NCBI GenBank assembly: GCA_038843015.1
Contig: JAWBSH010000012.1
Span: 1-44,965 of the forward strand
DNA length: 44,965 bases
Reading direction: 5' to 3'
Origin: Zestosphaera sp.
Lineage (GTDB): Archaea > Thermoproteota > Thermoprotei_A > Sulfolobales > NBVN01
This document shows positions 1-44,965 of this stretch, in pieces. How positions within the stretch are numbered: the stretch's first letter is position 1; every line of letters starts with the position of its first letter. Below the pieces are notes generated by a model, which made no database searches, was not told where the DNA came from, and saw nothing but the letters and a program-made list of their open reading frames with translations. The translations under genes were made by a program, and so were the position numbers.

Positions 1-385
1 CACCGCTTGCGTATCTCAGGGCGTTGTTTAACGCGAATGCCTTACCTCTCCTCTCGTTTTCGACAACTAGCTTAAGCTCGACGTCTTTGTGTCTAGAGGC
101 CCACTCCTCGACTAGCTTCGGGGTTCCGTCCGTGCTGGCTGAGTCTACCACTACTATCTCTATTAGTTCCTTCGGGTAGTCCTGTTCGTAGATGTTGTTT
201 AGCTTCTCTTTTATGAGCTTAGACTCGTTGTAGGTTGGTATGATGACTGTTACCTTGGGCTTGTAGTTCTCGTCTACTTTAAGGTCCCAGGGCTTAGGTA
301 GCCATCTTGTCTTGGCGTGTAGGTAGTATGTTAGGGGGATCATGAAGTGTGTTGCTGCTAGTATTATAGCTAAGGTCTCCAGCAC
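1..385 (-). CDS. Family 2 glycosyltransferase, membrane type (partial, runs off window)
   Basis: The leftward reading frame starts at GTG 385 and is still open at base 1, so only about 128 N-terminal residues are visible. A first hydrophobic helix (about residues 2-22) is followed by the GT-A core start: PKVTVIIPTYNES, then EIVVVDSASTDGT, then a GKAFALNNAL stretch. These match family 2 enzymes that move sugar from a nucleotide- or dolichol-linked donor at the membrane. The GTG is chosen because an in-frame TAA lies at 428-430 with no other usual start between, and AGGAAG precedes it. It lies 42 bases after the hypothetical gene upstream and is probably co-transcribed with it. The acceptor cannot be predicted. 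Confidence 0.85.
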   Translation of the reverse strand, partial: MLETLAIILAATHFMIPLTYYLHAKTRWLPKPWDLKVDENYKPKVTVIIPTYNESKLIKEKLNNIYEQDYPKELIEIVVVDSASTDGTPKLVEEWASRHKDVELKLVVENERRGKAFALNNALRYASG

Positions 386-427
386 TACTTGCTTCCTGTT
401 GCTTACGTTCTTGCAGGTTTTCTGAAC

Positions 428-844
428 TTAGCCTAAGAATCTGAAGAGTGGTGGGTTACTTAGGTAAGATATGCCGAGGCACAGCAGGGACTTCACTGAC
501 TGAATTACTTCAAGTAAGCCGTCTCTCAAAGCTATCGTGACTCCATATAAGAGTGCTTTGCCTTTCAGTGTGTTGAGTTCTATCTCGACGTATATTTCTT
601 CGAGGATTGTTTTGAGGGTTGGTGAACTTATTTTGTTTTTCCACTTTCTTAGTGCTAGGATTAGTGCTCTCGCTTCTGGCTTGAGGTTTTTCCATATCTT
701 GAGTCTGACGGCTTTCTTAAACATTTTCTCGATTACGTCGCTTGTGAAGCCCGCCGGCGGTAGTTCTCTTAGTATGAGTTGCTTGATCGTGTGTGAGGTG
801 TCTTGAAGGGGTGTCTTCGCCGGCGGGTAGGTAGTGAGTATCAT
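428..844 (-). CDS. Hypothetical protein, 138 aa
   Basis: I do not recognise a family. The protein is basic and mostly helical by composition, with no signal peptide and no convincing membrane helix. Base and codon use match its neighbours, and it sits head-to-tail before the glycosyltransferase (42-base gap), which supports a real gene. An AT-rich stretch (about 866-876 read leftward) lies some 25-30 bases before the ATG, as expected for a leaderless archaeal transcript. Its function may be linked to the glycosyltransferase through the shared transcript, but that is inference only. Confidence 0.6.
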   Translation of the reverse strand: MILTTYPPAKTPLQDTSHTIKQLILRELPPAGFTSDVIEKMFKKAVRLKIWKNLKPEARALILALRKWKNKISSPTLKTILEEIYVEIELNTLKGKALLYGVTIALRDGLLEVIQSVKSLLCLGISYLSNPPLFRFLG

Positions 845-937
845 GCTTCAACTACCAAGTATAATATTTTTGGGCCTTCGGTTTAAAAGTCTTAGCTGGT
901 TTTTGAGGGCTCGTTCTTGATGTGTTGTTGAGTAGTA

Positions 938-952
938 TTAAACTTAAAAATG
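938..952 (+). promoter_or_regulatory. Promoter (TATA box) of the eS24 operon
   Basis: The sequence ACTTAAAAAT at 942-951 is a good archaeal TATA box. Transcription would start near 970, giving a leader of about a dozen bases before the GTG at 985. It would drive the rightward ribosomal protein/KEOPS cluster. Confidence 0.55.
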
Positions 953-984
953 TTTTTCGCGGGCTTTATTTAGTGGTGTGAGCC

Positions 985-1299
985 GTGAGTCAAGCGCCTC
1001 TGAGAACTGTGAGTGTTGAGGAGGGTGTTGTGGTTAACGTGCTTAGTGAGAAGCATAATAGAGTTGTTGGTAGGGTTGAGTTGTTTGGTGAGGTTATTCA
1101 CTTAGGTAAAGCAACTCCAGGCAGGAGTTCTTTGAAGAACGTGCTTGCTAGACTCTACGGCAAGAACCCGGAATTAGTTGTTGTTAGGTATATTAAGAGT
1201 GAGTACGGTTCACACAGGTCTGTTTTTAGAGCAAACATATATGAAGACCTTCAGAGACTGAAGTTCTTCGAGCCCGAACACTTGATTAAGAGGGGTTGA
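985..1299 (+). CDS. rps24e: Small ribosomal subunit protein eS24
   Basis: The 104-residue product resembles archaeal S24e: an N-terminal beta strand region containing EKHNRVVGRVELFGEVIH, then the TPGRSSLKNVLARLYGK segment and a VVVRYIKSEYG motif. It is part of the small ribosomal subunit. The GTG start follows a TATA box by about 35 bases. The stop lies two bases before the next ribosomal gene (eS27), and the pair is then followed by Kae1-Bud32, a gene order that is common in archaea and supports the call. Confidence 0.9.
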   Translation: MSQAPLRTVSVEEGVVVNVLSEKHNRVVGRVELFGEVIHLGKATPGRSSLKNVLARLYGKNPELVVVRYIKSEYGSHRSVFRANIYEDLQRLKFFEPEHLIKRG

Positions 1300-1301
1300 C
1301 G

Positions 1302-1466
1302 ATGGCTGAGAGACATAAACTCTACGAGATAGACTTGAAAGCTGGCAAAATAAGACTCAAGAACAGAGTATGCCCTAAGTGTGGTAGGGTAATGGGGTAC
1401 TACTCAAGCCCGAACCCCAGATGGTACTGCGGATACTGCCACCACGTAGAGTACGTGAAGCAGTAG
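1302..1466 (+). CDS. rps27ae: Small ribosomal subunit protein eS27 (S27ae type), 54 aa
   Basis: This short gene encodes a zinc-ribbon protein with paired CPKC (residues 24-27) and CGYC (residues 43-46) motifs. The body, including YYSSPNPRWYCGYC, is typical of archaeal S27ae. ATG 1302 lies two bases after the eS24 stop, so the two are translationally linked. It binds the small ribosomal subunit; four cysteines hold one zinc ion. At 54 residues it has the normal length for the archaeal protein, which lacks the ubiquitin fusion found in eukaryotes. Confidence 0.95.
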   Translation: MAERHKLYEIDLKAGKIRLKNRVCPKCGRVMGYYSSPNPRWYCGYCHHVEYVKQ

Positions 1467-1484
1467 CGACGGGAAAACGAGAAC

Positions 1485-2507
1485 ATGATTGTTTTAGGTA
1501 TTGAATCATCAGCACACACTCTCGGTGTGGGGGTAGTTAAGGACGAGCCCCCACACATACTAGCTGACGTCAGGTTCGTTTATAAGCCGAAGACTGGCGG
1601 GATACACCCTAAAGAAGCCTCACAATACTTCATAAGTAACGCGCCTGAAGCAATAAAGAAAGCGTTGAGTGAGTCTGGGTTGAGAGTAAGTGATTTAGAC
1701 GGGGTTGCTGTCGCTCTAGGTCCTGGGATGGGCCCCTGCTTGAGGGTCGGGGCTACACTAGCTAGAGCTATAGCCTCATACTACGGCAAGCCCTTAATAC
1801 CAGTGAATCACGCTCTCGCGCACGTAGAGATAGGTAAGATGCTCTTCTCTTTTAAGAACCCCCTCATAGTCTACTTGTCTGGCGGCAACACCCTCATAGC
1901 TTCTTCTTCTGAAGGCAGGTACAGGATATTCGGGGAGACACTAGACATCTCTCTAGGCAACTTCCTAGACACTCTAGCGCGTGAGCTAGGTATAGCGCCG
2001 CCCTACGTAGTCTCAGGACTGCATCAGGTAGACAAGTGCGCGCAGGAAGGGAAGAACTTCATTGAATTGCCTTACGTAGTTAAGGGTCAAGACGTGTCTT
2101 TCTCGGGACTCTTGACTGCAGCCCTAAAAATATTCAGAGATTCTAGAACTAGCTTGAGCGACATATGCTATAGCGCGCGAGAAATCGCTTACTCAGCAAT
2201 CATTGAAGTTAGTGAGAGAGCCCTAGCACACACAGGGAATAAAGAGTTGTTAGTTGTTGGGGGAGTTGCTTCAAGCCCTGTCTTGAGGAGCAAGTTTGAG
2301 GTTATGAGTAGGATGAGGGGGGTTGAGCTAGGTGTTGTTCCCCCGCAATACGCGGTAGATAATGGGGTGATGATCGCGTGGACAGGACTACTACTACTCA
2401 AGCATGGAGTGAGTGTCAGGCCTGAAGAAGCTTACGTGAGGCAGAGGTGGAAGCTTGACCAGGTTGACGTGCCCTGGCTCGCCAGAACTGATAGCTTTGG
2501 GAGCTGA
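1485..2507 (+). CDS. kae1: tRNA N6-threonylcarbamoyladenosine synthase catalytic subunit Kae1 (KEOPS)
   Basis: Kae1/TsaD transfers the threonylcarbamoyl group to A37 of ANN-decoding tRNAs as the catalytic part of KEOPS. The 340-residue protein has the ASKHA fold start VLGIESSAHTLGVGVV, the metal-binding HALAHVE histidines (about residues 107-111), a SGGNT motif and the C-terminal VVGGVASSPVLR and DNGVMIAWTG segments, so it looks active. ATG 1485 lies 18 bases after eS27. Its 3' end overlaps the bud32 start by about 50 bases in another frame; several euryarchaea have the two fused, while here they are separate overlapping genes. Confidence 0.97.
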   Translation: MIVLGIESSAHTLGVGVVKDEPPHILADVRFVYKPKTGGIHPKEASQYFISNAPEAIKKALSESGLRVSDLDGVAVALGPGMGPCLRVGATLARAIASYYGKPLIPVNHALAHVEIGKMLFSFKNPLIVYLSGGNTLIASSSEGRYRIFGETLDISLGNFLDTLARELGIAPPYVVSGLHQVDKCAQEGKNFIELPYVVKGQDVSFSGLLTAALKIFRDSRTSLSDICYSAREIAYSAIIEVSERALAHTGNKELLVVGGVASSPVLRSKFEVMSRMRGVELGVVPPQYAVDNGVMIAWTGLLLLKHGVSVRPEEAYVRQRWKLDQVDVPWLARTDSFGS

Positions 2508-3129
2508 AGCAGCCTTAATTAAGGCTTGCTATGAGGGGATGCCCTCAATCTATAAAGTCAGGGTTAAGAAGCCTTACAGAGACTCTCTCCTAGACTCTCT
2601 ACTTATTAGGGGGCGTAGCGAGACTGAAGCTAAGATCTTGGCTGAGCTCAGGCTTAGAGGTCTTAACGTGCCCGCACTCTACTACGTAGACGTGAGTAGG
2701 GGGTTGATAATCATGGAGTTTGTTGAGGGCCCCCTACTAAGAGACTTAATACGTAGAGACCCTGAGAAGTCTCTCAAGTATCTTGAGAGTTTGGGTGAGT
2801 TAGTAGCTAGGATACATGAGGCGGGCGTAGTCCACGGAGACATAACTACTTCTAACGTCATAGTGAGGGGGGAGGAAGTCTACCTGATAGATTTTGGTTT
2901 AGCAAGGTATTCTAGGAGGTTAGAAGACTTAGCTACAGACCTCCACTTATTCATAAGGTCTGTTGAGAGTACTCACTACTCTCTTAAAGAATCTCTACTG
3001 AAGTATTTCGTGAGGGGCTATTCTAGGGTTAGGGGGAGAGAATTTACTGAGTCTCTACTATTTAAGGTGAGGGAGATAAGGTTGCGGGGTAGGTATGTTG
3101 AGGAGAGGAGAGTGCGGAGAGGTACTTAA
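2455..3129 (+). CDS. bud32: Serine/threonine protein kinase Bud32 (KEOPS subunit)
   Basis: Bud32 is the small RIO-like kinase/ATPase of KEOPS that activates Kae1. The 224-residue protein carries the compact lobe with VVHGDITTSNV as catalytic loop (Asp present) and LIDFGLARYS as metal-binding loop; IIMEFVEGP marks the hinge. The start is uncertain: TTG 2455, TTG 2464 and TTG 2497 are all in frame inside the kae1 3' end, and I use the longest. Overlap with kae1 upstream and with the XTP pyrophosphatase downstream (35 bases) indicates one transcript with coupled translation. Confidence 0.93.
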   Translation: MTRLTCPGSPELIALGAEAALIKACYEGMPSIYKVRVKKPYRDSLLDSLLIRGRSETEAKILAELRLRGLNVPALYYVDVSRGLIIMEFVEGPLLRDLIRRDPEKSLKYLESLGELVARIHEAGVVHGDITTSNVIVRGEEVYLIDFGLARYSRRLEDLATDLHLFIRSVESTHYSLKESLLKYFVRGYSRVRGREFTESLLFKVREIRLRGRYVEERRVRRGT

Positions 3130-3694
3130 GTTATTTCTTGTTTCCAGGAATGAAGGCAAGATCAGGGAATTCAGAGATTTAGGTCTTAGAGAGTGTGTTG
3201 ATGTAGTTCCTCTCAGTCTAGATAAGGTAGAGATACAGTCTGACGACTTAACCTCGATAGCTCTCTATAGTGCTGTCCAGGCGTCACTCTACCTTAGAGA
3301 GCCTTTCTTCGTTGAAGACGCTGGACTCTACATAAAGTCTCTGAAGGGGTTTCCAGGACCTTTCAGTAGCTACGTATACAAGACTATAGGTGTTGAGGGT
3401 GTCTTGAAGCTCATGTCGAGTGTTAGTGACAGGACAGCTTTCTTCAAGTCAGTTATAGTGCTTTACTACCCTCAGCAAGGCTTTAAAGTTTTTGAGGGGG
3501 TTGTCTACGGCTCGATATCTCTCGAGGCTAGGGGTTCGGGAGGGTTCGGCTTCGACCCCATCTTCGTTCCTGAAGGCCATCACAAGACTTTCGCTGAGTT
3601 AGACCTCGAGACTAAGAACTCCTTATCTCACAGGGGTAGAGCGTTTAGAGCCATGGTTAGCTGGTTGAGAACTGCTTATAAATCCCAACTATAG
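3095..3694 (+). CDS. XTP/dITP pyrophosphatase (RdgB/HAM1 family)
   Basis: This enzyme hydrolyses non-canonical purine nucleotides (XTP, dITP, ITP) to monophosphates and so cleans the nucleotide pool. Family signatures are [10 protein letters not shown] near the N-terminus, FVEDAGLYI (general base/metal region), [10 protein letters not shown] and SHRGRAF near the C-terminus. The length of 199 residues is slightly above the usual 185-190 because the N-terminus begins within bud32. No later usual start exists before the conserved core (the valine before it is GTA), so ATG 3095 is preferred. Confidence 0.93.
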
Positions 3695-3714
3695 GAAATT
3701 TAGTAGGTGCTGGG

Positions 3715-4194
3715 ATGAGGAAGAAGAAAGAGAAGGGTAAGTCGCACTCGACAAGGCCTCCGACGCTAGTCCCTCCTAAGTGGCTACAGTATACTCCTGA
3801 AGAGGTAGAGTCGATAATTATTGAGTTGGCTAAGAAGGGGTACCCGCCCTCAATGATTGGGGTGATACTGAGAGACCAGTATGGAGTCCCGCTAACTAGA
3901 GCTGTCTTAAACGCTAAGATTACTGAAGTTCTTGAGAGGTATAAGTTAGCTCCCGTAATACCTGAAGACTTATATAACTTAATGAAGAAAGCAGTGAATC
4001 TGCGCAGGCACTTGAGCGAGCACCCTAAAGACAAGCACTCTCTGAGAGGCTTAATAAGTGTTGAGTCTAAGATATATAGGCTGATCAAGTACTACAAGAA
4101 AGTCGGTAAGCTACCGCCTGACTGGAAGTACGACCCTGAAGAAGCTAAGATACTCACTCAGAGACCACTCATACCGTATACTGAGAGCAAGTAG
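3715..4194 (+). CDS. rps15: Small ribosomal subunit protein uS15
   Basis: The 159-residue protein is the archaeal long form of S15, which organises the central domain of 16S rRNA. The N-terminal half has the archaeal/eukaryotic extension ([31 protein letters not shown]). The core contains [14 protein letters not shown] and the [16 protein letters not shown] helix. It starts 20 bases after the XTP pyrophosphatase and is followed by the Cdc45/RecJ-like gene, a neighbourhood I recall from many archaea. Confidence 0.96.
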
Positions 4195-4246
4195 TTTTTA
4201 AGGTTTTCAAGCCCCAGCTATTTAATCTTACTTATCGGAAGATTAG

Positions 4247-5374
4247 TTGGGTGTGTTTTTGGGTCAAGAGAGTAAGGGAGTGTCAGACGTTGACGTCTTC
4301 CACGAGTTCTTAGATGATGTTAAGAAGAGTATGAAGTTAGTCAGGATAGTTTCGTGTTTTGATGTAGAGTCTCTTACTGCGGGCGGCTTACTATTCAAGG
4401 TTCTTAAGTCTATGGAGTTGAGTGTTGAGATACTGCCTGACTACACTCCCCCAACTACTGAGTTAGGTGTTAAGGTTTTAGGTATTAACATACCTCATAC
4501 TGAGTGTGATGAGTGCGTAATTTTTCAGTCTTCGAGTGAGGCTCAAGTATCGCGTGTGAAGCACAAGACTTTAGTCAGGTATACTTCACTACTCTCAGGA
4601 CTGATTAACTTGCTGAGAGAGTTTATGCCGATTAGTAGAGAGTTGAGGTATTTGGTTGCTTCAGCTACTTACGTCAAGTACATACCGAGGATTAAGGAGC
4701 TGAAGATGAGTGAGGAAGATAAGGGGTTCCTGAACTCACTAGCTAGTGAGGGGCTCTTAGAAGTTGCTGAAGCACCTATAACACCCTACTTCACCTCACC
4801 TACACACACGCTAGCTATGGGGGTAGACCCTTACGTACCCTCAAACATGGTTAGAGAGAGCGTGAGCGAGACACTGAAACTCTTGTCTGAATTCTATAAA
4901 GTACCTCAAGATAAGATGAGGTTGAAGACTTACATGATCAAACACGGGTGGTTCGTGAGAGACTTAACTACTCTAGCATACTTCATCACGTGGTTGCTTG
5001 ATGTCAAGGGGTTTGAGGGGTACGTTTCTTCCACGATAAACTCAAACTATATGAGGAATTACTACCTACACTACATAAGAAGTATTAAAGAAATGAAGGA
5101 GCGTATAGACACTCTAATCAGTGAGAAACCAAATACTGCGAAGACTAAGAACTTAATCGTTAGAGGCAACCCAAGCAACTTGTCCGCAACACTCATAAGT
5201 AAGGTTTTATGGGGTCTCAACCTCTTAGAACCTTCTAAAACTCAAGTTGTTCTCGAGTATGGCGGGAAGTACTACGTGAGTATGGCTTCCCTCACACAGA
5301 AAGATAGGAAGACTCTCGTCTCTAAACACCCTACTCAAGGAGGCTATATAGTGTTGAGTGAGGCTCCTGCGTAG
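4247..5374 (+). CDS. Cdc45/RecJ-like protein of the DHH superfamily, probably inactive
   Basis: The position between uS15 and Pcc1/eS1 is where archaea often keep a RecJ/Cdc45-like gene, and the 375-residue length fits. At residues 34-47 the expected metal-binding motif (HxDxDG type) reads IVSCFDVESLTAGG, so most metal ligands appear lost, and I see no DHH triplet. The C-terminal part (NLIVRGNPSNLSATLIS onward) would be the DHHA1-like nucleic-acid binding part. Such catalytically dead forms act in crenarchaea as Cdc45 with GINS and MCM in the replicative helicase. TTG 4247 is the longest start; GTG 4253 is possible. Assignment rests on context plus weak similarity. Confidence 0.6.
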   Translation: MGVFLGQESKGVSDVDVFHEFLDDVKKSMKLVRIVSCFDVESLTAGGLLFKVLKSMELSVEILPDYTPPTTELGVKVLGINIPHTECDECVIFQSSSEAQVSRVKHKTLVRYTSLLSGLINLLREFMPISRELRYLVASATYVKYIPRIKELKMSEEDKGFLNSLASEGLLEVAEAPITPYFTSPTHTLAMGVDPYVPSNMVRESVSETLKLLSEFYKVPQDKMRLKTYMIKHGWFVRDLTTLAYFITWLLDVKGFEGYVSSTINSNYMRNYYLHYIRSIKEMKERIDTLISEKPNTAKTKNLIVRGNPSNLSATLISKVLWGLNLLEPSKTQVVLEYGGKYYVSMASLTQKDRKTLVSKHPTQGGYIVLSEAPA

Positions 5375-5639
5375 GGGTGTGTCTAGCCTGAAAATAGAGA
5401 TTAAGATACGCTTAAGGAGTGACGACTTAAGACTTCTTGAAGCTTTCCATAAAGCTACACTCCCTGACGACACTAACCCGCCAGCAAACTTCACAATAAC
5501 TCACGAAATACGAGGTAATGAGGCAGTCTTCACTATAGCTTATAGCGGGCCTACATCACCTGAGGCTGTCAGGACAGCCGCCTCAACATCTGAGGAAATA
5601 CTAAGACTCTATAAGATGCTTTTAGAAGCTATTAGTTGA
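5358..5639 (+). CDS. pcc1: KEOPS complex subunit Pcc1
   Basis: Pcc1 is the small dimerising subunit that helps KEOPS hold tRNA. The protein has the family pattern: a first strand IEIKIRLRSDDL, then PDDTNPPANFTITHEIRGNEAVFTIAYSG, and a final helix RTAASTSEEILRLYKML. GTG 5358 lies within the end of the previous gene; GTG 5379 (VSSLKIEIK) would give a more usual N-terminus and about 86 residues. Its closeness to kae1 and bud32 groups three KEOPS subunits within 4.2 kb. Confidence 0.87.
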   Translation: MRLLRRGVSSLKIEIKIRLRSDDLRLLEAFHKATLPDDTNPPANFTITHEIRGNEAVFTIAYSGPTSPEAVRTAASTSEEILRLYKMLLEAIS

Positions 5640-5683
5640 TGACCCCCTACAGCACTGAGTAGATTCCTGCAGTACTTAGTGAA

Positions 5684-5696
5684 AGTTTTATAAGCC
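5684..5696 (+). promoter_or_regulatory. Promoter (TATA box) of eS1
   Basis: TTTTATAAG at 5686-5694 is a strong TATA box, centred about 30 bases before GTG 5720, so the eS1 transcript would be leaderless or nearly so. Confidence 0.6.
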
Positions 5697-5719
5697 TTAA
5701 CGTTAGATAGGTATAGGTC

Positions 5720-6352
5720 GTGAAGATGTCAAGAGCTCCTCCAGTAAAAGATAAGTGGAAGTTGAAGAAGTGGTATAAGGTCCTGGCGCCAGAGTTTTTC
5801 GGTAGTGTTGAGATAGCCACGACTCCCGCAGACGACCCTTCTAAAGTCTTGGGGAGAGCGTTTGAAGTCTCTCTCTTCGACCTCACAGGAGATTTCAGTA
5901 AGCACCACATAATGCTTAAGTTTCAGGTAGTTAGTGTTGAGGAGGACGTGGCGCGTACTTGGTTTAAGGGGCACGAACTAGCTAGAGACTACATGAGGTC
6001 TCTAATAAGGAGAAAGTCTAGTAAGGTAGTAGCGATACCTAACGTGACTACGAGCGACGGCTACGTTCTCAGAGTTACTGCAGTCTCCTTAACTACGTAC
6101 AGATGCAAAACTAGCCAGAGACACGCGATAAGGAAAGAAATGATGAGGATATTAAGTGAGAAAGCCTCGCAAATGAGTCTCGCAGAATTTGTGAAGAGCA
6201 TGGTTTTCGGGACTCTAGCAGCAGAGATTTTCGAGTCTTGCAAGAAGATATATCCTCTCAGGAAAGTCGAGATATACAAGTCAAAACTACTCTACATCAC
6301 AACACCTGAAGGCGTGAAGAAAGCTGTTGTCCTCCCGCAAGCACTCACGTAG
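5720..6352 (+). CDS. rps3ae: Small ribosomal subunit protein eS1 (S3ae)
   Basis: The 210-residue protein is archaeal S3ae, a platform protein of the small subunit. Recognisable stretches are KWKLKKWYKVLAPEFFG, DLTGDFSKHHIMLKFQV, the VLRVTAVSLTTYRCKTSQ segment followed by IRKEMM, and IYPLRKVEIYKSKLL near the end. GTG 5720 or ATG 5726 can serve as start; the strong TATA box makes the first about leaderless. It follows pcc1 by 80 bases under its own promoter. Confidence 0.95.
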   Translation: MKMSRAPPVKDKWKLKKWYKVLAPEFFGSVEIATTPADDPSKVLGRAFEVSLFDLTGDFSKHHIMLKFQVVSVEEDVARTWFKGHELARDYMRSLIRRKSSKVVAIPNVTTSDGYVLRVTAVSLTTYRCKTSQRHAIRKEMMRILSEKASQMSLAEFVKSMVFGTLAAEIFESCKKIYPLRKVEIYKSKLLYITTPEGVKKAVVLPQALT

Positions 6353-6430
6353 CTGCTCACGCGCGACCCAAGAACCGCAACCAACACTTATTAGAGTTTC
6401 CTAGACTTTCATTGAAGTCTTGTTTGTGAA

Positions 6431-6443
6431 AGCTTTAAATTAC
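6431..6443 (+). promoter_or_regulatory. Promoter (TATA box) of the nucleotidyltransferase gene
   Basis: CTTTAAATTA around 6433-6442 is a TATA box whose predicted transcription start (about 6463) coincides with the ATG at 6463, suggesting a leaderless message. Confidence 0.5.
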
Positions 6444-6462
6444 TTCTTAATATTCTTGTGTG

Positions 6463-7764
6463 ATGGGTCTAGTTATGGAGGCGTTAATTCTAGCTGCTGG
6501 TTACGGGAAGGGTTTAGAGCCTCTTACACACACTAGGAGTAAAGTCATGATTCCAGTGATTAATAAGTTTCTGCTAGACCATCACGTAGAGAATTTAGTT
6601 AAGGCCGGTGTTGACAGGATAGTTGTTGTAGTTAGTTACTTGAGAGACCAGGTGGTGGAGAGAGCTAGACTACTTGCAGATAAGTTTTCTTGTGATGTGA
6701 GGGTAGTTGATCAGGGCAGGCCTCTAGGTACTGGAGACGCTGTTAGGAAAGGTCTTGAAGAGATTAGTTCTGAGTATTTCGTGGTTGTTTACGGGGATGT
6801 TTACGTGGAGTATGATGATGTGAGGGAATTCGTTAATGTGGGTGAGAACCTCGTAGGAGCTTACGAGGTAAGTGACCCTAGGAAGTACGGGGTCTTGATA
6901 GTTAATGAAGACTTTATTTTGAGAGACATTATCGAGAAGCCTAGTGAAGCTCCCTCTAACTTAGTTAACGCAGGCATTTACGTGCTGAGTAGTAAGATAA
7001 GGAAGTATCTCGACGAACTAGAGCCGAGTCCTAGAGGTGAGTACGAGTTAACAGACGCTGTCGTGAAGCTTAGTAAGGAAGAAAACGTGCGTGTAGTTAA
7101 GCTGAGTTACTGGAGAGACTTGGGGAGGCCCTGGAACTTACTCGAGCTGAATAAAGACTTAATGTCTTCGTGGAGAGACTCAGTAATTAAGGGTAGGGTT
7201 GAGTCAGGCGCTGTGGTCAAGAACGCTGTCTACGTAGATGAGGGTGCTGAGATTCTTTCCGGGACATACATAGTAGGCCCCGCGTACGTCGGGCGTGACG
7301 CCGTAGTCGGCCCGAACTCTTACGTCAGGCCCTACACGGTGGTTCTAGACCGAGCTAAGATAGGGTTTAATGTTGAGGTGAAAGAAAGCATAGTCATGAG
7401 CGGTACTCACGTGTCGCACCACGCGTACGTGGGCGACTCAATACTGGGTGAGGACTGCAACTTAGGTGCTGGAACAATAACTGCTAACTTAAGATTTGAT
7501 GAGAAGCCAGTAAGTTATGTAGTCAAGAAAGTTAGGGAGACTACTAACAGGGTTAAGTTCGGGGCAGTCTTCGGAGACCACGTCAAGACAGGCGTAGACG
7601 TCTCTACGATGCCTGGAGTGAAGGTAGGTGCTTACTCCTGGATCTACCCTGGAGCAGTAGTAACTCGAGACGTGCCGCCCTGCAGCATATACGTGGATGA
7701 GGAAGACATTAGAGAGTTGAAGAACGAGTGTAGAGTAGATAAGAGCTTGTGGCTTAACGAGTGA
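6463..7764 (+). CDS. GlmU-like sugar-1-phosphate nucleotidylyltransferase/acyltransferase
   Basis: The N-terminal domain (to about residue 230) is a nucleotidyltransferase fold that joins a sugar phosphate to a nucleoside triphosphate: MEALILAAGYGKGLEPLT at the start, VVYGDVYVEYDD as metal site, VNAGIYVLSS and a later REYELTD-type segment. The C-terminal half is a left-handed beta helix with NLGAGTITANLRFD, as in bifunctional GlmU and crenarchaeal ST0452-type enzymes that also acetylate glucosamine or galactosamine 1-phosphate. Oddly, the usual G-x-G-T/E-R-L signature reads GYGKGLEPLT, lacking the arginine. Starts GTG 6460, ATG 6463 and ATG 6475 are possible; the last gives the usual MEALILAAG N-terminus. 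Confidence 0.85.
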   Translation: MGLVMEALILAAGYGKGLEPLTHTRSKVMIPVINKFLLDHHVENLVKAGVDRIVVVVSYLRDQVVERARLLADKFSCDVRVVDQGRPLGTGDAVRKGLEEISSEYFVVVYGDVYVEYDDVREFVNVGENLVGAYEVSDPRKYGVLIVNEDFILRDIIEKPSEAPSNLVNAGIYVLSSKIRKYLDELEPSPRGEYELTDAVVKLSKEENVRVVKLSYWRDLGRPWNLLELNKDLMSSWRDSVIKGRVESGAVVKNAVYVDEGAEILSGTYIVGPAYVGRDAVVGPNSYVRPYTVVLDRAKIGFNVEVKESIVMSGTHVSHHAYVGDSILGEDCNLGAGTITANLRFDEKPVSYVVKKVRETTNRVKFGAVFGDHVKTGVDVSTMPGVKVGAYSWIYPGAVVTRDVPPCSIYVDEEDIRELKNECRVDKSLWLNE

Positions 7765-7802
7765 GATCCACATATTAAGTGTCGTGAGTACTTAGTCATA
7801 GT

Positions 7803-7808
7803 GAGGTG
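7803..7808 (+). promoter_or_regulatory. Ribosome binding site that decides the CTG start of ychF
   Basis: GAGGTG, a good match to the archaeal anti-SD, ends six bases before CTG 7815. It is 36 bases from GTG 7845, too far to serve that codon. Confidence 0.65.
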
Positions 7809-7814
7809 TTTTAA

Positions 7815-9035
7815 CTGCCTCCTGCCCCGCCTCTCGTAGGTGTTGTGGGTAAGACTAACGTCGGTAAGTCGACTTTCTTCTCAGCAGCTACTTTGATAGA
7901 CGTCAAGATAGAGAATAGGCCTTTCGTGACTATAGAGCCTAACGTAGGGATAGCTTACGTGAGGACTAAATGCGTCCACACGGAGTTGGGGTTGCGAGGA
8001 TGCAACGCTAAGAACTCAGTTTGCTTGGAGGGTGTGAGGATGATACCTGTGAAGCTAATGGATGTTGCCGGCTTAATAAAAGACTCACACAAGGGTAGAG
8101 GCCTCGGAAACAAGTTTATGGATGACTTAAGACAAGCTGACGTACTGATTCACGTGATAGACGTTTCCGGATCTACAGACGAGGAGGGGAGACCTGTCCC
8201 TCCAGGCACTTACGACCCGGTAGAGGAAGTACTGAGTATAGAGAGTGAGATTAACGAGTGGTTTTACGGGATAATAAGTAGAGATTGGGCTAGGTTTGCT
8301 AGAGGTCTTGACAACATGCCGTGGGATCAAGTAGTAGACGCGCTGACTAAGAGAGTTTCAGGTCTTTCGATAAGGCGGGAACACGTGTTGATGGCTCTGA
8401 AACTAAGCGGTCTCGAGTTGAGTAAGCCTAGTTCCTGGCGAGAAGAAGAATTAAGGAGTTTCGTAGTTAGGTTGCGTGAGGTCGCGAAGCCGACAGTCAT
8501 AGTAGGTAATAAGGCTGACTTACCTGAAGCTCTAGACAACATCAACCACGTAATCAAGACGCTGGAGAACAGAGTCTTCATACCTGCTAGTTCAGTATAT
8601 GAGTTAGCTCTGAGGAAAGCATCTAAAGCAGGGTTAATCAAGTATCTACCAGGAGATCAAGACTTCACAATACTTGACGAGAGTAAGCTCAACCCAAAAC
8701 AGAAAGCAGTTCTAGACAAGATAAGAGAGTTTATGAGGAAGTTTGGAGGAACAGGCGTCCAGCAAGCACTAAACACGGCAATCTTCAACGTCTTAAACTA
8801 CATCGTCGTCTACCCAGTCGAGGACCCACACAAGTTCACTGACAGTAGCGGTAATGTCCTCCCCGACGCTTACTTAGTGAGGAAAGGGACTACGGCGCAA
8901 GAACTCGCATACTTAGTTCACACAGACTTAGGTAAGGGATTCCTCTACGCCATACTAGCTAAGGAAAACAAGAGAGTCGGTAGCACGTACGAGCTACAAA
9001 ACAACGACGTGATTAAGGTTGTTTCAGCCAGGTAG
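7815..9035 (+). CDS. ychF: Redox-regulated/translation-associated GTPase YchF (OLA1), CTG start
   Basis: YchF/OLA1 is an Obg-family GTPase/ATPase bound to ribosomes. The P-loop GVVGKTNVGKST, the switch region RPFVTIEPNVGIAYVR, the LMDVAGLI G3 motif, VGNKAD as G4 and the C-terminal TGS domain (YLVRKGTTAQELAY to the end) are all present. The only usual start, GTG 7845, would remove the first beta strand. In the same frame a stop lies at 7812-7814, then CTG 7815, preceded by the ribosome binding site GAGGTG (7803-7808) with a 6-base gap. I therefore place the start at CTG 7815, giving 406 residues and the usual LVGVVG beginning. Confidence 0.9.
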   Translation: MPPAPPLVGVVGKTNVGKSTFFSAATLIDVKIENRPFVTIEPNVGIAYVRTKCVHTELGLRGCNAKNSVCLEGVRMIPVKLMDVAGLIKDSHKGRGLGNKFMDDLRQADVLIHVIDVSGSTDEEGRPVPPGTYDPVEEVLSIESEINEWFYGIISRDWARFARGLDNMPWDQVVDALTKRVSGLSIRREHVLMALKLSGLELSKPSSWREEELRSFVVRLREVAKPTVIVGNKADLPEALDNINHVIKTLENRVFIPASSVYELALRKASKAGLIKYLPGDQDFTILDESKLNPKQKAVLDKIREFMRKFGGTGVQQALNTAIFNVLNYIVVYPVEDPHKFTDSSGNVLPDAYLVRKGTTAQELAYLVHTDLGKGFLYAILAKENKRVGSTYELQNNDVIKVVSAR

Positions 9036-9278
9036 TGAGCAGCACTCACAGAACTCCAAGAATCTTACTCTCCGGAATTCTCTCAATTAGTGAGCCTGCT
9101 CAATAAGAGACAGGGTGCTTACTAGCTCTTAAGGAAAGATTAATTCACTATGAGGATGGCTAGTCTCTTTCCTTGCCCTGAAGTTCTGGGTTTGCTTTGA
9201 GCCTAGTGCAACTGTTTTGGGTTTTATAAAGGTTTGTAAGGGGTTGATGTAAGTTATTTTATTGTGGGTTGAGCTCGC
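9036..9278. other. Gene-free stretch with one possible promoter
   Basis: No coding frame is supported here. A strong TATA-like TTTTATAAAGG lies near 9217-9227 and would start a rightward transcript near 9248, just before the TnpB relic. An unpaired CTGA near 9172 does not form a C/D sRNA. I see nothing else. Confidence 0.5.
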
Positions 9279-9496
9279 TCACGATGTGGGTGTGTAGTGA
9301 AGACTCGAGTGGGTAGGGCGTTCAAAGCCAGGATGTGGGGTTTCCCGTAGCCTTGAACCCGAACTATATAAGGGGGAGCTATGGGTCGGAGCTACCCTGA
9401 AGGGAATGGAGACCTATGACGCGGGCACTGATGAAAGGCGCCCCGAGGTCTATGAAGCCAAGGGTCGATATCAACCAACATGAAACCCAAACCCCG
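9279..9496 (+). pseudogene. TnpB relic with right end of an IS200/IS605-type element
   Basis: The segment aligns by eye with the end of the TnpB fragment at 13.9-14.18 kb. It begins in the zinc-ribbon coding part (ACGATGTGGGTGTGT at about 9281), lacks about 70 bases relative to the other copy, and then keeps the C-terminal tail and right end. The last 45 bases, from GAAGCCAAGGGTCGATATC at 9454 to ACCCCG at 9496, match the other copy except for a 10-base difference. After the G at 9496 the two diverge, which marks the element end. No protein can be made. In this family the tnpB 3' end also encodes the omega RNA, so an RNA function is possible but unproven. Confidence 0.8.
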
Positions 9497-9508
9497 ACAT
9501 ATTGAGGT

Positions 9509-10561
9509 CTAATACGTATATGTTGTGATTCCTTTTTCTTTCGCGTAAGATTCTATTTCTCTGCCAACCCACACTCCCGCAAGAACTCCAATGACTTCCT
9601 TCTCTGGGTAGTGTTTCTTCACTACGTTAAGTTTACTCAAGAGGTTGCTCACGTCTACGTGTTTGGGCTTAATCTTGACTTCCACAACATAAACACTCTT
9701 ATCACTCTCAACTAGTAAGTCTATGTCGAGTCCATCAAACCTAGCGTTTCTAACCTTCCTCAGTACTCGCTCACCCCTAAGAGAAATCTCTTGAGCTACG
9801 TCCTCATACACGTACCTAGCGACTGAAGCCTCGGTCAGAGCACCAGCAATCTGCTCTAGAGCAGAAACTCTCTCGACTAACCCAGTAACAACACTAGTAA
9901 GTTCTTCGAGTCTCTTACTATGCTCTTCTAGCCTCTTACTATGTTCCTCTAGTCTCTTATTATGTTCTTGAATAGTTCTCGTGAGTTCTTCTAACCTCTT
10001 ACTATGCTCTTCCAATCTCTTGCTGTGTTCTTGAATAGTCTTCGTGAGTTCTTCTAGCCTCTTACTATGTTCTTCTAGTCTCCTGCTATGCTCTTGAATA
10101 GTCTTTGTGAGTTCTTCAAGTCTCTTACTATGCTCCTCCAGTATTCTACTATGTTCTTGTACGACCCTAGTAAGTTCTTCAAGCCTTTTATTATGGTCCT
10201 CAACAATTCTAGTAAGTTCTTCTAGTCTCTTGCTGTGTTCTTGAATAGTCTTTGTGAGTTCTTCTAGCCTCTTACTATGCTCCTGAATGACCCCAGTAAG
10301 TTCTTCTAGTCTTTTGCCGTGTTCTTGAACGGTACTAGTAAGTTCTTCGAGTCTCTTACTATGTTCCCTTAGTGTCCTACTATGTTCTTCAACAGTACTA
10401 ATTATTCTTTCAGTATTTTTCTCTATAGAGTCTAGCTTCTTCAGAAGTTCTAAGAGACCTATTGCTCCGGCAACGGCGTACCTGAACTCTAAGTCTTCCT
10501 CGAGAGCTTTAATTATCTTGAGTTTCTCTTCTTTACTAAGACTCTCGCCGTACCCCGTCAT
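9509..10561 (-). CDS. Long coiled-coil protein with C-terminal PD-(D/E)XK-like nuclease domain
   Basis: The 350-residue protein has three parts. Residues 1-45 are a helical head. Residues 58-222 are imperfect repeats built on EHSKRLEELTKTIQ, seven- and fourteen-residue units typical of a long coiled coil. Residues 245-350 form a restriction-nuclease-like domain: FDGLDIDLLV, with D279/D281, then VYVVEVKIK with E294 and K296, the D...ExK signature. Relatives are widespread in hyperthermophilic crenarchaea with varying coil length. Function is unknown; DNA or RNA cleavage is plausible. ATG 10561 follows leftward-reading AT-rich sequence. Its stop lies 13 bases from the TnpB relic end. Confidence 0.75.
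   Translation of the reverse strand: MTGYGESLSKEEKLKIIKALEEDLEFRYAVAGAIGLLELLKKLDSIEKNTERIISTVEEHSRTLREHSKRLEELTSTVQEHGKRLEELTGVIQEHSKRLEELTKTIQEHSKRLEELTRIVEDHNKRLEELTRVVQEHSRILEEHSKRLEELTKTIQEHSRRLEEHSKRLEELTKTIQEHSKRLEEHSKRLEELTRTIQEHNKRLEEHSKRLEEHSKRLEELTSVVTGLVERVSALEQIAGALTEASVARYVYEDVAQEISLRGERVLRKVRNARFDGLDIDLLVESDKSVYVVEVKIKPKHVDVSNLLSKLNVVKKHYPEKEVIGVLAGVWVGREIESYAKEKGITTYTY
9890..10400. repeat. Imperfect tandem 21/42-bp repeats inside the coiled-coil gene
   Basis: The DNA repeats the unit encoding EHSKRLEELTKTIQ (42 bases) about ten times with inserted 21-base half units (EEHSKRL). Copies differ mainly at third codon positions, so the repeat is old but has probably expanded and contracted in 21-base steps that keep the frame. 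Confidence 0.75.
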
Positions 10562-10676
10562 TTCCTTATATCTCCTATCAAAGTGTCAGTATTTTAGAAT
10601 ATAAGTTTAGGTCGTTGGTTGAGGTGTGGTGATGAAGGCTGTTTAGTGAGAGATATTAAGGAAGACTAGCTAAGGT

Positions 10677-10686
10677 CTTTTAAACC
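10677..10686 (+). promoter_or_regulatory. Promoter (TATA box) of eL15/RNase P operon
   Basis: CTTTTAAACC is centred about 38 bases before ATG 10720. A transcript starting near 10706 would have a short leader containing GGAG (10712-10715) five bases before the ATG. Confidence 0.55.
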
Positions 10687-10719
10687 CTTGTAACATCTAT
10701 TTGGAGGAAGTGGAGTAGG

Positions 10720-11391
10720 ATGGTGAAGTCGGTATACAGCTACATAGCTGGGGCGTGGAAAGACCTAGACTCTAGTGATATGAGAGAGTTGATGAGAGAG
10801 CGCTATATAGAGTGGAGGAGAGCTCCTACGGTAGTCAGGGTTGAGAAGCCTACGAGACTTGACAGAGCTAGAGCTATAGGTTATGAAGCTAAGCAGGGTT
10901 TTGTCGTGGCTAGAGTTAGGGTTAAGAAGGGTGGTTTGAGCAAGCCTAGACCTAACTCTGGGCGCAGACCTAAGAGGATGGGTGTCTACGGCTACGCTCC
11001 TGAGAAGCCTCAACAGCTAATAGCTGAAGAGAAAGCAGCTAGGAAGTTCCGCAACCTGGAAGTCCTCGGTTCTTACTGGGTCGGTGATGACGGGATTTAC
11101 GAGTATTTTGAGGTCGTGCTCGTAGACCCTAACCACCCATCAATAGCTTCAGACCCTGACATAAACTGGATTACAGCGCCTTCTCAGAGAGGTAGAGTGT
11201 TTAGAGGGAAGACTATGGCTGGGAGGAGAATGAGGGGTCTTTTAGGGAACAGAGGTGTTAGAGGAACTCACCACTGGAAGTGGAAGAAGAAAGCTAAGGA
11301 GAGGGAGCTGAGGAAGAGGCATGAAGCCTCAAGAGGTGCTAGACTAATACTACCTCAAGACAAGGCTAAAGAATTAGGTCTTGAGAAGTAA
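10720..11391 (+). CDS. rpl15e: Large ribosomal subunit protein eL15
   Basis: The 223-residue protein is archaeal L15e, a basic large-subunit protein. Diagnostic stretches are [69 protein letters not shown] and [17 protein letters not shown]. It is longer than the roughly 195-residue euryarchaeal form because of its C-terminal tail. It leads a tight operon with an RNA-binding protein and two RNase P subunits (2-base gap, then overlaps). Confidence 0.97.
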
Positions 11392-11393
11392 TC

Positions 11394-11864
11394 ATGAGTA
11401 AACGTTACGTAGTAAGCAATCTAGTCTTAACTGTTTTCGCGCACAGTACTGAAGACTTAAGTAGGGTTAGGCAGGCAGTACTGAACGTTCTACCCCCACA
11501 ACTTAGAGAGAAGGTCTTGATAGAAGAGCAGGTGGTTCAGGGGCATTACGGGAATTCCATAACCCTCATCACTGTCAAGACGAGGAGTCGGGAAGACGAC
11601 GTTCACGCTTTCAAGCACATCTTGTGTTCGCTAAGCCATACTGACAGGTCTCTCTTCGTAGCCACGCTACACAGGCGTGTCGGCTCAAAAAACTCTATAA
11701 TCTACTTGAGACTCAGTAAGCAAGACGCGTTCTCAGGGAATATCATGTTGATGGACGGTGATGACGTGATTAGAGTCTCAGCTACTGTCGTGGGAGTGAG
11801 GAGTCTGAAAGACTTGCACGACTACGTGACGGGGGTGTTTAGAGAGTGCGGATCAAGTACGTAG
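11394..11864 (+). CDS. RNA-binding protein of the DUF54 (PF01877) family
   Basis: The 156-residue protein resembles the archaeal DUF54/RNA_binding family: paired segments LVLTVFAHSTEDLSRV, then VQGHYGNSITLITVKTRS, followed by a C-terminal VSATVVGVRS part. In archaea this gene is usually next to eL15 and RNase P genes, as here, and it is thought to help rRNA or tRNA processing; the direct function is not settled. It begins two bases after eL15 and overlaps rnp3 by 19 bases. Confidence 0.75.
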   Translation: MSKRYVVSNLVLTVFAHSTEDLSRVRQAVLNVLPPQLREKVLIEEQVVQGHYGNSITLITVKTRSREDDVHAFKHILCSLSHTDRSLFVATLHRRVGSKNSIIYLRLSKQDAFSGNIMLMDGDDVIRVSATVVGVRSLKDLHDYVTGVFRECGSST

Positions 11865-12451
11865 ATATTAGCAACAAAACTCCTCTCTCGGCGCTTAATC
11901 AGTTAGTTGAGAAAGCTCGTGCTTACGACTACTCAACTATAGTTCTGCATGGCTTGACGACTGTTGAGACACTCGGTGATGTTAGGCTGGTTCCACGCAC
12001 TACTATAGACTACAAAAGCAACATCCAAGCAGTGAAGAGTAAGTCTCTTAAAGTGTTTTCAGCTAAGACTCCTGAAGAATTGAAGCTGAGTAATCAGGTT
12101 TTGAGTGTCTTGAACGCTGTGGAGGTGGGGGGTAAGTTACTGAGTGATAGTAGGTCTAGGAAGAGTTACGTGAAGTTAGTTAATGTGGGGAAGCCTGTGA
12201 TACTCAACGCTTCAGAGATTATAGACTTAATGCTTTCAGGGAGGGACTTATCAGGACTTCAAACACTTTTAAGCTTATACGAGAAGAGTCAAATCACTAT
12301 AGCCTTAGGTAGTGGAGCGCGTAGCTTAAGTGAGGTTCATCACCCGACAACCTACTACGCACTCTTGCTAGAGTTAGGGCTTTCCGAGGTTAAGGCGTTG
12401 TCAGCTCTTGCCGCAAACCCTGCATCAATACTTAGAGGTGCTGGTTTTTGA
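11846..12451 (+). CDS. rnp3: RNase P protein component 3 (Rpp30)
   Basis: Rpp30 pairs with Pop5 to form the part of RNase P that activates the catalytic RNA for 5' maturation of tRNA. The 201-residue protein has the TIM-barrel pattern of the PHP-related family: KARAYDYSTIVLHGL, KSLKVFSAKTPEE, LVNVGKPVILNASEII, ITIALGSGARSLSEVHHP and ALAANPASILRG at the end. It starts inside the preceding gene (GTG 11846) and its stop overlaps the start of rnp2, so the subunits are translationally coupled. Confidence 0.9.
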   Translation: MRIKYVDISNKTPLSALNQLVEKARAYDYSTIVLHGLTTVETLGDVRLVPRTTIDYKSNIQAVKSKSLKVFSAKTPEELKLSNQVLSVLNAVEVGGKLLSDSRSRKSYVKLVNVGKPVILNASEIIDLMLSGRDLSGLQTLLSLYEKSQITIALGSGARSLSEVHHPTTYYALLLELGLSEVKALSALAANPASILRGAGF

Positions 12452-12930
12452 TGGATTTACCTGAAGTCATTCTTGTCTTAGTAGCTTCAACAGCTCTGGC
12501 TCTCGCTCTAGTAGCTATACTCCAGCTAGTGATTCTCAAGCGTAGAATCGAGCAAGTGTTAGCAGGTCTAAACTCTAAAGTGTTAAAGCATGTTGTTAAG
12601 AGTCTTGAGAAACGCAGGAAACGCAAGAATAGGTACTTAGTAGTGAGGCTAGCTACCTCGAAGAACGTCAGTCTTAACGAGCTTCAGAAAAGTCTTGATG
12701 AAGCATTCATAGAACTTTACGGCAAGAAAAACTACTCAGAAGCTTCCCCGAAAGTACTATACTATAGCGAGAAAACCTCGAAAGCAATAATTAGAGTCAG
12801 GAGTCACCGCAAGTGGAGTGTGTTTCTAGTTCTAGCATACCTAGAAAGAAGAGACTTACTCAGCTACGTATGTCCAGAAAGAATTACCGGGACCTACAAG
12901 AAAGCAAAGAAGTATGCCGAGACGACTTGA
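12451..12930 (+). CDS. rnp2: RNase P protein component 2 (Pop5) with an N-terminal hydrophobic helix
   Basis: The Pop5 core spans about residues 60-150: RYLVVRLATSKNVSLNELQ, EAFIELYGKKNYSEASPKV and AIIRVRSHRKWSVFLVLAYLE, the archaeal Pop5 fold that binds the specificity/catalytic RNA with Rpp30. Unusually, residues 5-30 (PEVILVLVASTALALALVAI and on) form a strong transmembrane-like helix followed by positive residues. GAGGTG at 12435-12440 lies 7 bases before TTG 12448 and 10 before ATG 12451, supporting translation from here. A later GTG at 12580 would give a normal-length Pop5 without the helix but has no close SD. Confidence 0.85.
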   Translation: MDLPEVILVLVASTALALALVAILQLVILKRRIEQVLAGLNSKVLKHVVKSLEKRRKRKNRYLVVRLATSKNVSLNELQKSLDEAFIELYGKKNYSEASPKVLYYSEKTSKAIIRVRSHRKWSVFLVLAYLERRDLLSYVCPERITGTYKKAKKYAETT

Positions 12931-13004
12931 CTAAGACTCGATGGCGAGACCGCACCTCTTGCTTGAAGAGTCTTAAGTTAATAAGGTCGTAACATTATAT
13001 TAAT

Positions 13005-13057
13005 TGATGATGTAGCCGCTCCAGACTGAGAGATGAGGACCTCGCGACGAACTGAAT
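13005..13057 (+). ncRNA. C/D-box sRNA (2'-O-methylation guide)
   Basis: Box order and spacing match archaeal C/D sRNAs exactly. Box C ATGATGT is at 13007-13013, guide 1 AGCCGCTCCAGA at 13014-13025, box D' CTGA at 13026-13029, a 3-base spacer, box C' ATGAGGA at 13033-13039, guide 2 CCTCGCGACGAA at 13040-13051 and box D CTGA at 13052-13055. Both guides are 12 bases. Each C box has one mismatch to RTGATGA but keeps the TGA needed for the kink-turn. A TATA-like TTAATAA at about 12978-12984 lies about 26 bases upstream. By the D+5 rule guide 1 would methylate a G and guide 2 a U; I could not identify the targets. It would work with L7Ae, Nop5 and fibrillarin. Confidence 0.82.
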
Positions 13058-13187
13058 ATAGTTTCAGACCTATAATTAGTTTCTTACTAGTTTCGTGGTG
13101 TGGGGGGTTAAGAGATCCAGTGTCTGAATGTAGTGGTTTGCCGGGACTTAGCAAGCGCTTAGTGATTAAGGTTCTATCCAGAACTCT

Positions 13188-13606
13188 CTGACCTCCTCCC
13201 CGCCCTAAAGGACGAGGGTTCCGGGGAGGTTTAGAGCTACATTCCCAGCGTGTGCTGGGTTCAGCTCTGCGCCCGGTCTCAGGCGCGTTACCCCTACCCC
13301 GTGTAGAGCGGGGCTCGGGAATATGGTTCCTATCCTGAGTAGTATGTTATATGCTCCGACCATGTCTGCGTTGAATACTGTGTTGTGTTTGTAGCACTTG
13401 AATAATCCTCTGTACACTCTTCTGTGGTCTTGGTTCTTCGCTTTGCATAGTGGGCAGGTAGTGGATGTATTTTCTTCGCTGACAAGCTCTACCTTGATGC
13501 CGTACTCTTCTCCAACTTCGGCAATCCTCATCAGCAGATACCCATACGTCCATATATGAACCACTTCGAAATTGATTTTAGAGCCTTTATCGCTGTTTTG
13601 AGCTAT
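13188..13606 (-). pseudogene. TnpB C-terminal fragment and right end of an IS200/IS605 element (leftward)
   Basis: The frame is open leftward from about 13606 to the stop at 13205-13207. It encodes the last third of a TnpB RNA-guided nuclease: YGIKVELVSEENTSTTCPLC, second half of the zinc ribbon as FKCYKH, then NADMVGAYNIL, which holds the third RuvC aspartate. The RuvC-I and RuvC-II parts are absent, so it cannot be active. Beyond the stop lies GGCGGGGAGGAGGTCAG (13190s, read leftward), the usual right end of this group. It is joined head-to-head to a different TnpB fragment at about 13600. Confidence 0.85.
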
Positions 13607-14163
13607 ATGTTTTGGGTAAGAGGGAGCTGTTCGAGAAGTATGCTAAGCGAGAAAGAAACAGGGAGAAAGACTTTATAAACAAGCTCGTTAAGCAGATAAC
13701 CGCCTTACTCCCCAACACTGTTCACGTCGTCGAAGACCTCGAGAAGGGAGACATGGTTGCCAGGGGGAGAACTAATAAAGAGAGGAGGAAGAGAAACGCT
13801 AGAACACCTTGGGAAACAATACACGGTAAGCTCTCAGAGAAAGCACTAGTCGTCAAGGTCTCTCCACGTAACACTTCCCGCACCTGCCCACGATGCGGGT
13901 GCGTGGTAAAGACCCGAGTGGGCAGGGTATTCAAGTGCCCGAGATGCGGTCTCGAAATGGGTAGGCAGAAGCTCGCATCCATAAACATCTACCTCAAGCA
14001 CACCAGTATGTGGGGGTTTCCCCACAGCTATGAGCCCAATGAGGGTGAGCTGTGGGTAGGGGTTACCCTGAACGGGTGGAGACCAATGATAAGGCTTCCA
14101 ATGAAAGGAAGCCTGAGGTCAATGAAGCCAAGGGTCGATATCAAGCAACATCAACCAACATGA
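13594..14163 (+). pseudogene. TnpB C-terminal fragment (rightward), second family member
   Basis: The frame (TTG 13612, open from about 13594) encodes the second half of another TnpB: LFEKYAKRERNREKDFI, VVEDLEKGDM with the RuvC-II glutamate, VSPRNTSRTCPRCG and FKCPRCG as zinc ribbon, and a long crenarchaeal tail beginning MWGFPHSYEPNEGEL. The RuvC-III aspartate is missing: the site reads LEMGRQKLASINI. The N-terminal domains and RuvC-I are absent. Both features point to a dead copy. It is divergent from the neighbouring leftward fragment, so the pair did not arise from one intact element. Confidence 0.85.
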
Positions 14164-14176
14164 AACCCAAACCCCG
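14009..14176 (+). repeat. Right end of the IS605-type element, second copy (partner at 9330-9496)
   Basis: This segment repeats the sequence at 9330-9496. Shared stretches include GTGGGG, GAAGCCAAGGGTCGATATC and CCAACATGAAACCCAAACCC; the present copy has 10 extra bases (GCAACATCAA) near 14144. The match stops at G 14176, where methyltransferase coding sequence begins. The right end of this family also forms the 3' part of the omega RNA, so bases after 14176 would be the guide of a transcript from here. Confidence 0.8.
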
Positions 14177-14658
14177 TAGATATCAGCTATAAGAGGTCTT
14201 TGCTGGGGCGTCAACTACTAGAGAAGTTAGGAGTTGATTTAAGTAGAGTTCACGTAGTCGTTAGTGACTCAAGAGATATTCAGTTAAGGAGAGTTTTTGA
14301 TGAGGTTCTCTTAGACGCGCCGTGTAGTAATAGCGGGGCTATGTCTAAGGACCCGGGCCTCAGGATAACCTTGACTGAGTCTAAGGTGGTGTACTACTCT
14401 GCTCTCCAGAAAGAACTGATTATTAAGTCTACAGAACTCGGGAAGAATGTAGTCTACTCGACATGTTCTTTAATGCCTGAAGAAGGTGAGGAAGTAGCTA
14501 ACACGGTTTCTGAGAGAGTAAAGTTCTGCAGGCCTGTTGAGTGGGCGGCAGAAGGCTATAAGTCTTACGACAACTACCGAGACTTCATGCGCTTATACCC
14601 GCACAAGCACCTCACTGAGGGCTTCTTCATATGTTGTATGGTTAGTAAAGACCTCTAA
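14177..14658 (+). pseudogene. RNA m5C methyltransferase (RsmB/Trm4-like), 3' part only
   Basis: From the transposon end the frame continues VDISYKRSLLGRQLLEKLGV, then DEVLLDAPCSNSG (motif IV) and VVYSTCSLMPEEGEEV (motif VI with the catalytic cysteine), ending in LTEGFFICCMVSKDL. This is the C-terminal two fifths of a Sun/RsmB family RNA cytosine-5 methyltransferase. The SAM-binding motif I and the N-terminal RNA-binding part are missing, and I did not find them in the 1.2 kb upstream. The first codon of homology lies directly after the element end. Without motif I it should not bind SAM, so I call it a pseudogene; a TTG at about 14206 could still start a short peptide. Confidence 0.85.
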
Positions 14659-14700
14659 CCTATTTTTAAGGATGTGTTTATTTAATACTTGGGGATTCAC

Positions 14701-15138
14701 GTGTCTTTGTCTACGGCTGAAGTCGTGACTCAAGCTAGGAGTATTAGGAGGAAAGTCCTCGTTTCTAAGCTTGGTTTAGACGGGCACGATAGGGGTGCTA
14801 AAGTCATAGCTAGAGCCTTGAGAGACGCCGGGTTTGAGGTAGTTTATTTAGGTGTTCATAAAACGCCTGAAGACGTTGCTGAGGCAGCGGTCGAGGAAGA
14901 TGTTGCGGCGATAGGGGTCTCCATACTCTCCGGCTCGCACTTAGAGCTTGTTAAAGACTTGATTAAGTTGCTGAGGGAGCGCGGTGTTAGCGTGCCGGTA
15001 ATAGTTGGCGGGATAATACCTCCTGAAGACGTTGAAGAACTTAAGAAGCTCGGCGTCTTCGAGGTTTTCACTCCTGGGACACCGCTCAAGAAAGTGACTG
15101 AAGTTTTTGAGAGGGCGTGTGAGGTGGGGAGTTCGTGA
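14701..15138 (+). CDS. mcmA2: Methylmalonyl-CoA mutase, small (B12-binding) subunit
   Basis: The 145-residue protein is the separate cobalamin-binding subunit. The DGHDRGA motif (DxHxxG) supplies the histidine ligand of cobalt; [11 protein letters not shown]-type and [11 protein letters not shown] segments complete the Rossmann-like B12 fold. It completes the large subunit encoded 0.4 kb downstream. GTG 14701 fits a near-leaderless start after the AT-rich TATTTTTAAGG (about 14662-14672); TTG 14689 is an alternative. The gene starts 42 bases after the broken methyltransferase and is followed by the epimerase with a 4-base overlap. Confidence 0.94.
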
Positions 15139-15545
15139 AGCTAGACCACATAGGTATTGCGGTAAAGAACTTGGATGAGGCTGTGAGGTTTTATAGAGAC
15201 GTGCTAGGGCTTGAGCTCGAGGGTGTTGAGGAAGTTCCTGAAGAGAGTGTTAAGGTAGCTATGTTTAGAGTTGGTGACACACACATAGAGTTGCTTCAAG
15301 GAACTACCCCAGAGTCAGCGATAAGCAAGTTTATTGAGAAGAGGGGTGAGGGGATACACCACATAGCGGTAAGAGTTGAGGACGTAGACAAGTCTGTCGA
15401 GGTTCTCAAGAGTAGGGGTGCTGTCTTAGTTTACGACAAATCAAAGCTGGTCTCGAAGGGTTCTAGAAAAATAAACTTCGTTCACCCTAAGTCGACTGGA
15501 GGGGTCTTGCTCGAGTTAGTTGAGAGGGTGAAGCCTGGTGAGTGA
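15135..15545 (+). CDS. mce: Methylmalonyl-CoA epimerase (VOC family)
   Basis: The enzyme interconverts (R)- and (S)-methylmalonyl-CoA. The 136-residue protein shows the paired VOC modules: [19 protein letters not shown] with the first metal histidine, THIELLQGT with a metal glutamate region, [16 protein letters not shown] and [10 protein letters not shown] with the second set. Its overlap with the genes on both sides (4 bases upstream, 8 downstream) shows one transcript. GTG 15135 follows GAGGTGGGG. Confidence 0.95.
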
Positions 15546-17217
15546 TTTAGAGAAGCTTAGAGAGAGGTTTAATGAGTGGGTTAATGAGGTTCTCCAACCT
15601 ACTATCAAGAAAGCTCCTGAGATGAAGCCTCGCTTCTTCTCGGAGGAAGGGCTGGAGATTAAGGGCCTCTACACCCCGCTAGATACTGAGGGTGTTGGGT
15701 GGGGCTACTTAGACAAGCTAGGTTTTCCCGGGGCTTACCCCTTTACTAGGGGAGTTTACCCAACCATGTATAGGGGCCGTCCATGGACTATAAGACAGTA
15801 TGCTGGGTTCGGGTCAGCTGAAGACACGAACGCTCGCTACAAGTACCTCTTAAGTATTGGACAGACAGGACTTAGCATGGCTTTCGACTTGCCTACACAG
15901 CTGGGTTTAGACCCTGATAACAAGCTAGCATGGTATGAAGTCGGTAAGGTAGGTGTTTCTATGCCTTCAGTTAATGAGATGGACTTAGTTTTTCAGGACA
16001 TCCCTATGGATAAGATCTCTACCTCCATGACTATAAACGCTACGGCTATAGAGATACTGTCTATGTATGTCGCTGTGGCGGAGTCTAGAGGGATTAGCAA
16101 GTCTCTGCTTAGAGGGACTGTCCAGAACGACATACTGAAAGAATACATAGCTAGAAACAACTACATATATCCGCCGAGGCCTTCTATGAGGTACGCGACA
16201 GACCTCATAATCTACGCGGCCAAGAACATACCTAAGTGGAACTCGATCAGTATTTCAGGATATCACTTCGAGGAAGCCGGCGCTACTCCCGCTATGGAGG
16301 TGGCTTTCACTCTGGCTGATGCTATAGAGTACGTTAAGTGGGTTCTTGAGAGGGGGATGAACGTAGATGAGTTTGCTGGTCAGCTGTCTTTCTTCTTTGC
16401 AGCCCGCACAAACATATTCGAGCAAGTAGCTAAGTTCAGAGCTGCTAGGAGGATGTGGGCTAAGATAATGAGAGACAGGTTCAACGCTAAAGACCCTAGG
16501 TCGATGATGCTCAGGTTCCACACGCAGACAGCCGGCGTGTTGCTTACTGCCCAGCAACCGCTAGTCAACCTGATTAGAACCACACTACAGGCTCTGGCCG
16601 CGGTCTTGGGAGGCACGCAGTCACTACACGTAAACTCATATGATGAGGCTCTCTCACTACCTACTGAAGAGTCTGTCAAGCTTTCTGTTAGGGTGCAGCA
16701 AGTACTGCTCTACGAGTCTGGAGTTATTGATACTGTAGACCCTCTAGGCGGTTCTTACTATATAGAGTGGCTTACCGACCAGATAGAAGAGAAAGCGTGG
16801 AAGATGATAGACGAGATCGACAGACTGGGAGGAATGATTAAAGCTATTGAGCTCGGCTACCCGCAGAGAGAGATTGCGAGAGCCGCGTACGAGTGGCAAC
16901 TGAAGGTTGAGAGAGGTGAGGTCCCTATAATAGGTGTTAACACTCTAGTTGAGGAAGAGACTCTCAATATTAAAGTCCTTAAGGTTGACCCTAAAGTTAG
17001 GGAGAGAGTCGTACTTAGGCTAGAACAGTTAAGAAAAGAGAGAGACCCTATGAAGGTCAGAGACTCTCTAAACGAACTCAGGAAAGCTGCTGAGAGAGAA
17101 GACGTGAACATATTCCCCTACATATACGAGGCAGTAAGACACAAAGCGACTTTAGGCGAGATCTCTAAGACTCTGAGAGAAGTGTGGGGAGAGTGGAGAG
17201 CTCCGGAAGTATACTGA
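15538..17217 (+). CDS. mcmA1: Methylmalonyl-CoA mutase, large (catalytic) subunit
   Basis: The large subunit carries the substrate-binding TIM barrel for the adenosylcobalamin-dependent rearrangement of (R)-methylmalonyl-CoA to succinyl-CoA. The 559-residue length is that of the stand-alone catalytic subunit without a B12 domain. Conserved stretches include YPFTRGVYPTMYRGRPWT, QYAGFGSAEDTNARYKYL, GLSMAFDLPTQLG, ISISGYHFEEAGAT, RFHTQTAGVLLTAQQP and GGTQSLHVNSYDEAL. GTG 15538 overlaps the epimerase stop. No MeaB/ArgK chaperone GTPase gene is in the window, although it often accompanies these genes. Confidence 0.97.
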   Translation: MSDLEKLRERFNEWVNEVLQPTIKKAPEMKPRFFSEEGLEIKGLYTPLDTEGVGWGYLDKLGFPGAYPFTRGVYPTMYRGRPWTIRQYAGFGSAEDTNARYKYLLSIGQTGLSMAFDLPTQLGLDPDNKLAWYEVGKVGVSMPSVNEMDLVFQDIPMDKISTSMTINATAIEILSMYVAVAESRGISKSLLRGTVQNDILKEYIARNNYIYPPRPSMRYATDLIIYAAKNIPKWNSISISGYHFEEAGATPAMEVAFTLADAIEYVKWVLERGMNVDEFAGQLSFFFAARTNIFEQVAKFRAARRMWAKIMRDRFNAKDPRSMMLRFHTQTAGVLLTAQQPLVNLIRTTLQALAAVLGGTQSLHVNSYDEALSLPTEESVKLSVRVQQVLLYESGVIDTVDPLGGSYYIEWLTDQIEEKAWKMIDEIDRLGGMIKAIELGYPQREIARAAYEWQLKVERGEVPIIGVNTLVEEETLNIKVLKVDPKVRERVVLRLEQLRKERDPMKVRDSLNELRKAAEREDVNIFPYIYEAVRHKATLGEISKTLREVWGEWRAPEVY

Positions 17218-17714
17218 AGGGAGCCACCAAACTCGAGAACACGTCAAGCAACTCTTCAAGAAGCCTCAAGTGTTTTGCGGGAATAGATGTAGTGAGTTTT
17301 AGGGGTCACTCAAACGTAAGAGCAACCCACAAAACTACTTTCGAGATAACTAAAGAGACTCACTTAACTCTTAGAGGGAACTGCATAATAGGGGTTGGTG
17401 CTGATAAGGGGTTAGCAGACTTAAGCCAAGAACTAAAACAGATTATAAGGAGCGAGAATTCCGTAGTTCTAGTGTTGCTAGTTGATGAGTTAGGCGAGTA
17501 CGACTTAGTTTTAGGTAGGGGGGACCCACGTCTCGAGTTGAGTGATGAGAAGAGAATTATTGTTAGGAAATCCACGTACGTTAGTCAAAACACGCTAGCT
17601 ATATCTTCGAGTAAGTCGGCTGCAGACCTGAAGAGAAGTTTAGTTGAGAACTTGAGGAGAGGTGTTAGTGCGAGAGCCTACATAATAGGTTTCGCAGTCT
17701 CTAAAGACTCGTGA
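17184..17714 (+). CDS. DUF371 family protein
   Basis: The core from about residue 33 matches the archaeal DUF371 family: SFRGHSNVRATHKTTFEIT, LTLRGNCIIGVGADKGLADL, a GDPRLELSDEKRIIVRKS stretch and a final NTLAISSSKSAADLKR segment. The function of this family is unknown. GTG 17184 lies inside the mutase 3' end (34-base overlap) and gives a 30-residue extension without homology; GTG 17292 would start almost at the conserved SFRGH and leave too little strand before it. The overlap links it to the mutase transcript, but the family is widespread in archaea and a functional link is not shown. Confidence 0.85.
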   Translation: MGRVESSGSILKGATKLENTSSNSSRSLKCFAGIDVVSFRGHSNVRATHKTTFEITKETHLTLRGNCIIGVGADKGLADLSQELKQIIRSENSVVLVLLVDELGEYDLVLGRGDPRLELSDEKRIIVRKSTYVSQNTLAISSSKSAADLKRSLVENLRRGVSARAYIIGFAVSKDS

Positions 17715-17808
17715 GTTTAACTCGCTTGAAATCCTTTGTTGAGTTTAGGTTGTGAAAGCTTATTTACTAGCTTTTTAAGAAATTATCAGCGAGTAGGTGA
17801 GTAAAGTA

Positions 17809-18459
17809 ATGCCTGAGTTTAAGGTGGTGGTCTCGGACCCTGAGGTCGTTAATCCCAAGCCTTTATTAGTTAAGGTGATAGGCTCTAGTGACTTGAGTTA
17901 TGGTGATGAACATAAAGAAAACAGAGTTCTGGTGGTGTGTAGGGTTAACCCAGAAACTAAGAAAGCGATTAACTCGCCTCTAGGCATAGCTACGCTCAGG
18001 ATATGGAAAAACAAAGCTAATAGAGAGAAAGTCAACCTGATAGTTAGGTTAGTTGATGATCCTTCTGTTCCTCCCGACACGGTAGTTGTTCCCTCAGCGT
18101 TTCTTTCAGAGAAGGTAGGTTCTGAGGAAGTCTTAGGCGAGGTTTTCAGAGCCCCCTCATTCCAGATAGCAGTGACTGGAGATAAAGCTAACGCGTTCAT
18201 CGGCAAGAAGATAGGTGATACAGTCCCTGCATCAGTTGTGGGGTTGTCGGCTGAGTGGAAATTACTAATAACTGGGGGTTCAGACAGCTCCGGCTTCCCA
18301 ATGATTCCCTCACTGCAGGGGGGTGTTAAGAAAGCCTTACTGCTTTCTGAGCCGCCAGGCTTCCACCCGAAGAACGAGGGGGAGAGGAGGAGGAAATTCG
18401 TTAGAGGTAACACGATAACTGAAGAGATAGTGCAGATAAACACTAAGTTAGTCCGCTAA
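17809..18459 (+). CDS. rps6e: Small ribosomal subunit protein eS6, long crenarchaeal form
   Basis: The C-terminal half has the S6e signature: NAFIGKKIGDTVPASVVG, KLLITGGSDSSGFPMIPS, LLSEPPGFHPKNEGERRRK and RGNTITEEIVQINTKLV. Between the first strand MPEFKVVVSDPEVVNPKP and this core is an insertion of about 90 residues, as in Sulfolobus S6e of similar length. ATG 17809 gives the usual MPEFK beginning; GTG 17797 is the longer alternative, and AGGTGAG at 17792-17798 lies ten bases before the ATG. Its stop overlaps the convergent UPF0179 gene by 12 bases. Confidence 0.94.
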   Translation: MPEFKVVVSDPEVVNPKPLLVKVIGSSDLSYGDEHKENRVLVVCRVNPETKKAINSPLGIATLRIWKNKANREKVNLIVRLVDDPSVPPDTVVVPSAFLSEKVGSEEVLGEVFRAPSFQIAVTGDKANAFIGKKIGDTVPASVVGLSAEWKLLITGGSDSSGFPMIPSLQGGVKKALLLSEPPGFHPKNEGERRRKFVRGNTITEEIVQINTKLVR

Positions 18460-18885
18460 GATAGCCTCAACTAAGACCATAGACTCTTTAGAGGTCCTGC
18501 AGTCAACTCTCTCTTTAACTCTAACGACCTTGACTGACGCGTTATTCTTCAGGTATTCGGCACTGCAGAAAGTGCGGTAGGGGCACTTAATTTCGTTGCA
18601 TTCAATCATTTTGTGAGTGAATTTAAGTCCTTCTAAAGCTAGCCTCTTAGGTATTACTAGTAGTATAGGTCTTTCCTCAACTTCTACTGTAGTTACGTGC
18701 CCGTAGAGCTTGCAAGGATTCTTAATATTAGTAACTCTAGTTACTTCGTAGAGGTGGTTAGGCTTTAGCTTGTCTAGGCAGACAGGCTTCAACCTACACT
18801 TCAAGCACTCTTCAGACGGTTGCCCGTGAATGAACCTAAACCCCTCTCTAGCTACCAAGTGATTAAGCAACGTTATTATAGGCAT
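18448..18885 (-). CDS. UPF0179 family protein
   Basis: The 145-residue product matches archaeal UPF0179: an ECLKCRLKPVCLDKLKPNHLYEV segment, NPCKLYGHVTTVEVEE, and IECNEIKCPYRTFCSAEY. Seven or more cysteines in C-x2-C and similar spacings suggest metal or Fe-S binding, but the function is unknown. ATG 18885 gives the normal length; the frame is open to ATG 18978, which overlaps the pcm stop by 11 bases and would add 31 residues without homology. A TTTATTA about 18 bases before ATG 18885 supports the short form as leaderless. Confidence 0.82.
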   Translation of the reverse strand: MPIITLLNHLVAREGFRFIHGQPSEECLKCRLKPVCLDKLKPNHLYEVTRVTNIKNPCKLYGHVTTVEVEERPILLVIPKRLALEGLKFTHKMIECNEIKCPYRTFCSAEYLKNNASVKVVRVKERVDCRTSKESMVLVEAILAD

Positions 18886-18967
18886 CTCCTCATAGCACCC
18901 TAATAAAGTATCTTGAGTAAGCACCTTAATTAGGTTTTTGGAGGTTAAGTAGCGTGAGTATCTTAAC

Positions 18968-19666
18968 TCACTTATCAAGCCAGAAATCTTTCTTGAACCC
19001 GTACTCGCCTAAGAGCGGGACGAAAACACAAGGTACTGAGTCTTCTACGTGTAGGGAGCCTCCCCTCTTCTCGATTATTTTGAGAGTCTGCACGTACATG
19101 TCGCCGACAGGTATTACTATCCGCCCCCCTTCCTTGAGTTGAGATATGAGGGGTTCAGGCACTTTAGGAGCTGCTGCAGTAACTATTATTCTGTCGTAAG
19201 GTGCTGCTTCTTCATACCCTCTACTCCCGTCACCTACTACTACTGTCACGTAGTGTGAGTAGCTCGTCCTCCTCAGGTTCTCTTCCGCGAACTTAGCTAG
19301 TTCCGGCACTATCTCTATAGTCCATACATGCCCTTCAGGCTTGACTATCTCAGCTATGATTGCTGCTTGGTAGCCACTCCCAGCCCCGATTTCCAGGACT
19401 TTATTGCCTCGAGAAGGCTTGAGAGCTTCAGTCATTATAGCGACCATGTGGGGGGCGCTGATGGTTTGCCCGTAACCTATTGAGAGCGGGGTGTCTAAGT
19501 ATGCTAGCTCCCTATACCTTAACGGAACAAACTCTTCTCTAGGGACAGAAAGCATAGCTCTAATAACTTCTTCACTCTTAAGTATACCCTCTTCTATCAA
19601 CGACTTAACAAGCTTTTCTCTCTTCGCTCTAAACACCTCATCAACACTTGCGGACTCAACCATCAT
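18968..19666 (-). CDS. pcm: Protein-L-isoaspartate O-methyltransferase
   Basis: PCMT uses SAM to methylate isoaspartyl residues and start their repair, useful at high temperature. The 232-residue protein has YLDTPLSIGYGQTISAPHMV (substrate loop), VLEIGAGSGYQAAIIAE (motif I), VVVGDGSRGYEEAAPYDRI and GGRIVIPVG. ATG 19666 is directly followed by a second ATG (19663). The promoter region toward the divergent gene at 19.8 kb contains TTTAAACAACTTAAATAC around 19679-19695. Confidence 0.96.
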   Translation of the reverse strand: MMVESASVDEVFRAKREKLVKSLIEEGILKSEEVIRAMLSVPREEFVPLRYRELAYLDTPLSIGYGQTISAPHMVAIMTEALKPSRGNKVLEIGAGSGYQAAIIAEIVKPEGHVWTIEIVPELAKFAEENLRRTSYSHYVTVVVGDGSRGYEEAAPYDRIIVTAAAPKVPEPLISQLKEGGRIVIPVGDMYVQTLKIIEKRGGSLHVEDSVPCVFVPLLGEYGFKKDFWLDK

Positions 19667-19816
19667 AATGAATTATCCTTTAAACAACTTAAATACTGAG
19701 GTAGGGCGAGAGAACGGGAATAACGCAGGTAAGTCTTCTTAAGCTGGCTTAATCTTTGATAACGCGAGTTGAAGACTTAATAGTTCCGCGACTCAACACT
19801 ACTTGAGGTAGTTGAG

Positions 19817-20678
19817 TTGGATGGTTTGCCGAGTTTTAGTGATTTGCTCTGGTTTTTCTTTATTATCTGGATATTCGTTAGCTTCATGTATCCTCAGCTA
19901 AGATACTCTTCACTCAGGAATGCCCGTGTATCGATAATAAGAAGTCTTGAGAGCTACTACAACACTAAAGTCATAACTTTGATTCACAGACACGAAAGAA
20001 TAACTCTTTTCGGCATACTGCTCTATAAATTCATAAATATTGAAGACTATGAAGAGATTTTGCGCGCTATAAGAAGTACCCCGCCTGACAGGAGCATAAT
20101 GCTGATAATCCATACTCCAGGCGGCTTAATGCTGGCTGCTTCTCAGATAGCGCTGGCTCTTAAGAGGCACGCGAGTAAGAAGATCGTGGTCGTACCACAC
20201 TAAACTATGATTGGAGGACTCTCATAGCTTTAGTTACTGACGAGTTCTGGATAGACCCAGAACGGTTTTAGGTCCTGTAGACCCGCAAATAAGTACTCAG
20301 ACAGGTTCTTTACCAGCCCCCTCAATAATTAAGGTAGTTAAGGAGAAAGGTGTTGAGAAAGTCAGTGACGAGACTTTAGTTCTTGCTGACATAGCTGAGA
20401 AAGCTCTAAACCAGACTAAAGACCTAGTGAGGAAGTTACTCGAGAACAAGCTTCCTGAGGACAAGATCGAGTTAGTCATAGACAAACTCGTGATGGGGAG
20501 GCACACGCACGACTGGCCAATAACTGCTGAAGAACTTAAAGAGCTAGGACTTAACGTAAAGACAGAGATACCTCCAGCAATATATAGTTTGATGTCGCTG
20601 TACCCGCAAGAAGCTATGAGGAGGCCTGCTGTAGAGTATCTCCCAACTGAGCCGCGTAGGGTTCAGAAACAGCTTTAA
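19817..20678 (+). pseudogene. ClpP-class membrane serine peptidase (SDH/SppA-like), broken at the active site
   Basis: The two halves read as one protein of the SDH_protease (PF01972) type. Residues from TTG 19817 give a membrane helix (DLLWFFFIIWIFVSFMYP), then LIIHTPGGLMLAASQIALAL and KKIVVVPH. Here a TAA (20201-20203) replaces the expected tyrosine codon. Single missing bases follow around 20213-20222 and 20260-20268. After that the frame is open again as GPVDPQI...to PTEPRRVQKQL and TAA 20678. In addition the expected catalytic SGG reads IGG. Three reading-frame lesions plus loss of the nucleophile within 70 bases, in an otherwise intact gene, indicate a recent pseudogene or an assembly error cluster. 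Confidence 0.85.
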
Positions 20679-20751
20679 TAAGTCATAACACGCTGGAAGT
20701 GCAGTATCGAGTTTTTAGGGTGTGAAGAGCGGGCAGTCTTCTCGAGTGTGG

Positions 20752-21810
20752 CTAGTCAATAACTTCAGTTTCTTTAGCTAGTTTTTCTGCTGCTTCGTAA
20801 GTCAGGCCGCTCTCACCGAGGATCGTGTATCTCTCTGTTCTTATTTTGTGAGCTATTGTTAGAGCGTTTATAATGTCAACGTCTCTGACTCCCAGTTCTT
20901 TAGCTGTTGTAGGTAGTCCTACTTTCTTCAAGACTTTCTTTATTTTTCGCCATTCTATCCCGTGGAGGTATGACATCATTATCGCTCCAACCCCTACTTG
21001 CTCCCCGTGTAGTGCTGGGTAGTTGGCTATGTAGTCTAGCGCGTGACTAAATAAGTGTTCAGAGCCGCTTGCTGGTCTAGAACTCCCAGCGATACACATA
21101 GCTACTGAGGAGCTTATGAGTCCTTCTACTATGACTCGCACGCCTTCTATAGAGAGCTTAGATATGAGGTCAGAGTAGTTCACTACGTGTTTTGCTGAGA
21201 GTAGTGCTAGCTGTGCTGAGTAGTCCCCGTAGTACTCGCCTTTAAGTCTGTGAGCAAGCCTCCAGTCTAAGACTGCAGTGAATTTAGCTATTAAGTCTCC
21301 GGCGCCGGCCTTAATTACTCTGCTGGGTGCTGAAGTTATTATGTTTAAGTCTGCTATGACTGCTACGGGTGGCTTAGCCAGTACTGAGGTGATTTTGCCG
21401 CCTCCCCTGAGTGAGGCGAAGGGTGAGGCTATCCCGTCATGAGAAGACGTTGTAGGGACGCTCATGAATGGGATTCCTGAAGATGCTGAGAGGTACTTAG
21501 CTATGTCTATTGTTTTGCCGCCGCCCAACCCTATTATTAAGTCTGGTGAGAAGCTGTTTAGTGTTTCGTGGAGGCTTTCTGCCTCGCTTAGGGTAGGTTT
21601 ATAGACTTTACTTACTTCATAGCTTACGTTACTTGAGGACATCATCTCTTCTACTGTGCCTCCTATCAACCCCCAGACGTTAGGTCCTGTTATTATGAGG
21701 ACTTTCTTACCTAGTCTGAGTTCCTGAATAACTTTAGGGATTTGCCACACTACGTTCTCTCCGACAACTATTTTCTTAGGTAAGTCAATCACATGAGGTT
21801 CTCTCCTCAA
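20752..21810 (-). CDS. egsA: sn-Glycerol-1-phosphate dehydrogenase
   Basis: This enzyme reduces dihydroxyacetone phosphate to sn-glycerol 1-phosphate, the stereochemical hallmark of archaeal membrane lipids. The 352-residue protein has LIIGLGGGKTIDIAKYLS (NAD(P) site), SVPTTSSHDGIASPFAS, AGAGDLIAKFTAVLDWRLA (zinc aspartate) and SGSEHLFSHALD plus LHGEQVGVGAIMM (zinc histidines). All four conserved blocks are present, so it should be active. It is transcribed leftward and diverges from the proteasome operon. Confidence 0.97.
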   Translation of the reverse strand: MRREPHVIDLPKKIVVGENVVWQIPKVIQELRLGKKVLIITGPNVWGLIGGTVEEMMSSSNVSYEVSKVYKPTLSEAESLHETLNSFSPDLIIGLGGGKTIDIAKYLSASSGIPFMSVPTTSSHDGIASPFASLRGGGKITSVLAKPPVAVIADLNIITSAPSRVIKAGAGDLIAKFTAVLDWRLAHRLKGEYYGDYSAQLALLSAKHVVNYSDLISKLSIEGVRVIVEGLISSSVAMCIAGSSRPASGSEHLFSHALDYIANYPALHGEQVGVGAIMMSYLHGIEWRKIKKVLKKVGLPTTAKELGVRDVDIINALTIAHKIRTERYTILGESGLTYEAAEKLAKETEVID

Positions 21811-21919
21811 ACCATCACCTAAGATTAAACTTATTACTGCTGAAAATATATTTCCATGTAGTAGGGGGTCGTGATCTACTTAAAAGACCTTGTAACTTAA
21901 GAAGTTTAGGTGATGGCAT

Positions 21920-22513
21920 GTGAGTGTTTTACACGGGACAACTACAGTCGGCTTGAAGTTGAGAGATTCCGTGGTGGTGGCTGCAGACAAGAGAGCTAGT
22001 CAGGGGTACTTCATAGCTCACAAGAGGGTTAGGAAGATTATTAAGATTGATGACCACGTAGTAATGTCTATAGCTGGGTTAGTAGCGGACGCGCAGATAC
22101 TTGCTTCACAACTCCAGTATCTAGCAAGGAAATACAAGTATGAGGAGGGGGTTCAAGTACCTGTCAGAACTCTAGTCTCTTACTTAGGTCTCTTACTAAA
22201 TACTTACAAGTACTTCCCGTTTGAGGTTCAGTTAATTATAGGTGGGTACGACACTGAGCCGAGACTATACGCTGTGCAGTGGTTCGGCGACTACACTGAG
22301 GAAAACTATGCTGTGACAGGGTCTGGAAGCCCCGTAGCTATAGGCTTGATAGAGAGTAGGTACTCGGCAGACCTCAGTGTTGATGAAGCTATTAAGCTAG
22401 CGTTAGAAGCTATCAGAGCATCAACTAGGAGAGACGTGTTTAGTGGTGAGGGCGTAGACGTGGCTGTAGTGAGGAAAGGTTCTGTCGAGATAAGTACTTA
22501 CAGCTTGTGGTAG
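21920..22513 (+). CDS. psmB: Proteasome beta subunit
   Basis: The 197-residue protein is a 20S proteasome catalytic subunit. The short propeptide MSVLHG ends at a TTTVGL sequence, so Thr7 would become the N-terminal nucleophile after self-cleavage. The lysine in VVAADKRAS and the SGSPVAIGLIES segment complete the active site. Crenarchaea usually have two beta subunits and this is the catalytically competent type by sequence. GTG 21920 follows GTGATGGCATGTGAG; the TATA-like CTTAAAAGACC lies near 21880. The 3' end overlaps the longest FttA frame. Confidence 0.96.
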   Translation: MSVLHGTTTVGLKLRDSVVVAADKRASQGYFIAHKRVRKIIKIDDHVVMSIAGLVADAQILASQLQYLARKYKYEEGVQVPVRTLVSYLGLLLNTYKYFPFEVQLIIGGYDTEPRLYAVQWFGDYTEENYAVTGSGSPVAIGLIESRYSADLSVDEAIKLALEAIRASTRRDVFSGEGVDVAVVRKGSVEISTYSLW

Positions 22514-22524
22514 GGGGTTATTTA

Positions 22525-24468
22525 GTGGCTTTAATAGATAAGGTTAGACTGAAGATTTTAGAAGAGATATACAAGAATATACCTCCCGAGGCAGGACTAA
22601 CTAAGATAGAGTTTGAAGGTCCTGAGATAGCTATATACTTGAGAGACGTGAAGAGTGTTTTAGAGAAAGAAGAACTGATTAAGTCTATAGCGAAAATCAT
22701 AAAGAAGAGGGTAGTAGTCAGGGTTGATGAGTCTTCACGTAAAGACTTTAGTGATGCTCTGGAAATAATACTTAATGAAGTGCCGCCCGACCTAGGCTTA
22801 ACCAAGGAAGACGTGACTTTCGACGAGGTCTTGGGGGAAGTCATAATCAAGACTACTAACCCAACAGCTTTCTTCAAAGATAAGCGCCAGCTATATAACA
22901 AGATATTCATGGAGACTGGGTGGAGGCCCCGCATACTCAGGAAGCCGCCGCTAAGGTCTTCGATTCTGGAGTCGACGGTGAAGTACTTAATATCGCAGTC
23001 AGAAGCTAGGAGGAAGATACTCAGGAGTGTTGGTGATAGGATACATAGAGACACTTTATTTAAAGACCCGTACGTGAGGATAACTGCTTTAGGAGGTTTT
23101 CAGGAGGTAGGGCGTTCATCGATACTTCTCGAGACACAGGAGTCTAAGATATTACTAGACTTCGGGTATAATCCCTCCGCACCAACACTTAAGCAGTCTA
23201 TGCCTAGGCTAGACGTAGCTAACATACCTGTAGAAGATATTGACGCTGTAGTAGTTACTCACGCGCACTTAGATCACTGCGGTTTAGTACCGCTACTCTT
23301 TAAGTTTGGTTATGAGGGGCCTGTGTACGCTACTGAAGCTACTAGAGACTTGATGATCTTGCTTCAGCTAGACTTGCTCGACATATCTAAGCGTGAGGGC
23401 AAGCCACTACCCTTCGACTTGCAAGACGTTCATAAGGCGCTACTGCATACAGTGACTCTGAAGTACGGTGAAGTCACTGACATAGCTCCTGACGTGAGAC
23501 TCACTTTTTATAGGGCTGGGCACATACTCGGTTCAGCTATTGCGCACCTACACATAGGTGTGGGTCTGCACAACATAGTCTACACTAGTGATTTCAAGTA
23601 CGGGAAGACTAGACTACTTGATGAAGCACACACAGAGTTCCCGAGAGTCGATACTCTCTTGATGGAGTCTACTTACGGGAACGCCACGCAGTTGCCTAGA
23701 GATGAGGCGGAGGCTAAGTTCGTGGACGTGATTAACAGGACTCTCCAGAGGAAGGGTAAGGTACTCATACCTACTCTCGCGGTTGGTAGAGCTCAGGAAG
23801 TGCTGGCTATCCTGGCGACAGCTATGGACGAGGGTAAGATACCTGAGACACCAGTGTATGTGGAGGGCATGATAAATGAGGTGACAGCTATACACACGGC
23901 CTACCCAGACTTGCTATCAAGCGAGATACGCAACCTGATAAATGAGGGTAGGAATCCCTTCCTCCATAAAGCATTCAAGGTTGTTGAGCCTGGGAAGGCT
24001 AGAGTAGAGATAGTAGATTCTGACGAGCCAGCCGTAATACTAGCTACGTCAGGCATGCTCACAGGCGGTCCTGCAGTAGAGTACTTCAAGATCATGGCTT
24101 CAGACCCTAAGAACACTATACTATTCGTTAATTACCAGGTTGAGGGTACTCTAGGGCGTAAAGTTAAAGACGGTGTTAAGAACGTGAATCTAGTAGTAGA
24201 AGACAAGCTAGAGACTATAACTATAAACATGGAGGTAGAAGCTATAGAAGGATTTTCCGGGCATTCAGACCAGAATCAGCTACTCGCTTATCTAGAGAGC
24301 TTAACTCCTAAGCCGAAGAAGATAATACTGAATCACGGCGAGCCTGAAGCTACTAACAAGCTCTACAGCCTCATAGAAGAACGCAAGAAGAAGAACAGGT
24401 CTCTCATCCCGGCAACTACGGAAGTTTATAAGCCTAGAGTACTCGACTCGCTAGCGCTAGTTGTTTGA
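22525..24468 (+). CDS. fttA: Transcription termination ribonuclease FttA (aCPSF1), KH and beta-CASP domains
   Basis: FttA is the archaeal CPSF73 homologue that cleaves nascent RNA and terminates transcription. The 647-residue protein has two N-terminal KH-like domains (about residues 1-145), then a metallo-beta-lactamase core with VVVTHAHLDHCG, YRAGHILGSAIAHL and YTSDFKYG, and the beta-CASP part with LIPTLAVGRAQEVL, ATSGMLTGGPAVEYF, EGFSGHSDQNQL and IILNHGEP. All zinc ligands are visible. GTG 22525 is chosen because GGGGGT (22513-22518) lies 6 bases upstream; GTG 22507 overlaps psmB and would add six residues. Confidence 0.95.
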   Translation: MALIDKVRLKILEEIYKNIPPEAGLTKIEFEGPEIAIYLRDVKSVLEKEELIKSIAKIIKKRVVVRVDESSRKDFSDALEIILNEVPPDLGLTKEDVTFDEVLGEVIIKTTNPTAFFKDKRQLYNKIFMETGWRPRILRKPPLRSSILESTVKYLISQSEARRKILRSVGDRIHRDTLFKDPYVRITALGGFQEVGRSSILLETQESKILLDFGYNPSAPTLKQSMPRLDVANIPVEDIDAVVVTHAHLDHCGLVPLLFKFGYEGPVYATEATRDLMILLQLDLLDISKREGKPLPFDLQDVHKALLHTVTLKYGEVTDIAPDVRLTFYRAGHILGSAIAHLHIGVGLHNIVYTSDFKYGKTRLLDEAHTEFPRVDTLLMESTYGNATQLPRDEAEAKFVDVINRTLQRKGKVLIPTLAVGRAQEVLAILATAMDEGKIPETPVYVEGMINEVTAIHTAYPDLLSSEIRNLINEGRNPFLHKAFKVVEPGKARVEIVDSDEPAVILATSGMLTGGPAVEYFKIMASDPKNTILFVNYQVEGTLGRKVKDGVKNVNLVVEDKLETITINMEVEAIEGFSGHSDQNQLLAYLESLTPKPKKIILNHGEPEATNKLYSLIEERKKKNRSLIPATTEVYKPRVLDSLALVV

Positions 24469-24506
24469 GTGACTCAGTATTTAATATTTTTGAATTCTAT
24501 TATAAC

Positions 24507-24514
24507 AAGGTGAT
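24507..24514 (+). promoter_or_regulatory. Ribosome binding site pointing to the ACG start
   Basis: AAGGTGAT matches the archaeal SD GAGGTGAT at seven of eight bases. No usual start codon of the frame lies within 90 bases downstream. Confidence 0.6.
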
Positions 24515-24519
24515 TTAAG

Positions 24520-25074
24520 ACGTACACAGAATATAGAGGGAAGTATTACCGCGTACTCCACCCGAGATTCACGATAGTATTAGGTACTCTCTGCAGGGAT
24601 AACAGAGTCAACTTCATGCCTGCAAGCTGGAACACGCCAATCAGTGAGGAACCACCTACAGTAGGTGTTGTGGTAGATAGAGAAACGTTCACTAACGAAT
24701 GCTTAGAAAGCTTAGGTGAAGCGACTATCAACGTACCTAGCGACACGCAACTACAGCTAGTCTACAACATAGGCTCAGTATCAGGCAGGAACGTAGATAA
24801 AGTCACCAAATTCTCTCTAGAACTAGTGCCGAGCACGCGGATTAGGCCGCCAGGACTCAAGGGCTCTATAGCGATACTAGAGAGTAGAGTTCACGAGAAA
24901 GTCCCCGTAGGCGAGGTAAACTTCTACATATTCGAAATACTCTTAGTTAAAGTCTTAGAAGGCTTAGCTGATGAATGGAGCATAGACTTCAACAAAACCA
25001 ACGTGCTACTACACGGAGCTGGCAGAGTCTTCCATAAAGTCACGCCCACCAAAATCTTCGCAAAGAAACCCTAA
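24520..25074 (+). CDS. Flavin reductase family protein (FMN-binding split barrel), ACG start
   Basis: The protein resembles archaeal flavoredoxin/flavin reductase proteins: YRVLHPRFTIVLGTLC, NFMPASWNTPISEEPPTVGV and ETFTNECLESLGEATINVP form the FMN-binding split barrel. The only ATG (24616) lies inside this conserved core, so translation must begin upstream. After the in-frame TGA (24511-24513) no ATG, GTG or TTG occurs. ACG 24520 is preceded by AAGGTGAT (24507-24514), an almost perfect SD, seven bases after its GGTG. I place the start there (184 residues, a normal length). A mutated ATG or a base error is the alternative. Confidence 0.78.
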   Translation, partial: TYTEYRGKYYRVLHPRFTIVLGTLCRDNRVNFMPASWNTPISEEPPTVGVVVDRETFTNECLESLGEATINVPSDTQLQLVYNIGSVSGRNVDKVTKFSLELVPSTRIRPPGLKGSIAILESRVHEKVPVGEVNFYIFEILLVKVLEGLADEWSIDFNKTNVLLHGAGRVFHKVTPTKIFAKKP

Positions 25075-25271
25075 AACAAACCTCTGCTAGAACCTCACAC
25101 CTAGCCTACTACTTCAGCATGAAAAGTAAGTAAAGAGGGGAGGCTGACACCACAAGTCTTAATGATTGGAGAAGAGTCAAGAGATCTCATCAAGTCAATA
25201 ACGATCCAAGTTAACGCTTTTATGGCTAGGTGCTTTAGTCGTGAGTAACTTATGTGAAGGTTTGGATAATG

Positions 25272-25348
25272 TGGTGGACCGGCCGGGATTTGAACCCGGG
25301 GCCTCTCGGATGCCAACCGAGCGCTCTTCCAGGCTGAGCTACCGGCCC
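25272..25348 (-). tRNA. tRNA-Ala (GGC anticodon)
   Basis: The complement folds as a full cloverleaf: acceptor GGGCCGG with CCGGTCC, D arm GCTC/GAGC, anticodon stem CTCGG/CCGAG with loop TTGGCAT (anticodon GGC), T arm CCGGG/CCCGG. It has the G3-U70 pair that identifies alanine tRNA, discriminator A and an encoded CCA (25272-25274). No intron is visible. A TATA-like TTTAAAAGG (about 25368-25377, read leftward) lies about 25 bases upstream. Confidence 0.97.
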
Positions 25349-25426
25349 ATTAATCTAGAATTATTTAATCCTTTTAAATCTTTATCTTATGCGGGTTGTG
25401 TTAGGGTGTTTTCTTGTGTGTTTGGT

Positions 25427-26989
25427 TTATGTAGTGAGTATTTTGTGTCTGGTTTCTAGATATTTTGTGTTGATGCCTAGGTCTAGGTGCTTCATCCAAG
25501 GTGGGTCTTTCCACCCTTCCTTGATATATCGTAGTTCGTCTGTTCTTAGTTCTCTAATTAATTTCTTTAGGTTGCCTAGAGTTACTCCCTTGACTCCTAA
25601 TTCTATTATTAAGTCTGAGGTTCTTGCGTCTCCAAGTCCTATTACTGCTTGAGTGAATAGCCAGTCAGTACTGTAGGTCTCGACTTCCACGTACTTGCTA
25701 CTCAGGTTTTTCTGGAATAATGTGAGGTTGTTTTCTTTTTGTTTGATGTGTTGTGGGGGGAGGTACTGGAAGGGAGTCCACGGTTTCGGGACTAATAAGT
25801 TAATGCTTAACCTGAAGAATTTAGGCGGTATCTTAACCCCAGCTCTAAGAACTTCTTGAATCAGCTTCTTGACAGCACTTACGCTGACCCCCACATCTTC
25901 TTTAGGGAAGCCAGTCATGAGGTATAGCTTAACGTGCCTGAAGCCTGCTCGAACTGAGTAGATTAGTAATTCTTTAAGAGCCTCTACATCAAAACACTTG
26001 CCTAGAGGACACGAGATTTCAGGGACTAGGATTTCAGGAGCTATAGTCAGGGTTTTCTGACCCCCGCGAGCAATCAACTCTACACGCTTAGTAGTTAAGT
26101 AGTCAGGTCTTAAAGAAGGCACGCTAAACTCTACACCCTCAGACACTAGCTTCTCAAGCAGTTCTTCAGCGTACGGCACGTCAAAAAACGATAGTGAGTA
26201 GAAAATTACTCTCTTTGCCGGGGAAGTCTCAAGACCTTCTGACACGATGTCTTCTATTCTTCTTAAAGACCTGTACCTGAAAGGAGCTGACACGTGACCT
26301 TCTAAACAAAAAGCACAGAATCTCCTGCAACCCCTAGAAACCTCTATCCTAAGTCCCTGACCGTACACGGGCTCCTCATCTAGTGGGTGGTGCTGTGTAG
26401 TAGGGAAGAAAACACTGTCTAGGTCTTCAGCTACTGCCTTCTTCTTGACGCCCTCAGGAGGGAAAGTCACTATGTTTTCTTCTTCTCTCAACTTACTTAA
26501 CGAGTCTGAATACCCGAGCAAGTCAATCAGCTTGTCTAGCAGGGGTTCTGCCTCACCTATGACGACAGCATCAGCTATCTTAGATAGTGGGAGCGGGTTT
26601 GAAGTAGGTGATAAGCCCCCGACGATGATCAGGGGCTTAGTTCCTGCTCTTCTCGGGAGCATTCCTAACCCGGCCAAGACCCTAGCTAAGTAGGGGTAGT
26701 CAAGCTCGAAAGACGCTGATACGAGTAAAACATCAAGATTATTAAGACTTAAACAAGCGTCAAGTGCTTCAACGACGTCTTCTTTATAGTCGTACACGTA
26801 CCTGAACGCCAAGACTCCCTCAAGACTATTAAGGTAGTAGTAAGCTAACTGCATGAATAAAGAACTTACAGCAGCCGTGTAAGGCATGGGAACTAGAATA
26901 CCTACTCTCATGTCTGAAGGACGGCCCTTCTTCAACACTCTCCCTAATTCTTTCCTAGGCTTACAAACAAACCCTACTAGCGGTAACAT
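25427..26989 (-). CDS. Radical SAM protein with cobalamin-binding-like N-terminal domain
   Basis: The protein has an N-terminal Rossmann-like domain of the B12-binding type (about residues 25-180, with LLVSASFELDYPYLARVL and LIIVGGLSPTSNP) followed by a radical SAM core with the cluster motif CRRFCAFC near EVSRGCRRFCAFCLEG. Substrate is unknown; relatives include methylthiotransferase- and hopanoid-like families. The frame is open to TTG 27019; the TATA-like GCTTAAAATTG near 27025 suggests a near-leaderless start at GTG 27001 or ATG 26989, and I use the latter. It lies between tRNA-Ala and the PUA gene, all leftward. Confidence 0.83.
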   Translation of the reverse strand: MLPLVGFVCKPRKELGRVLKKGRPSDMRVGILVPMPYTAAVSSLFMQLAYYYLNSLEGVLAFRYVYDYKEDVVEALDACLSLNNLDVLLVSASFELDYPYLARVLAGLGMLPRRAGTKPLIIVGGLSPTSNPLPLSKIADAVVIGEAEPLLDKLIDLLGYSDSLSKLREEENIVTFPPEGVKKKAVAEDLDSVFFPTTQHHPLDEEPVYGQGLRIEVSRGCRRFCAFCLEGHVSAPFRYRSLRRIEDIVSEGLETSPAKRVIFYSLSFFDVPYAEELLEKLVSEGVEFSVPSLRPDYLTTKRVELIARGGQKTLTIAPEILVPEISCPLGKCFDVEALKELLIYSVRAGFRHVKLYLMTGFPKEDVGVSVSAVKKLIQEVLRAGVKIPPKFFRLSINLLVPKPWTPFQYLPPQHIKQKENNLTLFQKNLSSKYVEVETYSTDWLFTQAVIGLGDARTSDLIIELGVKGVTLGNLKKLIRELRTDELRYIKEGWKDPPWMKHLDLGINTKYLETRHKILTT

Positions 26990-27115
26990 CCTAAACCGCA
27001 CTATAATAGAAACCAACAATTTTAAGCTACTAACTCATCCACGCTACTTAATCGACCCACCCTCTTAAGGGGCGTGGGGTAGTGTCGGAGGCTAGGAGAG
27101 AACATCAAAGAATAA

Positions 27116-27634
27116 CTAGCTTTTCTTTGCTAGTATTTCTAAGCATTTCTTCCATATCTTGTCGCCAGCGTAGTGGATGTTTTTTATTGCTTTTCCTTTA
27201 CGTATACTCATTATCTCATCGCAACTCATCAGAGCTTTACCTATACAGAGTGGTGTTTCTTTCTTGGGGTTCCAGACAGTTACTAGAGCTTCTTTCTGAA
27301 AACCTGAACACTCTGTTATTCCTGGTGACATGACGTCAGCGCCGTTTAGTAAGTGCTTGACTGCACCCTCATCAACTACCGCGTATTGGGTGCTCTCGAT
27401 CCCCGCCATCTTCACCAAGACTAGTGTTGGTGTCTTAATGTCCTCACCTACCTGTATGAAGGCCGGCAACCCGTTGAGGATTACTAGACTGACTTCCTGC
27501 TTACCAACACTCTCTAACTCTGTTATGAAGCCTGACTCCAGCTCACCTAACACCGCCACAAGCTTAGGGAATTGTGAGGTCACGTACTCCTCAATCTTCT
27601 TAAGTTCTTTCTTCCTCAGAGGATAACTACTCAT
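27116..27634 (-). CDS. PUA-domain RNA-binding protein (MCT-1/Tma20-like)
   Basis: The 172-residue protein has an N-terminal alpha/beta part (LRKKELKKIEEYVTSQFP) and a C-terminal PUA domain (QYAVVDEGAVKHLLNGADVM, SPGITECSGFQKEALVTV, PLCIGKALMSCDEI). This arrangement is that of MCT-1/Tma20, which in eukaryotes recycles small ribosomal subunits and binds initiator tRNA complexes; the archaeal role is not established. It diverges from the LSm gene across a shared AT-rich promoter region. Confidence 0.85.
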   Translation of the reverse strand: MSSYPLRKKELKKIEEYVTSQFPKLVAVLGELESGFITELESVGKQEVSLVILNGLPAFIQVGEDIKTPTLVLVKMAGIESTQYAVVDEGAVKHLLNGADVMSPGITECSGFQKEALVTVWNPKKETPLCIGKALMSCDEIMSIRKGKAIKNIHYAGDKIWKKCLEILAKKS

Positions 27635-27721
27635 TTCCCAGCCCGACCTAAATTAAGGCGCTTAGAAATATTTAAAGCCAACACTATATAGTTTTAGTAG
27701 TTAAGACTACGGGTGTTTGAG

Positions 27722-27940
27722 ATGAGTGACGCGGCTCAACGATTGCTGAGTGAAAACCTCGGTAAGCTAATACTAGTCAAGCTACGCGGCAACAAGTTAC
27801 TTAGGGGAGTCTTAAGAAGCTTTGACCAGCACCTAAACATAGTTCTTGAAGACGCTGAAGAAATTCTCGAGAATAACTCGAGGAAGTTAGGGGTAGTAGT
27901 GATTAGAGGAGAGAACATAATATTCATGTCGCCCGTGTAA
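27722..27940 (+). CDS. LSm/Sm-like archaeal protein (SmAP)
   Basis: The 72-residue product has the Sm fold: AQRLLSENLGKLILVKLRG (Sm1 start), GVLRSFDQHLNIVLEDAEE (Sm1 with D-x-N) and VVIRGENIIFMSP (Sm2, RGENI). It forms rings that bind U-rich RNA. ATG 27722 gives a usual N-terminus; GTG 27713 is possible. It is followed at 15 bases by eL37, a pairing conserved in archaea. Confidence 0.95.
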   Translation: MSDAAQRLLSENLGKLILVKLRGNKLLRGVLRSFDQHLNIVLEDAEEILENNSRKLGVVVIRGENIIFMSPV

Positions 27941-27955
27941 GCAGGTGATTAGATA

Positions 27956-28141
27956 ATGAAAGGAACTCCCTCCATGGGTAAACGGAGTAAGGGCAAGACA
28001 CACATTAGGTGTAGGAGGTGCGGGAGGCACTCCTACAACGTAGCTAAGGGGTACTGCGCCGCGTGCGGTTTCGGCGCTACTAAACGTATTAGGAGGTATT
28101 CTTGGGCGAGCAAGAAAGTCAATAGAGTGAGGATTAAGTAG
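27956..28141 (+). CDS. rpl37e: Large ribosomal subunit protein eL37
   Basis: The 61-residue zinc protein has the typical start [16 protein letters not shown], the pairs CRRC and CAAC, and the basic end [13 protein letters not shown]. It belongs to the large subunit. The GTGATTAG before ATG 27956 (AGGTGATT at about 27941-27948) is its SD. It shares a transcript with the LSm gene. Confidence 0.97.
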
Positions 28142-28217
28142 ACGTAAGTAGAGTACTTAATATCACTAACGTAGTAATTATTTTAGACTCTGGTTTAGAG
28201 AGGTGTGTGTAAGAGAA

Positions 28218-28508
28218 ATGGGTCTCAAGAAAATAGTCTTAGACGTGCTTAAACCTATAAGAGAGCCGACGCTAGTCACACTAGCTAAAAACCTCTCGAG
28301 AGTTAGCGGTGTTAAGGAAGTCTCTATAGTAGTTAGTGAGATGGACGTGGAGACAGTAACTTTAGTAATCACTATCAACGGCAACAACATAGACTATGAC
28401 GAGGTAGAAAACACTCTGAGAGAGTTGGGTGTCGCTCTCCACAGCGTAGATGAGGTAGTATTCGAGTCTGAAGTTGCTGGAGGGACTGAGGAAGTAGAGG
28501 AAGGTTAA
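28218..28508 (+). CDS. DUF211 family protein
   Basis: The 96-residue protein has the archaeal DUF211 pattern: MGLKKIVLDVLKPIREPTLV, a strand with GVKEVSIVVSEMDVETV and the final LRELGVALHSVDEVVFES. These are ferredoxin-like-fold proteins of unknown function, often next to transporters; here the next gene is an antiporter. ATG 28218 is chosen over GTG 28203 because the conserved start MGLKK-V is normal and GAGAGGTG lies upstream. Confidence 0.88.
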   Translation: MGLKKIVLDVLKPIREPTLVTLAKNLSRVSGVKEVSIVVSEMDVETVTLVITINGNNIDYDEVENTLRELGVALHSVDEVVFESEVAGGTEEVEEG

Positions 28509-28540
28509 GAAGCCTCAGCGATTTTAGGTGATGCTTGGGC

Positions 28541-29683
28541 GTGGATGCTTCACTCATCTTCTTAATCGCTGCTAGTCAGTGGATTACGCTATTCTTGACT
28601 AGATACGGCATCCCGAGTATTCCAGTCTACGTGGTGTTGGGGGCTCTCTACGCTAGCTTCTCGAGCGCGAGTCAAGCAAGCACTCCCTTACTGAGTATGG
28701 CTCTACTCTTCCTGTTTTTCTATGCAGGAATGAACGTCGACTTAGATTCTGTTAGGAGGAGGCTGAGAGACGCGCTAGTCTTGACACTTCTTAACGTATC
28801 GTTGACTGTCACGTTAGTGTCTCTACTTCTCGTAGGTTTAAATGTTGGTTTGCTCGCTTCTCTAGTGGTTGGGGTAGCACTAGCTAACACCGCGACTGAG
28901 ATTGTTGTGGTAGTGCTTCAAGAGTCTAGAGTTGATTTGCTTGCTGTGCGGAACTTGATTATAGCGGCTTCCTTCGTTGACGACTTACTGCTAGTGTTTC
29001 TGGTCGCGTTAGTTCAGAGTGCTGTTTTTATGGCTCCGGCGACCGCAAGTGTTAATGTCGTGTTGCTTAATATGGTTCTCTTAGGAGTTCCTTTCATAAT
29101 ATCATACGCTTCTTTCAAGTCTGTGAGCAGGATGTCTTGGAGTGAGTTCGTCGTCTTCGCTTCAGCTTTAGTGTTTACTTTAAGTTTCTTGACTCGCTGG
29201 CTAGGTATTTCCGAGTATATGGGTGTTTACGTAGCTGGATTAACTCTGAGTGTTTTTAAGCTAAAGAGAGACCCGACACTAACCTACTCAACAAAACTTT
29301 CTAGCTTGCTAGAACACTTAACTACTTACATGAAGTTTTTCGTGTATCCTCTCTTCTTCGTTGTTTTAGGTACTCTATTAAGTATTACTTCATTCTTTAA
29401 CTTCACTACGTTATTACTGTTGCTCGCTGCTTTCTTGGGCAAGCTTCTCGGCTTCATAATATATAGTCTAGTGTTTAGTGAGCTTAGTCTTAGTGAGTCT
29501 TTCTTGGGGGGACTAATAATGAATTCTAGGGGGTCTATAGAGTCAGCACTTACTCTGACCGCATATCTTAACGGGTTAATAGACTTGAGTCTTTTTCAAG
29601 GCGCTCTAGCTGTCGTGGTATTATCTTCTATATTAGTGCCTTTCATAATTAGGATGATAATTATTAAGAAGTTTATTTATTAG
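28541..29683 (+). CDS. Cation/proton antiporter, CPA2 (KefB-like) family
   Basis: The protein consists of about eleven to twelve hydrophobic helices. The helix GVALANTATEIVVVVLQE and the charged SFVDDLLLVFLVALV with paired aspartates match the ion-binding region of CPA2 Na+ or K+/H+ exchangers. At 380 residues it has only the membrane domain, without a TrkA nucleotide-binding tail. Start: AGGTGAT (28526-28532) is eight bases before GTG 28541; TTG 28535 also fits. DUF211 immediately upstream may share its transcript. Confidence 0.82.
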   Translation: MDASLIFLIAASQWITLFLTRYGIPSIPVYVVLGALYASFSSASQASTPLLSMALLFLFFYAGMNVDLDSVRRRLRDALVLTLLNVSLTVTLVSLLLVGLNVGLLASLVVGVALANTATEIVVVVLQESRVDLLAVRNLIIAASFVDDLLLVFLVALVQSAVFMAPATASVNVVLLNMVLLGVPFIISYASFKSVSRMSWSEFVVFASALVFTLSFLTRWLGISEYMGVYVAGLTLSVFKLKRDPTLTYSTKLSSLLEHLTTYMKFFVYPLFFVVLGTLLSITSFFNFTTLLLLLAAFLGKLLGFIIYSLVFSELSLSESFLGGLIMNSRGSIESALTLTAYLNGLIDLSLFQGALAVVVLSSILVPFIIRMIIIKKFIY

Positions 29684-29748
29684 TAGTGCTTATTAACTCG
29701 TATTGGTCTCTATTTGAGGGACCACTGCTTCCTATGGAGTGAGTAGAG

Positions 29749-30945
29749 TTGAGTAGCAATACGAGAGATATAGTGGCTGAGACGCTAGTCAAGTCTGAGA
29801 AGACTGTTTTCATGAATAGAGAAGTCCTTAGGTCTGATTACGTGCCGGAGTACTTGCCACATAGGGAGGAGCAGATTAGGAAGCTGACTGAAGTACTCTC
29901 GCCTCTGCTGAGGGGTGAGAGACCTAGTAACGTGTTTATTTACGGCTTAACAGGGACTGGCAAGACAGCAGTAGTCAAGTATATCTTGAAGAAGATCAGT
30001 GATTACGCTAAGAAAGTAGGTAATGACAGGTTCGTGCCAGTCTACATAAACTGCAGACACGAAAACACTACCTACAGAGTCTTGTCAACACTGGTTGAGT
30101 CTTTAGGTGGTAAAGTTCCTTTCACGGGGCTTTCTACGGCGGAGGTCTTCCGTAGGCTGAAGACAAGGATAGGTTCGGCCGGCAAGATAGTAGTTATCGT
30201 TCTCGACGAGGTCGACGCTCTAGTAAAGAGAGCTGGTGATGAGATTCTCTACAGGCTGACTAGGATTAACGAGGAGCTTGAGAAGGGGAAAGTCTCGGTT
30301 ATCGGGATAACTAACGACGTCCGCTTCAGAGACAGCCTAGACCCTAGAGTAAGGTCTAGCTTGAGTGAGGAGGAGATACTGTTCCCTCCCTACGACGCAA
30401 TACAGTTATCAGACATACTGAGAGATAGAGCTTCGAAAGCGTTTAGGCAGGGAGTCATTAGTGAGGGAGTGATAGAGTACTGTGCTTCTATAGCAGCTAA
30501 AGAACATGGAGACGCTAGGAGAGCTCTCGACTTACTCAGGATAGCTGGTGAGGTTGCGGATAGGTTAGGTGATGATCACGTCAAGATAGAGCACGTGAAG
30601 ATGGCTAGAGAAGAACTAGAAAACGACATGGTCTCGGCAGTAGTTCAGACACTGCCGCAACACAGTAAGCTAGTCTTACTAGCTACCGCCTTAGCTGGAG
30701 GAAAACTCAACAGTACTGGAGACCTCTACATGAAGTACCGAGAAATAGCTAAGTCGCTAGGGCTTGAGCCAGTAACTCAGCGTAGAGTCTCAGACATAAT
30801 TAGTGAGTTAGAGATGGCCGGCCTATTCATAGCTAAGGTAGTTAACAGAGGGAGGTACGGGAAGACTAAAGAGATAGAGCTAGCCGTAGACCGCAACATA
30901 ATACTCAAGACACTTAAAGACGACGTAAAACTACTGAGTAAGTAA
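29749..30945 (+). CDS. orc1: Replication initiator Orc1/Cdc6
   Basis: The 398-residue AAA+ ATPase marks replication origins and loads [24 protein letters not shown] is the N-terminal signature, followed by Walker [16 protein letters not shown], Walker [11 protein letters not shown], sensor 1 VIGITND and DPRVRSSL arginine segment; the last 100 residues are the winged helix that binds origin DNA. TTG 29749 is the start. The 65 bases upstream are too short for a full origin and I see no convincing origin recognition boxes nearby. Confidence 0.96.
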
Positions 30946-30970
30946 GTTCTCGTCGCTAGTTGATTAAGCA

Positions 30971-31567
30971 ATGACTAACACACTAACTATAGGAATAGAC
31001 GACGGTTACTTCACTCAAGAATTTAAGGAGTTGAGACTCAAGACTCTCTTAGTAGGTGTTTTATGCGCGGGTAAGAAGCCCAAGAGTGTTAAGATGACTA
31101 CGGTAGTCGTAGACGGCTCAGACGGCACTTCCAGAGCTCTTGAAATTATTGAGGAGTTTATGAGAGACTTCACCACGAGCATCAACGCTGTTTTCTTAGA
31201 CGGGGTCACTGTAGCCGGCTTCAACTTCATAGACCCGGAAGAAATCAACGCTAAGACGGGAATACCTGTCGTAGTGTTGTTTAAGACTAAGCTGAAGCTA
31301 GAGAAGGTGAAGACTGCACTAGTTAAGCACTTCAGTGATTGGAGAGATAGGTATGAAGTAATAGAACGCAATTACGGGAGGGCGCAGGAGGTAGTGACGC
31401 GCAGGAAGAACTTAAGGGTTTCTTCGTACGGGCTCGACTTAAGCGAGGTCTCTAAGCTAGTGTCGCTTCTTCAACACGTTTCCGCGGTGCCGGAACCTCT
31501 GAGGTTAGCAGACATGATAGCTTCGGGATTGACTAAGAACACGTGCCTCCTAAATATTTTGAGGTAG
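30971..31567 (+). CDS. DUF99 family protein (endonuclease V-like)
   Basis: The 198-residue protein matches archaeal DUF99: GIDDGYFTQ at the N-terminus, VVVDGSDGTSRALE, INAVFLDGVTVAGFNFID and IPVVVLFKTKLK. The family is related to endonuclease V in fold, which suggests nucleic-acid cleavage or binding, but the function is not known. It starts 25 bases after orc1 and is probably on the same transcript. Confidence 0.85.
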   Translation: MTNTLTIGIDDGYFTQEFKELRLKTLLVGVLCAGKKPKSVKMTTVVVDGSDGTSRALEIIEEFMRDFTTSINAVFLDGVTVAGFNFIDPEEINAKTGIPVVVLFKTKLKLEKVKTALVKHFSDWRDRYEVIERNYGRAQEVVTRRKNLRVSSYGLDLSEVSKLVSLLQHVSAVPEPLRLADMIASGLTKNTCLLNILR

Positions 31568-31618
31568 TTGTTTTCTCGGTTCTCGAACAAACCTTATATT
31601 CCCTTAACTGTTTTTGGT

Positions 31619-32827
31619 ATGGTGTGTGAGGTATTGGATACTCAGCCTCTAGAAGAGTTACGTCAGGTTTTGTTTGGGGAAGTCTTAGAGAGACTCCCTA
31701 CGTTTTGTCTTGAGAGGTGGCAGAGCCTACATGAAACTAGTGCTAAGGTGTTGCTCAGTGATAGCGGTGTTCACCCACTAACTCTATTTGAGTTGCTAGA
31801 TTACGGGCTGAGTTTAGACCGGTTATCTAGTGCTGAGTTGGGGTATGGGTGGACTAAAGGCTCTCCGAAGCTTAGGGAAAAGATTTCCGAGATTTACGGC
31901 GGGGTTGTAGGACCTAACAATATCGTCGTGACTAACGGCTCTGCCGAGGCTAACTTAGTGACTGTAGTTGCTACTGTGAAGGCAGGTGATTTAGTGTTAG
32001 TTGATACTCCTAACTACATGCAGGTGCCCGGACTGCTTAAGTGGTTGGGGGCCCGCACTATATTCTTGAGGAGGGGTCCGCCAGACTGGAGCTTCCCTCT
32101 CGATGAAGCAGTTGCTTTGATGAAGCGACATAAACCTAAAGCTCTATTTGTGAACGACCCTAACAACCCTACAGGCACTTACATGACGAGGAGAGAGTTA
32201 GAAGAGCTTTCGCACGAGGCGGAAAAAACAAACACGCTACTCGTTTTTGATGAGGTTTACTGGGGTTCCGAACTGTATGAGTCTAGGCCAAGCATTCTTG
32301 AAGTTGCCGCGCCCGAGTTAGCGACGTCGGTATCCGGGCTTTCTAAAGTTTATGGGTTGCCGGGCCTGCGGGTAGGGTGGGTAGCGGGTTCTAAGAAATT
32401 GGCTGATAGGTTATGGAGCTTAAAAGACTACACTACTATAGCTCCCTCTATCTTGAGTGACTACATAGCCTCGGTAGTGCTTGAGCGCGAGAACGTTGAG
32501 AGACTTAGGGAGAGAGCCAGAGGTATTGTTAAGAGAAATCTAGAGATTCTCAGGGAGGCCTACGCTAGAGCTAGTGACCTTTTTGAGGTAGTCTGGCCTA
32601 GAGCGGGGGCCTACTTCCTGGCTAGGACTCCCTGGAGTAGCGATACTCTAATGATTGCTTACAGGCTCTTTAGAGAATACGGTGTTTTGGTGAATCCTGG
32701 CGAGTGTTTTGAGATACCTGGGTATCTGAGGGTGGGTTTAGGACAGCGACCTCAAGAATTTAGAGATGGTCTGCAGTACTTGATTGATAGTTTGACTAGA
32801 GTGCGTGAGGCTCTCCACACCAGCTAG
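31619..32827 (+). CDS. Class I/II aminotransferase (PLP-dependent)
   Basis: The 402-residue protein is a fold-type I aminotransferase: LGYGWTKGSPKLREKISEIYG, IVVTNGSAEANLV, FVNDPNNPTGTYM, LVFDEVYWGSELY and SGLSKVYGLPGLRVGWVAG with the PLP lysine. Its amino donor and keto acid are not evident. The frame is open to 31568, but ATTATATT-like AACCTTATATTCCC (about 31590-31603) points to a near-leaderless start at ATG 31619. The 3' end overlaps the longest TauE frame. Confidence 0.93.
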   Translation: MVCEVLDTQPLEELRQVLFGEVLERLPTFCLERWQSLHETSAKVLLSDSGVHPLTLFELLDYGLSLDRLSSAELGYGWTKGSPKLREKISEIYGGVVGPNNIVVTNGSAEANLVTVVATVKAGDLVLVDTPNYMQVPGLLKWLGARTIFLRRGPPDWSFPLDEAVALMKRHKPKALFVNDPNNPTGTYMTRRELEELSHEAEKTNTLLVFDEVYWGSELYESRPSILEVAAPELATSVSGLSKVYGLPGLRVGWVAGSKKLADRLWSLKDYTTIAPSILSDYIASVVLERENVERLRERARGIVKRNLEILREAYARASDLFEVVWPRAGAYFLARTPWSSDTLMIAYRLFREYGVLVNPGECFEIPGYLRVGLGQRPQEFRDGLQYLIDSLTRVREALHTS

Positions 32828-32840
32828 AGAGGTAATTAGA

Positions 32841-33611
32841 TTGTGGATATACTTCGTAGCTTCTTTGATAGGTTTAGGTGCGGGGGTACTGGGTTCTATG
32901 TTTGGTCTTGGAGGGGGTTTCCTGATAGTGCCCTTACTAAATATTGCAGGGGTTGATATTAGGGTGGCTGTAGGGACTTCTGCAAGTGCTATATTCTTTA
33001 ACATGCTCTCTTCAACGATAGCGTACTCTAGATACAAGTACGTAGTGTATAAGGCTGGCGCCCTGCTTTCAGCGACTGCTGTAGTGACAGCATATTTCGG
33101 TGCTCAACTAACTAAAGTGTTGAATCCAGACCTGCTCAGAGTAGTTTTTGGGGTTGTCTTAGTCTTAGTAGGTTTGAGGATGATGATCTCTGCTAGCAGT
33201 GATAAAGTCTCTGAAAAGACTGCGGTCAGGTGGGGTTTGAGGAATTACGTCGTGTTGTTGTTGGGGGGTTGCTTAGCAGGCTTTATAGCAGGGCTTCTCG
33301 GCGTGGGCGGTGGTGTAGTGAATGTGCCTCTCTTAACATCTCTGGGTTTCTTGATGCACTATGCTGTAGCGACTTCTGCTATGGCTATTACTATAACTTC
33401 AGTTACTTCAGCGTTGACGCACCATACCCTAGGTAACGTAGACCTGGTTTTGCTGGCTTCTCTAACACCGCCGCTCGTTATTGGCGCGCAAGTAGGTGCT
33501 TTAATAGCTAAGAAGACTAAGTCAGTGACTCTGAAGAGAGGCTTTGTCGTGGTTTTGTGGGTTATTGCCGCGAGGATGGTGCTTAAAGGTTTGGGCTTCA
33601 ACATACCTTAG
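32841..33611 (+). CDS. TauE/SafE family membrane permease
   Basis: The 256-residue protein has about seven or eight membrane helices in two repeats, each with the family glycine-rich motif: GAGVLGSMFGLGGGFLIVP and AGLLGVGGGVVNVPLL. Members export sulfite, sulfoacetate or related anions. GAGAGGT (32827-32833) seven bases before TTG 32841 decides this start; the frame is open to GTG 32805. It overlaps or adjoins the aminotransferase and is followed by an AEC-type transporter. Confidence 0.9.
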   Translation: MWIYFVASLIGLGAGVLGSMFGLGGGFLIVPLLNIAGVDIRVAVGTSASAIFFNMLSSTIAYSRYKYVVYKAGALLSATAVVTAYFGAQLTKVLNPDLLRVVFGVVLVLVGLRMMISASSDKVSEKTAVRWGLRNYVVLLLGGCLAGFIAGLLGVGGGVVNVPLLTSLGFLMHYAVATSAMAITITSVTSALTHHTLGNVDLVLLASLTPPLVIGAQVGALIAKKTKSVTLKRGFVVVLWVIAARMVLKGLGFNIP

Positions 33612-33628
33612 CTCGAGGTCTTCAGTGA

Positions 33629-34513
33629 ATGGTTACTGAGATAGCTGTGATGTCTGGGTTGATAATTCTCGCGTTGCTAGTTAACTACTTCCTTAATGAG
33701 ATGGAGTTTTACGAGCCGTTAGTTAGTTTTTTGACTAACTTAGTTTACTGGTTTTTAATACCTTTAACGTTCTTCAAGACTTTCGGCGAGAGAGGACTGA
33801 ATATCTCTGATTTGTGGGTCTTAGCGTCTTTCTTGTTTTTCACTTGTTTAGTGTTTGTTTTTGTGTATAAGTTGCGAGATTACAGCGAGTACGGTGTTAG
33901 AGAAGCGATATTCTTAACTTCCGTGTTTCCGAATTCTGTCTTTTTAGGGTTTCCCGTGAGTATGGCTTTCTTCGGTACTTTAGAAATAGCTTCTATTTTC
34001 GGGTTCTTTACAGTCACGCTGAATGTTGTTATTCCGGACTTTATGAGTTCTGAAAGACCTGCTTTAAGTAAGCTTATTAAGCACCCCGCGACTATAGGTT
34101 TCTTATCAGGTCTTGCTCTACACTACGTGTTTACAGAGTACGTTGCTTTAGTTTCTAACACTCTCTTCTGGGTAAGCTCACTCATGAGTTACTTGTCTGC
34201 ATTAATACTTGGTTTGAGACTCCCTGTAAGACTTCACGTCTTCAAGAAGTACTTGAGAGAAGCGCTGGTAGTTGGGTTGTTTAGATTCGTGTTAAGCCCG
34301 CTAGTAAGTCTATTATTTATCTTGGTTTTCGGGGTCTCGTGGTTTAGAGGACTTCAGCTAATCCTGGTGAGCTCGATGCCTCCAGCACTAATAAACATCA
34401 TAATGTCTCAAAAACATGGTTGGAAACCCGAGCTAGTCTCGGCAGTTACGGCAGTACTGACGCTCTTCAACTTAATATGCTTGATAATTCTCAGCGCATC
34501 AATTAGCTTGTGA
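33629..34513 (+). CDS. AEC (auxin efflux carrier) family transporter
   Basis: Ten hydrophobic helices and the motif SVFPNSVFLGFPVSMAFFG with the later PPALINIIMSQKHG place this 294-residue protein in the AEC/BART transporter family, which exports or takes up small organic anions such as malate. ATG 33629 follows GAGGTC (33615-33620). It closes a rightward series of orc1, DUF99, aminotransferase and TauE genes. Substrate unknown. Confidence 0.88.
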   Translation: MVTEIAVMSGLIILALLVNYFLNEMEFYEPLVSFLTNLVYWFLIPLTFFKTFGERGLNISDLWVLASFLFFTCLVFVFVYKLRDYSEYGVREAIFLTSVFPNSVFLGFPVSMAFFGTLEIASIFGFFTVTLNVVIPDFMSSERPALSKLIKHPATIGFLSGLALHYVFTEYVALVSNTLFWVSSLMSYLSALILGLRLPVRLHVFKKYLREALVVGLFRFVLSPLVSLLFILVFGVSWFRGLQLILVSSMPPALINIIMSQKHGWKPELVSAVTAVLTLFNLICLIILSASISL

Positions 34514-34783
34514 ATTCTCGCAACAAGAATCACCTCATACTCTAGTCTTAGGGCTCCGTAGCTGTTTCAAAAAGTAAGTCTCTGCAGGATTCCTCTAGAG
34601 CTAGATATGAGTTCCGTGCTGCTGAGCTTAAAGAGTGCCCATGATCTCGCATAGAGCGGCTGGTAGCCACAGCGAGCCATGAAGCAGAAGCACAACCCAC
34701 CCTACCAAAAATCTAGGCAGGAAACAGAACTAGGTTCTCAACCCTTAAATTCTTATTAACAACCAACTAACATATAATTATTG
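34514..34783. other. Gene-free stretch upstream of tRNA-Leu
   Basis: These 270 bases hold no supported gene. The last part carries CTTAAATTC (34743-34751) and CATATAATTA (34770-34780), promoter-like elements for the tRNA. The middle is more GC-rich than a typical gap here but I could not assign it to any RNA or relic. Confidence 0.5.
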
Positions 34784-34871
34784 GCGGGGGTGCCCGAGCC
34801 AGGTCAAAGGGGTCAGGCTTAGGCCCTGATGGCGTAGGCCTGCGTGGGTTCAAATCCCACCCCCCGCACCA
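34784..34871 (+). tRNA. tRNA-Leu (TAG anticodon)
   Basis: The cloverleaf is complete: acceptor GCGGGGG with CCCCCGC, anticodon stem TCAGG/CCTGA with loop CTTAGGC (anticodon TAG, reading CUA), a long variable arm of the leucine class, and T arm GTGGG/CCCAC. Discriminator A and an encoded CCA (34869-34871) are present. No intron is visible. Confidence 0.96.
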
Positions 34872-34901
34872 ACGCCGGAGGTAAGAGGTGATCAAGTCCG
34901 A

Positions 34902-35456
34902 ATGTGGTCAAGAAGTTATATGCCTATCCACCTGTTATTTATTGCTATAGTAGCGTTTCCTACGTTGGCGATATTAACAATTATGTTAACTCACATCGGT
35001 CCTGACATAGCGTTTTGCAGAAGTCTTTGTGAAGTGTATTCGATAGGGTGTAAATATAATAGCTGGCTAGGCTGCAGGTTTGAGCTCGAGGGGATAAGCA
35101 TTAATGCTACCTACGTGCCAATAGTCGTCGTTGTAGGCGTCGCGACTGCCTTAATCACTGTTTACTTATGGATTAGTACACTATACGTTGAAGTAAATCA
35201 AGACGGGATTCTAGTCGTTAAAAACTTCTTTCTACGCAGGAAGACCTACATACCCAGAAACGAGATACTGCACGTTTATGTTCAGACTCCGAATCCTTTA
35301 GGGATGTGGTTTAGGCAAGGTAGGTCTAAAGCGATAATAGTTCATGAGAAGGGTACGACAGTGTTCGCGCTGTACTCGGGGGACTTAATAGAGTTTCCTG
35401 AAGCGGTTATGAAGTACGTAGGCATAACACCTAGCACTATTGAGTCAGCTTTATGA
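34902..35456 (+). CDS. Hypothetical membrane protein with two helices and a PH-like tail
   Basis: No known family is certain. Two hydrophobic helices lie at about residues 8-30 and 70-92, separated by an extracellular loop with four cysteines (CRSLCEVYSIGCKYN and a later C). The cytoplasmic tail (DGILVVKNFFLRRKTYIPRNEILHVYV) resembles a bacterial PH-like domain. It lies 30 bases after the tRNA-Leu, with AGAGGTGATC (34881-34890) between, so it may be read through from the tRNA promoter. Confidence 0.65.
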   Translation: MWSRSYMPIHLLFIAIVAFPTLAILTIMLTHIGPDIAFCRSLCEVYSIGCKYNSWLGCRFELEGISINATYVPIVVVVGVATALITVYLWISTLYVEVNQDGILVVKNFFLRRKTYIPRNEILHVYVQTPNPLGMWFRQGRSKAIIVHEKGTTVFALYSGDLIEFPEAVMKYVGITPSTIESAL

Positions 35457-35541
35457 GTTCGGCCTAGTATTCTTGACTCAGTCTGTGAGGGATTAAGCTA
35501 TAGTTTTAAGCTTAGCTTAGTAATATTTGTTGGTGGGTTAA

Positions 35542-36357
35542 GTGCTTGTTAAGCCTCCTGTCACGGTTGATGTAGGTATTATTGGTGGGAGTGGCTTGTA
35601 TGATCCGGGAATGTTTAAGGAGACTAGAGAGTTCAAGGTTTACACTCCGTACGGTCCTCCATCAGATAACGTCTTAGTCGGTTCATATGGTGGTAGGTTA
35701 GTTGCTTTCATTCCTAGACATGGTAGGGGTCATAAGATACCTCCACACAAGATTAATTACCGAGCCAATATTTGGGCTCTCAAGTCTTTAGGTGTTAAGT
35801 GGGTTGTTGCTGTCTCTGCTGTAGGGTCTTTAAGAGAAGACTACATGCCGGGAGACCTCGTAATACCCGATCAATTCATAGACATGACTAAGAAGAGGGT
35901 CTACAGCTTCTTCGACGGCTCTCTAGTAGGGCATGTCAGTATGGCTGACCCTTTCTGCCCTACTCTGAGGAAGCTGATCTTAGACGTAGGTGGCTCGCTA
36001 AACTTTAGGATACATCCTAGAGGTACTTACGTGTGTATCGAGGGTCCTAGATTCTCTACTAGGGCTGAGTCTAGAGTGTGGAAGGAGGTGTTTAAAGCTG
36101 ACGTAGTTGGCATGACTTTAGTGCCTGAAGTAAACTTAGCTAGAGAAGCTGAAATACATTACGCTACCATAGCTTTAGTCACAGACTACGACGTCTGGGC
36201 TGAGAAACCCGTGACTGCTGAGGAGGTAGCTAAGGTAATGTCTGAGAATGTCGAGAAAGCTAAGAAAATTCTCGCAAACCTCATACCTAAGATACCTAAG
36301 CCTGAGGAAGCGGTGGAGTGCTGGTGCGAGAAGAGCTTGAGAGACGCTCTAATCTGA
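35542..36357 (+). CDS. mtnP: S-methyl-5'-thioadenosine phosphorylase (MTAP II type)
   Basis: The enzyme splits methylthioadenosine to adenine and methylthioribose 1-phosphate, recycling the by-product of polyamine synthesis. The 271-residue protein shows [52 protein letters not shown] and the base/ribose site [15 protein letters not shown]...[10 protein letters not shown]-terminal CWC pair ([11 protein letters not shown]) recalls the CXC disulfide that stabilises hyperthermophilic MTAP II. GTG 35542 is the start. Its end overlaps the next gene by 40 bases. Confidence 0.95.
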
Positions 36358-37223
36358 TAGAAACTCTAACACGAAAACTGAGTAGGGATAAGATTCAAGA
36401 ATTGAGGAGTAAGTCTCTCTCGATAATGGATTTCATCAGGAACTCTAGCAAAGTAATAACTACTACTTCAGACTTTTACGAGTCTCCGGCTAGGTATGCC
36501 TCAATAATTTTTTCTTCAATAACTGATAAAGACGTGAGGTACGTAGACCCTGAAGACTTGATGTATTATATAGCCCCCTACGATGAGGGGAGAGAACCCA
36601 GTATCATCATTTACTCATCTAGTGAGGGACTACATAATCTCAGACTACTTACTGACCAGCTGATATGGACTAACCACAGAGTCTTGGTAGTTACTCAAAG
36701 CAAGCTAGGGGAAGACCTCGAGTATAGACTGAGTAGTAGTGTCGTGGTTGACTTAAACACGGATGAGTGGTTGCTGCACTCACACATAATCACCTCACTA
36801 ACTGCTGGAGAGTTAGCTCCTAGTAAGTCATTACGTGGAGTCAGAATCACTGAAGAATTAACTTCCTTAAACGCTGAAGTACTGGAAGACCTGCTTCGAA
36901 CGTACGATAAAGTATTGAAGGAGTTGAGGAGGTTTATTACAGAGCCTTTCATAACTACTGCTAGCCCGTCGATGTGGGGGGTTGCTGAGGGGCTAGCTTA
37001 CGAGCGCCTGCTTAACACGTACTTAGTCAGGCCTGAGGCAGTCTCTAAACACGTTCTTAAGATAAAGAAAGTTCTGGTAGTGTCTACAGATGTTGAGGAG
37101 TATTCTCTGAAGTTCGTGAAAGGCTTGTCAATCACTCAAGGTATTGAGGTATTCCCTCTAAATCTCAGGACAGACCCCCTAACATCACCTATCTACGGCT
37201 TACTACTAATAAAGTTCTTGTGA
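36318..37223 (+). CDS. SIS-domain-like sugar isomerase-related protein
   Basis: The 301-residue protein has two alpha/beta halves that look like SIS (sugar isomerase) domains: first [19 protein letters not shown] with [22 protein letters not shown], then [22 protein letters not shown] with [13 protein letters not shown]. The best parallel is the phosphosugar-binding part of GlmS or related archaeal isomerases, but catalytic residues cannot be confirmed. GTG 36318 overlaps mtnP by 40 bases; GTG 36324 is another choice. It is followed by an SDR gene at 10 bases. Confidence 0.55.
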
Positions 37224-37233
37224 GGTATTCGAG

Positions 37234-37950
37234 TTGAAGAAATTGTTTGTTATGGGGGCTTCAGGCAAGCTAGTCAGGCATATAGTGTCGTCGCTGACTA
37301 AAGACTACGAGCTCTTCCTGCAGTGTAGTAGGAAGTGTGAAGAGCTGAGAGAGTTTTTGGTTAGTGCTGGCGGCGGATTAAGTAATTCAAGTACTCACTT
37401 GATAAGACATGATTTCCTAGAAGAAGGTGTTGAGAGCTTATCTAAGAAGTTGAGAGAATTAACGAGTAGTCTAGACGCTTCTATACTTATTGAGCCCGTG
37501 TTCGATCAAACCCCTTTTCAAGACTTACGTGAGGACCTCATCAAGAAAATAATTTACTTAGATTTGGTAGTGCCGGTATCCTTGATTAGGATTCTGACTC
37601 CCTTCATGTCTAGTAGAGAGTCAGTAATTATTGTTTTGGTAGACCTAACACCTTTCGAGGGTTCTAGAGTTTACGCAGGACTTAACCCCTCATTACCTAC
37701 GGTTGCTTCGTCAGCCGCTCTCTACGCGGTAGTTAAGGAATCCCTGCATTACTTACCCAGTAATATTAAGGTGTTTGGTGTTGCTCTCGACTGGGTCAGA
37801 GTCCCTTCTAAGAAGTTGCCGTCAAACGTTGCTTCAGTAGCTATGAGTGTAGAAGATGTTGTGAGGTTTGTTAAGGGGTTGCTAGAGGAACCCTCTAAAA
37901 TCTCTTCTGGGGCTTTAATTAGGTTGAGTCGTCGGGGAGGAACTACTTAG
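37234..37950 (+). CDS. SDR-like NAD(P)-binding oxidoreductase
   Basis: The 238-residue protein starts LFVMGASGKLVRHIVSSL, a variant of the G-x3-G-x-G nucleotide motif, and has SSAALYAVVKESLHYL with the YxxxK catalytic pair of short-chain dehydrogenases. The middle is divergent, so substrate is unknown. TTG 37234 follows GAGGTATT. It forms a unit with the SIS-like gene. Its stop is only two bases from the end of the sRNA transcribed from the other strand. Confidence 0.65.
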   Translation: MKKLFVMGASGKLVRHIVSSLTKDYELFLQCSRKCEELREFLVSAGGGLSNSSTHLIRHDFLEEGVESLSKKLRELTSSLDASILIEPVFDQTPFQDLREDLIKKIIYLDLVVPVSLIRILTPFMSSRESVIIVLVDLTPFEGSRVYAGLNPSLPTVASSAALYAVVKESLHYLPSNIKVFGVALDWVRVPSKKLPSNVASVAMSVEDVVRFVKGLLEEPSKISSGALIRLSRRGGTT

Positions 37951-38003
37951 TTCAGACGCGGGTTCTCACATCACTGCTCAACCCTTGTAAGCTTCATCAT
38001 CAA
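37950..38003 (-). ncRNA. C/D-box sRNA (2'-O-methylation guide), second gene
   Basis: Read leftward: box C ATGATGA (38000-37994, perfect), guide 1 AGCTTACAAGGG (37993-37982), box D' TTGA (37981-37978), spacer GCA (37977-37975), box C' GTGATGT (37974-37968), guide 2 GAGAACCCGCGT (37967-37956), box D CTGA (37955-37952). Both guides are 12 bases and the spacer 3, the canonical archaeal geometry. A TATA-like AAATTTAAGC is centred about 26 bases before box C. By the D+5 rule guide 2 would methylate a G in ACGCGGGTTCTC; targets are not identified. The end reaches the stop of the SDR gene on the other strand. Confidence 0.87.
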
Positions 38004-38047
38004 CATAATATTACTCTTCTAGCTTAAATTTCTTGAAGTCCCTATTA

Positions 38048-38097
38048 GTGTGGGAGACCTGACGCCTGGTCGCGCGGCCCCGCGATAGTGGGGGAAG
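38048..38097 (+). other. GC-rich, foldable leader or small RNA before the phosphoesterase gene
   Basis: About 50 bases of high GC stand out in an AT-rich gap. Possible stems are GACC/GGTC around 38056-38071, CGCG/CGCG around 38071-38084 and CCCC/GGGG around 38078-38093. The TATA-like GCTTAAATT (38022-38030), palindromic with the sRNA promoter, would start a rightward RNA near 38050. It may be a structured 5' leader or an independent RNA. No known class is recognised. Confidence 0.4.
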
Positions 38098-38130
38098 TAA
38101 GCAGTAGTGTTTAGTTAGGTGTTTGTGAAG

Positions 38131-38892
38131 ATGGAGTTAGTGCCGGGAGCTGAGGTAGCTGGCGTGTCGCCAGCACTCTACTTGCGGAAGTACAAGACCT
38201 TAATTGTGGCTGACACTCACATTGGTTACGAGGACGAGCTTGCTTCAAGAGGTGTTTTCATACCTCGTTTTCAGTTGAAGAGAGTTATTGAGTTGCTTGA
38301 GAGACTCTTTAGTAGCTTCCTCGTGAGTAAGTTAGTGATAGCTGGAGACCTTAAACACAGCTTTAGCGGGATAGGCGTTGCCGAGAAGAGAGAATTGATG
38401 AAGTTTTTCACGTATGTAGCGCCTAAGGTAGAGGAAGTAATTGTTGTTAGGGGGAATCACGACAATTACTTGCCCCTACTAAAGAAGAAGTTTGATTTCA
38501 TGTTTGAGGATTACGTTGTTTTAGGAGAATACCTAGTGATTCACGGCCATAGACCCATCCCTGAAGACGTCGGCAGTTCGTGGGAATACCTCATCTTAGG
38601 TCATGAACACCCAAGCATAACACTGAGAGATAGTGTGGGGAGGTTAGGCAAGTTTTCTTGCTTTTTAGTGGGGGAGATAAGTAACTTGAACAAGGTTTTC
38701 GTCACGTTGCCGGCTACAGGAGCTTACCAAACAGGATCTAGAATAACACTAGATAAAGAAACCTACATATCGCCGATACTGAGAGAGAACGCCTCAATAC
38801 CGAACATAAAGCCAGTCATAGTTGATGAGGAGATAGGAGTTTTTGAGTTGCCGCAACTAAAAGACATTGCTGAATACCTCTACACCAAGTAA
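38131..38892 (+). CDS. Metallophosphoesterase (calcineurin-like)
   Basis: All five metal blocks of the family are present: LIVADTHIGYEDEL, VIAGDLKHSF, VVRGNHDNY, LVIHGHRP and LGHEHPS. The 253-residue protein matches the archaeal group of small cytoplasmic phosphoesterases near DNA-repair helicases (YbbF/SbcD-like); its substrate is unknown. ATG 38131 is chosen with AGGTG (38117-38121) upstream; GTG 38119 and GTG 38125 are in frame. Confidence 0.9.
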   Translation: MELVPGAEVAGVSPALYLRKYKTLIVADTHIGYEDELASRGVFIPRFQLKRVIELLERLFSSFLVSKLVIAGDLKHSFSGIGVAEKRELMKFFTYVAPKVEEVIVVRGNHDNYLPLLKKKFDFMFEDYVVLGEYLVIHGHRPIPEDVGSSWEYLILGHEHPSITLRDSVGRLGKFSCFLVGEISNLNKVFVTLPATGAYQTGSRITLDKETYISPILRENASIPNIKPVIVDEEIGVFELPQLKDIAEYLYTK

Positions 38893-38929
38893 GTTGCGGT
38901 GCTTGAGGAGTCGTTGCGTAATATCCTGA

Positions 38930-38950
38930 TTTATAAAGGCTTAAATACGT
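38930..38950 (+). promoter_or_regulatory. Promoter (TATA box) of tbp
   Basis: TTTATAAAGG (about 38931-38940) followed by CTTAAATACG gives two TATA-like elements 25-45 bases before GTG 38975. TBP thus has a strong promoter for its own product. Confidence 0.6.
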
Positions 38951-38974
38951 TATTAAATTATTGGGTGCTTAAAA

Positions 38975-39544
38975 GTGGAGATCAGGCCTATTATTAGGAT
39001 TGAGAATATCGTAGCTACTGCAACACTTGACCAGACTCTTGATTTAGGTGCTGTGGCTAGGACTGTTTCGAACGTTGAGTACGACCCTGAGGAGTTTCCC
39101 GGCCTTATTTACAGGCTTAGCAAGCCTAGACTAACTGCATTGATATTCAACTCAGGTAAGATGGTTATTACTGGAGCTAAGAGCAAGAATCAACTGATTG
39201 ACGGGTTTAAGAAGATAATCAGGGCTTTCGTCAGGCACGGCATAATAATAGTTGGAAAGCCCAGAATACAGATACAGAATATAGTTGCTTCAGCTAGTTT
39301 AGGCGTTGAGGTAGATCTAGAGAAGGCAGCTATAATACTCCCTAACGTCATGTATGAGCCGGAACAATTCCCCGGCCTGATTCACAGGATGGATGACCCG
39401 AAAGTAGTCCTCTTAATATTCAGTAGTGGTAAGATGGTCATAACTGGAGCTAAAGATGAGGAAGAAGTCAGTAATGCGGTAAACAAGATATTTGAGAAAC
39501 TTAAAGAACTTAAGTGTGTTAGGGAAATTCCCTCTACCCTCTGA
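38975..39544 (+). CDS. tbp: TATA-box-binding protein
   Basis: The 189-residue saddle protein has the two direct repeats: [18 protein letters not shown]...[13 protein letters not shown]...[15 protein letters not shown] and [18 protein letters not shown]...[13 protein letters not shown]...[15 protein letters not shown]. It binds the TATA box and recruits TFB and RNA polymerase. The short acidic C-terminal tail seen in some archaea is absent. GTG 38975 follows the strong TATA box by about 40 bases. Confidence 0.98.
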
Positions 39545-39604
39545 CAGAAACTCAATCCCGCTCTAAAGTTTTTACTACGCAGATTAATTACGTTAATAGG
39601 TTTG

Positions 39605-39637
39605 ATTCCTTCCCCGCCCTAAAGAGCTGGTTTCCGG
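39605..39637 (-). repeat. IS605-type right-end relic
   Basis: CCTTCCCCGCCCTAAAGAG followed by TTTCCGG resembles the right end of the leftward TnpB at 13193-13227 (CCTCCCCGCCCTAAAGGAC then TTCCGG). No TnpB coding sequence remains beside it, so it is a short fossil of an element. Confidence 0.6.
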
Positions 39638-39649
39638 TTGTAAGTATGT

Positions 39650-39711
39650 AGTCAGAGTGAACTGCGGTCTTCATCCCCTCACGAGTCTTAGGCTGCCCAC
39701 CTCATCATCGA
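39650..39711 (-). ncRNA. Candidate C/D-box sRNA, third gene (one good half)
   Basis: Read leftward: box C ATGATGA (39708-39702, perfect), a 19-base stretch, possible D' GTGA (39682-39679), a 4-base spacer, box C' ATGAAGA (39674-39668), a 12-base guide CCGCAGTTCACT (39667-39656) and box D CTGA (39655-39652). The C'-D half matches canonical spacing; the C-D' half is longer than usual. A TATA-like AGCTTAAATTAA lies about 26 bases before box C, the same distance as in the other two sRNA genes. It sits between tbp and the ABC transporter gene. Confidence 0.55.
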
Positions 39712-39794
39712 AAGAATTAGTGTTTAGATTAATTTAAGCTTCTCCTGACGTGTGCTGCGCTGTTTTCTTGCGGAGTCTTCTAGTAGCGAATTCA

Positions 39795-39806
39795 AAAATA
39801 TTTAAA
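39795..39806 (+). promoter_or_regulatory. Promoter (TATA box) of the ABC ATPase gene
   Basis: AAAATATTTAAATTGG around 39796-39810 is a strong TATA region; a start near 39828 would leave a short leader before GTG 39840 and supports that start over upstream in-frame codons. Confidence 0.55.
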
Positions 39807-39839
39807 TTGGTTTCTATAAGTTTTTCTAGGTGTGCTAGG

Positions 39840-40808
39840 GTGAGTTCCTCGAGAGCTGTGTTGGAGGTCAATAATCTGAAGGTTTATTACCGTACTCTAG
39901 CAGGGCTTGTGAGAGCTGTTGATGACGTCTCGTTAAGTGTTGGTGAGGGCGAGGTTCTCGGCCTGGCTGGCGAGTCCGGGTGTGGTAAGTCTACTCTAGG
40001 TTATGCTCTACTCGGTCTAGTTCCTCCGCCAGGCAGGATTGAGGGTGGTAGGATAGTCATTGACGGCATAGAGATTACTAAGCTCAGTGAGGGTGATTTA
40101 AGGAAAGTTAGGTGGAATAAAGTTAGTATGATATTTCAGGGAGCTATGAACGTTCTTAACCCAGTCTACACTATTGAGAAGCAATTAACTGAGGTGCTCG
40201 CAGTACATAAGGGGTTAACACAGGGAGAGGCTATCAAGGTAGTTATTGGCGCGCTTAAGCAGGTAGGTCTGAACCCTGAGTTAATGAAGAGATACCCGCA
40301 TGAGTTGAGTGGCGGGATGAAGCAGAGAGTAGTGATAGCGATGGCTCTGCTACTCAAGCCTAAGCTAGTTATTGCTGACGAACCAACCACGGCTTTAGAC
40401 GTAGTTATTCAAGCGCAGATCATGAACTTACTGAAGAAGATTAAGTCGGAAGAGAAGACTTCGATGATCTTCATAACTCACGACCTGAGCTTAATAGCTG
40501 AGATTTCTGATAGGATAGCTATCATGTACGCAGGTAAAATAGCTGAGATAGGGCCTTCAGAAGAGATATTTAACGATCCTAAACACCCCTACACGCAGGG
40601 GTTGCTTAAGAGCATACCTCGTTTAAGATCAAAGGAGAAAATAACGTGGATACCGGGTGTTCCTCCAGACCTCAGGAGACCCCCAACAGGGTGCAGGTTT
40701 AACCCTAGATGTCCTTACGTGATGGAAGTGTGTAGGCGTGAAGAACCGCCGATGATACGGTTAGGCGAGAACCACTACGTGTCTTGCTGGCTACACGCTA
40801 GAGGTTAA
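39840..40808 (+). CDS. Peptide/sugar ABC transporter ATP-binding protein (DppD/OppD type)
   Basis: The 322-residue ATPase drives a dipeptide/oligopeptide-type importer. Walker A GLAGESGCGKSTLGY, Q-loop MIFQGAMNVLNPVY, signature ELSGGMKQRVV, Walker B LVIADEPTTALD and H-loop FITHDLS are intact. The C-terminal oligopeptide-transporter domain has HPYTQGLLKSIPRL and the cysteine cluster CRFNPRCPYVMEVC typical of the DppD subgroup, which may bind an Fe-S cluster. GTG 39840 is used because the TATA box at 39.8 kb excludes the longer N-terminus. Substrate-binding protein and permease follow downstream, but with a leftward gene between. Confidence 0.93.
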   Translation: MSSSRAVLEVNNLKVYYRTLAGLVRAVDDVSLSVGEGEVLGLAGESGCGKSTLGYALLGLVPPPGRIEGGRIVIDGIEITKLSEGDLRKVRWNKVSMIFQGAMNVLNPVYTIEKQLTEVLAVHKGLTQGEAIKVVIGALKQVGLNPELMKRYPHELSGGMKQRVVIAMALLLKPKLVIADEPTTALDVVIQAQIMNLLKKIKSEEKTSMIFITHDLSLIAEISDRIAIMYAGKIAEIGPSEEIFNDPKHPYTQGLLKSIPRLRSKEKITWIPGVPPDLRRPPTGCRFNPRCPYVMEVCRREEPPMIRLGENHYVSCWLHARG

Positions 40809-40814
40809 TACTCT

Positions 40815-41360
40815 CTACTTAGCTCGCTTACTTTCTGTTTTAAGACTCTTTTTAAAGACTCTCTCAATGTGGGTAAGTGCTGCGTATGCTACTATAACGA
40901 TTCCGCAAACCCATGAAGCCAGAATAGGTAGTAGTAAGTAAGACTTCTGCTGAATCAATAACGCATTCAGGCAGACTACTAAGTTAGTGTCTTCGTAGGG
41001 AATTACGTAAGCGTAGAAATACGTGACGTCATCTATGAAGTACGTGAACTTAGACACGACTACAACAGACTTAGGTTCCGCGTCGCTGACGCCGTAAGTC
41101 ACGTTAAGTATTGTTTCTCTGTCACTCACTATACTTAGAGACACGTTACTTAAACTTGCTGGGAGCGTGTAATTACCCCAATATATGAGTAAGCCCTCGA
41201 AAGCCTTCAGTGAATACTCACGACACTCCTCAAAGCCTATTACTTCAGGTATTGCTGACGCAATGCTTAAGACTAACGAAATCACTAGAAGTAACACACC
41301 AACTAGAACTAACGTCCTCGTCCTCACCCTCATCTTGAGGCTACCATCATAGATAGTCAT
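40815..41360 (-). CDS. Hypothetical membrane protein, 181 aa
   Basis: The protein has an N-terminal membrane helix (VLVGVLLLVISLVLSIASAI), an outside domain with several N-glycosylation-like sites (NYTLPASLSNVSLS, NVTYGVS) and a C-terminal helix (LLPILASWVCGIVIVAYAAL) with a basic tail. No family is recognised. It shares a promoter region with the binding-protein gene and lies inside the ABC gene group, so a link to uptake is possible but not shown. ATG 41360 is the longest start; ATG 41333 is also possible. Confidence 0.6.
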   Translation of the reverse strand: MTIYDGSLKMRVRTRTLVLVGVLLLVISLVLSIASAIPEVIGFEECREYSLKAFEGLLIYWGNYTLPASLSNVSLSIVSDRETILNVTYGVSDAEPKSVVVVSKFTYFIDDVTYFYAYVIPYEDTNLVVCLNALLIQQKSYLLLPILASWVCGIVIVAYAALTHIERVFKKSLKTESKRAK

Positions 41361-41367
41361 GAACGTA

Positions 41368-41382
41368 AAAGTTTATAAAGGT
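41368..41382. promoter_or_regulatory. Bidirectional promoter between the membrane protein and binding-protein genes
   Basis: AGTTTATAAAGG can be read as a TATA box on both strands (palindromic TTTATAAA). Rightward it lies about 35 bases before ATG 41413; leftward it lies close to ATG 41360. Two divergent genes may thus share one TBP site. Confidence 0.55.
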
Positions 41383-41401
41383 TCATCAGTAGATTTATAG
41401 T

Positions 41402-41408
41402 GAGGTGA
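41402..41408 (+). promoter_or_regulatory. Ribosome binding site of the binding-protein gene
   Basis: GAGGTGA, a perfect anti-SD match, lies four bases before ATG 41413, as expected for a highly expressed secreted protein. Confidence 0.7.
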
Positions 41409-41412
41409 CTAT

Positions 41413-44361
41413 ATGAAAAAGTACGCATCCTTAACTATACTCTCACTCATCTTAATAGCTACGGTGGTAGTATTCTCGGCTGTAGTGGGCGCGCAACAAC
41501 AAGTAGGTCCCGCATCAGAGTCTATAACCTTTAAGAGGTACCCACTAGTTCCCGACACTATAGCTGCCGCGTTCCAGTCAGGCGAGATACAGGCTTACAT
41601 ATTTGGTATCAGACCAACTCAGTTAGATGCATTCAAAACCATAGAAGCTAACATCACGTATGTTGCCGCGCCAGGAGGCTTAGTAGACATAATACTCAAC
41701 CCAGCACCAGTTAAGACAGTCAATTTAACGGGAGACCATACCGGCAAAACTGTTACGGAGATAGCTAATATGCTCGGAGTTCCTGACAACATAATAGTTC
41801 AGTACTACTACGACTCAGAAAAGGGCGTGACCTTCGTGGATTTAGCTGCTGACGGGGAGAGGATAAATCCTCTCGGGATTAAGAGACTCAGGTTTGCACT
41901 AAACTTCGTAGCTAACAGAGACTACATAGTGAACACGCTCTACAGAGGCTATGCCTCACCCATGTATACTTTCTTATCTGCTTACGACCCAGACTACGCG
42001 TTAGTCGCTGACATAATACTTGCTTACAACTTCAAGTACGACCCCTACTATGCTAGGAAGGTAGTGAGTGAGGAAATGACTAAAGCAGGGGCTTACTTAG
42101 TTGGTGGTAAGTGGTACTATGCTGGTAGTCCGGTGGTTTTGAAGTTTATTATAAGACAAGAAGATGAGAGGCTTGATATAGGTGAGGAATTCTCTAAAGA
42201 CCTGGAATTCTTAGGCTTTACGATCGATAAACTCATAACGACGTTTGACGTAGCTCTAGCTAAGGTGTATGACACAGACCCTGCTGATTTTGAATGGCAC
42301 CTCTACACTGAGGGCTGGGGTAAGTCAGCACCAGACAAGTATGACTCTGGAACTATCAATCAAATGTGTGCGCCGTGGGTTGGCTACATGCCTGGATGGC
42401 AGACAGAAGGTTGGTGGTGGTACAGGAACGACTTCATAGACGAGTATGGGCAGAAGATATACTTAGGTTTATTCACTAGCAGGGAAGAAAGAGACACATG
42501 GTATAGGGACGTGACTAAGACATGTATAGAAGACTCAATAAGGATATGGTTGGCTACTAGAATGGACATACATGTAGTAGTAAAGACTATGAAAGGCATA
42601 ACTACAGACTTAGGTGCCGGAATGAGGTCACCGTTCAATACTAAGGGAGTATATGTTCCGGGCAAGCCTGACCTAACCTTCGGTCATCTATGGGTCTACA
42701 CTGCCCGAACTATTTGGAACATATACGGCGGCTTTACGGACGTTTACAGCGTTGATATAGAGAGAGCTACTTACGACCCAATGATGTGGTCTCACCCACA
42801 CAACGGTCTCCCAATACCTATTAGGTCGAGCTACGAGGTCGTTACTGCAGGTCCTGATGGGAAGCTACCGATACCTTCAGACGCTATCTGGTGGGACGCC
42901 TCGCAAGGCATGTGGGTCTATGCTAACACGTTAGGGAGAGTTAATGCGACCAGCGTCGTCAAGTTTGACATGTCTAAATACTTAGGTGCTAAATGGCACC
43001 ACGGACAGACAATAACTTGGGCTGACATACTAGGTAGCTGGGCTTTATGGCTAGACATATGCTACAACGAGACTAAAGCAAACTACGAGACCCCGATATC
43101 AGGTCCTAACAAGCCGCTCTTCGACACCTTCAAGGCGTTGAGGATAGTAGGCGATACTTTAGAGGTATACGTAGATTACTGGCACTTCGAACCAGCCTAC
43201 ATAGCGAGCTACGCCACATTAACTCCCGTAAACCCTGTCGAGTTACTAATGGTTGAGAATTATCTAGTATTTGACTCTAAGAACTACACGTTCTCAACTA
43301 CATTGAGCACTCGAACAGGACTGCCTGTGTTGAACCCAGTTCCGTTCCCCGATCACGCGGCATCAATAAAGAGCGTAGCTGATGCGTGGAGAGGAGCCGC
43401 ATACTTGCCGAGCAAATACTTCACGCTACCTGACGGAACTAACCTTATGTCCGAAAACGAATGGAGTGGCAGGTTAGACGCTCTATCAGCTTGGATAGCA
43501 CAACACAACCACGCGTGGATTTCGCAAGGACCATACTACCTAGACACCTTTGATAGACTTGCGCAACAAGCTACAATCAGAGCTTTCAGAGACCCAACAT
43601 ACCCGCTCACGCCAGACTTCTGGAACTTAGGCGGCATAATATCTCCGAAGATAGGTGATGTGATAGCTCCAGCATCGATAGAGATAGGCAGTAACCAGAC
43701 AGTCTCGCTCACAGTGCTTGGTGTAGGGCCTTTCAGTGTTAAATACATATTGAGAGAGAAAGGCACCAACAAGATAATGGCTGTGGGTACTGCTACCGAG
43801 GTGGAGCCAGGTGTTTTCGAGATATTCATAGGTAGTGATGTGACTTCTGAATTCAGACCATACTACTACTATGAGCTACTACTAATAGCAACCAGTGAGG
43901 CGGTAGCAGTAATAGACACTACTACAGTGACTTTCGAGTCTGTGCCTTCTCTAGCAGAGTTGGAGAAGAGCTTGAGAGAAGCTATATCTGGAGTAGCTCA
44001 GCAGACTCAAGCACAGCTAGAAGCCTTGAGAGAAACGTTCTCGCTAGCTCTAGGAGCTATAGGTGAGACACTCATCTCAACACTAACTAACATGAGCAAC
44101 AGTATTACATACCTACTTAACATGACTACCTCTACGATAATCACAAACATGAACACTCAATACAACACGCTGTCTTCTAAGATAGATGATGTTTCAGGCA
44201 GGATCTCTACGGTTGAAAGCGAGGTGAGTGACTTGAGCAAGAGTGTAGAGGATATTGGTGGTGCGGTAAGTTCACTAACAACTTACGTGACTATCGTTCT
44301 AGTCATATCGATAATTAACTTGATAGTGAGTGTCGTACTACCTTTCATGAGAAAGAAGTAG
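41413..44361 (+). CDS. ABC transporter substrate-binding protein, family 5, membrane-anchored
   Basis: The 982-residue protein starts with a signal sequence (LTILSLILIATVVVFSAVVG, cleavage near AQQQ). The body is a solute-binding protein of the peptide/nickel/opine family (SBP_bac_5), seen in RLRFALNFVANRDYIVNTLYRG-type and GTINQMCAPWVG segments, but larger than usual. From about residue 840 comes a serine/threonine-rich stalk, then a coiled coil (QLEALRETFSLALG; SSKIDDVSGRISTVESEVS) and a final membrane helix (VLVISIINLIVSVVLPF) with MRKK. Thus the protein is anchored at both ends or at the C-terminus and held off the membrane by a stalk, as in crenarchaeal sugar/peptide binders. Substrate unknown. 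Confidence 0.88.
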   Translation: MKKYASLTILSLILIATVVVFSAVVGAQQQVGPASESITFKRYPLVPDTIAAAFQSGEIQAYIFGIRPTQLDAFKTIEANITYVAAPGGLVDIILNPAPVKTVNLTGDHTGKTVTEIANMLGVPDNIIVQYYYDSEKGVTFVDLAADGERINPLGIKRLRFALNFVANRDYIVNTLYRGYASPMYTFLSAYDPDYALVADIILAYNFKYDPYYARKVVSEEMTKAGAYLVGGKWYYAGSPVVLKFIIRQEDERLDIGEEFSKDLEFLGFTIDKLITTFDVALAKVYDTDPADFEWHLYTEGWGKSAPDKYDSGTINQMCAPWVGYMPGWQTEGWWWYRNDFIDEYGQKIYLGLFTSREERDTWYRDVTKTCIEDSIRIWLATRMDIHVVVKTMKGITTDLGAGMRSPFNTKGVYVPGKPDLTFGHLWVYTARTIWNIYGGFTDVYSVDIERATYDPMMWSHPHNGLPIPIRSSYEVVTAGPDGKLPIPSDAIWWDASQGMWVYANTLGRVNATSVVKFDMSKYLGAKWHHGQTITWADILGSWALWLDICYNETKANYETPISGPNKPLFDTFKALRIVGDTLEVYVDYWHFEPAYIASYATLTPVNPVELLMVENYLVFDSKNYTFSTTLSTRTGLPVLNPVPFPDHAASIKSVADAWRGAAYLPSKYFTLPDGTNLMSENEWSGRLDALSAWIAQHNHAWISQGPYYLDTFDRLAQQATIRAFRDPTYPLTPDFWNLGGIISPKIGDVIAPASIEIGSNQTVSLTVLGVGPFSVKYILREKGTNKIMAVGTATEVEPGVFEIFIGSDVTSEFRPYYYYELLLIATSEAVAVIDTTTVTFESVPSLAELEKSLREAISGVAQQTQAQLEALRETFSLALGAIGETLISTLTNMSNSITYLLNMTTSTIITNMNTQYNTLSSKIDDVSGRISTVESEVSDLSKSVEDIGGAVSSLTTYVTIVLVISIINLIVSVVLPFMRKK

Positions 44362-44369
44362 TAAGAACT

Positions 44370-44397
44370 CCTTTTTAGATCATGTTTTTATTTTAAA
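44370..44397 (+). terminator. T-rich terminator after the binding-protein gene
   Basis: CTCCTTTTT followed by GTTTTTATTTT just after the stop forms the T-rich signal at which archaeal RNA polymerase and FttA end transcription. The following gene has its own AT-rich promoter (AAAAATTTTTAAATCC, about 44499-44514). Confidence 0.55.
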
Positions 44398-44543
44398 AAT
44401 AATATCAAGTTACCTTGTTCTATCGCTTGTTACTCCCGGCTCAGGGGAAGCTACTCTTAACAGAGTTAGCTCTGTTCTGAGGGGCTGATAAGGCTCTTAA
44501 AAATTTTTAAATCCTGGTAGATAGTCTTGTGAGGGTGTGTGTA

Positions 44544-44965
44544 TTGGGCGTTGCTACGGTATTAGCGCGGAGAGCGATATTCCTGGTGTTAGCTCTATTT
44601 CTTGCAGTATTACTGACTGGATTCATACTTGGAATTACTGGTTATATAGATGCTATAATAAATGCTATAATAAATGATGAGGTTCGAGCGTATAGACAGA
44701 TGCTGATTTCATTACCGCAGAAACCTCCGCCTGAAGAGTTAGAGAGGTTAGTTAGCCAATATAGGCAGGAATTAATAGAGTATTGGGGTATGGATAAGCC
44801 TTGGTATGTCAGGATAATTCCGATGGTCTTTAATACCTTAACCCTTAACTTAGGGAAGACTCAAAGTCCTGAAGTAGCGAACGTTGCTGGATTAGCGCCT
44901 AACTCGCCAGTTAATAGTGTGATACTATCATGCCTTCCTAGAACCATATTCATGATAACTTTTGC
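44544..44965 (+). CDS. ABC transporter permease (DppB type), N-terminal part (runs off window)
   Basis: Only 140 residues are visible. After a short start, FLVLALFLAVLLTGFILG forms the first helix, then a long outside loop with YRQELIEYWGMDKPWYVRIIPMV and FNTLTLNLGKTQSPEVANVAG, which matches the DppB-like permease of archaeal importers. TTG 44544 is preceded six bases away by GAGGGTG (44531-44537); GTG 44529 and GTG 44535 are the alternatives. It continues the transporter group with the ATPase and binding protein. Confidence 0.87.
   Translation, partial: MGVATVLARRAIFLVLALFLAVLLTGFILGITGYIDAIINAIINDEVRAYRQMLISLPQKPPPEELERLVSQYRQELIEYWGMDKPWYVRIIPMVFNTLTLNLGKTQSPEVANVAGLAPNSPVNSVILSCLPRTIFMITF

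Follow-up and report, generated by a model that had tools for sequence, protein, structure and literature searches.

On the minus strand of a contig from Zestosphaera sp., a heat-loving archaeon, immediately beyond the end of an ORF of the opposite strand, short motifs follow one another like the boxes of an archaeal C/D-box sRNA. Two questions were asked of this locus: do these motifs belong to a genuine sRNA gene, and which RNA would its guides address? The window, i.e. the whole stretch of DNA analysed, is 44,965 nucleotides long (contig JAWBSH010000012.1). Read directly on the minus strand, positions 38000-37952 give ATGATGA AGCTTACAAGGG TTGA GCA GTGATGT GAGAACCCGCGT CTGA. The guide lengths, the spacer and the boxes are those announced by an earlier, sequence-only reading of the locus, and so is the perfect box C, ATGATGA. 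The features are listed below, from the promoter-like element towards the 3′ end of the sRNA, followed by the two neighbouring coding regions.

38023..38029, minus strand: TATA-like box ATTTAAG, 22 nt upstream of box C
37994..38000, minus strand: box C, ATGATGA, perfect consensus, identical in 5 of the 5 members of the genus
37982..37993, minus strand: D′ guide AGCTTACAAGGG; positions 2-10 are CTTACAAGG and pair with bases 31-39 of tRNA-Thr(UGU)
37978..37981, minus strand: box D′, TTGA, by direct reading
37977-37975, minus strand: spacer GCA between D′ and C′, by direct reading
37968..37974, minus strand: box C′, GTGATGT, by direct reading
37956..37967, minus strand: D guide GAGAACCCGCGT; positions 2-10 are GAACCCGCG and pair with bases 48-56 of tRNA-Thr(UGU)
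37952..37955, minus strand: box D, CTGA, perfect consensus
37234..37950, plus strand: SDR-like ORF, outside the sRNA and convergent with it, stop codon 1 nt from box D
38119..38892, plus strand: phosphoesterase gene, SbcD-related (NCBIfam TIGR00024), outside the sRNA and divergent from it

The resulting layout, 7-12-4-3-7-12-4, is that of archaeal C/D-box sRNAs, with boxes in order, guides of about 10-12 nt and a short D′-C′ spacer. Both strands of the window were scanned for perfect C and D boxes, with at most one mismatch in D′ and at most two in C′, and 38000-37952 on the minus strand was the only match. Dinucleotide shuffles of the window (n = 40) gave a mean of 0.025 matches per window. 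In Rfam, no family scored above its gathering score at 38000-37952. Several C/D models align full length through the boxes at sub-gathering scores, the best being sR9 (RF01312), with 31.1 bits against a gathering score of 36. The locus shares the C/D architecture with sR9, but the boxes carry the match and the guides differ, so that it does not qualify as a member of that family. The folding of the RNA by itself does not stand out (z −0.37), a result of little weight where C/D RNAs are concerned. Elsewhere in the window, positions 13007-13055 (+) hold a second clean C/D layout, ATGATGT-12-CTGA-GAG-ATGAGGA-12-CTGA, for which no clear 12-base target was found among the scanned rRNA or tRNA.

Upstream of box C, the motif ATTTAA(G/A) is found at a distance of 22-23 nt in 5 of 5 genus members, with drifting sequence on either side, and this distance is the typical position of an archaeal TATA box. 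A bacterial promoter and terminator scan, of a type not apt for archaea, found none. The gene order is also the same in the five genomes: a phosphorylase-superfamily gene, an unnamed ORF, the SDR-like ORF, the sRNA on the other strand, the phosphoesterase gene and TBP. The phosphoesterase assignment rests on 158.8 bits against TIGR00024, for a cut-off of 115.2. The convergent gene next to the sRNA 3′ end had been called an SDR gene; its placement is right, with box D 1 nt from the stop codon, but its SDR similarity is weak and below cut-off (Pfam adh_short, E 0.013; NCBIfam SDR-type models, E down to 1e-8, far under their cut-offs). This very divergent ORF, with no Pfam or NCBIfam model past cut-off, nevertheless lies beside the sRNA in most of the loci read in family f1. 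Most of these loci keep both sRNA neighbours, the SDR-like ORF and the phosphoesterase, even where the proteins are just 30-60% identical. In the loci read in families f7, f10 and f11, none of these neighbours was seen beside the sRNA, and both guide cores are retained.

The nucleotide that a C/D RNP targets lies opposite the fifth guide base, counted back from box D or D′. Complementarity in this register was sought in rRNA and tRNA, the two kinds of target put forward by the sequence-only reading. The rRNA scanned was the contig that carries the 23S and most of the 16S, the first ∼290 nt of the 16S being missing from the assembly; the tRNAs were the 46 Rfam tRNA matches of the genome minus four located at contig ends (Arg, Arg, Pro and Glu). 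Only the tRNA part of the proposal bore fruit, as both guides fit tRNA-Thr(UGU), but neither guide core has a 9-base match in the 23S or in the part of the 16S present. Positions 2-11 of the D′ guide form ten contiguous Watson-Crick pairs with CCTTGTAAGC, bases 31-40 of tRNA-Thr(UGU) (gene at G000:C8:61704-61777), and position 5 faces U34, the wobble base. The complement of the D′ core is present in this single tRNA among those scanned, tRNA-Thr(CGU) having its mismatch exactly at base 34. When other copies of the D′ target were searched for in the genome, the sole occurrence of CCCTTGTAAG was the sRNA itself.

Positions 2-10 of the D guide pair with CGCGGGTTC in the same tRNA (bases 48-56), and position 5 is opposite G51. 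The D core is less selective, since it fits seven scanned tRNAs, two Thr (UGU and CGU), four Ser and one Cys-like; tRNA-Thr(GGU) has no T-arm complementary to it. With shuffled guides, a match of this quality to tRNA-Thr(UGU) arose in 0.06% of trials for D and 0.03% for D′; when a match to any scanned tRNA was allowed, the figures were 1.8% (D) and 0.8% (D′). Thus each guide is complementary to a stable RNA in the N+5 register, at U34 and G51 of tRNA-Thr(UGU), and the two target bases are less than 100 nt apart on one RNA. From this pairing, the D′ guide most likely predicts 2′-O-methylation of the wobble U34, and the D guide Gm51.

To follow the guides among relatives, a sequence-only search model was built from the five genus sequences. 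Its matches cover most of family f1, as well as f7, f8, f10 and f11, with an altered form in f5. Homologues extend to other families of the order and to two genomes outside it. Both guides are in register in 53 homologues. In this set guide positions 2-10 hardly vary, each having the same base in 50-53 of the 53 sequences, while position 1 varies in the D′ guide (G39/T10/A3/C1) and in the D guide (G31/T15/A6/C1), and positions 11-13 are variable in both. The D′-C′ spacer also varies in length. This pattern was not forced by the search, because positions 1 and 11 are invariant in the five seed sequences of the model. A conserved stretch from 2 to 10 between variable position 1 and variable positions 11-13 fits the known footprint of a C/D guide-target duplex; the title of Yang et al. 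2016, as cited in PMC6313347, gives a maximum of 10 nt for substrate pairing with the C/D guide. With few exceptions, the tRNA-Thr(UGU) genes read from homologue-bearing genomes have both sites.

The exact double-core pattern was then counted: it occurs in 61 of the class's 229 genomes, two of the 61 lying outside the order, against 1 genome of 229 for a control with the reversed pattern. As homologues were found through a sequence that includes the guides, lineages with altered guides are under-sampled in these figures. Some f1 genomes gave no exact double-core match, perhaps in part because of genome incompleteness, and family f9 yielded no double-core homologue. In family f3 the same tRNA sites are present and the double-guide RNA was not found, so that the presence of the sRNA does not simply follow that of the sites in the tRNA. 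Genome G134 has a second double-guide copy (G134:C77:42001-42046) besides the ordinary one on C55; its spacer is like that of f8, and it may reflect contamination or transfer. Weak matches of the five-sequence model include unrelated C/D RNAs. Among them, loci L160, L163, L165, L166, L167 and L171, from several families, hold a different conserved C/D RNA (GATGATGAGGCTCGAAAGG ... GCCCGCGCAGG.CTGA).

The altered form in f5 deserves a description of its own. At locus L142 (G102:C1:109696-109757), the D′ guide is changed to GGCTTTCAAGG and the D guide is unchanged. The changed guide mismatches tRNA-Thr(UGU) within the anticodon. The anticodon loop that it does pair along, again in the U34 register and with one G-U pair, is that of tRNA-Ser(UGA). 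The tRNA-Ser(UGA) of this genome carries the D site as well, therefore the sharing of one tRNA by the two guides is kept in G102. The D′ guide of G101, also in f5, fits tRNA-Ser(UGA) with one mismatch, by manual pairing. For the homologue of G106, no target was found for the D′ guide.

Put together, architecture, conservation, the promoter-like element and the guide-target matches strongly support a genuine C/D-box sRNA gene at 38000-37952, as the sequence-only reading had claimed. That reading had named an absence of conserved boxes in relatives among the findings that would tell against its proposal; boxes are present in the homologues, with box C identical in 5 of 5 genus members. The opposite view, that the boxes fell into this arrangement by chance and do not make up a gene, could appeal to the lack of an Rfam match above gathering score. 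It is contradicted by conservation across genera and families while the flanks diverge, and the shuffle expectation of 0.025 speaks against it too. A gene could still have another role. It had been suggested that the sRNA might act antisense to the message of the SDR gene, and a short 3′ tail could indeed touch the SDR-like stop codon, because box D is just 1 nt away; the adjacency is moreover retained in most f1 loci read. This suggestion is not supported by the comparison. Box D and the stop codon are separated by 1, 1, 1, 6 and 36 nt in the five genus members, and by 1-37 nt in six further genomes from the family. Box D overlaps the SDR-like ORF in none of the 11 loci, the neighbours differ in f7, f10 and f11, and only the boxes and guide cores are conserved. 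Antisense regulation of the convergent gene is thus very improbable, and the adjacency looks like compact gene packing rather than a conserved overlap.

Accepting a C/D guide RNA, its real target might be rRNA, with the tRNA matches coincidental or secondary. According to the review PMC7994747, archaeal C/D guides with known targets mostly act on rRNA, and the 16S 5′ end is missing from the assembly. Against this, neither core matches the 23S or the available 16S part, the chance of two in-register guides on one tRNA is very low, and the conserved guide stretch coincides with the tRNA duplex, which makes an rRNA target unlikely. More weight must be given to a reading in which the D′ guide alone is functional on tRNA-Thr(UGU), and the D guide serves T-arms in general, chiefly those of Ser, Cys and Thr(CGU) tRNAs, the meeting of the two guides on tRNA-Thr(UGU) having no special meaning. 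The seven tRNAs fitted by the D core speak for it, as does the retention of the D guide in f5 (G101 and G102) where D′ differs. So does a separate C/D RNA in G002, whose D′ guide serves another version of the T-arm. Yet both guides stay together across several families, and in G102 the tRNA-Ser(UGA) fitted by the changed D′ guide also has the D site; we regard this reading as possible, with the balance tilting away from it. The RNA of G002 just mentioned (C1, ∼164481-164530, L013/L020) carries GAGAACCCGGGT as its D′ guide, predicted to act on base 51 in tRNAs with a CCGGG T-stem. T-arm guides similar to GAGAACCCGGGT were seen in G123, G118, G194 and G197, and position-51 guides may form a class.

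The reading we prefer, a dedicated C/D-box sRNA gene that guides ribose 2′-O-methylation of tRNAs, at U34 of tRNA-Thr(UGU) and at G51 of tRNAs with the T-arm CGCGGGTTC, is very probably correct, as judged from guide complementarity and its conservation. It has partial precedents. In Pyrococcus, sRNAs target base 34 of tRNA-Leu(CAA), Leu(UAA), Met and Trp, as reviewed in PMC7994747; there too, the C/D guide spans the anticodon loop with base 34 as target nucleotide, whereas here the tRNA is tRNA-Thr(UGU), the base is U34, and a second guide fits the same tRNA. The C/D RNA of the tRNA-Trp intron (sR50), described in PMC7994747 and PMC6313347 as guiding Cm34 and Um39, likewise directs two guides of one C/D RNA to one tRNA, one of them to base 34. 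Unlike sR50, which is the intron of its own target, the present RNA has a free-standing gene with a promoter-like element, and its second site is in the T-arm. PMC7668247 reports Um34 and s2Um34, and there the C/D machinery is credited with two sites of one tRNA, of which the wobble U34 is one; the combination of U34 with a second site on one tRNA is the same, the tRNA and the second site differ. Lastly, as Lui et al. 2018 (Pyrobaculum) is summarised in PMC7994747, tRNA-directed sRNAs use one guide, the other being without target, and the families have guides either for the unique base-34 region or for a sequence shared among tRNAs. Our RNA has one guide of each sort, and differs from that summary in that both guides have a target, on the same tRNA. 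Neither the guide sequences nor any guide for tRNA-Thr turned up in the literature searched; an earlier account of a related RNA is possible, e.g. in Lui et al. 2018. This is a known kind of RNA with an uncommon layout, both guides being on one tRNA.

By extension from what is known of C/D RNPs, we infer the following course of events. The sRNA would be transcribed from its own gene and assembled with L7Ae, Nop5 and fibrillarin. Its D′ guide would direct ribose 2′-O-methylation of the wobble U34 in tRNA-Thr(UGU), and its D guide methylation of the T-stem G51 in tRNA-Thr(UGU) and in further tRNAs that share the T-arm CGCGGGTTC. The benefit may be a more rigid wobble U, useful for the decoding of threonine codons at high temperature, and a tRNA that is stabilised or helped in its folding. 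A bolder proposal, which we hold only tentatively, is that a widespread crenarchaeal dual-guide RNA couples U34 and G51 methylation on one tRNA as a two-site checkpoint of folding and modification. Its wobble guide would be retargeted between codon boxes, as in f5, where Ser UGA replaces Thr UGU; the T-arm guide, suited to the two tRNAs alike, would not change.

What the locus offers is a testable assignment for the methylation of the wobble U of a threonine tRNA, together with that of its T-stem, in a large and mostly uncultivated group of archaea. The use of two guides runs against the summary that tRNA-directed C/D sRNAs use one, and retargeting of a wobble guide between tRNAs with a common T-arm would show how such guides evolve.
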